Below, piece after piece: positions 1 through 64,000 of a DNA stretch of 64,000 nucleotides. Position 1 is the first letter of the stretch, and the number at the start of each line of letters is the position of its first letter. Source of the stretch: Morinoia aosen (taxonomy: Eukaryota; Arthropoda; Malacostraca; Amphipoda; Talitridae); contig CM059573.1 of NCBI GenBank assembly GCA_030386875.1, positions 29,181,891 to 29,245,890 of the forward strand, in the 5' to 3' direction. A model generated the notes under the pieces. The model had not been told where the DNA came from. It worked only from the letters and a program-made list of their open reading frames with translations, and did no database searches. A program made the translations under genes and the position numbers.

Positions 1-608
1 CTAACACCGCCTTCTTCAAAAAAATAAGGCCTAACCATTTTCACTTAGGACACTCTACACCTCACTGTCACATCTGCACCATGCAGTGGTTTTTTATGTA
101 ATTCTTGTGGGTTGTCTGCTGCTCAATAGCGACAGCTTTGTTTACATGACCGTCTAAGTGAAGTGCGTTTCATCACTCATCATCAGCAAAACATCATCAG
201 TAGCAAGAACTACAAGCATTCTCTCACAAAACAGTCTCCGTTGATCATAATCACGTTTGTGAATTTTCTGCACGTTCATAATTTTGCTTGTAACTCATCT
301 TTTAGGATGCGCTGCAGCGAGCGACGCGACAATTGATCAGAGTTGAAGCACGCCGCCTAGTGGAGCGGCGAGGACTTAGAAGAACACTTTGTCGACATTT
401 ACCGGCGTTCGCACCGCGCGAGGACGACCAGGCGACTTCTGCTTCTTGACTGATCCAGTTGAGGGAAAAGAGGCCACCCAACGCCATTTTGTGTTGCGAT
501 CAGGTCTCGAAACATTTCGTGGAACATCGATGTGTGTGCGGAAAAGCCGTTGAACTGTGATTACAGAGTAATTATCGTATAAGAAATGTTCAATCGAAAA
601 AAACTCGA
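1..608 (-). pseudogene. Tc1/mariner-type transposase remnant, N-terminal half, runs off left edge
   Basis: Read on the minus strand, this matches the insect IS630/Tc1/mariner transposases whose N-terminal helix-turn-helix is followed by a DDE domain. From about 608 downward I see a helix-turn-helix segment (VQRLFRTHIDVPRN, then WRWVASFPSTGSVKKQ), the basic linker PGRPRAVRTPVNVDK, and after a frameshift near 385-400 the stretch SVLLSPRRSTRRRAS. Below about 300 the frame shifts again and the first catalytic Asp motif appears as MSDETHF, followed by pieces resembling the HVNK and ELH...LH segments of the family. Several frameshifts and in-frame stops show it is dead. The rest of the catalytic domain would lie left of the window. 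It differs in sequence from the transposase at 29058-30090. Recognition comes from family memory, not a search. Confidence 0.75.
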
Positions 609-3600
609 TGATGCACGGTCCACTCCCACCGTTCCTACTGAAACTGGAGGCTCTACGTACCCTACGAAAGAACAGGTCCCCCATCCCACCATTCCACTCC
701 CACCACTAATACCTAGCAAGTTAAATCCGTGCGTTCTTTTTGCGCCACTAATTATTTGTTTCCATTTAGATCAGAACTAATTGAGTAGTATTTCACAAGC
801 AGATTTCCCGTTAATGTTTTGTTTGAGTTTATCATTCAGAATATTTCCTTGCTGCACAGGAATAACGATAGGAAAAAATTTTAATTTCAATTTAGTTATT
901 GAGATAACTTTATCTGTAATATTGACGTCGTGCGAAGACCGCTCATAGCGTTGTATTACCAACATCATCAAACAGCTGAACTATGATACAAATTGTGAAA
1001 CCAAGAGCTTGAGCAAAATTTAAAGTTTCTTTTCATAAGGTCTTCGATATTTCCTGTCATGGCTGGGAGTAGATAGACAAGTGTGGTGTAGCATAAAATA
1101 CGCGTTCACTTGGGTATGAGTCACAGAGATTGGAACACTGCGTGGCACACAACCCTCTAGTGGCTTCGGCGATTGTGAGAAGTGTTTTTGATTCTAGAAA
1201 TGGAGGCTTTTCCATTTCAATAATAATAAGTAACCATTATTTTTCCACTCTTGCGTGCTATAATACCTATTTAAATTCATCACCAGCTAAGATCTCGGGC
1301 TTTCACCCTGAAAAGAATCGTCAATGACCTCATTGGAAACGCAGAGTTGCACCGCCACCGAAAATTTGCCGGTAATCGTCAGGGCTGGAAAACTGAAGGC
1401 AGCCAATTTTTTGGGGAGCTCAACCTTTTCTCATTGTGTTGCAGAGGGTTCTACTGCGAGCTATCAAGATAATTTGAAGAACCATCTCATTTCAACATTG
1501 TTTGAATTTTCTACGGAAAAAGCTGTTCGTGTGATCATTTTTTGTACCACGCTTTATTGGAAATAAAGTCTTTTTTCTTCAGCAAGCTGGTTTTTCGAGA
1601 AATTAAAACTGCTCTCTATGGTCGAACATTCCCTGTTCGCATTGTTATTTTCAGAGGTAGAGACAAGTTTTTAAAGAAGCGTTCGGGGTGACCGTGGATT
1701 CATAGCGTCGACGTTATGATAAATATGAATGGCCAGAGGGAGATTCAGTGAGAATGACAGGAATTCAAATTTTTACGGCGACTCTCTTGTGAGAAAATAA
1801 ATATACTAAAGACTTTAGAACATGAGTGTACCTCGTAGTTGTTGTTCCGAAGAATTAAGCGAGCCATTTGCATGCAAATCTAATAACATTTTTGTAAAAT
1901 TTCACCCACTTTCATATGATTTAAAGGTATTCCAAATATAATGCTCTCGTGGTTCAACTACGTACTGCTATCAGAGAATATTCTAGAAATTTATTTTAAT
2001 TCGCTAGAGGCAATGATGATCGTAATAATACAACGAAACGAACTTCAATTCTTTGTGATACATAACTAGAGTGATATACGAAGCAGGAATGTACCAAAGC
2101 ATTTCAATCATCCTGAATTAAACGTGCTCCCATTATTCTTACTACGAAATAACTTCCCTTATAAATTTAAGCCATTAACATGGATTCAGTGCAGCTGCCG
2201 TCATTTTCGTCACCATTTTATCAGGTGTAATCACCGAAATGCCCAGCTCACGGCCAAACGCTAGCAGTTAAGCAGCATTTACGCGACTAAATGTCATTGC
2301 TACATCGACAATAGCGTCAAAACTTTTCCATTTGGTTCCCGCATAACGGCAGCTTACCAAATTGAAATAGTTTCAAGTAGAAATACCAGTACGCATTATC
2401 CCCCGAATTTGGATCATTAACAGCATATGTAAACCATGTCTCATTACAAATTTTTACTTATAATTTGAAAATTTAATTTGATAGTCAGAAAACTTTGGCA
2501 GAGAAACACTGGTTCATTTTCGACCAAGAAGTAATAGCACTCCGTAGAGCTGATGCGCTGCTTTGCTGATTGCAGGAAGGATTGAGGTCGAAACGACAGC
2601 ATGCGAGGCGCTGTGCATCGCCCGGAGAGAGACGCAAACTAATTGTTCGTATTCCCTTGACTCTCTTAATGTGTCCTCGTGGAGCTCATTAACATGACCA
2701 TAACTCATTAGTTATTCCAGACATAACTCGATATCTCATTACGTGGACCATAACCAGCGGAACTTAGGCGACAGGGGCTTCTTAATGAGTGGTGTGCTTT
2801 GACTCATTATTGCGTGTTGCCTCCCTAATGAGCCGAGCAGCGTGCTCTCGAGGGTGGCCTCTTCGCTGAAGAGTATTGTATAGTTGACGGGGTCTCCACG
2901 ACGCGCCCTGGCTCCTGGAGACGCTGATAAGGACTTCGGATCGAGGAAGCCAGTTGCTGATGAAGCCAAACTTCAATTGACGAAATGAACGACGCTGCCA
3001 GAAATGCTAACGAGGATTTCGCGCAGTGAAAATGGGAGATGATAAGGGGAAGTAGAATTTACTTAAGGCACGGCGATAAAACCCCAAGTGTCTGCAACGG
3101 GATCACCAGAAGGAAAATTTTCTATTCAGCTGCGTGATGTCCTTAGGGGAATATGGAGGTACAATGAAATAAAATGAGTAATTGGACGCAGACATTTTCA
3201 TTTTTTGACATTTAGACAAAATAGTGACATGTTAAACTAATAATATGATAGCAGTAACACATACAAACATATATCGTTAACTGATACATGATATATATCG
3301 AATGCGTTTAATTTCTTCCGCATTTTAACAAATAGATGGCGAAAAACGTATTTGGAAACTTTTATTCGTCCTATAAAATTCCCCAAATTTTGTAAATCCA
3401 AAATAATTTTTGCCTGTGTTTTCCAGTCAACTAGAAAACACACCGGGAGCTTATGGTAGGTTATCAGTGTGACTGCTATCATTGTTGCATGATAACTCTT
3501 GTGTTAACGTTGCAACATACCTAAGTAAAATGTGCTCTCAGAATGCAAGAAGAAGCAAATAATTTTAGAATTTAAAAATCACAAAAGCTATAAAACTATT

Positions 3601-5799
3601 TAATGTTCGTGTTTGTTCAGTAGATTTCATTGCGAAGAAGTAAAAAGAGTCAGGGACAACGACAAACATGCCGAGATCGATCGGGAGCGCTTCAAAAAAA
3701 ATTTAAAAGAAGTTCGAGAAAGATGTTGTGTTAAGGTAAGATTATTTCCTTTGTCTCTCTAGAAATTATTTTCCTTTATTATTTCCTTTGTCTCTAGATA
3801 AGGATTATTATTTCCTTTGTCTCTCTAGAAATTCTGCTAACAAACCTCAGCATGGATGCACCAGCGTTTGCAAGAAAACAATAACAATAATACTATTTTA
3901 CCTAAAGACCGACAAACAAAATTTTTCTTTGTGTCCCAATACTTATTGGATCTTATTGTAAACAGCGAGCACCATATGGAAAACAAACAGGGCTCCAAAT
4001 TCATAGCTCATCATCTGAAAAAATGTTAAGCCTCAAAATAATTGAAGTTGGCAAGAAGAATCGACTATGAAATACAGTAGGTATTATATATTTTTGTAAA
4101 TCTTGAAACTAGGGAAGGAATGAGCTTTATAATGCACTACAGTTTTTCCAACTGTTTAAATTTATTGTGAGGGAAAGCACTCGAACTTAAAAAAATCCCC
4201 GTTAACATGGTTATCAAGTTGAGCCAAATGATTGAAGAGAAGACCGATTTGAATGGAACTTAACGGTGGCCTAAATTGAGTAAATTAGATGCTCCGATGT
4301 TATACGAGATTCTAGATTGGTTTACTACCGCGAGCTAAAAGGCCTCCTGACACGCTCGAGTAAGCATTAGGAAATTTAATAAAAATTTTGACATCTATCT
4401 TTTACACAGAATCGTCAGAGCTGGCAGCTTACGTTGCTGTGGTGGGACGCATTAATTGGTGCGCCGCTCGCTATTTGAAGAGTACATCAGCGCGTAACCT
4501 ACATCAGTTGGTTATATCACCGCATGCAGATCATGGATGGTCTCTCAGCGTTGTCTGTAACGGATATAATAACGGATACTTACTTCCAGGAATGTCGTCC
4601 AAGGATCATCTCACCACAAGCTCCTGGGTTTGAATTTTGTAGTAGGAACAATTTTGGACCCTTAAAATATTTGAAGAGCGTAGTGAGTATTTATCTGTGG
4701 AAGCGACAGCCTACTATTTAAAAATTCGAAACTCTCGAACAATTTCAACAATTTATTTCCACAAGCACTACATGAGTTGGGTCATTATTTAGAACTATCA
4801 AAGTAGACAAGTTGAGCTATTTCTCTGTAGTTCTTATCCCGACTCAGTTCATCCTATGGGTTCCGGAACATTTTATGGGTTCTAAACTCACAATTTCTTT
4901 TTATCTTCAACACTTAACTCGACCCTTAAACTGTTACCAGGGGATGTAATTATATCTAATACACACATTTATACGTAAATATATGAGAGTGTATATACGT
5001 ACGTGTAGTCTAATTGGGAGTTGGGAGCAGCCCTGGGAAAGAACTATATTTTTTATTTGTCGAATAAATATTTTTTATAAAGTACATATTTTATTACATG
5101 ATGACTTCATAATATATATCAATTCATATACTCTAAATATATTTATCCTATAATATGTATGTTGTAATTTACATATTATAAACCAATTTCTTTATTAAAA
5201 AAACGAAAAATTATAAGAAGATCGGATAATTACTTCTTTTCTAATTAATTATGAACTTATATAATATTAATTCCGCTTTACCTACCTCGCTTAGTAGGGT
5301 TTGTGAGATATTTCTTAAACTGGAATTTTAGTTTAAGGTAGCATAAGCGAGAAGGTAAAGAGTTGTACTTTCATGGCATGTTTTCAAAATAAGTGTTTTT
5401 CGTTCATATGTATTGGTCTGGGTAAAATTCTCCAGCATAAACTTACCACGGCTGCTAATTAGAGGGTTCTAGGGTTTAGTATGTACTAGACTGGTCGAAT
5501 AGCTGTTCTTTGGTGTGAAGAGATGAGAAATGATAAAAGCTTTAATTACAACCTTGGGTAATAATGCCGGCGAAAGTTGTTTATTCAATAACGGGTTTAA
5601 CATCAGTTTTCATTCGGATTAATTATCATCATTTTGAACTATTGAGAAATGATGAGTCAGATCTTTCTTAATAACTGCTAAATTTATCACTATGCCGATA
5701 AAAAATTATATCCAAAACTCTCCTAATTGTAAAAACTATTCAGAGCCGGATAAGTTATAATAAAGGAGCTTATTAATTTACTTTTGTTTCTCGATAAAG
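609..5799. other. AT-rich non-coding stretch with no recognised gene
   Basis: Only short open frames occur and none resembles a family I know. The frame at 1324-1566 (plus) ends on an AATAAA-containing stretch, but its translation does not look protein-like. A locally GC-richer patch at about 2510-2990 is open in two minus frames, with no splice signals convincing enough to call an exon. From 4970 to 5250 the DNA is extremely AT-rich. A small tandem repeat inside is listed separately. Confidence 0.5.
3741..3829. repeat. Short tandem repeat, about 3 copies
   Basis: The motif ATTATTTCCTTTGTCTC is repeated at about 3741, 3777 and 3807, each copy followed by a CTAGA box. Spacing is uneven (36 and 30 bases), so this is a degenerate local duplication rather than a true satellite. 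Confidence 0.7.
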
Positions 5800-6110
5800 G
5801 ATTGAGATAGCCAGTTTGAGAAAATTATATTTATTTACGATCTCTATCGCTATTATTCAATATTTTATACATGAAATAATACTAGAAAACAGTAAGAGAT
5901 GTGATATTTTGAATGTTTCTAAATATTTGAATACATCATATGCAAGGGCAGTATAATCCGTGTTTCTTTTTGCTCAATAGCTCGATTTTTCAGCGTAAAA
6001 TGTACACTAGTTTAAGTTTTGTCAATTCCATGCCATGCTTCTATTTCTTGCTGAAGAAATAGATGGAATTATGTTCAATATAATATTTTTGGAGTTTCTT
6101 CAGGTATTTC
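5800..6110 (-). pseudogene. Possible LINE 3' remnant, strongly decayed
   Basis: The minus-strand translation contains LKNRAIEQK at about 5975. On the DNA level it shares short blocks with the clearer LINE fragment at 24815-25345: TTTTATACATGAAA, and TTTCTAAATATTTGAA against TTTCTAAATTTTTGAA, in the same order. Stops and frameshifts are frequent. I infer an older copy of the same or a related non-LTR element. The case is weak alone and depends on the 25-kb copy. Confidence 0.3.
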
Positions 6111-7900
6111 ATGTGTTACATACTTGGAAATTCCAATTAGTTCGATTTGAGTTTTCAAAATCAGATTTTTGAATTATAATTTCTAAGAATTTAAATAAAT
6201 TATTTTTCTCAATATGGTTAGAACCGATTTCGATGGCGGGAATAGATCCAATTCACTTGTAGAAGAATATAATATATTTAGTTTTAGAAACATTTCAACA
6301 TTTACGCGCATTTAATTTGTTTTGGAGCGCTCCGGGACTTCTAGCTTCCCATTTACAGTGTTTGCTATTCTGTCTTAGTTCGCTGAGTATTTCACCTATC
6401 GGGAATTAGCACACTGAGTGCGATGTAGGAAGCATTGGCACAACCCCAGTCCTCTTCTATAAAGACTTGGAGTTACTAAACTCTAATTCATCACAATAAT
6501 GGTTTTAACTAAATAACAATTTATTTTTTCCAAGTATTGGTCGAATTTTCCATTTGAAATTTTGGATTTAGATTTTTTAGATCGGAAACCATACTACATA
6601 ACGTAGTGAAGAGATTTTTGTTCGAATTAAAAGTATTTCTTTTTGTGAAAAACTTTTTTTCAATATTTTACCACAAATTGGCCATAAAACAGGATTTTTA
6701 TTTCAATAACAATGATTTAACCCCAATTTTTTAAATAATGCCTACATGGGTAATTTTCAGATAGTCTGAAAAATGCGAAAAAGGGGAACGATAAAGTCTT
6801 ATAGGAACGAAGGTATTGGGAACAATGAGGTTGGTTTGGGAGATATATTAAATCAACTATGTATACGATTGCTTATAATTTTACTAAAAACGATTTCAAT
6901 CCATGTGATTCATTTTTCAAATTGTTCGTACAGTCAAAAATATCGTAGGCATTAGTTTGTATGAAAATGGATGGATGATTATTTCTTTATCTTGTTTCAC
7001 GTAGTTTAAACGATGAGTTGTATTAGTAGTGAAATAATCAGAAATTTTTTGCTTATGGCAAGAAGAAATTGTGAAAAAGGTTTTCAAAGTTTTTTTCTCT
7101 GCAATAAGTTATACTTTTCTGAGCGATAGATTTAATTTTCCTTGAAGCTTTCTTTTCGGCTTTTAAACAGAATTGAGCAAATGCCGGAATTTTAATTGCC
7201 ATTTTGAATTTAAAAAATTTGAGAGTAAAATTATTTTTATTGATAGCTTTATTTTGATTGGTGATAAAATTTCTCAATCTAATATACACTATCATTAATT
7301 TTTTCCGTCCTAAAGTAATGCGAAGGATGTTTTCGGTTAGTAATGTATGGCTTTTGATTATTTTTTGTTGTAATTTTGCGAGCTATGATTGGGCAGCATT
7401 GATTGTACGGAGTATTTTTAGGATTAGTTAGGCTTAACAATAAGAAGTCAGGGCTTGTTGTATCAATACTTTGTCGATAATATAAGAAGTACAATGGAGT
7501 TTGAAGCTACCAAGCGTAAGACATAAATGGATTACTTTCCTATGAGCATAAAACAACAACAAAATTTTGATCAGCGTAATTACTTCTCCTTCGAATTATA
7601 CCAAATAGATCTGACAAAAAATATTCATCTGTTATCTTCGATTGTTCTGAAACCAGGGTGAGTCAATGCAACTCTAAACGGAACTGCCCACAACATCGCA
7701 CGAGCCACAACAGTGTCAGAGAACACGCCTGTAGCTGTGTGAAAAACATTTATTGTTTTTTTCAAGCTTAAGCCACAAGCAACTTAGCGCATTTGAAAAT
7801 GAAAGAAGTTAATTCTATTTACTCTCAAAATTGAGCTTCCACACCTACGATACACTAGTACTATTTAATATTTTTACTATGTTAATAGGGTATGTATAAA
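6111..7900. other. AT-rich non-coding stretch
   Basis: No recognisable gene. Overlapping minus-strand open frames at 7053-7295 and 7279-7494 are lysine- and asparagine-rich and match no family I know. They could be a decayed mobile-element ORF or chance frames in AT-rich DNA. Confidence 0.5.
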
Positions 7901-7927
7901 AATTATGACACTGTTAAATTATTTTGT

Positions 7928-7990
7928 TGGCGAGTCCCTGTTTGGGTGCCCGTTGATCGATATTTTGGTGAGTCCCTGTTCGGGCGTCAC
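7928..7990 (-). other. Pair of tRNA-Lys-3'-end-like motifs (primer-binding-site-like)
   Basis: The plus strand carries GAGTCCCTGTTTGGGTGCC at 7931-7949 and GAGTCCCTGTTCGGGCGTCA at about 7970-7989. The second differs at one base from the 3' end of animal tRNA-Lys (GTCCCTGTTCGGGCGCCA). On the minus strand it therefore looks like a Lys-type primer-binding site of an LTR retroelement. No matching LTR pair or gag/pol could be found nearby, so it may be a retroelement scrap or a tRNA-derived repeat. The two copies lie about 40 bases apart, each followed by C or A residues. Confidence 0.4.
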
Positions 7991-8139
7991 CTTTTTATAT
8001 AACTTCCCTGTCTTAAGGATTTCTGAGGACCGTAAGTTGTTTTCAAAGAAGCCGTATTTCTTAGGCTCGTTATTCCTTAGGAGTCTTTCTAATTTTTCAT
8101 GGATAAGAGAGAAGTCAGTGGTTGGCTGATTATTCATCA

Positions 8140-8430
8140 TGGAGATTTTTTTATACAGTTCTTCTGTTCGGCGATAATTCCCAATTTTCTTCGGAGTTTT
8201 CTGATTACAAGCTCTGAAGATGTCGAGCTGATTTCAAGCATTGGAACTTTCGAGCTGATTTCAAGCTGAGCTAAAGAAGCTGAGGAGTTTTTCGCGCTGA
8301 TAAATTTTTGAGCTGTCAAAACAAGCTTTGAATTTGAGCTGAACGAAATCAAGCTTTGGAGATGTTGAGCTGATTTAAAGCCGAACTAAAGAAGCTTTGA
8401 ATTTGAGCTGAACTAAATCAAGCTAGCGAA
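8140..8430. repeat. Interspersed GAGCTGATTTCAAGC motif repeats
   Basis: Variants of GAGCTGATTTCAAGC and GAGCTGAACTAAATCAAGCT recur about five to six times between 8220 and 8420 with irregular spacing. Overlapping minus-strand open frames reflect the repeated low-stop sequence. No function is inferred. Confidence 0.5.
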
Positions 8431-9550
8431 ATTTTGAAGTTTGTGACGGTAGTATGTTTCGCAAGTATCTGTGATACGCGAGCTAAGTTATTTGAGAAGA
8501 ATTATTTTCCCTCCTGTTAAATTACAAAGGCACTAGTCGACATATCTTGGCGATGGCCTAACAAACACTATACGTATGTCGAATAAGAAATAAGTCCTAT
8601 TTTATGAGATCGCAAAAAATAGAAGCGATTGCACTTTGAAAAAGAACTACTGTATTAAAACGAGTGCACCATATGATAAAGTGTGTAAATGTAATCAAGA
8701 TGAGAGAAATTATTGCCCTTATTCAAGAGTTCATCAATAATCTGAAAACTCGTAAAAAGAAACTGGGCCTGAGTGTTGGGAGCTTACCTCGCAGGTCTAC
8801 AAAGACATCAATTTAAGCTTGCAGCTCGGTGCGAACGCACGGAAGCTTCTTCAAAGTTTCCCAGCGCCGCGCTTAGTTCGTCAAGTTAGACCCGTCGTGC
8901 TCCAGAGCCTCACTTAAAGAATTACCAAGTTTTTCTTGTTTGAGTTTTGCTTGAACACCAGAATATCACTGAAGATCGTTTGATGCCGCCTACTTTAAAG
9001 TCGTTTACAGGTCAGAGTAAAAGACGAACGAAAACGTGAATGTATTTATGACTGTCATATCAGTGCCTCTTTAATTGTTTGAGGGTATGGCGACCATTTA
9101 TTGAAGTAGTGTTGCGCACGAGATTCAGTGTAGTTCAATAAGAAAAGAACATAAACGGCTTCAAGAGCTTTGCTAGTTTTACTCCCATTACTTAACACAG
9201 CAAAAATTTTAAATAAGCAAATGAGTAAATGCGTTGTATAGCCCTTTGAACTAACCTTACGATGAAAAAATCACATATTTTCGTGCAGGTGTAACTCACA
9301 GACCACAACAAAAAATCCCATGGAAAGCAACTGCAACGTAAGTTAATGAGGCCGTCTTGGTAAAAAAAAGTTCGTTATTTATGGATGGATTTTCTCTGAA
9401 ATTTTCACAGTAGGTGTGAAATGATGCATAGATCATTTGTTATTTCGACGAAATTTTTGTAGCTGCACTTTTTTTTTCTAAAAATATGATAAAATAGGGT
9501 TTTTTTAAATCTATCTCCTTCTACAAATTTGAAGTTACAGAGCCAGTACT
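8431..9550. other. Non-coding stretch with no recognised gene
   Basis: No open frame above the chance level and no RNA gene seen. Poly-T and poly-A runs become frequent beyond 9450, leading into the degenerate repeat that follows. Confidence 0.5.
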
Positions 9551-9553
9551 TCG

Positions 9554-10150
9554 TTTTTAGATTGCTTATATGTCTATATAACCATAAGCAATAGGGAATT
9601 TCGATAACTTGTTTTTGTGGATTTTGGGAGTTAAAAGAATAAAAAAATTACCTTTTTTTTCCTTTTTTTTCATGTGGTGTAATTTTCAAAATAATAAATG
9701 TATTCAAAAAATTATATTGCTTATGGATACACCTTGCTAAGCCCTATCAAATGGTATATAAACCATTCTCGTAGCTCTAAAATTGTGGAATGGAGATACA
9801 TTTGAGAAACCAATTATCAGTTTCCAGAAAAACGTGTTTTTTCACAAAAAAAAAAAAATATTTTTCTTTCTATCTTTTGAACTGCAGAGTTTTCTACAAT
9901 GAACTCTTGAGCGTTTGTAGCTCTTTTCAAGCCCTTTCGATTGATATAATTTACATTGCTGTAGCTCTGTAACTCTGGGAAAAAAATACAACAAAAGAGA
10001 ATAGCTGTAATTCTTGAAACCAACCAATTTTTTTAATTTTTCATTTTTTTCGACCATAATACGTTTTTTCGTTAAGTTAACTCCTTTGTTTTATAGCTCT
10101 TTTTAAGCTTTTTGATTGGTGTGCTCGCCATTGCTGTAACTATGATACTG
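9554..10150. repeat. Degenerate tandem repeat with a period near 180 bp
   Basis: A segment built like AGCTCTTTTCAAGCCCTTTC, followed by GAT-TGRTATAA-TTRCCATTGCTGTAGCTCTG, recurs in diverged form at about 9733, 9918 and 10094, with a possible fourth copy near 9554. Intervals are about 176-185 bases. Poly-T and poly-A runs separate the copies. The copies are too diverged to give exact boundaries. This could be an old satellite or the internal repeats of an element. Confidence 0.4.
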
Positions 10151-13100
10151 CAGCTGTCATCGAGCTATGAATGAAAGCTCCGGTATCATAGATACGGCAG
10201 AACAGCTAAATTCTGAAATTTTAAAAAATTATAAAAAAATATATACTCAGCGTTAGAATGTTTCGTTTGAATAATGGAAGCACTTTGAGTAGCCCATTAA
10301 CGAACTATAATGCCATTCCCGCAGAGAAACACGCTCAATTGACCCCCAATAATGAGGGGGGGAGGGTTCAAGGTCACTCCACCCCCATCGCTTTCCCCCC
10401 CTCTGGTGGGCGCACTATTCGGAGTAGACGTAAACGGAAAGTACCAATGGAAGAGCAAGAAAATCCTCTATAAGATGCATATAAAAGCAGAAAACCAACA
10501 CATATCCTGATTTCTACCCAGACGGCCTCCTTAATGTACTCTATGGATACTGTAAAATCCGAAATAACTGCTATTGAGTTGTCATTAATTCTTAATTCTT
10601 CCTCCTCCAAAATTGCTCTTTTGCGTTACCCTTTCCGTCGAGCTACTCTTTTCCGCTTAGCTTCCTTCGGTTTCATCTGCGTTATATGCCTCCTACACTC
10701 TCAGATGTCGCTGGCTCTCTTTGTGTTTTCGTATCCTCTTCACTTCTGGTTGTTATATGCTGTAGCTCTCATCACCTCAAGTCTACCGTCCTTCAGCCAA
10801 GACAGTCGTAAAGTGCTCTATTCGTTATGCAGATCTTTACCCTATAATTTCCTTTCTAGCATCAGTATGCTTTCTGTTTCCAGTTTTTTAGCCGTTCGAA
10901 ATATATTATCTTAACCAGCAGTTGTTACCTTCGATACCTTTACAATTCCTGTAGATAGCATTCGTACCCGACTGCCTCCCTGCATTTTTGCTTTACCTAA
11001 AGAAACAGTCTTAGCTCGGTACTGAATCTTGCACATCCTTTCAACAATGTAGATGGAAAAAAGAACAAATTATCTTTATTTTCATATAAACCAGCGAAGA
11101 ATTCACGTACAATAATCGAGAAAAACGGAATGAAAGGAATTTATAAATAATAAAGAAATAATCGACTGTTGGCCGATGTCGACTGCATTACATTCACGAA
11201 AAGCCTGTTCTAATTTTTAAATAGGTTCCATAAACATATGCAGAATTTGAAACCATTCTTCTGTGCAGTTCGTTTCCGAGCTAGTTGATGTTTGCTGGGC
11301 TTCGTTCATGAACGCTGACCCTCAACATTTGCCACAAATTGTGAATGAGATTGAGTTCTGGTGTCTGTTTGCTATTTTAAAATAGTAATCTTTGCTTCTT
11401 TCAATCGTCCAATTTCCATTTCAGCCGAGTGCTTCAAGTCTTCGATCATATTTAAATTTCCGAGCATCGTTTTCCAAGATAAACGATAAATTTCTGAAAA
11501 TTTTTTCTCATAATTATTTATTTAAGAAGAAACATGTCTATTCCGAGAATCGTTTTATGTATCCTCTGCGCATGTTTCAAATTAGAGATGCGACTTCTCG
11601 AACGAGTCACATCTTCATGCTTCCTAACACAGTTCACATTGTAATGAGCGAACAGCTCTATCATTTTTTCCACTCACCACCAACATGGTTCTTAATAAAG
11701 TTCGACTAAAAATTGTCTAGAACCATGCGGATGAGGGCAACAACGTTTAGAGCTATGTTTTGTACCGCACAAAACACCACAGTATTGTTTCTTATTTATA
11801 CCATTAATTCTTTGGTGAGTCTTGTGATTACTGTAAGAAGTGTATTGAGTGAAGGGATAGAAGTGAGTTATTAAGTGTCATTAACCTATTGAAACGGCAT
11901 TATTTACAAAGTTTTGAACACATATACCACTTTTATACATTCCCTAAATTCAATTTTTCTATCTAACAGACATGCATATGAATTTATTTACCAACATCAG
12001 CGGTCGTTAAGGCAAAATTATCAGGTGATATTTTGGAAACCTAAACCAAGTTGGGAACTACATTATACATAGCTGTGTCTTACATACACGTGGCATTAAT
12101 TGATACGGTGCTGTGTTCACATTCATGGTTAAACAACCTCCGTGCTCATTACAGCCTATAGTCAAAATTTTTTGATTCAACGTTAAATGATGGGTAATTG
12201 ATAGAATATAGAATTTACATTACTAGCAAGAACAATGTCAGTAATGAAAACACTAAAACCGTACGCTCCGCGGGCTGAGATTTGTGGTATCCAACTAGAA
12301 TGGGTAAAAATGAAGACTATAATGAGTAGAAAAAGCGTTCAGATTTCAGTTGATCTCTCATTCCCTAAGGCTCATTTTTTCACGTTAAATATTTTTATGA
12401 ACAGTGTCAAATTTCTAGACATCAAGAATCAAGCAACCGTTGCAGTTTTTATCATGGGGAGACGGCAATAGGTCACTGAAAGTTGATGCAATGAGAGTAC
12501 AGTTTGAGTTGAGTTTGGTCAAGGACAAAGTTTCAATCTGCTTTGTATTTTAAAAATTGAATTTTACGTTTGCGTAAACGTTGGCGAAATAGTTTATCGA
12601 AAATATATTGATTTAAAAATAGGCCTATGGGTGTTTAATTAAATTCATCATATCACCAGCTTTGAAAACTGGTTCACTGAAGCATTAAAAAATGACGCAT
12701 AAAATGTTCTGCTGGAGAACTTAAAAAACGGGATTAATAATATAGGCAATATGAATTAAAAGTTTGGATTGAACTTCATTAAGATGATAAAATTTCTTAG
12801 GTGCAATATTGCATCAGTACGCCGATTTTTCCAGTAACAACTAGAACGTAAAAAAAACGTGACCCGAGACGTGGAGTTCAGTCCTATAACAGGCAGTCTG
12901 ACGAAATTCACTTGCTAAATGAGTCACGATTGAAGCACAATATCATTCAAATAAATTAAGAACCTCATAAGGATTTAGCTTATTTTTTCCATGGTTGGTG
13001 CAATTCCGCTCTTGGAAGAAGGTTTCCTGACATCTTCACTTAATAATTTCTACGCAGGGTGTGTTGAATCACCTCTGGCCAAGTTAAAACTAGCGACATA

Positions 13101-13555
13101 TGCATAACACAAATGTAAGTGAATTACAATAAAGCCTATATGAAGCAGGACTTGGAGTTTCGGTTCGGAGAAGACATAACAATCTGTATTTCTTCATCCC
13201 AATGTCTGCCATGTGTTCCGTGATCCAGTATAGTTTTGCACCTTTATTTTTCTGTTATTTTCTGTCATTTTATTAGGAAAAAAAGTATTACGAAAGCCGC
13301 CTGTATTTCCAGCCTTGCTTTTCGAAATAATAACTTTGCACTAGTTGTCCAAGATATCGCACTGATATTGATGAATCGAAGTTTAGCTTGTTTGGGCCCG
13401 ACTTGAGCAAGTGCCATCGATTTATTTCAAACAATGGAATTATAGTACGCATGCCTTCCCTTGCAAAATTAGCAACTTTGGATAATACGTTTTTTCCTAG
13501 AAGCGTAAGGTCAGGATGCTTCGCACGATTTTCCTGTTCGTATTGATCTTGTATA
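10151..13555. other. Non-coding stretch with no recognised gene
   Basis: Open frames at 10258-10473, 10534-10914 (126 codons, plus) and 11392-11709 (plus) were examined. Their translations are hydrophobic or serine-rich, without motifs, and resemble no family I know. A short imperfect hairpin lies at about 10133-10205 (GTAACTATGATAC paired against GTATCATAGATAC). Nothing else can be supported. Confidence 0.45.
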
Positions 13556-14635
13556 AAGGCCCCCTCATACGCGCAAATATATCTGCAGACATATCTGAAT
13601 TGGTGCTGAATTAGTGCGTTTGTACGCTCATTTCAGGTTGGCACAGACTGTATGAGGCAGATGAGCCATGCTTGATAATTTTGGAGCGACCGGCTGCAAA
13701 CGCAAGCAGCAAACCTTGACTCGACTGCACACTGCAGTGTCACGCCAGCCTTCGTGTGTTTTGCGTGACAGTACTCTGCCTCTCTCCCTCCTTATGCACT
13801 TCAATAAGCAATTTCTTATTTGTATGTTCACTACTTTTTAGGAACCACTCTTTAGCCCATTTTGAGCGAGCTTTTACATCTCTTTTATTTCGTATTCATT
13901 GCAACTATAGCGAATCCTATCAATTGTACGAACTCGCCGTCTGGAGTCGCTATTCTTGTGCGTACTCTCCACCTAGCTGCTACTGGCATACTGAAGCGTG
14001 CGCCAGTCCTATCAAAGGCCTGTTGACACGTGGAGAGGGCGAGCGCTTCACCACGAGCTCAGTAAAATGCTTGTTCGAGTCAGCGTGTCCACACGGACCA
14101 TGGCAGAGGTGCAGACTGCTCCAAGTAAAATCCTCAGTCTGCTCCTAGCAGCGGTAGAGAGAGAACGTACGAAGGTGGCTCTGCGACAGGCAATGGCGTT
14201 TTCAATCTCTATCAGTTGTCGCGGCTATAAAGAAGAAACAAAAACGAATGAGGAAAATGTGGGCGAAGCGTTGGCTTAAAAAAGTCCTTTTTTGGCAGCT
14301 AAACGCCACTTTTCCAAGAGAACGTGTAGGCAGGGAGCAGAGACGCACACCCTACACGTTCAGCGTCTGAAATTGCACTGGCAAGCATTGACTCGCCCGA
14401 CGAAGACCAAACTGAGACAGACTGTTGTCTACTGCTCCATTCAGTCTGAAACGAGAGAAAATGGGCGTGGTTTAAGCCTCTCTTTCCCGGTGGAGCGCTC
14501 GCCCACTCCACGTGTCAACAGGCCTTTAGTCAAGTTTGCAGTGTGTTGTTTGCATCGTGTGAGGGGCCTTGGGACCGACAAACCAAATTCAGTTCAGATT
14601 GTTTGCCAACATATTTGTACGTGTGAGGGGGCCTT
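13556..14635. mobile_element. Non-autonomous TIR element, AAGGCC-terminus family, with a nested element
   Basis: The left end begins AAGGCCCCCTCATACGCGC and the right end, reverse-complemented, begins AAGGCCCCCTCACACGTAC. Similarity continues inward about 50 bases (CAAATAT, then TCTGAA-TTGG). A TA sits left of the left end; the right flank is AA, so a TA target duplication is possible but not intact. A second, differently sequenced element of similar terminus (14014-14527) lies inside. Open frames across the interior do not resemble a transposase. I infer a MITE-type element mobilised in trans; the superfamily is uncertain. Confidence 0.6.
14014..14527. mobile_element. Nested inverted-repeat element (AAAGGCCTGTTGACACG ends)
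   Basis: Left end AAAGGCCTGTTGACACGTGG and right end CCACGTGTCAACAGGCCTTT are perfect reverse complements, and the arms continue as GAG(A/T)GGGCGAGCGCT. Length is 514 bp. Its termini resemble those at 54585-54843 (AAAGGCCTGTTCACACG). No intact target-site duplication: the flanks read TATC on the left and AGTC on the right. The interior is CG-richer than its surroundings and has open frames without recognisable domains. Confidence 0.7.
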
Positions 14636-15573
14636 AACACGAGTTTAACAAAAATTGTCAGCTACAACAAAATTCTGGTACAGTTCAACAAACAATTGGA
14701 AGAATACTTAAAATTGAAAATAAGGCCTTCCAGAACTGTCTTAGCTACTTTCAAACGCTGTGCGACTTCATCTGATGGTGCGATTGCCTCGCTGAATCGC
14801 AAATAAATCGTAAAACATAAATTTATTATTCGTAAGATCATGCTTGGAATTTCATTAGCTTTCTATACTACAGATATTATTTCTGATCCCTTCACACAAA
14901 GTCAAAGATTTTATGATGGAAATTGTACGGAGAAAAGTATTCGCCGCCACTGGATTCGACAGAAAATTACCCCTATTTTCTTCGGACCTCAAGTGAGAGG
15001 TCATTGCCACGATGTGTTTAGGAGCAAGCCTGAAGGTGTAGGAGGCATCGATATCGCACGTGGAATACAATGCAAAAGCAATTTGCCTTGCGGCTGCATT
15101 TTTTCTGGTGCTCAGAGATAACAGACTCTTCTGTAAAATACACGGAATTCTCGATTAGTATTCATCATGCCAGCAAAATCGAGAACCGTGTGATTCTTAA
15201 TGGTGCATCAATAATTGCATATTTATAAAAACTAAAACAAATTAGGAAATTGTCCAAAATGCTGCATTCCATCACTCCAGAGTACATATTTGGAACAGTA
15301 GGTTTGCAATTTGATTTTTCAATGAAGGTAAATCGCAGAATTGAAGAATGAACTAGAAAACAAATTGTCCAATGAAATAAAGGAAAAATTTGAACTCGTT
15401 TTCATCATCACTACAAATTCGTGAGTTAGGATTTACCTAGGAGGATAAAACTGGTCATCATTACATTTCTTTAGCTTGACAGATGTTACGACTACACTGT
15501 AGTATTATAGTTTTACAAATTATTAATTATTTGTATATCAACGGGAATACGAAACATTTGATGGAAAATAATT
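14636..15573. other. Non-coding stretch with no recognised gene
   Basis: Short open frames only (for example 14840-15121, plus), without recognisable domains. If 15574-15867 is a real terminal exon, its 3' untranslated region would lie here on the minus strand, but I see no clear AATAAA close downstream of its stop. Confidence 0.4.
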
Positions 15574-15867
15574 TCATGGTAGCTTTTCAGCAATGTTATT
15601 TAATGCAACCACCCTCAGCTCCAACAACTGCTTCTGATCGTGACCAGAAAAGCTGGCATTAAAATGATCCTTTTCCATTTCAGACATCACTTCACTTATG
15701 ATGGGCTTCAGTGAAGCTATTGTATGATGAGAGCTACGATTAGTACGTTTTTGCCTCATTCGATGCGAAGTATTCCGTACGGTTAAATTTTGATGATCTT
15801 GGAGAGTATATCGTGTTGAGGTTATATGTTCATAAATGTTGTCTGAACACCGCTTGGGTTCCAAGGT
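15574..15867 (-). CDS. Candidate terminal coding exon of an unidentified gene
   Basis: This is the most protein-like non-repeat frame in the window. On the minus strand a pyrimidine-rich tract ends in CTCATACAG, a plausible 3' splice site just above 15867. The frame then stays open for about 97 codons to a TGA at 15574-15576. There is no ATG at the head, as expected of an internal splice junction. The translation is hydrophilic, with a dense middle (RMRQKRTNRSSHHTIASLKP) and a helical, acidic end (HDQKQLLELRVVALNNIAEK). I recognise no domain. The possible upstream frame at 16826-16957 has a good donor (AGAG then GTAAAT), but its phase does not match this acceptor. It could be a host exon, a transposon exon or chance. 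Confidence 0.35.
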   Translation of the reverse strand, partial: TLEPKRCSDNIYEHITSTRYTLQDHQNLTVRNTSHRMRQKRTNRSSHHTIASLKPIISEVMSEMEKDHFNASFSGHDQKQLLELRVVALNNIAEKLP

Positions 15868-18800
15868 CTGTATGAGAAAACGGTGAATAAAATAGCAAGG
15901 ATTGGCTCTTCTGAGGGTTTAATTATTCAAAACTCTTAATTAAACGGAGATATGGTTTGAAACGATCTATACAATTGAACACTTCAACCTCAGGTATAAT
16001 CTCTAACATCTGAAATAATATGAAAAAACACATGACAAATTTATAAAATAAAAAATATATTATAGTGTTGGAAAAATTTCCTTCTCTGAATCCGAGCCTC
16101 TCCGAGCCTCTTAAAAATTTAGTTCAAACCAAACGGTAGACCATTGGAGTTGCTTCGATACAAAGATAGCTCTCGGGAGCGATTTTATAAGAAGTTCTCC
16201 GGCAATTTTTATGGTTAAAAGACGGTTAAATAACAGTGCTGCGTGTAATGCACTACTGAAACCCAATAAAAAACTAAGCCATTTATTAGCTGTTCACAGG
16301 CCGTATTTCGAGACAATTATTGGCCGATAATAGACCAGAACGCTGTTTTTTGGTACACATTTCCGTTTTTTATTCGATTAAAAACTGCCTAAAAACCATG
16401 AAATAATTTGAATTTTTGTTGGAACAACTCAACAACTACTGCCCAAAGCGACTTGTCACTGCGTTTCGCAGCCCCATGCATGTTGGCCTTTGCCGAACTA
16501 CCATAACATCAGCCGACTGCGTCTCTATGATGAATATTGCCGAATTGATCGCGTCATCTCGCGGCTACATATCGACCTTCGCGTCTTGATGCTGCAATTA
16601 ATGGCTTTCTGCTTCATGCAAATATATATTAATCCATATAATTAAGAATAGAAATAAATGATTGATGTAAATATTTTGATAAATAACATTTCTACAGCGC
16701 CATACTTTAGATAAATATAAATACTGATCAATGATCGGTATTGTAAAAAAACATTTGATATTAAAATTTCACCAATCATATTTTAAAGAATATAATCTGT
16801 AGGTGCAGTAATATTCATTGACATATTTACCTCTAAAGATCGTCCGTGTACTTAATGGACTGAAGTGATAACCAAGGCGGGATTTCCTTATTATCACATT
16901 TCCCTCGTCGACAATATTTATTGCGGTTATTTCCATAGAGAGTCGACTTTTCTCCTTGCTACCCACATGTCACATTGCTAACTGCGGTAATTAAGTGAGC
17001 GAAGTGATGCAGCTAGGAAGTGGGCAATTAAACACGATTTTATATCGAAGAATAAACTGTTAGCGATCTGTACAGAATTTTTTGTTCGCCCAAACTGCGG
17101 GGTGATAATTTCTCTATATTTTCACGGAACACAAAGTTTAAACGCTGGGCTGCAAGCTCTCTCGTATTATGATCTTAAATCGTGAATGGAATAATATCAG
17201 CTTTGTGCTAAACTTTTAACCATCGTGAGATTCATCATGTACAGGGAACATTTCCAATAGTTCATAAAATAATTATTTCAAAAGAAGTGTAATAACTGCA
17301 TTCAATCCTCAAAAGAATATATATCTTATTCTAAAAATTAGGATGTACACGCGTCAGCCCGTAGGAGGGAATCGGGAGAAAACTGAGTGGCCTACAGCTC
17401 CAAATTTTTATTTGATGGGTATTTTTGTACGGTCAGTGAGTCCTTTTTCCCAATCACCCCTGTTCTTCAGCATGACTATGGTAGTTTTGAAAAGTTATCT
17501 CCGAGATGCGAAATGGAATGACTTCGGTGACAGACAATGAGTGGTATAAAAAATCTAATTAAATGCTAATAACTTGTCAGGACATAGTTTAAATATCACA
17601 GAAATTACTGAATACGTCCCTGCAAAGAATTTATTTCAGAGTGAAAACGTTCAATGCTAGGTTCTCAAGTTTACCCAAAAATTTCGTATTTTTCAGCACC
17701 TAAACAATTACCTCCTAATTTGACTACGCTGATCTTTGAGTTGAACGTAACTTATCCCTGCAAAGAGGTGTCAATAATAGAACATGATAAAACGAGCTTA
17801 TTTTCAGCCGTTCAATGAGGAGGTACATTTACAGATGGGATTTTCTTCTCGTCTTGGCTACGTGTCATTCCAGTCAAAGGGTAACTGTAGCGAGTTTTTT
17901 CCACGCGAGAGCTGTCATCACGTGGCTGACTATCCTCGTTGGAGTGCACTCTGGGATTTCTCATAAAAATTTGATCTGGACATTGCTGTCATGTACAGTG
18001 CATTACCATGAGAAACCAAACACTTAAAATAAATTTGTTACACAAAAGTAATGATTTATAACTACTATAAAAAAATATACAGTCAATAACTAATAGGTAT
18101 GTGTGTATCATGAAAATGTGACACCTACCATTTCAAAAAAATAATTTTGCATTTTTTCGAGTACTTCATTGATTTTTTTGAAGATGGAATCTTATTGCGA
18201 TTTGAGTGAGAGTTTTAGTTGGAGCTCCTGCTTCTCTGTACAATGTAGAGAACAGCTGCACATCTTGCTGATGTGCGGTTTATCATGAATAGTTATTCAT
18301 TGATTAATTTTGAATCAAAAAATAGTTACTTTTTGGCTTAAGCCAGCCAATGTTGAAAAGAGTTTCAACATTCAATGCATTAGGGAGTCTATAATTCATG
18401 AGAGTGCTGCAAAATCTGAAGTATTTTTGAACCTATGTTGATGGAGTGTGGTGAAGTTACTTGCATAGCCCATCTCATCAACGTGAGCATTGAAGTACAG
18501 CAAACTTGAATTCTCACAACTTACAGACCCTGCCGACTTGAAAACTACGCAATTTTTTGTCAGGGTTGATCACAATGTTATATTTTCGGGAGTATTTTGA
18601 CCCAGTGGCATTAAGGCAGTTAAGAGCCAGGAATGGTTCTGTAGCTTTTCTTTTTGAGCAATTTTTCTACTGAAAGATCAGTTATTTTACTCCATAAAAA
18701 TTTAGCTTTTCATCAAGAATGTATGCATGTAAGGTTGTGTTTGTGTCGAGGTTACTACCATCAATTACGAGGCTATTGAAAAATTTGAGTGCGTGTTAGC

Positions 18801-21800
18801 AATTCCTCTGCCGACAAGTTAACTGTTGTATGAGGAAGCTAACCCTTCCTGTACTAGGGTACACCTAGTTTCTAATTTCATTAAATCTTCACGCTTTTAT
18901 TGTACTTCTGCCTTTTTGAAATAAATTAACTTAAGCTACTGTGCTACATTGCCATTATTAGCTGTCTTAAAGTCGGTCCGCAGGTTAAAGAATAAAAATC
19001 ACCAGCTGCTGTGCTAAACTAACATACGTGAAACCTAATTGACCGTATAAATTATTTTTTAGTACAAAGTTTAATTGAAGAAATATTCATTTCCAGTAAA
19101 TCACATCGGCATTTCTTTGAACTGCGTTCACATCTCATTTTTAACACCGTTTGCTTCTTATTCATGGGACAAAGTCGCAGAGTAAGCTCGGAAAATTTGT
19201 TGGAGTGCGAGATAATTGTATATTGATTTAAACTTAAAACTGAAATTTATTCGTGCTCACGTTGTTTGTGTAAATTTATCTGTAAATACTTCCTTTTTTA
19301 TTAAGCCCATGGAAGACTCTTGGCATTAATGAACATGGTGAGGACGGCTCACATTAGATGCAATAGTTGTTTATCAATTGCCACACTCTCGATGTTATAG
19401 CACTTACCCTACTCAGCGCGGATTCTGGTTCTCGATTGGTAGTTGGTGTCATGCACAAACCTCGTAATCTACAAGCCCGGATTCTCTCGACGTGGCCTGT
19501 AATTGTGTCCTGAACACCTCTTCTTTGTTGTTTACTACCGAATAATGGACACTACATTCCTGCACTGTTTTTAAAGTTTAACTTGTGGCCTTCGTGTCTT
19601 ACATTGAGCAGCAGTGAACTTGCCTGAGAAACAACGATTTTCAATTGCTCAAATGAAACATCATTTCGGGCATGAATAAACTGATGAGTCATAATTAATC
19701 ATTTCCTTAGAAATTAGACTTTTAACACCTGGCTGTTCTTACACTGAAAAATTATAAAACTGTTTTGAACTGACTTATTTTGATTAACAGTGTTTTTGTT
19801 CAGTGTTAAATGGCTACAATAGAAACAAAATGGAATTCATGCCCGTAAACCTTTGTTCTGTTTTTTCTCCTCTTTCATGTGGAAGGAATCTAGTGAAGTA
19901 ATATCAGAGGAAAAGATTGTGACGGAAAATTCCTCACAATAGGTCTGCGTCTTTTATTGACAGCACGGAGCAAGATTGAGTTTCATTCAAAGCTGGTTTG
20001 TCTTTGTTGATAAAAGAGATTTTAAATACGGCAATTTGTTTTACTCGAGGCAATAGCAATTATCTGGAAATAAACTAAACGAACACAAAAGTCGCACTTC
20101 CCTGTGAGGAAGAGTACAGAGCATTGTAAAAGAGATGCAAGGGAGAGATTTGTACGGTAGCTCTTATTTTATTTATAACTTTGCTGCGATGCGAAATTTT
20201 TCGATCAAGAATTTGAAACGAATTTATACTACTTCAATTTATCCCTTAGCACTAATTTTACCATTCTGAAGAAGTGGGAAAGCATCACGTGACGTTCGCT
20301 ACTCACCGCTCAACAGCTGCTAAAAGTTTTGTTAGCTCCACGTACTACAGGTACATCAGAGGAATCTGCGCATAACCATGTCATTAATATTTGGTTTTCT
20401 TTTGTCATATTTGTATGCACATGTTACTTTATTTCTTACGAACCATTTGTTCGACAACATTCAGGAGGTTGTTCTCGGTCAGTTCACCATGGTTTGCATA
20501 TATGGCGTCTATCACTGCATATATTTTCATTTCGTGAGATAGTATGTTATTTTTCAGGGGTCGTGTTGGAAAAATACAATTCTTCGGTTCATTTGTAGAT
20601 GAGTTATTCAACACATATAATATTTTAAAATGCTACCCAAACCATTTCTATCAATACACAATACAAAGTTATATCACGGGTAGTATTGAATAACGAATTT
20701 CCTCCAACCGCGTCCGTTTCTTCAGCATTACATTTTCATTGCAAGAATACTGTTTATCCGAGATGGGGCGCTTTTTTTACAGCCCTATACAAAAAATGGT
20801 TTCCTTCCGTAGAGCTTGAAAAAATTTCCTTAACGGATGGAGGAAGCTCATAAATATGACAAGCATATTACCATGTCACATGAATTAACCAATAGAATTG
20901 AAACACATTGTGAAGAGAATTCTATTCTTCTGAACGGTTATAAAAACGAAATGAATTAAATTTATTGATTGCCGTATAATTTTTTGTATATTTAAGAAAT
21001 GAAGGCTTACCTTGCCATGGATGAATTTATTTTTAACTTTTTTGTCAAAGCTTTGGTTTCTGCGTAACTTCATGAATTTTATGCATTCCTTCTATACTCT
21101 TCACAAGTTAATTTGCTTTAATCCACAAATTTTTATCTCCCTCGCTCAGTATCATCAATTAAAAGAATTTTTTGCTTCTTCCCTTTGTTCTTTTAAACAT
21201 CCATCGCTAACTTCCCTGCAGCCAAGGAAAGACATCTCCCCTCACTTTGTGGACACGTTTGCCTCCACTATTTGACTTTCTAAGTGTTCACAAATTTCAT
21301 TTCAGTCATTACTCTCACTACATCCCTGTGATTTTCCTTCTACAAATCCTTTCTATTTTCAATATTACTTTCCTTTTCTGATCCCCGCGCAGTCCTACCA
21401 GCTCTTTTGCACTTCTCTCCAAGCCCTCTTCCTCTGCCTTCCGGTCCCTCGCTCCGCTGATAGCCAATCAGGATAAATTACCCAGCTAATTGAGAAGCCT
21501 GATCGGAAACTCTTCCATTCGATGAAATAGAATCAACAACAAAAGAGTTAGGCTTGGGAGGCCTTGTTTTAGGATTGGGATGCCTGTGCCTAAGAAAATC
21601 CGCTTACGTTTACGGTAGGTGTTTTGGCACAAACGAACAACCTTTAGGTCTAGGTACTCGAGCATTGTTTCCACTACTGGAGTCGTTTTTTTTCAGTTTT
21701 GTTAAGAGGCCTTAATGAAAACTTATCAAAATCAGAAAATATTGCAAATTTGAAATGAGCATTTTTTTGAACTAATAAGTTTTTAAACTAAAAATTACCG

Positions 21801-24800
21801 ATAAGTAATTAGTCCTAAACTTTTGCGTCGAATGAACCGAAATTTCATCTCCACGGCGAAACATTCTCTATTTAAAAAGGAAATGCGTAATACAAGCGCT
21901 TGTGAGAATGTGTGCTCTCTGTCATGGTTTCTTAAAAGTAAGTAGAGGCAATTGTTTCAGAAAACGATTTTATTGTCATTCAATGCAGAAATATGTTACT
22001 GATTTGTCATCGTAAATTTTTTTGTGTACGAAAATATAGCTTAACACGTTAGCAAAGATGGGTTTAGCAAGTTCAATATTCAACTCAAATTCAATGTTAA
22101 TTGCAGCGAGCAGTTTTGAAAAGGGCAAGCATTAACCAGATTGCATCTTCATTTAGCCTTGGTTAAGTTTTTATGAAAATTGCGTTTTTGACTGATGGTG
22201 AGTCAGCAGCATTATGAAAATTCCCTCAGTGTACACCGGCGACTTATATCGCAACTAACGATTGATAAAAGCCTATTACATTTTATTTATTTTCATGTTT
22301 TTCTTCATTTCCTATGTACAGGCTATGAACGAAGTCAAAGATAAAAACTGATTGATAAAAATGCTACCAATATCATTAATTTTCTGCCCTATGATCTCAA
22401 AACGACAATTGTTGTTCAAAGATCACTTGGGAGAAAAGGGTTTTGAATTCGCTAGAAGCAAATTTATGCCGTAGCAAAAAACAATAATTTTTTCACATAC
22501 CATCAGAACTTTTTATTTTCTCAAACTGTAATGAATTAGTAACTACTTCATGTGGTACCCGCCACGTGGACGGTTTTCAAACGTCTCTTCTTCTCTTCCT
22601 CCAGGCAGGGGAGACTCAAAAAGGCCCTCGTGCAACAGGGCGCCGAGGGCTGGTTGAGGCCGTCCTCAGCCGCGTTGGAGTGTCCTTGTCTGACGTTTAC
22701 ACCTGACGCCAATGTCGTCGTCCGATCACGGCCGCGCCTGTTCATGAATGTATCTGAACAACAGAGCAAGTGTTGCGACAACCCGGCGTGTTTATATAGA
22801 TTCACCGAAAAGAAAGCGTCATCCTAACTTGAACATATACTTCGTGACAGGAGTTCTTCAATCATGTCTAAGATCATTCTTTAAGTACTCTAGAATTTCT
22901 CTCACAGAATAAGTTCAGACAACGAGCTCACCCCAAACACGTAATATCTCGGTTAACTAACGTGTTTTTGGACATGCTATGAATGGTCCTCCAAGCTATA
23001 CCCACGATTCTAAGGATCGCTTGTCAAGGTATTTTCTAGCCTCGCTCTCACCTATTTATCGCATTAGAAATCAGTATGTTCGAGAGGATATTCAGTTTCG
23101 AAATTCACTGTTGGTTATTGATTCATTACGGCCTAATGTTGTGAAAGTTACAATGGTTTCTATCCTTTCGTATACGTTAAAAAAACGATAAATCGAGTCT
23201 GTTACAGCGTAGACATTTTCCCTGCATTTTGCGTACTCTCACGTTCAAGCCTGGGGGCTAGTCTTTGAATTCTTTGACGTCTGCATTAAAAAGCGTTAGG
23301 TGTTTCCTTCGTAAGCAGGTGGAAAATCACTCTTAAATAATCTCTCACGATCAATTTGATGAGTAAAAATTCGAGTTCTTTATTGCATCTTGAAACTGCA
23401 CTTTAGCTCCATCTAACGATTATTCCGTGAAGTGTAAAATTCATTTATTGAGATTTCCTATAACATGTCCAGTGAGAATTCTCAGTTCAGTGCCAGATTC
23501 CATGTCGCTCAACATAGCATCCAGTCGAGATTTTTGGGTCAGTGTTTGACCTGAGTCTCTGAACGTAACGTGAACAATTTAAAAAAATTCATTTCCCACA
23601 AGTCATACATCAGTATGTAGATTGTTTCTTAAGGCTGTTACAATGGACACATTTCAGTATAGCTACTTGTGGGCCCGAATAAGTTCAGCGAGTTCTAGAG
23701 AATCCTTCATCATCGTTATTTTTAAGGTACACAGTTATGTTCAAGCTAATTCATTTAACCTATGTAGTTACAGTCTAGACCGATCAATGAATTGGTTCGC
23801 TCAAGATTCGATGCTTAATTATACAACAGTTAAGTAAGCCGTCCATCCTAAATATCCGAGAATTATCAATTTTCTGTTGTTTAACTCATCATGTACAGAA
23901 TTTTCTTCTGAGTCAACTATGTATTTCGCTCGCATGTAAACACATCGGTTCACCTCCTAGAGGGCTGAGAAGGCGCGGACTTGCTAGCCTGCAGCGCGGA
24001 CTAATGGCTGAGTGACCCCACTTCCCCTCTTACAGCAACTCAGTTTTGAGCGTTCGCATACGGGAATTAGCAGGTCAGCTTTACATGATTTCGAACGAAA
24101 ATGAAAAATTCTAACGCTCAGTGAACGAATTCAGATGACGTTATAGTGAGTGTGCTTTAAAGGCGGCTGCTTTGAGTCACGAGCTAATTTGGTCCCTCGT
24201 GGAACGCCACAATATCGTTATTTGAAATGCTACTCCTGCAACAGTTTTGAAAAGACAGGAATGGTAAATTAATTAATCGATGGGACTTAAAGGAGACCAT
24301 ATTAAAGCTAGAATCGATTTTTGTAATTTAATTGAGCTCGAAAATTCTATGAAAAATAACGGGAATGTATAAAAATAATGATATTTTTGGGAAAAAATTC
24401 TGAAAATTAACTGAATCAAAATATCACGAAACCTCTGCAGTTTTTTCTTAAGCAATATATTTATTTATCTTGAAAACATGTGGCTGGTTCTGTAACTTTA
24501 AAATTGTATAAGGAGTAGCATTTACCGTAGTAACAATTTTTCAATTTTCTTACAAAAATTTAAATTTTTAAAATAAAAATTGAAAAAAAAAACACTTTAA
24601 ACCAAAAATATTCGTTGCATAATTTCATACGTATGGGGAAATTTCAGAAAAATTCGTTCGAAAATGATAAACTTTATATTTTTTGTAGACTGTTCTCTTA
24701 ACATAGGATATATGAAAAAAAACATATTCTAGAAAAGACTTAAGATCTACGTCTTTAATTATGGTAAATTGTGTAATTAAGATCTATCATATAACAGGAA

Positions 24801-24814
24801 AATTCTACTTGATT
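15868..24814. other. Long non-coding stretch with no recognised gene
   Basis: About 9 kb with only short open frames. A minus-strand frame at 16826-16957 followed by a good donor sequence (AG then GTAAATATG) was considered as an exon, but it lacks a convincing acceptor. A GC-richer patch at 22550-22830 is open on both strands over about 85-90 codons, with a CTCTTCCTCCAG acceptor-like string at about 22595-22606. A second GC patch lies at 23950-24010. None resembles a known family, and no mobile-element ends were seen. Confidence 0.4.
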
Positions 24815-25345
24815 ACCATTTGTAATTAATATTCCGATAGAAATAGGGATTAAAGATATACTTTGAAAGTATTGTAGAAACTTTTCCACATATCTCAGCA
24901 GGGAACGAATTCCAAGCCTTGGTTCCAATGAAGACGATACTGTGCTGTGACCGAGCTTTTGAATAATAAGGAAGTATGAAGTTACTTCAATTTCGGGTTA
25001 TATGATCATGATGGCCAGTTTGTCCGGTTAATAACTATTAAAGGTCTTCGTCACCTTCATTAGCGAGTGTTTTATACATGAAACTATATATATTGAGAAC
25101 TTGTAGAGGTCCAAAAGCTCAAATATTTCTAAATTTTTGAACGAATCCTTCGTGTGAACATTGTATTCTAATTTTCTTACCACTCTTAAGGCTCTATTTT
25201 TTAAGAGCAAAAAGCAAATTGGTTTTATTTTTATCAGTTCCGTGCCTTGCCTCTGTCTGTATCGTAAACATGTAAGTAACTCGAAGGTAAATTTGCGTCT
25301 TATTAGATTTATTGCATTGCCTAATGTCATATTTTCGTGTGACAA
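24815..25345 (-). pseudogene. Non-LTR retrotransposon (LINE) reverse transcriptase, C-terminal fragment
   Basis: Minus-strand translation gives the C-terminal end of a CR1/L2/jockey-like ORF2. LLLKNRALRVVRKLEYNVHT and FKNLEIFELLDLYKF (about 25090-25230) fit the conserved 'QK.AlRii...H...LF..L.IL...DLY.' region after the reverse-transcriptase core. After a frameshift near 25020, ARSQHSIVFIGTKAWNSFP and the tail segment ILSKYIFNPYF (about 24830-24960) fit the family's extreme C terminus. One frameshift and at least two stops make it inactive. The 5' part is absent, as in the usual 5' truncation on insertion. The clade cannot be fixed from this fragment. Confidence 0.75.
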
Positions 25346-26214
25346 CGTTATGAATCAAACTACTAGTGAAATGTTGAGCCAAGTCAGCGGCGCAGCTTTT
25401 ATTTTCAATCAATCATTGTATGCGGTTAATAGCTTTATATTAGTAAATCTCAAACATTTGCTACTAGAGCAATTTTACCAATTCGTTTTGAAGAGAGATA
25501 AGACAATGTTGAAATGATTTCATGTATAAGCAATGATGATATTAAGATAAATAACGTATACCGCCATGCACGATGTAGTCAGAGTAGCTTATTGTTCTAA
25601 ATTTTCAATTTACATCATTGCTTGATTGGCTTATTGTCATCGGAAATAATTCACCGATATAATGATTCTAGCAGTCACATTTAAGTGATTTTGATGATTA
25701 CTACCGGATAATAATGTGAAGAAATAGAAATAAAAATATTATAATTAATGACTAAAAAATACTTCATCATTATATTTGGCAACGAGAACAAGAATTAGGT
25801 AAAGCCACAACAAGACGCTGCATTGTATATACAACACATAGAACTTGGGTGTTTTATCAAGTTGCTCCGGTTTCTTCAAAAAATTAGGGTAATCACGATC
25901 CCTAATTTCCGAGCAAGCACTCGTAGTGTATGCCGGAGTTCAGATACAGCAAGGAGCAGCGGAAAGTACCCAGGTCTTCTGGGAGCGCCTCACCTTCAGG
26001 GTTTCGGGTCGATAGCTTCGAGCGCAGGGACACACTCGAGAGCGTTCTTGGTCGCCTTGCAAAGGCACGGGCCGAGCAGCTCTGGAGCTGTGAGATCGAG
26101 GTAGACCTTCAATATTTCTCAGAGTATAGATGGAACAGGCTGATTTCTAGGAACTCTCACTTTTAGGATAAAAAGGAAAGGAAAACCAACTAGCTAAGAA
26201 TATCATGATATAAA

Positions 26215-26262
26215 CAAACGTTTCGGATCATAAAAATCCATCATCAGTGCTATGATAAACAA
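26215..26262 (-). ncRNA. Hammerhead-ribozyme-like motif of a Penelope-like element
   Basis: The minus strand contains the core CTGATGA, a stem-loop GGAT-TTTTATG-ATCC, then GAAACGTTTGT. That is the hammerhead order of CUGAUGA, stem II and GAAA. The segment 5' of the core (TATCAT) can pair with ATGATA about 20 bases beyond GAAA to form stem I. Stem III would be only about two pairs, which is characteristic of the hammerheads described in Penelope-like retroelements. Its position just downstream of a Penelope GIY-YIG tail on the same strand supports the call. Whether it cleaves is unknown. Confidence 0.6.
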
Positions 26263-26366
26263 TAAATCCAACTGTTAAAAAAGAAAATATTTCTAAACTC
26301 TAATTTCTTTGAGTAAACCGAAAAAAACATTGACAGTAAAAAGCCAATCATGAAACAAAAATTATA

Positions 26367-26620
26367 GAAAATTTCAACAAACAATAGAAAGTTTGATCGC
26401 CGTATCATATTCATTTATTGACGGACATTTTGTTAAAATGTACATCGATTCTTAAATGCGGAGATCAGACAATTTTGGGGTTGAATTCAAAATTTTGAAA
26501 GTTGTGTTTTTAAAGAAATGTTCGTTATTCAAACAATGTTCTCTAACAGACGAATTACATGGTTAAGTCATATCGTTGCCCGTTCTAAAGGAGACTCCCC
26601 TGTGTTGTGCACACTTCACA
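26367..26620 (-). pseudogene. Penelope-like retroelement, GIY-YIG endonuclease C-terminal fragment
   Basis: On the minus strand, SVREHCLNNEHFF, TTFKILNSTPKLSDLRI, then after one stop ESMYILTKCPSINEYDTA and KLSIVC, form a continuous frame over 26379-26556. This matches the end of the Penelope GIY-YIG domain, where 'DLRilESiyI....P.LN' contains the catalytic Glu (here the E right after the stop) and the late Asn. A more decayed stretch up to about 26620 (VSFRTG) may be the preceding part. The 5' portion including the reverse transcriptase is missing. The hammerhead-like motif lies 100 bases downstream, as expected for the element's terminal repeat. Confidence 0.75.
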
Positions 26621-28818
26621 AATAATTCGAACCCTGTGCTACCAATGTCAGACCGCTCCCAGCGGTCACACTTATATTAATTATCCTTTTGTTATTGATT
26701 ATTGTTTGTTATTAACCATTTTATATTATTATTTTCTTATTTGTACGTGGTCTAGAAATGTAGAATCTTGCGATTTAATCATCGTTTTGTATTCTTTTGC
26801 CTTCAAATGAATGTTCCGAACTTAACACCCAGTCTGTGCTTGTTTGGAAGGCAGTTCTAGAAACAAAAGTTACGTCGTGTTTTCTAGTTCGAGCACAGAA
26901 TTTGGTTTGAAATGAAAACTAGCGCAGAACTACTTTCAAAAACCGTTAGGAAAATACGGTCATTTATGATGCTATGGTGTTTATGGTGATGGCAGTTAGA
27001 TTCTTCACCAAGTTTGTGAATTGAGGTTCTATAAAACAGCAAATGATGTCTTCTCTACTGACTCGACATGAGAACAAAGGACCTTACCTAAACTTACCAA
27101 CGTAACCAAATTTATTTGATTTTTCAAAACGTACTCAAGCGGAATTTTCACAAAGATGTCATATGTGACATCATCATGTCGTCATCTGCCACACAGGGTT
27201 TTACCAGTCCCTCACATCTCTTTTTCCTCCGTGGGATTTTATTTTTTGAAATTGAAATAGAGTATTAAAATCATTTTAAAGAACGTACCGAAAATTAAGA
27301 TAAGTCGGTCAACCACGTTTCGTATATCATTTCATCAGAGAAAATGAGGACCTTAAAAATAGCCCTTCATTTTGGAAGGCCGGGTAATGCAGTAAAATAC
27401 GGACCGAAATGCCCTCGTGTTAATTCGCGACATATATATTCAAACCAGTTATGCAGGGACGGCTGACTTATAACTTATTGAAGTCTACAGCATTGTTGAG
27501 ATCATCTTCCAGATGAGTTTGAAAATCTTATTCAGATTTACTCTCAAAGCACCAATTTTACAAGTATCTTACGTGATCTTCTGCTCATGACACTAGCAGA
27601 ATTTCCTTTGAGGCCTAAATACGTTCCGTGATTTCTAAGGTATAGAGATTGAGAAAACTAAAACTGAAAACTGTACGCCATACTGTCAAAGCATTTTGTA
27701 GATTACGACAAGGGGTATATGGAAATCCATGGAACGTAAATTGGAAAGATTAATTTTGCTCAAATATTTGTTCACAACATTGTTTACGGCTATCAAAATT
27801 TGAACTTAAAGTAATTGTTAAAGAATTGCTCCTATTTTCATTTTGCAACAGTTTACGAGTAGCACCTTTTCAAATACGTTTTTGTAAGTTTTCAGGGGTT
27901 AAATTTCAACTGTATTTGGATCTAGCACTTGTATTTTCTCGACATCATTTACAAGTTTGAAGTGCAGTTCATTGTTCGTATGAATTTTTGGGCCCCGCAG
28001 CGAGTAGCTCAGAGAGAGACCCATCTTCGAATCAAAAGGAGTCAAAGACGAATGAGCTCAATTACGCTTGTGTCGCAACTACGGGAAAAGTTTCGTCGTT
28101 GCCCAGCCTCTGCTCGTAGGCGCAACGTACCATAATTCGTTCATAGGCCTCATGTTCCGAAGAATCCTAATTAAATTCACACTTCAATTCTGAGAAATCT
28201 GTGGATCATCCAACGTTGCAGTGCGCATTTGTGTAGTGTGAGGGATACCACAACACAATAGATCTCGCCGACGTTTCATTCTATAAGAAAAGATTTTCTT
28301 ATCACTGTGATAACTCGATAAAATAATATATAATAAGACTGCGGCTCTAAACACTGCAACGTTACATTTTTCCCAGTGCCCTTTTTCTGCGCATCACAGT
28401 CCGTGCGCCGTCTACGACTGATAACTACTGGGTCCGCCTCTTTTGAAGACTGAGCGTTTATTAAAGAAATTCTTCTGTTTTTAAGTAATTCCACATTATT
28501 TTTAAATTTCTATTATAATCAGTCTTATGCACACAATGCTTGAAAATTATACTTCACCTAGAATTTCAATAATCTGTACAGTTTGTTAAGTTATGAGCGT
28601 GAGGATATTTCTTTGTCGAAATTTCTCCGTCTTCTATCATTTTTGAAAAACAATTTTTGTAATAGTTTAAATTTTCATAAGCCCTTTTCCTGTAGATTTT
28701 TTGGCTTGTATGGTCAAATTTATTAATGAGTATTCCCGTCACTGAATACATTTACCATAGCAAACATTTGTAAACTTCAAACGTGCATAACATCCAACGT
28801 TACTTGCAACGTTATTTA
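26621..28818. other. Non-coding stretch with no recognised gene
   Basis: Short open frames without recognisable domains (for example 27929-28135 plus, 28276-28494 minus, 28566-28751 minus). A moderately CG-richer patch lies at 27985-28135. No repeat ends were seen until the TA at 28819-28820 that begins the mariner-type element. Confidence 0.45.
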
Positions 28819-28820
28819 TA

Positions 28821-28937
28821 CAGAGTGTTGCAAAATTGTTGGTAAAAACTTCGGCTACTAATAGAAAATATTGAAATAAGCGCTATTTCATCAATGAATA
28901 AAGTTCATTAAGCGTTTCGTTTTTGAGATAGCTTGAC
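28821..28937 (+). repeat. Left terminal inverted repeat of the mariner-type element
   Basis: Imperfect inverted repeat of 31075-31188. The outer 95 bases align well, the inner 20 only loosely. Confidence 0.8.
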
Positions 28938-29057
28938 ATGCAAAATAAGAATGCTGATTATTAGCTACACTCTGTTTACTAATACACAAGATGATAATTC
29001 AAAAACTAATTAATAACAGATAGTTTATTAGTAGCGAGGATCTCATTACAATAATAA

Positions 29058-30090
29058 TTATTGTTCAAAATGTCTACCATGAGCATCGATACTAGTGCGA
29101 CAACATCGTCGGAGGGAGTTGCGTACGTTGCGAAAGATTCTAGGCACTCCAGTAATGTCTCCAACAGCGACTGCAATAATTCTGGCGACAAGATTTTCTT
29201 CGGACTCGACAGGTGATTCATAAACAAGACTTTTCATGCGCCCCAACAAAAAAAAATCTAACGGAGTCAGATCAGATCTTGCCGTCCAGGATACAGGACC
29301 TTTACGGCCAATCCATCGATTTGGAAATTGAAGGTCAAGAAAACGTCTCACATTCACAGCAAAGTGTGCCGAAGCTCCATCATGCTGAAACCACATTCTT
29401 TTAAGAATATCCAACGGAATATCCAATGAAAAAATTCTGTAAGCATTTCCAGTACGAAACGCTCTGGCAGAATGTATGGGCCAATGGTTTTATTGTGAAC
29501 GATAACTGACAAACATTGACAGTGTAGCAGTGTTGGTATCCCTGTTCATGGATAACATGAGGGTTGTTCGTTTGCCATTCGTGAAAATAATAGAAATTGA
29601 ATATTCCATCGCGGTTGAAGGTAGATTCATTCGTGAACAACACGTGTTCAGCGAAATGGGCATCTTCTAACTAATGATTCAAAAGCCACTGCGCGAATCG
29701 TTCCCGAAGAGCGTAATCTGCAGGACGTAGTCCCTGAACTCTCTGGCAGTAACACGAATGATAATTATTCTAATTCAATCTTCGCCACGGAGCAGTGTGA
29801 TTTTGATTTCCCATAGATGGTGCTGCGACGCGAGTGCTCTTACGTGGGTTTTGACTGAAATGTTCCAACACACATTCCTCATGATCCAGATCAGGCTGTC
29901 TTCGGCGACCAGCATTCACTCTGTTTGCACTGAAACTATCGTTCTCACACAATCTTTGGTGCAAAGCAGTGAATAATCGGTGAACAGGCACCTGTTGGGG
30001 TGACGTTCTTGATACATTCATGCATTACCATGAGCAGAACCATAGACGAAATGCATATCAGCCATTTTTGCATTTGTTGGGCGGTTCATT
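29058..30090 (-). pseudogene. Transposase of the 28821-31188 element, HTH (DUF4817-like) plus DDE domain, broken
   Basis: The minus-strand translation begins near 30090 with NAKMADMHFVYGSAHGNA. After a frameshift at about 30018 comes the helix-turn-helix (VPVHRLFTALHQRLCENDSF, then LEHFSQNPRKSTRVAA). The same frame continues through two stops into LRPADYALRERFAQWL and LFTNESTFNRDGIFNF. After a second frameshift at about 29405-29426 come MWFQHDGASAHFAVNVRRFL, FPNRWIGRKGPVSW and LTPLDFFLLGRMKSLVY. The catalytic positions read Asn (where the family has Asp in FTDE), Asp in QHDG, and Asp in LDFFL. The first catalytic acid is therefore also lost. The stop at 29058 is probably the natural end. Comparison is from memory of many near-identical insect transposases. 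Confidence 0.85.
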
Positions 30091-31074
30091 TTACCAGTGC
30101 AGTGCCAAGATGCTAACTGTCGATCCCGTCGTGTGTTTTCGATAAAAGGGGCTGTCTTCTTTGCAGCTACCTTATCGAAGTGCTTGCTTTTCCGCGCAGC
30201 CGCCCTTCCTGAGGTTCGTGAGAGTGCCACCTTCGTCGTAATCAGTCCGTTAAAGCAACAGAAAGAAGTTCCTGTTTTCTGCTTAACTACGGCGGCACCG
30301 TTAGGAACACGTACGACTACTGTCTACGCCATATGGCTCCGTTAGGGCTTAGCAGAGTTATCCCTGATTCGCCGGACTACATCAATTGTCTTCCTTTGCG
30401 ACAATACTTTTTCGTATAGTATCTCCTTTCGAGGTGGAACCTCACACCCTTTTATAGCCAAGATTTCTATCAAGACAGAAACATGTATGAAGAGAAAATT
30501 AATTACTCCTTAATACCTTTTAATTTGATGTTCAGTAGCTTGATTCTCATTACAGTGCCTCTTAAAAACACGGATACATTTTAGGAAAGGCAGTGAATTA
30601 TTTCCTTTTTCAAAAATAGCGCATACAAACATGAGCTATTGCATAACACGGCAGATACGCGTAAAATTACATGCAAAATATTTGTGCTACTCAGGTAGGT
30701 AATCACACTAATGTTGGAAAATTTAAATACAACACAAATAAAACTTGAGGGCTAACTGAAGTACTCGTAAATGCACGGACGCACCGTCAGCGTTGGCACA
30801 TTGAGCTAGGAAAATGACTCATCTATTTTCACTCAGCCACAAGCCATATACTTGAAAAAAAAATTTTTGAACTTATTTACTATGGGTAACTATTGAATAA
30901 TTGGGTTCGACATTCCATCCGCATTCCATTATTGGGACATTTTACATATACAAATAAATGGGCATGACGTCAATCCAGCCTAAATTTGTCAATTCTTATT
31001 CCCCCTATTGCTCTATTCCTGTCTGCGAATTAGGCCGGCGTGCTGCGAAAAATGAGTCTTAAAAGTTTATAAGC

Positions 31075-31188
31075 ATAATATCTCATCAACGAAGAGTTTC
31101 TTGGACGTTGTTCATTGATGAAATAGTGCTTATACCAATATTTTTTACTAGTAGCCGAAGTTTAAACCAATAATTTTGCAATACCCTG
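31075..31188 (-). repeat. Right terminal inverted repeat of the mariner-type element
   Basis: Partner of 28821-28937. The outermost base pairs match as CAG-GTRTTGCAAAATT on both ends and the arm abuts the TA at 31189-31190. Confidence 0.8.
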
Positions 31189-31386
31189 TATATAACACTA
31201 GGGAACAAACTTTTGGTTGTATGAATTCCGGTACTTGATTCTGGCGGATTTGAGGTCACTGATTCCGAAAATGGCATTCATTTGTGAAGATCAGGTTTAG
31301 TTTTCATGTCATGCGGCCGTGTTATTATTTTTATCAAGAATTTTGATTAAATTTAATAGTCAATGCTGGTAAGTGAAATCCTATCA

Positions 31387-31921
31387 TATACGAGCCGATG
31401 GTTAGAGATTAGATTAGACAAGATTAGTCGTTAGTTTTAGCCTCCCTACCCAGCAACAATTGCGATCCAAAGAGAGGAAGGAGGAAGGCACCATTTAGTA
31501 TGGAGTTAAGGAAACACGGAATCTACGCAGAAAGGCATTGAAACAGTTAGTTGTGAAAGAAGATTATGAAACAAGACCAAAGTTGAAGAAGACAGTAGTA
31601 GGTGCTGAAAAACAGGACAGCAGTGAACCGAAAAAAGGTGGTCCTTGACATAACAAAAACATTATATTTCAACGAAAAGAAGGCCTACCTAACTCTCAGC
31701 TCAGGCCCTCACATTGTCCCCCTGGGAGCGCTAGTTCCCATAGATACAATAGTTGTATCCCCCTGAGGGGGATGGTTAGAGATAACAATTGGGAACTGCA
31801 GAGTTTACTGGTAACGATGTTGTACAGGTAGGGGCGCGAACCAAATGCGCGGGCCCTAAAGAACTCACCGCTTATAAGACCTCTGAGGTGCTTAGGGTAG
31901 GGGGGCGTGCTCGCTCGCACA
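31387..31921 (-). repeat. 3' LTR, interrupted by a SINE-like insertion
   Basis: Matches 39586-39746 once 31410-31770 and one copy of the 13-base duplication are removed. Differences from the other LTR are single-base changes at about four places. Confidence 0.85.
31410..31770 (-). mobile_element. SINE-like retroposon inserted in the 3' LTR (361 bp)
   Basis: Flanked by perfect 13-bp duplications GATGGTTAGAGAT (31397-31409 and 31771-31783). The intact LTR at 39586 has this target once. Read on the minus strand, it starts CCCCTCAGGGGGATAC, a small palindrome, and ends in a TAATCTAATC-type tandem tail, the layout of a target-primed retroposon. A second, shorter copy lies at 36997-37276. I see no clear tRNA A and B boxes and no ORF, so it may be a SINE or the 3' end of a LINE. 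Confidence 0.75.
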
Positions 31922-31935
31922 TACCTCCCCCCTTT
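31922..31935 (-). promoter_or_regulatory. Polypurine tract
   Basis: On the minus strand AAAGGGGGGAGGTA runs directly into the LTR start TGTGCG. This is the plus-strand primer tract expected immediately upstream of a 3' LTR. Confidence 0.75.
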
Positions 31936-32806
31936 AACCGGATAGGTATTCAATTATAAAAAAAATAATATTCGGGCGGATAAAAACAAAAATTTTAATT
32001 TCAAACACCAAATTAATTGAGCATCACCACTTGACGTTAATAAAGCCGCGCATAAACAAAAGTATTACTTTTAACACAAAATAAATCTAGTGATTATAAG
32101 ATTATAGTAACGTTTAAATAGGTTAACTGCAAAGGTAAAATACGAGTTCCTCAGCAAAACAACCTCGGAAAATTTTATAATGAACAGAGCTATTACCTCG
32201 TAGGTAACGAAAAATAATTCAGAAAAGATAATGAAAATAGCTGGACGTCAAATAAAAGAATCAATAAAATTTTAACAAAAAGAAAATATTGACGTTTGAT
32301 AATTATTACAAAATATCGTCTGCGTTTCCGTAGACTTCAGAATAGATGTTAGTTAAAGTTATTCTTATCAATTTTTATAATGTTAAATCCAAACATCGCA
32401 CAAATTACAACGGAACTTTTCCACTAATAGTAAAACAACCAATCAGAATAAAAAGAGTGCCGTAGACTCGTAAAACTTAATTCTATCGGTAACATAATGA
32501 TATAGAATGTAGAGTAAGATATAAGAAAACATGTAGTAAAATCAAACACACGCTAGTTTAAAACATCAAGTATGAATATGGAAATAAGTTTTTGCACCCT
32601 GCAAAAATAAAAGAAAAATCACTAATGTAAGCGTAATGAAATGTAAACAAAGTCCATATTTTTGAACGACTCAGAATTCATAATTACCTACTTTCAAGTT
32701 TCTAAATATACTTAAACCACGTCGGCAACACTACGAACATGGTAAAGTAACATCGTAGAAAATAAACACTCTTTTTCAAGTTGAGTTATTTTTGTATGTA
32801 GAGTCA

Positions 32807-32875
32807 ATGGTTCACCGTATCAATGGTTCACCGTTCAAAGTCAATGGTTCACCGTATCAATGGTTCACCGTTGTT
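32807..32875. repeat. Tandem repeat, 4 copies of CAATGGTTCACCGT
   Basis: Four units of CAATGGTTCACCGT separated by AT or TCAAAGT spacers, inside the LARD-like element. Confidence 0.8.
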
Positions 32876-34301
32876 CCCCCTCCCTTCCACGAAGGTGAAA
32901 TATCCCTAGTTAATATGGTCGTATACTGCGCGCGGCCATGTACATGTACCATGTTACCGTGTTACAAGATGTTGTGTTACCGCTCGCACCCGTGCGACCT
33001 GAAATTGGAAAAAATACGAGAAGATTAGCATGGTTAAAGCGCAAAATTCAGTACAAGAATGCTTGAATAAAGTAAATTGAGAAACACCTTTAGTGTCAGA
33101 GTGATCCTTTACTGAATCTTACTATTTAAAAGAAGATATAAAAAAAAGATATAAAAGATATAAATATGTGCAAAGTCGTCAATTCTCGCAAAACGTGCAA
33201 ACAAAAAAATTCAAAAATTCAAAAATTCTCAACAATCACGTGCGGCTTTAACACAAGAACATAAGAAAATTATTATTCTGTGATTGTTAAACCTTTATAC
33301 TGTAAACGGTTATTTTATATTCCACATATCGCGTGACGTTAATGCCTTAATCAAAAAGGTAAATACTAAAGCGTATGTGTGGTTACATGAAGCAAAAGCA
33401 AATACAACAAAAAGACACAATTGAATACCTAAGAACATACTTTTTACGTTAAATACACGATTTGTTGCCAATGTAAAAATCAATATTGACGTTAAACACT
33501 AAATTTTAATCGCTCAATCAGTTGTAAATGATCAATTAGTTGTAAATGATCCCGTAGAAATTTGGAGAGACTTGACGATAAATTTTGCATTCTATTACGT
33601 TTAAATAATAAATTACACAACATAAAACTTTACTGATTATGAAATTCGAGTAGGCTTGCAAAATGACTGTATGACGTACTAGATCGTTTATACGTGCTCA
33701 AAAAACATTAAAAACAGCCCCTCTCGTTAAACAAATAACTAAGAAGTAAATCAAATTTTGTTATTACTTTTAATTAGTCTCCACTATTTAATTATTCGTC
33801 AATTATCCAAAACACCTCTCATTCATGACTATTCACCAGTCATATTCATGACTACGCCGACGTACCTCGGCTGTCAACTGTAGAGTTCATTGACATGTGC
33901 AGCCTGAGCTACTCGCGGCCTTGAGCCAATGCAAAAAGAATAAGCTACTCCCTCGCACTGCACATGAAATTATGCGTGCTGCTCTGCACACTCTACACTC
34001 TATTACTCTCGCATGGTACTTCTGTTCGCCAGCACAATGACAACCGCAATCAACAATGCTTAACTCTGACCGTCATGGTATCAATGATATTACTTCCACC
34101 ACATGAAATTATGAACTGAAATCAGAGTCCCATCGAAAATCAACGGTAACAGTTTCTCTAAAAGCTTATTCACTTAATTGTCTGCGCGAATTAATTTAAT
34201 ACTATTTCTCAATACTATTCACTCGATCTCGCTAGTAAATTTACCTGGTAATCTTAAACCATTTTACCAGAAATATCCACAGCCATGTCGGTATCATTAC
34301 C

Positions 34302-34392
34302 TCTCTGGGTTTACCTCTTCTTGGATTTACCTCTCTGTGTTTACCTCATCTTGGGTTTACTTCTCTTTGTTTACCTCATCTTGGGTTTGCCA
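34302..34392. repeat. Tandem repeat, about 6 units of roughly 16 bp
   Basis: Units alternate GGTTTACCTCTTCTTGG-like and TTTACCTCTCTGTG-like. A plus-strand open frame across it simply translates the repeat. Confidence 0.7.
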
Positions 34393-34639
34393 TTTACGTA
34401 CACTAGACGAGAGTCTTTCTCTTCTTTATTTTAACAATAACATCGGGTATGTATCATCAGAACATCCACTATTATTCACTTCACTTGGAAGAGTATCCAT
34501 ACGGGAAGAGTACTTCCTCAAAATCACAATGCAATGATTCTCTTGCAAACACTTCTCTCCTTATTCACTACTGCTTGAACGTTGAGTTTTAGAAAAGTCT
34601 TCAGCATTACCTTTGGTCAAATTGGAACGCAATTCCCCC

Positions 34640-34850
34640 CTGCATAGTGATGCAAAAAAAAAACGGTTTTATTTGATTGCGTTTTTTTTGCAAAAAAAAC
34701 GTGTTTTTTATGTGTTTTTTGTATTTTTTTGTTTTTTTTTTCACACCTAAATTTTGTTAAGCATATGTCTGGGTTTTTTTGGACACCTGAAATATACTAA
34801 TATCCATGTTTTTTAGTCATTTCATTGTTATAAAAACATCAAAAAGAAAC
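34640..34850. repeat. Poly-T/A-rich repeats, outlying copies of the GTTTTTTAGTCAT unit
   Basis: Long T and A runs with CATGTTTTTTAGTCAT near 34808. Same motif as the array at 36487-38280. Confidence 0.5.
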
Positions 34851-35765
34851 CATACAGTAAAAGTGGTGGCAAATAACCCACAATTACCTAGAGGCGTCTA
34901 AGAGGAACAGCAGGAGCCACAGAACTTATATTGATGGAGTCAAAATTCAGAGCTTACTATCTCTACTATGCCTGATTTTATTTCTATGTGACCAAAAAAA
35001 TCAAACTTTGCAGAGATAATAAGGGTAAATCTGAAGAATATGTCAGTTATCGATTTTGTAAATTTTGATGCCTAACCTAAGCATAGATAATTAGATCGAA
35101 ATAAACAAGTTTTCTTCAATGCACTTTCCGTTTCAAATGAGTATTTTATTAGTTATAGCGGTAAATGACTTACCGCAACTCCCGTGTTTGAAGCGGCAAG
35201 TAATTCAAGGAGCACGTCGGACAGCAACACTGCAATGCGCCCTCGCTTCCAGCGCGATCGTCATCAAAGACGAAACCAAACCTACCGCTATACCTCGTTA
35301 AATACTCTTTTGACGAGAAAAGTGTATAGAAGAAAAGTTGTTTATTTCGATGTTATTACCATGATCCAAGCAACAAAAATTCGAAAATCAATGAGTAGCT
35401 GTTTATTCGAGCGCATTCGTCATCAAAGACGAAACTAAACTTATCGCTATAAATCGTAAAATACTCATTTGAGACGGAAGGAGCGTAGAAGAAAACTTGT
35501 TTATTTTGATTCAATTGATTAGGTTCAGGCACCAAAAAGTGGAAAATCGATAACTGACATATCCTTCAGATTTACCATAATAAGCTCTGAATTTTGACTC
35601 CATCAATATAAGTTCTGTGGCTCCTGCTGTACCTCTTAGACTCTAGGTAATTGTGGGTTATCTGCCACCACTTTTACTGTATGGTTTCTTTTTCATGTTT
35701 TCATTACAAAACAATGACTAAAAACCATAGATATTAATATATTTAAGGTGACCAAAAAAATATGC
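34763..35765. repeat. Inverted repeat pair flanking foldback element A
   Basis: Arms at about 34763-34965 and 35584-35765 are reverse complements. They share ATACAGTAAAAGTGGTGGC, AACCCACAATTACCTAGAG and GAGTCAAAATTCAGAGCTTA. The spacer holds the 553-bp element at 35024-35576, which has its own target duplication, so the palindrome existed before that insertion. The AACCCACAA part recurs as the arms of 42666-43042. Confidence 0.65.
35024..35576. mobile_element. Foldback/MITE element, copy A (553 bp)
   Basis: Ends GGTAAATCTGAAGAATATGT and, reverse-complemented from the right, GGTAAATCTGAAGGATATGT. Flanked by perfect 8-bp duplications ATAATAAG (35016-35023 and 35577-35584). The interior holds diverged repeats around GTTTCGTCTTTGATGACGA and its complement. 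Copy B at 46624-47171 is nearly the same length and shares the interior. No coding capacity. Confidence 0.8.
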
Positions 35766-35803
35766 TGTTTTTTTAAAAACATGTTTTTTTACAAAAAATT
35801 CTG

Positions 35804-36476
35804 GGTCAATGTGAAATTTAATGCAATCAGAAAATAATAATTAGCGATCCCAGGAACCACTAAAGGAACCCATTTAAGAACGTTTTCACGAATGACATTC
35901 TGCTCGCTGATGCGTTATTTTGGAATAATTGAACTTTGAAGTTGGCCTTAGCACCAAAGGAAGCGAGCGCGTGAAACGGAATTTAATTAATAACGGAAGC
36001 TATTACAAACGTAAAGAGGTTGGGTCGGGAGGGGGAGGCACAGTTCTTCTAATGAAAATTATAAATAAAGCTTCTAACCAACCCATTTGGGTGATGACCG
36101 CAATCTTGTTGACATCGGCTCTAAGATGGCAGCGCCCATGGTGGTCGCCATCTTAGAGCCGATGTAAACAAGATTGTGGTCGTCACGTTAATGGGTGGGT
36201 TAGAAGCTTTATTTATAATTTTCGCTAAAAGAACTGCGCCTCCCCATCACGACCCAACCTCTTTACGTTTGTAATAGGGGATTAGCTTCCGTTTTTAATT
36301 AAATTACGCTCGCTTCCATTGGCTCGGGAAGTCCAACTTCAAAGTTCAATGATTCAAAAATAAAGCATCAGCGAGCAGAATTTCGTTCATGTAAAACGTT
36401 CTTAAATGGGTTCCTTCAGTGATTGTTTGAAATATAATTATTAATTTCCATGATTGCATTAAACTTCACATTGACC
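35804..36476. mobile_element. Long near-perfect palindrome (foldback element C, 673 bp)
   Basis: Arms of about 325 bp meet around a 16-base loop at 36131-36146. Ends read GGTCAATGTGAAATTTAATG and CATTAAACTTCACATTGACC. Perfect 8-bp duplications AAATTCTG flank it (35796-35803 and 36477-36484). The terminus GGTCAATGTG resembles those of copies A and B, suggesting one superfamily with 8-bp duplications. The hairpin tip carries AAGATGGC in both arms. A plus-strand frame of 75 codons in the left arm is not recognisable. Confidence 0.8.
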
Positions 36477-36486
36477 AAATTCTGAC

Positions 36487-36996
36487 TAATAAAAATGAAT
36501 ATTAATATATTCTCTGGTACAAAATATAACCATGCTGTTTTTTTTACAAAGAATCATGACTAAAAAACAATACATTTTATGTGACCTAAAAAGCCCCATG
36601 CAGTTTTTGAGAAAAAACATGTTTTTTACTAAAAAATCATGACTGAAAAAACATGAATAATATATTTGAGACCAAAAAAAGGTTTTTGTACTAAAAAATC
36701 ATGACTAAAAAAACATGAATATATTTATGAGACCTAAAAAACCCCATGATGTTTTTTAAAAAATATGTTTTTTTACAAACAATGATGTATAAGAAAACCT
36801 GGATATGAATATATTTTATGCGACCAAAAAACCATGCTGTTTTATTTTATGTATTTTTCATAAAAATCGTGTCTTGAAATCATGGATATTAACATATTTT
36901 ATGTTACCAAAAAATCCTTGTTTATTTTAAACATGTTTTTTATCAAAAAGTTGATATTATTTATTTTTTGGTCACGAATTTTTTGTAAAAAAAACA
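36487..36996. repeat. AT-rich tandem array, 65-90-bp units, forward orientation
   Basis: Units run CCATGCTGTTTTTT, ACATGTTTTTTAC, AAAATCATGACTAAAAAAC, then TATATTTTATG-GACCAAAAA. About six diverged units. The unit is itself nearly palindromic. Confidence 0.65.
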
Positions 36997-37276
36997 CCCC
37001 TCAGGGGGATACAATTATTGTATCTATGGGAACTAGCGCTCCCAGGGGGACAATGTAAGGGCCCAAGCTGAGAGTTAGGTAGGCCTTCTTTTTGTTGAAA
37101 TGAAATGTTTTCGTGATGTTAACGACATCCTTTTTTCGGTTCACTGCTGTCCTGTTTTTCAGCACCTACTACTGTCTTCTCCAACTTTGATCTTGTTTCA
37201 TAATCTTCCTTCCTCTCTTTGGATCGCATTTGTTGCTGGGTAGGGAGGCTAAAACTAATGACTAATCTAATCTGTA
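36997..37276 (+). mobile_element. SINE-like retroposon, second copy, internally deleted
   Basis: Starts CCCCTCAGGGGGATACAATT and ends GACTAATCTAATCT, matching the minus-strand reading of 31410-31770. It lacks about 75 bases of the middle. Imperfect flanking duplications read TGTAAAAAAAA on the left and TGTAAATAAAA on the right. Confidence 0.7.
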
Positions 37277-38280
37277 AATAAAAATGGATATTTATTTATT
37301 TTATGTGACCAAAAAACCATGTTTTCTGAAAAAAAGATTTTTTACAAGAAACATGAGTGTTATTAAATTTTATCTGACCAAAAAAACATTAAATTTTGAA
37401 AACCATGTTTTTTTTCACCAAAAGTCATTAATATCCATGTTTTTTAGTCATGATTTTTTTTGGTTAAGAAAACATGATTTAAAAAAAACAGCATGTTTTT
37501 TTGGCACATAAAATATATTAATATCCACATTTTTTAATCATGATTTTTCTGTAGAAAAGATGTTTATTTTAAAAAATACAGCAGGGTTGTTTATGGTAAA
37601 ATAAAGTATATTAATATCAGTGTTTTTTAGTCATGACTTTTTTGTAACAAAAACATTCAAAAAACAGCATGGAGTTTTTGGTCACATAAGATATTTTAAT
37701 ATCCATTAGAACCGTACCAGGTCTTAGAATAAAATATCCCCAAAGAATCTATTCACTCTATAAAACCTTTCGGAGACTAGCTCCATCCCCAGTAAGTCAT
37801 TCAGTCAAATGTTTTTCAAAGGAACAGTGAAAATTCATTGTCCATTTCACAAAAATTTTACAGAATGACTGAGGATGGAGCTGGTCTCCGAAAGGTTTTA
37901 TGGAGTGAATAGATTTTATGTAGATATTTCATTCTAAGACCTAGTACAGTTCTAATAAACATGATTTCAATTTTAACAGCATTCTTTGTTTATAAGTTTC
38001 TAAAGACAATTCGATTGAAGAAAACTAACTTTCCTGATATTTACATCCGTGTTTTTTTAGTCATGATTTTTTTAAATGTTTATAAAAAAAACTTTTTTGC
38101 TCCAATAAAATATTATAGCCATGTTTTTTAGTCAAGATTTTGCTGTTAAAAAACAATGTTTAAAAAAACAGCATTGGATTTTTAAGGTCACAAATATATT
38201 TCCATGTTTTTTAGTCATAATTTTTGTATAAATAACATGTTTTTCTAAAAAAAACAGCATGGTTCTTTAGTCACATCTCT
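37277..38280. repeat. AT-rich tandem array, same unit in inverse orientation
   Basis: Repeated CCATGTTTTTTAGTCATGA, then TTTTTT-AAAACA-GCATG and CACATAAAATATATTAATAT. This is the reverse complement of the unit at 36487-36996. Interrupted by the element at 37709-37952. Confidence 0.65.
37709..37952. mobile_element. Small TIR element (244 bp), TA flanks
   Basis: Inverted arms of about 95 bp (GAACCGTACCAGGTCTTAGA on the left against GAACTGTACTAGGTCTTAGA on the right, plus CCTTTCGGAGAC-AGCTCCATCC). TA lies at both flanks (37707-37708, 37953-37954), consistent with a Tc1/mariner-type MITE. Confidence 0.7.
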
Positions 38281-39565
38281 ATCAATGACCATAAGTAAAG
38301 ATATGTTATTATAACACACCATTTTGGGAGTTTAAGGTCATTCACATTTATTGTAAAATAAATGAAATATCAAAGCATGAAACCGCAGAAAATGAAAAAG
38401 TTCATAAAACCATAGAAAACCATCAATTAAGAAGTATGCTGTTTTATTTTGTTTTTTGACATGAAAACAAATAATGTAATGTGGTTCTTTTTCTTGCTGA
38501 GTTATTTTCAGACAAAATATTTAAAAAAAAACAAAATATCCACTTTTTTGGCCACGGTTTTTTTGTAAAAAAACGTGTTTTTTTAAAAAAAAAACGGCAT
38601 GGTTTTTTTTGAGTCACATCTCTACCCCTGCAACATCCTATCAGACGCAACCAGCAAAAACTCAGGTAGCACTACATGACCTACATGTTGCACAGGATAC
38701 AGAAGGAATTTAAGGATACTTATGTCTCTTTCGCTAATATATCCACGCAAGAAAAATAACCGTGGTAGTCATTGTACTCGTTACAGGCGCGCTGGTTACT
38801 GAAATTTCAGGCATAGTTACGTTACTAGTTTGGTGTCTAGTTATTACACAAATAACATCACTGCTCAACTGAGCTTAAAGATTGTTCAAGCGCAAATTTA
38901 TACAACCTTCACTGAAACAATACAAAATTTCTGGAAACACTTATAGCAACACTTCGAGAAAATTGCGCCACTCACTTTAAAAAACAGCTCTGATAACATC
39001 TTAAAAACAGCTCATGTCTAGGGGTCATTGAACACACTGCCTGCTCTCTGCAAGTACAGCCTAGCTATGTTTGACCTTGACGCCTGCACGCAGTCTCTCT
39101 CACGCGCAACGAATATCTAGGCTGCAACAGTACTGTAACAAATATAACAATTAATCGCTGCTTTACTTATCTTAAATTGTAGTTTTAGTTGTCGCACGAT
39201 GTCGTGATCTCTGCAGTCGTTGTAGGCGATGCACCGTTACTGCTACGTCCGCAGCACGAAGATAACGAAGCTGAACCACCTCGTAGATGTAGTTTTAGGT
39301 CTGTAGCCGCCCTTTCCGTAGATCTCTGAAGCTCTCTCTCTGTAGAAGCTGTCCTTATAATCGCTTCTTAGAAGTTATAATTCTTGTCGTCACCAGACGA
39401 TCTTCACGGTAGTTCTCTCAATTTCTCTGTAGTTATCAGTAATCTTCTCCGCCGTGTTGATTTGCTGAAGTCACTGGATCTTCTTCTCAAACTTCTGTAC
39501 GTCTCTCGTCGAATACTATATCTTCATGACTTCTCAATTATATCTTCTTTAAATTCGTGGGTCCG
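38281..39565. other. Remainder of LARD interior
   Basis: No coding frame. At 38500-38625 further poly-T/A repeats occur. From about 39060 to 39565 composition becomes more balanced, as in the 5' untranslated leader after a primer-binding site, with AGAGAG-rich sequence on the minus strand. Confidence 0.5.
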
Positions 39566-39583
39566 TCCACTCTCTGGCCACCA
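39566..39583 (-). promoter_or_regulatory. Putative primer-binding site
   Basis: On the minus strand TGGTGGCCAGAGAGTGGA begins two bases past the 5' LTR end. Position and the leading TGG fit a tRNA primer site; I cannot name the tRNA. Confidence 0.5.
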
Positions 39584-39585
39584 AA

Positions 39586-39746
39586 TATACGAGCCGATGG
39601 TTAGAGATAACAATGGGGAACTGCAGAGTTTACTGGTAACGATGTTGTACAGGTGGGGGCGCGAACCAAATGCGCGGGCCCTAAAGAGCTCACCGCTTAT
39701 TAGACCTCTGAGGTGCTTAGGGTAGGGGGGCGTGCTCGCTCGCACA
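39586..39746 (-). repeat. 5' LTR of the LARD-like element
   Basis: 161 bp, TG at its minus-strand start and TATA-type end. It is uninterrupted and therefore shows the pre-insertion state of the SINE-like target site in the other LTR. An AATAAG lies about 40 bases from its minus-strand start. Confidence 0.85.
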
Positions 39747-39809
39747 ATCACTATAAAAAGTGTTCATTGTCTTACACATATCAGGAAGCTGTTAAAGGAA
39801 AAATGGTAG

Positions 39810-41510
39810 CTCAATCAAGTAAAAGGAATTGCGTGCCGCATGCGGATGCATTCTGCTACTACTCATGTGGTACATTTGCAGTTCCAAAGCAAAGAAACAA
39901 CATTATCGAATTTGTGAAGCGATCTTACTTTTCATACTTTTAAGTGAAACTCGGAGATCAAGATAAACCTTGGGCACCACATAAGGGATGTCATTCCAGC
40001 GAATAAATTTTGGGTCAATAGACTAATCACTAAAGGATAAAATAAAAATAAAATTTGCCATTCCGATGATATGGCGTGAGCCACGAGACCATGTCACAGA
40101 CTGTTGTACTTCTGCCTTCCCGATGTTGCTGCTTTTACTTGTAAATCTCGTCATCGTATCACATACCCTAGTCTAGATTCATGAATCAGACCTATGACCC
40201 ATTCAGATGATGTTCCAAAACCTAACTTCACTCAACTTGCTTCTCCTAACTCTGACAGCGAATGTGATACTAAGTTGACAGAGGAGTAAACTAACAAAAA
40301 CAGTGACTCAGATTTTGTAGGCGTAACAATAGAACCGCAAACCCGTAAAGCCATGCAGAACTCAATGAATTAGTTAGAGATCTGGGTTTGTCTGAAAAGC
40401 TGTCAGAATTTTTGGCTTCACGGTTAGAACATAAAAAGTTGCAAAGAATAGACGCAGAGGTAATTGCATACTATAGCATCATAGAAGATAATCTCTCACA
40501 GTTCTCTGATTCTAAATTCAACTTCGTTTACTGTTGTGATATTCTTGGATAAATAACCGTGATGGGAGCTACAGGTTATGATCCGAAAGAGAACCGCCTC
40601 TTTGTAGATAGCTCTAAGCGGATTCGGAAATGAATTTTATTACATAAATGAAATATCATTAGCGTAATACCCATACACCACTCAGTACACATGAAAGAAA
40701 AATATGAATCCATCAAAAAAGTATTGGAGACACTCTAAGACGAAGAACACGAATGGATCATTTGTGTTAATCTAAAGATTGTAAATTGTTGTTAGGACAG
40801 CATAGTGGCTGTACGAAATTCCCTTGCAATTGTTTTATGTGTAATCATGTCACAGAATTAAAAAAGAATGGCCAGTTAGGGAAAGCTACAATGTTGGGGA
40901 GAAGAACATCATTCGTAAACCCCTAGTAGAACGAGAAAAAATTGTTTTTCCTTCCCTTCATATCATGCTAAGCCTTATAAAACAGTTCGGCAAGGCGCTC
41001 AATACTGATAGTGACTATTTCAAGTATTTGTCTGACGCGTTACCCGCTGTAACGTCAGAAAAACTTAAAGCAGGTATTTTCGATGCCCCTCAAATTAGGA
41101 CGCTGACTACAGATCAAGCATTCACTCAATCTACGACAGATGTTGAGAAAATCGCACGAAGAGAATCCCTTTCTGCCGTTAGGAACTGTTTTGGAAACAG
41201 GAAATCAAAGGAATTTAAAGAGCTAGTTGAATCTTTAATGGAAAGTTTCCAGGTGTTAGGTTGCAACATGAGCATTAAGATACATTTCTTGATCAGTGAT
41301 ATCGACTCATTTTCGCCAAACTTGGGGGACATAGTGATGAGCAGGGTGAACACTTTCACTAGGATATCAAAATCATGGGATATCGATATTAAGGTCGCTG
41401 GAACGTTCACATGATGGCCGACTGTTGCTGAGGCATTCAGCAAGACTGCACAGGGAAGCGACATTCTAAAGTCTAGGCGATCCATTAAACGCAAGTTTGT
41501 GCCTGAATAA
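39810..41510 (+). pseudogene. Decayed ORF of an unnamed repetitive element widespread in arthropods
   Basis: The start (NCVPHADAFCYYSCGTF, then FVKRSYFSYF and WAPHKGCHSS at about 39826-40000) looks like a Cys-containing N-terminal zinc-binding region. Through many stops and shifts there follow LLGQHSGCTKF and KKEWPVRESYN. An open stretch at 40965-41414 contains LSLIKQFGKALNTD, EKLKAGIFDAPQIRTL and LGCNMSIKIHFL. I recall the same ordered motifs, including a C-terminal LKRD segment near 41440-41470, in many 'uncharacterized' arthropod database entries that behave as repeats. I cannot assign a transposon superfamily. It is clearly inactive. Confidence 0.65.
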
Positions 41511-42665
41511 ATCTGTCATTCATCGTAGAAACAACTGATGAATCCACAATGTGTTCGCTACGGTAAGTAAAAGTCTTTATAAAATAGTTATGTATGTTTG
41601 TAATGGGTTTTGAACTACATTAATATGTACTGGTTTAGAATTTCATCATTAGGATCTTGTGTTCTACCTACATATTCCCAGTAGTAAATGGGAGGAAACT
41701 CATTCCAATATAATTTGACCCGATAGAAAATAACTCACGCCATGTTTGAAATCAGAGCCCTCAGTGGTGACTAAAGACGCGCCTAGCAAAGCCACGAATT
41801 CTGTTAACTAAAAGAAGAAGGAAAAATGCAACGACTTCTTCGCCGTACCGAACATTTATTCTTCACGTAGCATATATTTTAACTGAAGTAAAACATTTAA
41901 GTTTCATGACATAATTTTGGCCAAAGTCTAATCGTTAGGTAGGCAGAAAGTCGCTGTAGTAAGACATGCGTACAACTTTAAAGTTGTACATGTTTTTTAT
42001 TTCGATCACAACAGTTATTCATCTGAATTTTAAGCAATAGTTATTCCTCTGGCCCCACAACTAAAAATACATCCCATCAAAGACCGAAATTATCAACGCG
42101 CGGGAACCAGCGGCACGTAAGGATGGGCAACTTCTGAGTAAGAAGCAGCCCGAGGATCCAGCCTCTAACGAGAATATATTTCATTATTCTTAAACCTAAA
42201 AGCAGCTCCGACCAAAGCTGCCTCACTTTAACATACAGTTTTAAGAAATCACAACTAATAGGTTTCTAATCGAAGAAAAGGAGTTGCTCTTCCAACGCTC
42301 TTGAGTCGGCCGAGAGCTGAACCCCTTGTAATCTAAAGGTCCTAAAATCTCAGATTGTGAGCAGCGGGACTCCTATTTAAATGAGCAGGAGTAGCCCGTG
42401 GTGGCACACAGAGTTGGGACAACTGACGCGGGGCGCTCTCCGGTCTCCGGTCTCGAAGGCAGGCCACGCCAGCCCAGCCCACACTAGTTAGGCCGCACTG
42501 GCCGAACGCAATAAAACTGCAGCAGACATAATGGACGGTTATTATTCATTTATAAACTCGAAACAAAAAACAAATAGATTGTAAATAAAAATGGTGCAAG
42601 GCTATGGTCGGAAAGCCTAATATACACGAAGATTAAGAAAGATCATCTAGTAAACATATATCAAT
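41511..42665. other. Non-coding stretch with a GC-rich patch
   Basis: No gene recognised. At 42380-42510 a TATTTAAATG string is followed by GC-rich, CpG-containing sequence and then AATAAAA at about 42511. This could be a promoter/LTR fragment, but no partner repeat is seen in the window. Confidence 0.4.
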
Positions 42666-43042
42666 GGGTACTTGTGGGTTATCTGTCACCACTTTTAATT
42701 TATGGTTTCCTTTTGATGTTAAGATTAGGTTAAGTTAGGTTAGCTTAAATTATTTTTGATTTTATTTTTATTATTTTTGTTTTGTTTCAGGCCAAAATGA
42801 ATTTCTGGGACCCTCCAAGAACTGAAGAGGAAGGTCCCAGAGATTCATTTTATATGTTTGGAAAGAAGACAAATTGCATTAAAACTAAATATAAATCCAC
42901 AAAGATACCTTCTCACATGAAAAATTCATTCAAACTGTCCAGAACATAAATTCAGCATTCATGACCCATTACATTTTTCACTTTCTCCCCCAAAAAACAA
43001 TGTTCCCCTAAACAAGTGGTGACAGACAACCCACAAGTACCC
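42666..43042. mobile_element. Small inverted-repeat element (377 bp)
   Basis: Ends GGGTACTTGTGGGTTATCTG and CAGACAACCCACAAGTACCC are near-perfect complements over about 35 bases (through CACCACTTT). They relate to the arms at about 34870-34903 and 35645-35690. The interior has a hairpin around AATGAATTTCTGGGACC and its complement, and a run of TTAGGTTA-like units at 42726-42742. No exact target duplication. Confidence 0.6.
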
Positions 43043-44079
43043 ATATATGAGCCATAACAGTAAGTATGTGATCGAGAATATAACCGAAATAATGCGAATG
43101 AACCCTTTGAGTACAAAAATCAAAGGATAGAAAGGAAAAATTTCCTGTGGGAAAAGTTGTCAGTGCCCTGAAATTTATATCAGTGAAATTGCGTTAAGTG
43201 TGGGTTTTTTGCTTAGGCAAGCCCCTACTTTATTTCAGGGATGGAAAAAACCCTGGGTTTTTTAAAAAAAACCCAACCCACGTGGGTTTTTTTTGGGTTA
43301 AATTGGGTTTTTTTTGGGTTTTATTGGGTTTTTTTGGGCTTTATTGGGTTTTTTGTAATACCTTTTTTTGTTTAAAAGAGTTATTCACATAGGTCCAGTT
43401 GCCTCTCTTCCAGATTTATATACACTTATTGAGTAAATATTGTTATTTGATTAATTTATTTCCAACATTATATTACATCATTATATGAATTATTACATTC
43501 TATGTACAATATATGAATTAAGTTTGTCCATCACAATTACCACTTACCAATTACCATATGCATAGGGACATAGCTGTGCAGTCTGTAAAGATATAAGATG
43601 TGCAAAGAGAATCGCTATGCTTGTCAATTCATAGTAAGTTGTTTTAGCAGAAGACAGACGCAAGTCATGTGAGAGGGAAGCACCATGCAGATCATAAGTA
43701 ACCACCACAAGCAACTTGAAGCAAGACAGCTGCACATCACTCAACAGTCATGCTGTTAACAACTTAACATGTGTATTGTGTGAGCTGGAGGGCTTAGCAG
43801 TGCAAGCCAAGTCAGTCAACCACACTGTTACATGTTACAACATGTAGTGACATGCCAAAATTTTTTCTTTAAATTTGTCAAAAAAATCACTTTTTGCAGT
43901 ACAGGATAGCAACAAATACTCAAACCATTAGAAATAAATGCTCTAACAGATTCCATCGTCAAATTTGTTCCAGTGCAGCTTGAATGCTCACCATAGGCCA
44001 GTCGTTTATTTACTTTCTTACCCCATGATGGCTGCGGTCGTGTCTTGCCCCATCTGACTATAATTGTTAGACTTATTTC

Positions 44080-44522
44080 CGGCAAAGCTCTCAAAGGAGA
44101 CAGATATTGAAGAGTGGTTGGCTGAGTACAATCCGGAGTTGATCGGTACGATTTATTTGTATAAATTGAAGGACTCCAACATCTTCCCAAAACACATGTT
44201 CAACATGAATATCACTAAGACAACGACTCCTCATTGATGGTGGGATATTCAAGACATGAAACAGCAGAAAATGCAGATTCTTGAAAAAACACTGGCAGAG
44301 GGTTTCTGCAAGTTTATAAGCAATCTTCATTCTTGCTTTGCAAGTTCAGGATTCGTTGAGAGAATTTTCTAAACATTTGGAATTGTGTGGAATAAATTGA
44401 GAAATAGATTAGGATCGGAACGCGCACAGAAATTGGTCTCATTATATCGCCACCTCACAAATGATCATGATGTGGATGACAATGATAAAATGGCAGTGGA
44501 TGTAGAAAGAGAAATAAAGTAG
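44080..44522 (+). pseudogene. hAT transposase C-terminal dimerisation region, outer copy
   Basis: The plus frame reads ETDIEEWLAEYNPELIGTIY and DSNIFPKHMFNMN, then a stop before WWDIQDMKQQK. Next come SSGFVERIF, a stop, TFGIVWNKLRNRLGSERAQK and LVSLYRHLTND, ending at TAG 44520-44522. This is the hAT C-terminal block, where 'SS...ERiFS.fg...sK.RNRL..erl.kLv' forms the dimer interface. The stop before TFG sits where the family has Ser. Both internal stops are shared with the inner copy. Confidence 0.8.
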
Positions 44523-44549
44523 TACTGTAGTAGCGATCTAGTCTAGAAG

Positions 44550-46212
44550 CAGGGTTGGCACATAAAAAACCCACCCAAAAAAGCTCAAAAAAAACACATT
44601 AAAAACCCACTAAATAGTGTTTTTTTGGCATTTTGGGGTTTTATTGGTGCTATTTGCATTTCACTTGTTTTCAAGCTTATAGAATCAAAATGAGCTAAAT
44701 ATTTTTATTGTCAAAAATTTGTACAAGGCATTTGCATGACAACGACAATAAATATTGAAAAAAAAACACTATAAAAATAAAATAAGAAAAACCCTAATCA
44801 CAAAAAAAAACTCGAGGGGCTAGTATATTTCCATGAGTTCCATTTCCAAAGTAAAAAACAAAAACTTAGAAACAAATGCAGTTTGACTATTTGAGAGTAA
44901 AGAGACTTCTGAATTCTTCCTCTATTTTCTAGACTAGACCGCTAATACAGTACTACTTTATTTCTCTTTCTACATCCACTGCCATTTTATCATTGTCATC
45001 CACATCATGATCATTTGTGAGGTGGCGATATAATGAGACCAATTTCTGTGCGCGTTCCGATCCTAATCTATTTCTCAATTTATTCCACACAATTCCAAAT
45101 GTTTAGAAAATTCTCTCAACGAATCCTGAACTTGCAAAGCAAGAATGAAGATTGCTTATATACTTGCAGAAACCCTCTGCCAGTGTTTTTTTAAGAATCT
45201 GCATTTTCTGCTGTTTCATGTCTTGAATATCCCACCATCAATGAGGAGTCGTTGTCTTAGTGATATTCATGTTGAACATGTGTTTTGGGAAGATGTTGGA
45301 GTCCTTCAATTTATACAAATAAATCGTACCGATCAACTCCGGATTGTACTCAGCCAACCACTCTTCAATATCTGTCTCCTTTGAGAGCTTTGCCGGAAAT
45401 AAGCTAACAATTATAGTCAGATGGGGCAAGACACGACCGCAGCCATCATGGGGTAAAAAAGTAAATAAACGACTGGCCTATAGTGAGCATTCAAGCTGCA
45501 CTGGAACAAATTTGACGATGGAATCTGTTAAAGCATTTATTTCTAATCGTTTTAGTGTTAGTTGCTATCCTGAACTGCAAAAAGTAATTTTTTTGACAAA
45601 TTTTTGTACATGTTGTAACATGTAACAGTGTGGTTGACTGACTTGGCTTGCACTGCTAAGCCCTCCAGCTCACACAATACACATGTTAAGTTGTTAACAG
45701 CATGACTGTTAAGTGATGTGCAGCTGTCTTGCTTCAAGTTGCTTGTGGTGGTTACTTATGATCTGCATGGTGCTTCCCTCTCACATGACTTGCGTCTGCC
45801 TTCTGCTAAAACAACTTACTATGAATTGACAAGCATAGCGATTCTCTTTGCACATCTTATATCTTTACAGACTGCACAGCTATGTCCCTATGCATATGGT
45901 AATTGGTAAGTGGTAATTGTGATGGACAAACTTAATTCATATATTGTTCATAGAATGTAATAATTCATATAATGATGTAATATGATGTTGGAAATAAAGT
46001 AATCAAATAATATTTACTCAATAAGTGTATATATATATATCTGGAAAAGAGGCAACTAGAGCCATGTGAATAACTCTTTTAAACAAAAAAAGGTATTACC
46101 AAAAATCAATAAAGCCCCCAAAAAAACTATAAAACCCAAAAAACCCAATTTAACCCAAAAAACCCGCGTGGGTTGAGTGTTTTTAAAAAACCTAGGGTTT
46201 TTTCCATCCCTG
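44550..46212 (-). mobile_element. hAT element, inner copy inserted into the outer copy in opposite orientation
   Basis: Starts CAGGGTTGGCACATAAAAAA and ends GGTTTTTTCCATCCCTG. Perfect 8-bp duplications TCTAGAAG flank it (44542-44549 and 46213-46220). Length is 1663 bp. Its sequence is the reverse complement of the outer copy over its whole length, giving tail-to-tail arms of about 1.3 kb. It has the same transposase tail fragment on the minus strand. Confidence 0.9.
44953..45429 (-). pseudogene. hAT transposase C-terminal dimerisation region, inner copy
   Basis: Same frame and same two internal stops as 44080-44522, on the opposite strand, ending at the stop at 44953-44955. Identical stop positions in two independent insertions mean the source element already had them. 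Confidence 0.8.
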
Positions 46213-46623
46213 TCTAGAAGACAGAGGAAGAATTCAGAAGTCTCTTTACTCTTAAATAGTCAAACTGCATTTGCTTCTTAGTTTCTGTTTTTACTTTGGA
46301 AATGGAACTCATAGAAATATACTAGCCCCTCGAGTTTTTTTTTGTGATTAGGGTTTTTCTTATTTTATTTTTATAGTGGTATTTTTTTCAATATTTATTG
46401 TCATAGCCATGCAAATGCCTTGAACAAATTTTTGACAATATAAATATTTAGCTCATTTTGATTCTATAAGCTTGAAAACAAGTGAAATTCAAATAGCACC
46501 AATAAAACCCAAAAAAGCCCAAAAAAACCCACTATTTAGTGGGTTTTTTAATGTGGGTTTTTTGGGGCTTTTTTGGGTGGGTTTTTTTGGGTGGGTTATT
46601 TATGTGCCAACCCTGCTTTATTT

Positions 46624-47171
46624 GGTTAATGTGGAGGATTTATCAGTCCTCAATTTTTAATTTTTCGGTGCCTAAACAAAGTTAATTAGATTAAAATAAA
46701 AAAGTTTTCTCCCGTGCACTTTCACTCGGAAATGAGTATTTAATGAGTTATAGCGGTGGATTTAGTTTCGTCTTTGATGACGAATGCGCTAGAATAAACA
46801 GCAACTCATCTATTTTCGAATTTTTGTTGCTTGAATCATGGTAATAACATCGAAATAAACTACTTTTCTTCTGTACACTTTTTTCGTCAAATGAGTATTA
46901 AACGAGGTATAGCGTTAGGTTTAGTTTCGTCTTTGATGACGAGGGCGGCGGAAGCGAGACTCCATTGCAGTGATGCCCTACGGCGCGGTCGATGAATTAC
47001 TTCCCGCTTTCAACACTGGAGTTGCGGTAACTAATTTACTGCTTTATCTTTTTAAATACTCATTTGCGAGTGAAAGTGCATGGAAGAAAACTTTTTCATT
47101 CCGAACTAATTAACTATGTTTAGGCATTGAAAAGTGGGAAATCGAAGACTGACAAATCATCCACATTAACC
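46624..47171. mobile_element. Foldback/MITE element, copy B (548 bp)
   Basis: Ends GGTTAATGTGGAGGATTTAT and, from the right, GGTTAATGTGGATGATTTGT. Flanked by CTTTATTT on both sides (46616-46623 and 47172-47179), the left one shared with the outer hAT. The interior matches copy A, including two blocks of GTTTCGTCTTTGATGACGA. No coding capacity. Confidence 0.8.
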
Positions 47172-47667
47172 CTTTATTTCAAAGTAAAAAATTATGAATC
47201 CTGAAAGCTCTATGCTTGGCAAAAAAAATTTTCGATTTTGAAAGTATAACTTACGAATTTTAGAAGAAATTATTTTAAGTTTTTGCCCAAACTTTTCAGA
47301 AAACGAAAGAAAGTCAGAAAAGAAAATACTTACTCAAATTACTTAAAAAAAATTATTGAATATGCTGCAAGAACCCTGTTGAGCGAAATTAGAAATAATC
47401 AATAGTGTTTACGCTAGGGTAATTCATCAAATATCGAACAGAAACCACGTGTGTCTAGAAACAACCTTCATAAATCGGTAACTTTTGCTCTGAATAACTC
47501 TTGCGGGCCTCAAGGTTATTCTTGAACAGTTGCTTTCTTGTTCTGTGATGTCGCTTGAAAGACAACGTAGATTATTGAAATGTATTTATTGTTCTAAAAA
47601 TCGAATTCTTTAGTAACATAATTTCATCAATATCGAACATGAATCGAACAAGAATTTTGATTCGAAC

Positions 47668-47810
47668 AGGATGGTTTGTCAATTAGTTCTCTTCGTATGG
47701 AACTTTTGTTAGACTATTAGCACGCCACGTATGGTTTGTCTATTAGTACGCCTCGTATATTTTGTCCATTAATATGCCTCGTATGGTCTATCTATTTGTA
47801 CACCTCATGT
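47668..47810. repeat. 26-bp tandem repeat, about 5 units
   Basis: Units like ATGGTTTGTCTATTAGTACG followed by CCTCGT, with one longer (34-base) and one 28-base variant. Confidence 0.75.
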
Positions 47811-47874
47811 GGCCACTTGGAAAATAAACGTTTTTCTTTCATTCTTTTTTTTTGGTGCACTGGATTTTCTTGGA

Positions 47875-48173
47875 AGTGCTCGCGGTGGCACAGCGGTTAA
47901 GGGATCGGACTTGTATGTTGGAGTCGCGGGTTCGTATCCCGGCGCTGGCGCTGCGATTTTCCCCGTTGGGTATAAGGGAAAGCTCAAGCACAATACCCCA
48001 CTCGACCCAGGTGTCGGAAATGGGTACCGACTTTACGGGGAACCGTCATGGTGTCCTATATATAGTGATAGTTATAAGACATTTGAAAAACCAATGCTTA
48101 AGATCATTTGTATCAGGCTTGATTGGAAATAAAGCATCCCAAAGATGCCGATGTTTGTTTTGTTTGTTTGTTT
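47875..48173 (+). mobile_element. tRNA-derived SINE (about 300 bp)
   Basis: A box TGGCACAGCGG at 47886-47896 and B box GGTTCGTATCC at 47929-47939 have the spacing of an internal pol III promoter. Matching arms CGCGGG/CCCG flank the B box. The tRNA-like head is followed by an unrelated body of about 200 bases and a TTTG-repeat tail at 48153-48173. The tRNA part does not fold as a complete tRNA. Clear target duplications were not seen. Open plus-strand frames over it are not genes. Confidence 0.8.
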
Positions 48174-48197
48174 AAAATGACTGTCTCATTACTTATT

Positions 48198-48467
48198 TTC
48201 AGGAAGCATTTGAATGGAGAGTTATCAAAATTTGAATATGATGTCGATGTTTCATTTGCAGTGCTTGTTGAACCATCATTGTGATCATCAACCTGTGTGA
48301 CTTTTTTTGGAGTAGAGTGTAGAGCACGCGTCAATGAATTATTATTGATGCTTGCATCAATTTTCTTGGCAAGGGATTGATCATCAGTAAATGTAGCCAG
48401 ACGAATCATTGATGATCTTGAGGGCCTTGGAACACCAGCAGCTGATTGGTCGCCATCTTCAACTATT
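48198..48467 (-). CDS. Open frame of unknown origin, possible exon or captured gene fragment
   Basis: On the minus strand about 90 codons are open from an AATAG acceptor-like string (about 48463). The frame contains VEDGDQSAAGVPRPSRSS, MIRLATFTDDQSLAKKID and STPKKVTQVDDHNDGSTSTA, and reaches a donor-like AAGTAATG near 48200. Composition is Ser/Thr/Asp-rich, as in disordered protein. It lies wholly inside the TIR element 47418-49039, so it could be a captured host exon or part of the element's own lost gene. I recognise no domain. The pyrimidine tract at the acceptor is poor. Confidence 0.3.
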
Positions 48468-49159
48468 CATTGTTATCATCAAGCGTTAATACAATATTTT
48501 AAGGAAATGAAACAGGCGTTCAATAGATCGATTCAGTTATTTAAAAGAATTAAGCATCGAAAAGCCTTGTTCGAGGCATAAATTCATGATTTTTAAGGAA
48601 TTTTGATTTGAACACCTTTGTTCAGTATTTCATACTGACATGAAATAGGAACTGAATGTCGAACATGGAATAATTATCAAGTTTTTAGCGGGAAAGAAAA
48701 AAATACAGCAACAGAACATCATTTGACAACACTACTCTCTAGTTATGACGGGAGGTTGACGTTGGCACAACAACAGTTAAACCGTCGCAATTTTCCCGAG
48801 GTGCGTAAGATTTTTCAAGTGAAAAAATACGACCAATTTGTAAGGGTCGTACAGAAAATGTGTTCGCAACACCTGGTAGCAGTTTGCAGCTCACAGAAAT
48901 GAGTTCTTATCACTAAAATAGGAGTTTTAAATGTAAGATCACCGGCACTGTGCAAGTTTGGATGCTTACGAAATTTATTACGCGCATATTTTCAAAGTTG
49001 TTCGATAATCAGTTCAGTTCGATATTTGATGAATTACCCTAGCAGGCTTCTGGAATGTCCAAAAAATAGTTTTGTGGATGCTATTAACTTCCCTGACACA
49101 TTACACATTTCACGCATACAAAAGTAAAACTAGAAACATGAAGTAGAGAACCAAATTAA

Positions 49160-50209
49160 GGGGATCTACTACCCTGGACTACCCTTTGAGTACCAAATTT
49201 TACAAATGTTTTTTTCCCCATTTTTATCGCAACTAGGTGAACAAAAATGCATACAGATGTGTAAAATTGAATGCCAAACACATTTGCATCCATAAAGTTT
49301 TTCGATTTTCGCAAAAATATATAATTTATTCCGCGATCGTTAGAAAAATATGATGCCTTGCGCAATACCCTACTCACTCTATGAATTTCAACCTAGATGC
49401 GTGATTTGGGCCTCATTCGACGCGGAAGGACTGTACTAAGACCGTAACGTAGGATTTGTTTTATTTTCGATCTAGAAAAAAATGTTATAGGTACACATAT
49501 CCAACATTTGAAAAAAATAGAAATTTCTTTCAGTTAGGGCCAATAAAAATTTAATTTAGAATTCAAATAGAATTTTGCTTTGCTACGCTGTTCCCACTGT
49601 TAAACTGCATCGAATGAAACTAAAATCACGCTTCTCCGTTGAAAATTGTAGAAGGGATGTAATTTTGCGCAGAAAATATATACATATGTATAAATATATA
49701 TGTTCGCCCAATCACTTACTTCTTTTCTATCGTGAATTTCGAAATTTTTCATATAATCAAATGTGTTTAGAATTTAATTTTACATATCGGTATTCATTTT
49801 CATTTACCTAGTTGCAATAGAATCCTGTAATCTGTGATCAAAAAAAGTATATTGAATTTGTCTTTTTAATACACTTTTTTGACATATGTAACCATCAATT
49901 TTTTTTACTCCGAAATTCAAAAAAATCCTACGTTACGGTCTTGGTACAGCCCTTCCGCGTCAAATGAGACCAAGATCACGCTTCTACGTTGAAAATTCTA
50001 GAGTGGGTAGGGCTTTGCGCAACTATATATATTTTTCTAATAATTGCGAAATAAACTATTTTTTCGCAAAAATCAAAAAGTTTTATGGATGCAAATGTGT
50101 TTGCAATTAAATTTTACATCCACCTGTAAATTTTCGTTCCCATCGGTGCAATAGAAATGTGAACAGTGAAGTTTGAACGAAGAGGTCGAGTCCAGGGTAG
50201 TAGATCCCC
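49160..50209. mobile_element. TTAA-flanked foldback element (1050 bp)
   Basis: Ends GGGGATCTACTACCCTGGAC and its reverse complement. TTAA lies on both flanks (49156-49159 and 50210-50213), as in piggyBac- or Kolobok-type insertions. Long imperfect arms continue inward, sharing GCAAATGTGTTTG, GATGC and TCCTACGTTACGGTCTT. An additional middle block near 49608-49680 repeats ATCACGCTTCT-CGTTGAAAATT directly with the right arm. No transposase coding. Confidence 0.8.
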
Positions 50210-50616
50210 TTAAGAGAACCGCAGGTCGCTGCGCTGCAACACCGAAGTTACCCTCTTGGCACCCTGTTGAGTGACCACACTACATTTAGCCTTTTTCAGC
50301 TGAGTGTAAGTTGAATGTGAACTAACAACTTACTTTAAGATTAACCTACAAGTTTTCGGAAAACATTTGGAAAATTTTCCACACCTCAATTTACCCAGGA
50401 ACAGGGTTGAAAGTGTATGCAACTGACAAAAATTAAAGTTTTGTTCCCCATTTTAATTGTTGCTACGATCATGATCACACATTAATTAAAGAGTAGGAGG
50501 TTGTGAGCAGACCTGACCTGTGTGGCTCAAAAGTCACCGGTTACAAAGAGAACTCCTTTCACAAGGGGGGACTCCTATCACTGACTGCTATTCGACACTG
50601 ACGTGCGCTTCTACTA

Positions 50617-50852
50617 AAGCTCATTTTACACTAGCGGTGTGGAGCGACGGAAAGATTCTTACAGCTCCTCCCACGCAAAGATTAAGCCTCAGAGCACACA
50701 GGCTTGCTTTTACATTGCCGCTCAATTCGACGCTCCTTCCCCCGAGACAGTAATCGTCAGAATTGCTCTTGCAATACTGCCAGAATAATTTGCAGAACAT
50801 GGATGGAGCGACGGTGTGGAGCGCGAAGACACCGTCAGTGTAAAATGGCCTT
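50617..50852. mobile_element. Small TIR element (236 bp), AAGSYC ends
   Basis: Left end AAGCTCATTTTACACTAGCG and right end, reverse-complemented, AAGGCCATTTTACACTGACG. Flanked by TA on both sides (50615-50616, 50853-50854). The inner arms share GGTGTGGAGCG. Open frames across it (50520-50753, and 50722-51129 minus) are partly made of its sequence. Confidence 0.65.
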
Positions 50853-50854
50853 TA

Positions 50855-53800
50855 GATCTATCACATAACATAACTACGTACTGTAACGTTGGAAGTTCCA
50901 GAGATATTTCTGAATTGATGTTGGAATTCATTTTGTGATTTTTTGAAACATGATATCCATGAACAGATTTTGACTTCGTCGCACCCACAAGCCGAGGCTT
51001 AGGAAAAACAGAACTTTCACCGTAATCGAGACATTGGCAGTTATCGAACACATTTGTCTTCGAACACTTATGAGTCAGAGATACTGCCCGTGTTTTTTTC
51101 CGCAGCGTTATAGTTCCCAAAGCTTCCAACTATCAATTAACCGCAGAGTACAAACATTATAGACAGGAAGATTCGTATAGCCATCAATATCTTCTTTGAA
51201 CGTCTCAGAAGAATTATTGGACTCATTTGTAAGAGAAACCATATTATCATAACCTTTTCGAAAACTGAAGAAGACTTAGTGACTTATTCTTCATACCATT
51301 GAGGAGTTTTTATACGTCCCAAGCAGTCATAAGACAGGAATTACTAAGGAATAAGACTCAGCTTTCGCACAGAATTCGTTCATAATAGATCCGGTGTTTT
51401 TTTCACTTGACAGAGCTCTTTACGCTAGTAAAAAACTAGCGACGCATCGCTTGAACGGTAAAATAAAAACTGCTGCGCTCCAACTAGAGCTCCAGAATTT
51501 AAAATCTGGGTCTGCTCACGCTGGCGCTATAGAGCTTACGTGAAATATACCTGAAAATAATTACTTTGTATTCAATGCGCTCTGCGAAAATATTCTCATT
51601 AAAAGGAAACCCAATGAAAAAATGAACATTTCATTGCAAATGTTTCATGAATTTCAATATTTCGTAGTAATGGCTGAAAATAGAGAAAAATCAAGGTATT
51701 AAAGATGTCTGGAAGAAACGAAATAAATGGACTTGTCCCTAAAATCTAAAGAAATTCTTTGCACTCCTGAGCATAGTAGATATATGCGCGTGCAAAAACA
51801 CACACACAAACGAATACACACTCGTCCAAACACGCACACATAGAATTATGTCAGAAGCTGGTGCGACCGCTAATTTGATGGCACTAGTGTACTTATTAAG
51901 ATTAAGCTTGTGAGTACAAATGAATAATGACTTTATGTTAGTCTACAAACTTATCCACTATTTGCTCAACACATGATGGAAAACTTAAAATTTTGGATTG
52001 CGTGGTGGAAATTTCCACAATAATCTCTAATAGCTGAATGGGATGGGAAGGCAAATGTACGACTGGTTCTGTGAGAAATTCTCAGATGTTAACTGTGTCT
52101 GATGAACTGTTGGAGTTTAGTATAACAAAGTAAGACTGGGTGCAACAGTCACACTCGTAACAATAGACACATCCACTATACAGGCATTCCTCCAGACGCT
52201 CCTTCGTACCAAAAAAAGACGTAACCTTAAAACTGTTTCAAAAAAACTTTATGATGTCCACTGAAGCATACAACCTAGCGACCAGAGACGGCACATTTTT
52301 TCTGCAATTCAGCGTTCAAATAACCGAGAAAGGGAATTTCAACCTACAACGGGTTGTTTTGCTACGCTAGAGGTGACAACAGCAAGACAGTTTTTGTATA
52401 AGGATTTTACCGAGTATAATCGACATGAAGTTTGGGATACTTGTGGTTAGCTAAATGTCTGTAAATACATTCAGCTCCCCGGTTGATATATTGTATTTTA
52501 ACTGTGAAATATATGTCATACGACTGAAGAATTTGAGATGTATTGATAAAAAAGATACTTATGTAAAATCTATTTGCGTGTTACCCTTGCATGCATCAAA
52601 AATTTGTGCAAAAAAGCACATGAATTCCGTAACCTAATCTCTTATTCATTAAATTTATGCAGGAAAGAAAATGTGCCACTTTGAGGCACAAATTCTTCTG
52701 GTTAATTGTAGCGGCATCAAGTATTCCGTTCTTCAAAGTTTTCGTCGGAGAGTTCTGAATGCCGAACGTAGGATATCTTGGCGACTAAAAAACATTTTCA
52801 AGGGCAATGCTTGAGGGGACCGTGGTATTCACTTCGAAAAAAACTTTCCTGAAAGTCTATGGAGGAAGCGAGCTGTTATTGAACGAGACCACCTCACAAG
52901 TGCTGTGTAAGACTGTTAAGTGTTGATACTTCATTGATAGCACGTTCAATTGGCACAAATGACGAAGAAATTCTTAACGTCGTTATTTTCTGTGCTTGAA
53001 GCGGTTTTTATTGTTGTGCGATCGAATTTTAGCTCACGAGTTTAATTGCGCATCATTAGTTTTTACTCATTTTTACTTTTCTCGATCGTTTATTCAAGCA
53101 GCTTTTGAAATCAGAATAGATAGCCGACGAGAGATGATAGGAATTAGTTTTAAATACTTTCTGGAATCTTACTCGGATCTACTTGATGAGCGCATGAGCG
53201 CAGGGTCGCTACAATTACGATTTAATTACATTAAGAGTTGGAAGAAAAGTACACAAATATTGTACGCGTTTTTTTTCACTCTGCAATCTATCCAAACACT
53301 GTGCCAGAAGTTTCATGACAGCAACGTAATTCATGAATGAAATCTCGTTGTTGGAAGACTTTATGATATCCGCTTCAACTTTTTTTTGTTCATTACGGTA
53401 CTTTTTGTACCTTGTGATTTGAGGATAAATTTCAATTTGGGCACAAAATCATGAAAATAATTTCGCTTAGTTCATCACTTTACAACGAGACGCATGTTTT
53501 TTTTGAAGCCCGGCAGCAATAGTGCTTCTATTCTGCTTGTCCAAAAGAGACTGCTCTCACAAAAGTTGACCCGCATAACTTTTTGAATTCTTAACCACCA
53601 GGCCTTGTCCGAGTCCATACACGCAACTACACATGTGTAGAAAATCTCTGTTTGACATTTTGACGGGTTAGGCATCGTATAGATTTCAGCAGCATCGGTT
53701 TCGCTTCAACTACACTAGTAAAAGGGTGGAGGGCGATTTTTTCATCACGTAAGTTGAAGTAGGCGTTTAATGATCTGCAATTAAACCTTTTGCTTACTCA

Positions 53801-54584
53801 CCACCATGTTAATTAACAGTTAGAAAAATACTGCAAAAAGTATAAAAGGCTTTCATGAAATAATTTAAAATAAACAGCTCAACTTTTCGCTTACACATTG
53901 TGTATACATACGATGCACCATCGTATGCTTCGAATGAGATGAAATCATATTCGTGGTGCGCTACAATAAATAAATTATGCGTCTAAATTCGAGGAATGTG
54001 TGGAACTAAATATTGTATTACACGAAAACTTTCGAAATGTTTGAACCACGGTTAGTTGACGAGGTTATTTTATAACACCATACTCAAGGTGTATCACTGC
54101 GCTAGTTGCTCTTAAGCGATAAGTTCGCATGAGTGGCGGCGGCTCTGAGCCGGCGACGAGCTAAAACTCCATTCCTCCTTATCCAGCATGGGTCAGCGCT
54201 CGGCCATAGAAAGGGCGGGTAGCTGGACCCCAGCCGGAGATTCTAGTTACTATCAATGAAGGTAAACCCCAGATAATCCCCCTCCATCCTCAAATAAAGG
54301 AGCGATTTTCATATGCTCCAAATTTTTGTGTTTTTGCTCTATCAGTTTTGCCTCAGGGTTGCTTCCGCGAAGTCCACGGTGGATAAAAGTGAGCTGACGG
54401 GCCTACGTTACTCTTAATAATATTGCTATGTAATCATAATTGCATCTAGACGAAGGAAACTTTGGTAAACTACCAAAGCGACGACTAAATAGTCCCTGAC
54501 CGAAGTTCAACTGAGTTTATTATTATTATTATCCATTCCTCCTGAGAGGAAAATCTGAATCAACCCAATGCACATTCACGACTA
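50855..54584. other. Non-coding stretch with no recognised gene
   Basis: The minus frame over 50855-51129 and the plus frame at 52996-53340 (114 codons) show no known domain. A CA-rich microsatellite-like stretch lies at 51795-51840 and a short TTA run at 54518-54535. A CG-rich patch at 54125-54260 has no gene-like frame. Confidence 0.45.
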
Positions 54585-54843
54585 AAGGCCTGTTCACACG
54601 ATCATTGAGTGCGCGCGTGAGCAGTGAATAGAGGCTCTAGCCTCGCCCACTTGCTCTCGCTTCAGGCTGATTTATTTGCTTAAATGACAGTGCGTCTGTA
54701 ACGACATTGACAAGCTTTTGCTAGCACCATGAAAACGAGCATAGTTAGCATTGTCATTGAGCCTGAAGCGAGAGCAAGAGGGCGGGGCTTGCGCCTCTCT
54801 TCACTGCTCACGCGCGCACTCAATGATAGTGTCAACATGCCTT
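54585..54843. mobile_element. Small TIR element (259 bp), AAGGCC-terminus family
   Basis: Left AAGGCCTGTTCACACGATCA and right, reverse-complemented, AAGGCATGTTGACACTATCA. The arms continue TTGAGTGCGCGCGTGAGCAG and GCTTCAGGCT. It shares its terminus with 14014-14527. TA lies at the left flank only (AT at the right). Confidence 0.7.
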
Positions 54844-55127
54844 ATGTAAAATCTGCGATAATTTTAAATATTACGGTCACTCTTCTGTTATCGTGCAACT
54901 AATATAAAAGGTATTTATTATGTGTAGCTGTGAAATTCTTTTAGAACGATTTGAACAAGCAATTTAAATAAATAACATAAGGATGTTAACGAAAAGATTT
55001 CTATTCTAATTTCTCAACTTTGCGAAACAGTTCAAGTTCATCACGTGATAAATTACGAAGAAATTCACTCAAAATTTTTTTATTGAAATACTGTCAATCG
55101 TTAAAAAGTACTACCTATAAAGTCTAT
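54844..55127. other. Non-coding stretch next to the Penelope remnant
   Basis: AT-rich, no open frame or repeat recognised. It may contain the terminal part of the Penelope-like element that follows. Confidence 0.4.
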
Positions 55128-55175
55128 AAAACGCAACGTTTCTATGTACAAACATCATCATCAGGCTGAAAATAT
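55128..55175 (-). ncRNA. Second hammerhead-ribozyme-like motif of a Penelope-like element
   Basis: On the minus strand CCTGATGATG precedes a stem-loop ATGT-TTGT-ACAT, then AGAAACGTT. This has the same order of CUGAUGA, stem II and GAAACGUU as at 26215-26262. A stem I pairing is not obvious, so this copy may be degraded. It lies about 170 bases downstream of a GIY-YIG tail on the same strand. Confidence 0.55.
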
Positions 55176-55343
55176 ACAGAAAAATTGATCAGTCACATTG
55201 GTAAAATGCAAATATAATTCTTAAGCTATATGAGACTGGTATGAAAGATGAAATCCCCGCGCAAATATATACTACAAGTGATTTGATATAAAGTTTGTAC
55301 AACAAAAACATGTATACACAAGATCAGGTACAGTAATTGCAAA

Positions 55344-55529
55344 CTATGGATGTTCATTGCACAAGCGATAGAGGCGAAATGACCGGACAAACAGTTGCCT
55401 CGGACTACTAAGCTGCGGTTTTAGTAAATAATTTTGAAGCAAAAAGTCATTAGTGTTTTCGTTTAGGACAGGTTTAAGTTTATGGATGTGTAACGCTTCT
55501 ATAATTTGAATATTCTCTTTTTTGTCACG
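55344..55529 (-). pseudogene. Penelope-like retroelement, GIY-YIG C-terminal fragment (second copy)
   Basis: A minus-strand frame of about 60 codons contains DKKENIQIIEALHIHKLKPV, LNENTNDFLLQNYLLKP and a natural-looking TAG end at 55344-55346. 'iiEaLhI.klKP.LN' is the last motif of the Penelope GIY-YIG domain with its catalytic Glu and late Asn. The sequence differs from the copy at 26367-26620, so this is a different Penelope lineage or a much older copy. Upstream coding is not recognisable. Confidence 0.65.
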
Positions 55530-58500
55530 TTATATAAAATTTTTGTGTTAGGGTATAGATCTTCATTAGATGGTTTGCAACTATGGTTAACTATGGTCAA
55601 TGTAATTTACCAATTTAAGTGTGACAGAAGAGAACTAAGTTCGGATCTGTGACACAATCGGCGTCCTCACCATTAGCACCTTTTCCACCCTTGGATCCCT
55701 CAGAAGTTCTTATTCTTTCCTGTGCATAATAATTCTCTGCCTTCCCCCACTACTGAGATACATGTAACGATATCAATTTCATCAATAGTGAATGTCTGTT
55801 ATAAACTTACCTCTAACATCCATTGTAGTTCAGTAAGGAAACCTTAAATGGCATAACTAGATAGAGATATTTATTAACACAAAAACAGCATCAAATATAG
55901 GGACTGATTGCACGACAACATGCCATGCATTTTGGTAAGTTTTCGTTCTGAAACGACAGCACGTTGATCAGATTTATGAAATCAAGAACGATTAGTAATT
56001 AGAATAATCGATTAAAAATAAAGCCATCAATATTCAATTTCTGCTTATAGTAGTTGCTCAAAATATGTGGTTAAAATTATTTCGTTGAAGAATGAAATGC
56101 AATTTCGTTTTTAACAAAATAGTGTTCAGGTATAAAACACGCGAAGAGAACTTTAGTAGACAAAATGACGAGACAGCGGTGAAAGAAATAAATTCAAGAG
56201 TGAGCCATTACATCCAGGGCTGCAGACGCTAGCGTGAACCCCTGCTACGTCCTAATGTGGATGATCCTTTGCATACCATGTTTCTTGAGAGAGATGGTCA
56301 TGGTTTAGAGCGATATATCACTCGAAACTCTAATATCGAATCAATAAAAACAGAAGAGCGGTATTAACGGTATTTTATAGATATTTATATATCTTTTTGA
56401 AAAATTGTAGTCATACACTGTTTAGAAATGAAAAATATGCTGCAAAAGAGAAGACATCGATAGTTATCTACCGTGTTGTGCTTCGCTCTCCGTTGATAGT
56501 AAAAAAGTTATAGTTGCAAATCATTGATTCGAATGTTCGAATAAAAAGATATACAACGTAGCTTATTAAATTTCAAATCACTACCTTTTAGTTATTACAA
56601 AGCTAAATGGCTTAATTTAATTTTCTGTTAAAACAGTGCGCTCGGTAAGCACCATGATTCAGAGATAGATAAAATAATATTGCAGAGACGGAAGTGGTAG
56701 GTGAATACACTAATGAGCGCACGTCGTATTGTCTGATGTCCATTGTTGCTGCGGTGACATGGTAGCGGAAGCTGTTTGTTGTACGCAGGTTTCATGAAGT
56801 AATATTAGTATTCCTCTCCGAAAAAATTGTTTTCGGGGAAAAACATCGCAAAACAAGAAACAAAGTGACTGCGTGGACGGAAATTCTAATTCTGCATGTG
56901 GTGTAACTGTCAGACTGCTATGTGGTGTAACTGTCAGATCGCGACAGACCAAACATTTACTGCTGGAAACACAACGCACATTCGTTAAGTATCAAAAATA
57001 AGTGTTCAATGATTAAGTAAGCAATGATATAAGCACAAGCAATCAGGCGGGAGCTTTTTATAGAGTCAACACAATTTTTCAACTTTTTTCATCCGATTCG
57101 TTTGAAATTTGGCTGGTATGTGTATTTGTTGAAAGTAAATATTTTTTACTCGTGTAAATCTTTCGATTTAGGCCTTATTTTTATTGATAAATACGAAAAA
57201 TTAGTTTTTGGTACATTTTGTGGATATTTCAAAAGAATAGAAGTCATTGAGTTTTTATGCTAGAACAAAACCAAAGACAGTTTTAGAATCCTTGAAGCAT
57301 TGCAAACAAAGTTATGGTTTCAAATTTTACATTTTCCATGTGGTCGAAAGTTATGATTTTTGATCCCTGGGGGGGATCTAGTGTTCGTAGCGCAATTAAA
57401 TTTTAGGACCGAATAGTTCACCAACTAAGGGTCCTTTTTCAACAACAACAAAAAAAGGCTCATCGGACTACCAGGGGCCTGGGCTGACCTCCTTAACGCA
57501 TTATCCTTATGAAAATATGACATTTTCGTTTACTATTTCAGAGTTCACTTGAAGACAAAAAGAGAGGGAATGGCACAATCTGCAATCTCAAGAATTTTAA
57601 ACATTCTTTTACGCTCGCAAGCATATACTCGTTCATTCTGCTCATGTTTAAAAACTGTCCACTCGGGCAGCGAGTCGCAGTTGCCCTTATTTTTTTTTTA
57701 CAGTTCTTAAAGACTTTTAAAGATTCATGTAATGGTTAAAGAATTAAAAAATCCCGAGCGTTTGAGTTGAAGTAGCGCCTGAAAAACACCTGGCCTGACA
57801 ACATCGTTCGAGGAAACGGCTGACCGTTCAGGATAAAATCATTTAAATTAAAACGTCGAATCCAAGTCAATATCTTTTCAAAAATAGATGTGACATGAAA
57901 TACGAGTATGTATGATTCAATAAACGCCTTTCTTCATTTAATATCTTCATTAAATTGAACTATGGAATAAATTGAGTTTGTGCTAAAGCTCCATAGGGTT
58001 CCTGATTTAAGCACGAAGGTGTCAAAGCTGTTGACTGGAACATGTCAAGCGAGTCAGGCCGCCGCGACAGGCGCTTCGGTGGGCCGCTGATCGCGGGACT
58101 CCAGCGCACGAGCGGCGGTCACGGACACCCTCTGCGTATTTCATCTCTCGTTGGCCTGCGCTGCCACTTGCTGGAGCGTGCGCTTTTACACACCTGAATA
58201 TTTGTTACTGGAAAACATCGGGCAGAAAATATAAAATAGACAATTATTGTTTATACAAGTGCATGTGTGTTGATACAAGTGCGTGAGTATGATAACAATC
58301 ATTGAGGTATGGAAATAAATTGAAAAATACCATTGAGGAATAAAAAAGAAACTTAACATTTTACGTTTTGCTTATAAACATTCGCTGTTTTTGAACAACC
58401 ACATTTTCAGGTATGTCAAAAGGGCAAAAATAAATTACATGCAGATGAAAACGTAAGTTTTTTGACGTCCATGAGCATTTTTTAAATTCGTGAAGAAGAA

Positions 58501-59687
58501 AATGAGATAGAAATTTCTTAACCATTGATTTCAGAATTTTTTTACTGATCAGGAAGGTGTGATGAAATTACAAAGAAGTCTATGACTCAGTATATACCAT
58601 ATACTATAGACATTAACTTTCAGGGTAATCAGAAGAAGAATGCTAAAAAAAAATTCAGAACTTGTGAATTTTTCTCAAGAAAAACATTAAATTAGTTAGC
58701 CAAGTTCACTGGTGAAGTTTACGGCCAGCTGTACCCCAGAGATAGCGAAAACTGCTTGAAAAATTTGGTCTCAGCGGAGCAGCGGTCCTCGAAAGTTGCC
58801 GCTGGTCGCACAAATGCGGGAGCGGTGGAGTCAATGTTCATATTTATCTCAGAGTTTGTCTATATTATTTGAAGAATTAAGAGAATCGAGAGAATAGGTC
58901 AAGTTTCATCTTCGGAAGTTTTAATTCACCGCAGCCTTTGTTGCAATATCTGAAGCTTCGCATTTGAGCGAAGCTCATTTTTCTGTAGTAGATATATGCG
59001 CTTACATCATCAAAAATGCTGTTCAGTGAATAATATTGTTTTAGAAGAAGATTTCCTTACGTATTTCACTGAACTCATTGGAGCAACAAACTAGCATGAA
59101 AATCAAATACAAAAACGACGAAGGCATTTGTTTTGGAGATTTCTGCAAGAAAACGTTTGACTGTTGCTTGTCGATCCGTTCGTAAAAAACTGAAAATCAT
59201 AATTACTGATGCTAAATGTGAGCGGCTCTGAAATCCAGACATTTTTGTCCCGAACTGAATTACGATTCAACAGCGTAGTTCCCCAAATTTTTATTCACTT
59301 GCATATATCACTGAATTTTGTTCATTTTTCCTCCTTTCATTATACATTTTCGTCTGATTAAATTCCTCCTACATGTTTACGATGAGAATCGTCAAGAGTT
59401 CAAACAAGCGCGCGCACTGAAAATGCACAAAAAGAAAATTTTGTAATGAGACGTGCTCGTAAAGAGGTTAAAAAACTGCCTTCGTTTGAACTCTAATAGA
59501 AATGAGGACAAAGTCGCCGCCTTTTGCTGAGCATTTGTCGCTCGGCAGTGTTTCGTGGCATTTTGGGAACGCGTTTCCCTCGGGATTTTGTAGAGCGTAC
59601 GAGTAATTTTGAATGCTCTTTGGTCGGCCATCTTGGACCTGCAGGAACACGGCGGAGAATTTCTGGTAAATTCCAGCCAACGAGGCG
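55530..59687. other. Non-coding stretch with no recognised gene
   Basis: No coding frame with known domains. At 56870-56945 a motif TGTGGTGTAACTGTCAGA is directly repeated once. A GC- and CpG-rich patch lies at 58040-58180. Just before the minisatellite, 59480-59690 is richer in CG and carries CCAAGATGGCCGACC on the minus strand (about 59626-59640), a YY1-like promoter string. No transcript can be inferred from it. Confidence 0.4.
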
Positions 59688-60405
59688 GGATGTGTTGGGA
59701 GTGCTGCAGGGATGTGTTGGGAGTGCTGCAGGGATGTGTTGGAAGTGCTGCAGAGATGTGTTGGAAGTGCTGCAGAGATGTGTTGGGAGTGCTGCAGAGA
59801 TGTGTTGGGAGTGCTGCAGAGATGAGTTGGAAGTGCTGCAAAGATGTGCTGGAAGTGCTGCAGAGATGTGTTGGGAGTGCTGCAGAGATGTGTTGGGAGT
59901 GCTGCAGAGATGTGTTGGAAGTGCTGCAGAGATGTGTTGGAAGTGCTACAGAGATGAGCTGGAAGTGCTGCAAACATGTGCTGGAAGTGCTGCAGAGATG
60001 TGCTGGAAGTGCTACAGAGATGTGCTGGAAGTGCTACAGAGATGTGCTGGAAGTGCTACAGAGATGTGCTGGAAGTGCTACAGAGATGTGCTGGAAGTGC
60101 TACAGAGATGTGCTGAAAGTGCTACAGAGATGTGCAGGAAGTGCTGCAGAGATGTGCAGGAAGTGCTGCAAAGATGTGCAGGAAGTGCTTCAGAGATGTG
60201 TTGGAAGTGGTGCAGAGATGTGCAGGAAGTGCTGCAGAGATGTGTTGGATGTGCTTCAGAGATGTGTTGGAGGTGCTGCAAAGATGTGTTGGAAATGCTG
60301 CAGGGATGTGTTTGAAGTGCTGCAGAGATGTGCAGGAAGTGCTGCAGAGATGTGCAGGAAGTGCTGCTGAGATGTGCAGGAAGTGCAGCAGAGATGTGCA
60401 GAGTG
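59688..60405. repeat. 22-bp minisatellite, about 32 units
   Basis: The unit is GATGTGTTGGAAGTGCTGCA plus GA, with variants TGTTGG, TGCTGG and TGCAGG, and GCTGCAGA or GCTACAGA. Variants are zoned: TGTTGG dominates to about 59950, TGCTGG with CTACAG at about 59960-60120, then mixed TGCAGG and TGTTGG. A six-unit block is duplicated: the rare GATGAG unit recurs at 59821 and 59953, exactly 132 bases apart. Since 22 is not a multiple of 3, all frames repeat every 66 bp and several stay open on both strands. These are not genes. Confidence 0.95.
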
Positions 60406-60659
60406 GAAGGCGTGGCGTTAACGTCATGTGGTGCAGCATTGTGTGGTGTCACGTGGTGTTGTGGTGTAGTGCTGGCGAAATCATTATTTCATGTTGTTAA
60501 ATTTTGCAGCTTCTGTTGGAATGAACGGGTTGGTATTAATGCGCAACTTCTATTAACATTCTCCCTTTTTTTGACCTTGTTTGACTTCAAAAAATTGAAA
60601 CAGAATTACAACTCACGAGAAGCTGTTGGAAATAGTTTACATTATTGTGATAGTGCAGT
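60406..60659. other. Spacer between the two tandem arrays
   Basis: Begins with GTGTGGTG-like sequence (60425-60475) resembling the following satellite, then about 170 bases of unrelated AT-richer DNA. No gene seen. Confidence 0.6.
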
Positions 60660-63600
60660 GTGCTCGTTGTGGTGGTGGCGCACTGTATTGTGTGGCGCAC
60701 TGTGTTGTGTGGTGTGGTGGTGTACTGTGTTGTGTGGTGTGGTGGTGAACTGTGTTGTGTGGTGTGGTGGTGCACTGTGTTGTGTGGCGCACTGTGTTGT
60801 GTGGTGTGGTGGTGTACTGTGTTGTGGTGTGGTGGTGTACTGTGTTGTGCGGTGTGGCGGTGTACTGTGTTGTGAGGTGTGGTGGTGTGCTGTGTTGTGT
60901 GGTGTGGTGGTGTACTGTGTTGTGTGGCGCACTGTGTTGTGTGGTGTGGTGGTGTACTGTGTTGTGGTGTGGTGGTGCACTGTGTGGTGTGGCGCACTGT
61001 GTTGTGTGGTGTGGTGGCGCACTGTGTTGTGTGGTGTGGTGGTGTACTGTGTTGTGTGGCGCACTGTGTCATGTGGTGTGGTGGTGTACTGTGTTGTGTG
61101 GTGTGGTGGTGCACTGTGTTGTGGTGTGGTGGTGTACTGTGTTGTGGTGTGGTGGTGCACTGTGTTGTGTGGTGTGGTGGTGTACTGTGTTGTGTGGTGT
61201 GGTGGTGCACTGTGTTGTGTGGCGCACTGTGTTGTGTGGTGTGGTGGTGTACTGTGTTGTGTGGTGTGGTGGTGCACTGTGTTGTGTGGCGCACTGAGTT
61301 GTGTGGTGTGGTGGTGTACTGTGTTGTGGTGTGGTGGTGTACTGTGTTGTGTGGTGTGGTGGTGTACTGTGTTGTGTGGTGCGGTGGTGCACTGTGTTGT
61401 GTGGTGTGGTGGTGTACTGTGTTGTGTGGTGGTGCACTGTGTTGTGTGGCGCACTGTGTTGTGTGGTGTGGTGGTGTACTGTGTTGTGGTGTGGTGGTGT
61501 TCTGTGTTGTGGTGTGGTGGTGCACTGTGTTGTGTGGTGTGGTGGCGCACTGTGTTGTGAGGTGTGGTGGTGTACTGTGTTGTGTGGCGCACTGTGTCAT
61601 GTGGTGTGGTGGTGTACTGTGTTGTGTGGTGTGGTGGTGCACTGTGTTGTGTGGTGTGGTGGTGCACTGTGTTGTGTGGTGCACTGTGTCATGTGGTGTG
61701 GTGGTGTACTATGTTGTGTGGTGTGGTGGTGCACTGTGTTGTGTGGTGTGGTGGTGCACTGTGTTGTGTGGTATGGTGGTGTACTGTGTTGGGTGGCGCA
61801 CTGTATCATGTGGTGTGTTGGTGTACTGTGTCATGTGGTGTGGTGGTGCACTGTGTTGTGTGGTATGGTGGTGTACTGTGTTTTGTTGCGCACTGTGTCA
61901 TGTGGTGTGGTGGTGTACTGTGTTGTGGTGTGGTGGTGCACTGTGTTGTGTGGTGTGGTGGTGTACTGTGTTGTGTGGTGTGGTGGTGCACTGTGTTGTG
62001 TTGTATGGTGGTGTACTGTGTTGTGTGGCGCACTGTGTCATGTGGTGTGGTGGTGTACTGTGTTGTGGTGTGGTGGTGCACTGTGTTGTGTGGTGTGGTG
62101 GTGTACTGTGTTGTGTGGTGTGGTGGCGCACTGTGTCATGTGGTGTGGTGGTGCACTGTGTCATGTGGTGTGGTGACGTGTACTGTGTTGTGTGGTGTGG
62201 TGGTGCACTGTGTTGTGTGGTGTGGTGGCGTACAGTGTTGTGTGGTGTGGTGGTGTACTGTGTTGTGTGGTGTGGTGGTGTACTGTGTTGTGTGGTGTGG
62301 TGGTGCACTGTGTTGTGTGGTGTGGTGGTGTACTGTGTTGTGTGGTGTGGTGGTGTACTGTGTTGTGTGGTGTGGTGGTGTACTGTGTCCTGTGGTGTGG
62401 TGGTGCACTGTGTCCTGTGGTGTACTGTGTTGTGGTGTGGTGGTGTATTGTGTTGTGGTGTAGTGGTGTACTGTGTTGTGGTGTGGTGGTGTACTGTGTT
62501 GTGGTGTGGTGGTGTACTGTGTCCTGTGGTGTGGTGGTGTACTGTGTTGTGGTGTGGTGGTGTACTGTGTTGTGGTGTGGTGGTGTTCTGTGTCCTGTGG
62601 TGTGGTGGTGTACTGTGTCCTGTGGTGTGGTGGTGTACTGTGTTGTAGTGTGGTGGTGTACTGTGTCATGTGGCGTGGTGGTTTACTGTGTCCTGTGGTG
62701 TGGTGGTGTACTGTGTCCTGTGGTGTGGTGGTATACTGTGTCCTGTGGTGTGGTGGTGTACTGTGTCATGTGGCGTGGTGGTTTACTGTGTCATGTGGTG
62801 TGGTGGTGTACTGTGTTGTAGTGTGGTGGTGTTCTGTGTCCTGTGGTGTGGTGGTTTACTGTGTCCTGTGGTGTGGTGGTGTACTGTGTCCTGTGGTGTG
62901 GTGGTGCACTGTGTCCTGTGGTGTGGTGGTGTACTGTGTTGTGGTTTGGTGGTGTACTGTGTTGTGGTGTGGTGGTGTACTGTGTCCTGTGGTGTGGTGG
63001 TGTACTGTGCCTGTGGTGTGGTGGTGCACTGTGTCCTGTGGTGTGGTGGTGTACTGTGTTGTGGTGCTGAGGTGTACTGTGTTGTGGTGTGGTGGTTTTC
63101 TGTGTTGTGGTGTGGTGGTGTACTGTGTTGTGGTGTGGTGGTGTACTGTGTTGTGGTGTGGTGATGTACTGTGTCCTGTGGTGTGGTGGTGTACTGTGTT
63201 GTGGTGTGGTGGCGCACTGTGTTGTGGTGTGGTGGCGCACTGTGTCCTGTGGTGTGGTGGTGTACTGTGTTGTGGTGTGACGTGGCGCACTGTGTCCTGT
63301 GGTGTGGGGGTGTACTGTGTTGTGGTGTGGTGGCGCATTGTGTCCTGTGGTGTAGTGGTGTACTGTGTTGTGGTGTGGTGGCGCACTGTGTCCTGTGGCG
63401 TGGTGGTGTACTGTGTTGTGGTGTGGTGGTGTACTGTGTTGTGGTGAGGTGGTGCACTGTGTTATGTGGCGTGGTGGTGTACTGTGTCATGTGGTGTGGT
63501 GGTGTACTGTGTTGTGGTGTGGTGGTGCACTGTGTCATGTGGTGTGGTGGGGTACTGTGTTGTGGTGTGACGTGGTGCACTGTGTTATGGTGTGGTGGTG

Positions 63601-64000
63601 CACTGTGTCATGTGGTGTGGTGGTGCACTGTGTCATGTGGTGTGGTGGTGCACTGTGTGATGTGGCGTGGTGGTGCACTGTGTCATGTGGTGTGGTGGTG
63701 TACTGTGTTGTGGTGTGGTGGTGTACTGTGTTGTGGTGTGGTGGTGCACTGTGTCACGTGGTGTGGGGGGTTACTGTGTTGTGGTGTGGTGGTGCACTGT
63801 GTTGTGGTGTGGTGGTGCACTGTGTCATGTGGTGTGGTGGTGCACTGTGTCATGTGGTGTGGTGGTGCACTGTGTCATGTGGCGTGGTGGTGCACTGTGT
63901 CATGTGGTGTGGTGGTGTACTGTGTTGTGGTATGGTGGTGTACTGTGTTGTGGTGTGGTGGTGCACTGTGTCATGTGGTGTGGTGGTGTACTGTTTGTGG
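60660..64000. repeat. GT-rich satellite, 17/23/25-bp units, continues beyond the window
   Basis: Basic unit of 25 bp: ACTGTGTTGTGTGGTGTGG followed by TGGTGC or TGGTGT. A 23-bp form lacks one TG, and a 17-bp form reads ACTGTGTTGTGTGGCGC. Unit types are zoned: TTGTG forms dominate to about 61580, TCATG forms are interspersed to 62170, TCCTG forms predominate from 62380 to about 63420, and TCATG returns to the end. The plus strand is almost pure G and T with A only in TACT or CACT. Long frames on both strands (up to 589 codons) arise from the missing stops and encode only repeats. GG runs spaced by T or TGT could favour two-tier G-quadruplexes. Confidence 0.95.

What the first reader, a model, noticed from the sequence alone, without database searches (positions are those of the whole stretch)
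43236..46615. hAT element inserted into its own relative in opposite orientation, both insertions datable from 8-bp duplications
The outer copy is bounded by CTTTATTT twice and the inner copy by TCTAGAAG twice. The inner ends (CAGGGTTGG and CCATCCCTG) are the same two distinct ends as the outer, reversed. Self-insertion produced a palindrome with arms of about 1.3 kb that is prone to hairpin formation and could be a source of long double-stranded RNA and siRNAs.
Basis: partly seen in the sequence, partly recalled or inferred. Interest (0 to 1): 0.75.

Follow-up and report, generated by a model that had tools for sequence, protein, structure and literature searches.

The report
Self-nested hAT transposon amplified as unit
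A jumping gene that once landed inside a relative of itself, back to front, did not stay a one-off: the resulting double element went on jumping as a single unit and now sits in about fifty places in this two-billion-base genome, although such double elements are expected to break chromosomes and be weeded out.

Summary
A 1.7-kb hAT-type element (43236-44549 plus 46221-46615, duplication CTTTATTT) holds a second, inverted copy (44550-46212, duplication TCTAGAAG); rejoined outer and reversed inner align end to end at 96.4%. The interpretation needs one large correction: the inner insertion did not happen here. The same nest, with the same inner junctions, occurs at 49 places by left junction and 52 by right junction, 46 with both. 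Of 41 copies fetched, 39 could be delimited and 33 of these carry perfect outer 8-bp duplications, of 32 sequences. An inner-private deletion is in 48 of 49 composites and in 0 of 18 sampled single copies; the 37 inner arms tested form one clade. So one self-insertion made a 3.4-kb palindromic composite that then transposed as a unit. This is the architecture of maize double Ds, said to break chromosomes and be selected against, yet here it amplified. Inner ends carry fewer putative transposase-binding repeats than outer ends, which may explain why the outer ends win. Hairpin RNA was not testable.

The parts
43228..43235 (.). left copy of the 8-bp duplication of the composite's own insertion at this locus (CTTTATTT)
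   Evidence: differs from copy to copy
43236..44549 (+). left part of the outer hAT-type element (long palindrome arm); includes TCTAGAAG at 44542-44549, the left copy of the inherited inner duplication
43236..43385 (+). outer 5' end with clustered GGGTTTT repeats (putative transposase binding sites)
   Evidence: mean 6.6 GGGTTTT in the first 150 bp of 41 outer 5' ends, 3.5 in 37 inner 5' ends, 0 in the internal stretch of this copy
44067..44522 (+). remnant of the C-terminal coding part of a hAT transposase in the outer copy, with in-frame stops TGA 44235-44237 and TAA 44370-44372
   Evidence: frame, place; PF05699 E=0.0021-0.0023, below cut-off; open frame of the related copy L133 passes the cut-off
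44550..46212 (-). inner hAT-type element, inverted; carries private alleles, among them a 21-base deletion found in 0 of 18 sampled single copies
44911..46212 (-). second long palindrome arm (pairs with 43236-44549)
44550..44910 (-). 3' part of the inner element; inverted match of 46221-46615 (second, crossing arm pair)
46213..46220 (.). right copy of the inherited inner duplication TCTAGAAG
   Evidence: found in 40 of 41 fetched composites
46221..46615 (+). right part of the outer element, 3' end CCAACCCTG
46616..46623 (.). right copy of the 8-bp duplication of the composite (CTTTATTT)

Best explanation
The feature is a composite, non-autonomous hAT transposon. Shown: two different copies of one 1.7-kb hAT-type family were joined once by an insertion with an 8-bp duplication, in opposite orientation; the resulting 3.4-kb unit then spread through the genome with a new 8-bp duplication at nearly every site. 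Inferred: a hAT transposase supplied in trans pairs the outermost two of the four ends, cuts out the whole composite and reinserts it. Inferred and less certain (about 0.4): the pairing is biased to the outer ends because these keep more GGGTTTT-type subterminal repeats than the inner ends, which lets the unit move intact and lowers mixed-end reactions of the chromosome-breaking double-Ds kind. Occasional inner excision (footprint elements), arm-to-arm conversion and inversion between copies are by-products. The confidence given is for the shown part and the trans-mobilisation.
For: Recurrent junctions: 49 left (81 matches, 32 set aside), 52 right, 46 with both. Outer duplications: 33 of 39 delimited copies perfect 8/8, of 32 sequences, 3 more at 7/8. 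Inner right duplication TCTAGAAG in 40 of 41; inner left TCTAGAAG in 25, TATAAAAG in 16. Single origin: the 37 inner arms tested are one clade (100/99); 40 of 41 outer arms are together at 100/92; outer and inner distances correlate, Mantel r 0.51, 0 of 2000 permutations as high, 37 composites. Inner-private 21-base deletion in 48 of 49 composites. End bias: outer 5' end richer in GGGTTTT than inner in 37 of 37 composites; outer 3' end richer in 30 of 36, equal in 4, poorer in 2.
Against: The end-bias argument rests in effect on one founder, since all composites share it, and the binding motif is assumed, not tested. No intact transposase of this family was found, so use of the outer ends is read from duplications alone. 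Three of 39 delimited copies lack matching outer duplications. The arm trees mirror each other only in part (r 0.51), as conversion or homoplasy would give. The outer arm of C8:818868 falls outside the other outers (83/54), and its middle alleles are inner-type. Only 41 of about 53 loci were read.
Confidence: 0.9

Rival explanations
1. Recurrent self-insertion: TCTAGAAG is a hot spot of the family and many copies were hit independently.
For: The site is close to a palindrome; other self-nested arrangements exist in the family (L125, L114); footprint-like scars at the same site occur in elements that branch outside the main composite clade.
Against: Independent insertions would bring in different inner copies. 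The 37 inner arms tested form one clade and all carry the 21-base deletion, absent from 18 of 18 sampled single copies; by pattern the deletion is in 48 of 49 composites. Roughly 580 other places keep an unfilled site (629 less about 49 inner copies).
Confidence: 0.03
2. The composite spread by segmental duplication or ectopic recombination rather than by transposition.
For: Two copies on C12 share 290 of 290 left-flank and 110 of 110 right-flank bases, so one duplication did occur. Two copies on C14 have swapped duplications, as recombination would leave.
Against: 33 of 39 delimited copies have perfect 8-bp duplications, of 32 different sequences.
Confidence: 0.04
3. Same composite, but its spread had nothing to do with end strength: the founder sat in a permissive place or drifted up.
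For: Transposon families often descend from few source copies (general knowledge); the motif counts describe a single founder.
Against: Outer ends are richer in the repeat than inner ends in 37 of 37 (5') and 30 of 36 (3') composites, the direction the end-strength model needs.
Confidence: 0.45
4. The palindrome is kept because its hairpin transcripts make siRNA or piRNA that silences the single copies, giving the composite a regulatory role.
For: Arms of about 1.3 kb, 96% alike in the window copy; about 50 copies; the sampled single copies are more diverged.
Against: No RNA data; no promoter was looked for; nothing indicates selection on the arms.
Confidence: 0.08

Closest known systems
Maize double Ds (McClintock; a Ds inside an identical Ds in inverse orientation)
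   Same: Non-autonomous hAT element inside its own relative, opposite orientation, 8-bp duplications (the double-Ds structure is recalled; PMC3260210 section 13 read: nested Ds acquire chromosome-breaking properties, would be selected against, no double Ds detected in B73).
   Different: Here the structure is an amplified family of about 50 dispersed copies in an unnamed 2-Gb genome; outer and inner arms differ by about 4% and in number of end repeats.
Mutator-like elements with tandem terminal repeats (PMC3310237; abstract and passages seen)
   Same: Transposons with extra, inner ends that amplified (13 and 29 copies of two element types).
   Different: Another superfamily; duplicated ends mostly in tandem; no whole inverted element inside; nesting is only one of the origins that paper considers.
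KolobokP composite-like transposons (PMC9587614; abstract seen)
   Same: Eukaryotic DNA transposon built from repeats that can also leave on their own.
   Different: Long terminal direct repeats around a coding region with transposase and endonuclease; not self-nested, not inverted, not hAT.
Alternative transposition of Ac/Ds (sister-chromatid and reversed-ends transposition; PMC3744419, passages seen)
   Same: Explains what several nearby hAT ends can do, including chromatid bridges and breaks.
   Different: Describes rearrangements, not a stable multiplying composite.
[quoted passage not shown] passages seen)
   Same: Insertion of a transposon into its own kind of sequence.
   Different: Autointegration disrupts one excised molecule (circles, inversions); here two different copies were joined.

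Membership tests
hAT superfamily | 8-bp target duplication | tested here: met
   33 of 39 delimited composites 8/8; single copies with 8/8 as well: L104, L109, L111, L117, L118, L119
hAT superfamily | short terminal inverted repeats of the CAGGG..CCCTG kind | tested here: met
   CAGGGATGG / CCAACCCTG, 8 of 9 complementary
hAT superfamily | transposase with hAT C-terminal dimerisation region | tested here: met
   as a remnant only: window copy PF05699 E=0.0021, 18.2 bits, below the 21.4 cut-off; open 152-aa frame of the related copy L133 E=4.1e-7, 30.1 bits
hAT superfamily | intact transposase in an autonomous member with the same ends | tested here: inconclusive
   not found: one search scored 150 of 2192 candidates for the C-terminal part, one search scored 150 of 351 for DUF659; by eye no pair of hits lies together. 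Both lists are capped.
hAT superfamily | subterminal repeats near both ends | tested here: met
   GGGTTTT clusters at all four kinds of end, 0 in the internal stretch of the window's outer copy; binding not tested
double Ds (structural type) | element inside a close relative in inverse orientation with 8-bp duplications at both levels | tested here: met
double Ds (structural type) | chromosome breakage in presence of transposase | not testable with these tools
   needs cytology or a breakage assay
Ac/Ds family of maize | 11-bp ends C/TAGGGATGAAA and TTTCATCCCTA (as quoted in PMC3260210) | tested here: not met
   ends here are CAGGGATGGAAA and ATGTGCCAACCCTG; only the first 8 bases agree at the 5' end

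The most novel reading that the evidence does not exclude
A tamed double Ds: a self-nested, palindromic hAT became a transposon family in its own right because loss of binding repeats in the inner ends left the outer pair dominant. Unequal end strength would then be the general condition under which composite DNA transposons can be born in eukaryotes without breaking chromosomes.
Probability: 0.35. Interest if true: 0.78.

Novelty: new variant of a known kind. Interest (0 to 1): 0.62.

Why it matters
Nested Ds elements are held to be rare probably because they break chromosomes and are selected against (PMC3260210, section 13). This family shows that the same architecture can multiply and persist. 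It gives about fifty natural replicates in which the fate of a four-ended hAT can be read: whole-unit transposition, probable inner loss with footprints, arm-to-arm conversion and inversion between copies. It makes the question of what keeps a double element from breaking chromosomes testable by exchanging ends. It also shows a eukaryotic DNA transposon becoming composite, a habit better known from bacteria.

Tried and rejected
Recurrent insertion at a hot spot: rejected by inner-private alleles. Assembly artefact: rejected by 46 places with both junctions. Segmental duplication as the main route: rejected by different duplications, accepted for the C12 pair. Footprint elements as the precursor of the composite: rejected, because composites have TCTAGAAG at the right inner junction and TCTAGAAG or TATAAAAG at the left, while the scars are altered. 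That the scars come from an early composite by inner excision is my reading; against it, the four in the tree lack the outer-derived allele at column 226, so they split off before the sampled composites' common ancestor, and they could stem from another insertion at that site.

Autonomous partner: sought by protein and by DUF659, not found. L133 and L134, fetched as candidates, hold copies of about 1.7 and 2.0 kb with no longer transposase frame recognised in the ORF lists. Empty-site paralogue of the window insertion: among the 80 matches listed none spans the joined flanks; 40 of 2940 candidates were scored. Literature: ten searches; no amplified self-nested hAT in what they listed. Several listings were capped or off topic (912 papers matched, 20 shown; 237, 15 shown), and the library holds only open-licence papers. 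No expression or small-RNA data could be used.

Counting notes. Of 81 left-junction matches I count 49 by the letters before CAGG: 25 exact, 3 with one change, 21 of the TATAAAAG kind. The other 32 are ends whose flank only resembles the pattern: mostly single copies by inference, at least one (C24:19863609) probably the outer right end of a composite; of these 32 I read one (L128). Of 49, 48 have the inner deletion and 46 the right junction. Three places with the deletion but no left junction: C2:58126629 and C20:56674073 lie beside right junctions and look like composites with lost or altered left parts; C24:65437105 is unresolved. C14:16292984 and C14:16292600 point in opposite directions 384 bases apart, as an inverted isomer would; not read. 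I read 41 of about 53 composites. The 18 single copies in the tree are not a random sample: they come from the head of the listing and from the best matches. Before the tree, 7 loci too short over the arm were dropped, one of them the footprint locus L130; 4 of 41 inner arms (two with insertions, two not delimited) were left out. The single-copy end counts (10 and 16 ends) include two footprint elements, L131 and L132, and six 3' ends from five loci added by hand.

Full report
What is there. The window holds a 3380-bp unit at 43236-46615 flanked by CTTTATTT. Its outer part is one hAT-type element split in two, 43236-44549 and 46221-46615. Its inner part, 44550-46212, is a second element of the same family in reverse orientation, flanked by TCTAGAAG. 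Rejoined outer (1709 bp) and reversed inner (1663 bp) align end to end, 1599 of 1658 aligned bases identical, 13 gap runs. The geometry is two crossing inverted pairs: a long one (about 1.3 kb, spacer 361 bases) and a short one (361 against 395 bases).

It is not a single event at this locus. A query across the left inner junction matched at 40 of 40 scored places (2690 candidates in the first look), at 94-100% identity and across the junction. The exact 16-base junction occurs 25 times, 0 in the reversed control. With up to three mismatches the left junction gives 81 matches, of which I count 49 as composites (counting notes in Tried and rejected). The right junction gives 52. Forty-six places have both at the expected spacing; the union is 55 entries, about 53 loci if two pairs of entries belong to one element each. 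An unfilled site, as in a single element, occurs at 629 places, about 49 of them inner copies of composites, so roughly 580 elements are single or otherwise not nested at that site.

The composite is the mobile unit. I read 41 loci, all with the nested structure. Thirty-nine could be delimited on both sides: 33 have identical 8-bp outer duplications, 3 match at 7 of 8, 3 do not match. The 33 are of 32 sequences; the shared one belongs to two C12 copies with identical flanks, a segmental duplication. By contrast the inner duplication is the same in nearly all: right copy TCTAGAAG in 40 of 41, left copy TCTAGAAG in 25 and TATAAAAG in 16. The latter I read as a subfamily with two substitutions in the left copy, since its right copy is unchanged.

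One birth. In a tree of 100 arm sequences (41 outer, 37 inner, 18 single, 4 footprint) the inner arms form one clade (100/99), and 40 of 41 outer arms form another (100/92); the bootstrap had not fully settled. The order of copies within the two halves is related: Mantel r 0.51, 0 of 2000 permutations as high, 37 composites. Of 17 markers that separate inner from outer arms, 10, including a 21-base deletion, show the inner state in none of the 18 sampled single copies; the deletion is in 37 of 37 inner arms, while a few other markers have exceptions, most in C3:50345108. By pattern the deletion occurs at 53 places in the genome: in the inner arm of 48 of 49 left-junction composites, twice in outer arms, three times elsewhere. 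The inner and outer copies were therefore different copies before they were joined, so this was not autointegration of one molecule.

Age. Thirty-six full composites differ by 2.2% on average (0.06-3.6%), and by 1.3% from the majority base. The sampled single copies differ by 6.8% on average over the arm; the sample is not random. The composite looks like a younger branch of an older family. No calendar date can be given without a substitution rate.

What the four ends do. A short motif, GGGTTTT, is clustered at the ends and absent from the internal stretch of the window's outer copy. Means per end (150 bp at 5', 130 bp at 3') are 6.6 (outer 5', 41 ends), 3.5 (inner 5', 37), 4.3 (outer 3', 38), 2.6 (inner 3', 37); in single copies 4.5 (10 ends) and 3.6 (16 ends). 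Paired within composites, outer exceeds inner in 37 of 37 at the 5' end; at the 3' end in 30 of 36, with 4 equal and 2 reversed. If these are transposase-binding repeats, as in other hAT elements (general knowledge), the outer pair is the stronger pair. This is my preferred reason why the unit moves whole; it is inference from one founder.

Traces of instability. (a) Altered duplications at the nest site, TCTAGAA-CT-TAGAAG or TCTAGAA-CG-TAGAAG, occur at 8 places with at most one mismatch (7 and 1), plus one weak match; five of the eight were read (L126, L127, L130, L131, L132). They look like hAT excision footprints of an inner element. Two of them, L131 and L132, have perfect outer duplications of their own, so they moved again or were left by separate losses. 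In the tree the four used sit beside, not inside, the main composite outer clade, which fits an early loss but does not prove it. (b) Two outer arms carry the inner deletion with neighbouring inner alleles: C8:818868 and C7:52046772, arm-to-arm conversion. Overall conversion is slight: outer and inner of the same copy differ by 4.15%, of different copies by 4.33%. (c) Two composites on C14 about 12 kb apart in opposite orientation have exchanged outer duplications (CCTTACAG/ACTGCAAG against ACTGCAAG/CCCTACAG, one base off), as an inversion between them would leave.

Family. The ends, the 8-bp duplication and a remnant of the C-terminal transposase part make this a non-autonomous hAT. The window copy scores just under the Pfam cut-off; an open frame in a related 1.7-kb copy passes it. 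The same TAA stop is in the outer arm of 33 and the inner arm of 35 of 36 composites, and also in some single copies; only the C-terminal part of a transposase is present at all, so the composite cannot make a full one. The partner was not found.

Compared with what is known. The architecture is that of double Ds. The section read for this states that nested Ds elements are rarer, probably because they acquire chromosome-breaking properties and would be selected against, and that no double Ds was detected in B73 (PMC3260210, section 13). The nearest amplified precedents met are Mutator-like elements with tandem ends (PMC3310237, passages) and KolobokP (abstract); neither is described there as an inverted self-nest. 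The searches named in Tried and rejected listed no amplified self-nested hAT; subscription journals are mostly missing from that library. I rate it a new variant of a known kind.

Noticed in passing
C14:36313647-36317427 and C14:36325444-36329224 of G000: Two composites in opposite orientation, about 12 kb apart, with exchanged outer duplications: probably a small inversion between two composites.
   Followed up: partly
C8:17152734, C15:68324204, C17:74870055, C24:56538863, C1:56962532, C4:97070305, C20:44790558, C25:54722609 of G000: Footprint-like altered duplications at the nest site (7 with CT, 1 with CG), as if an inner element had been excised; the C17, C24 and C1 places are known by pattern only.
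   Followed up: partly
C14:16292600-16292984 of G000: Right and left inner junctions in opposite orientation 384 bases apart, as expected of an inverted isomer of the composite after recombination between the short arms.
   Followed up: no
L125 (C12:74564220-74566200) and L114 (C7:2354420-2356420): Other self-nested or end-to-end arrangements of the same family at other positions.
   Followed up: partly
window 46624 onward: The right flank of the composite is an interspersed repeat with dozens of listed copies, most of whose matches begin within a few bases of the duplication, so the composite landed at the very edge of another repeat.
   Followed up: partly
window 59689-60399 and 60692-63999: Long tandem arrays: 22-base unit, about 32 copies, and 25-base unit, about 139 copies.
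   Followed up: no
window 29058-29489, minus strand: Open frame of 143 aa that looks mariner-like to me from memory; no Pfam match at E 0.01.
   Followed up: partly
L134 (C25:17984700-17988900), 2391-4001: A 536-aa stop-to-stop frame beside another copy of the family, with a repeated N-terminal part; not identified.
   Followed up: no
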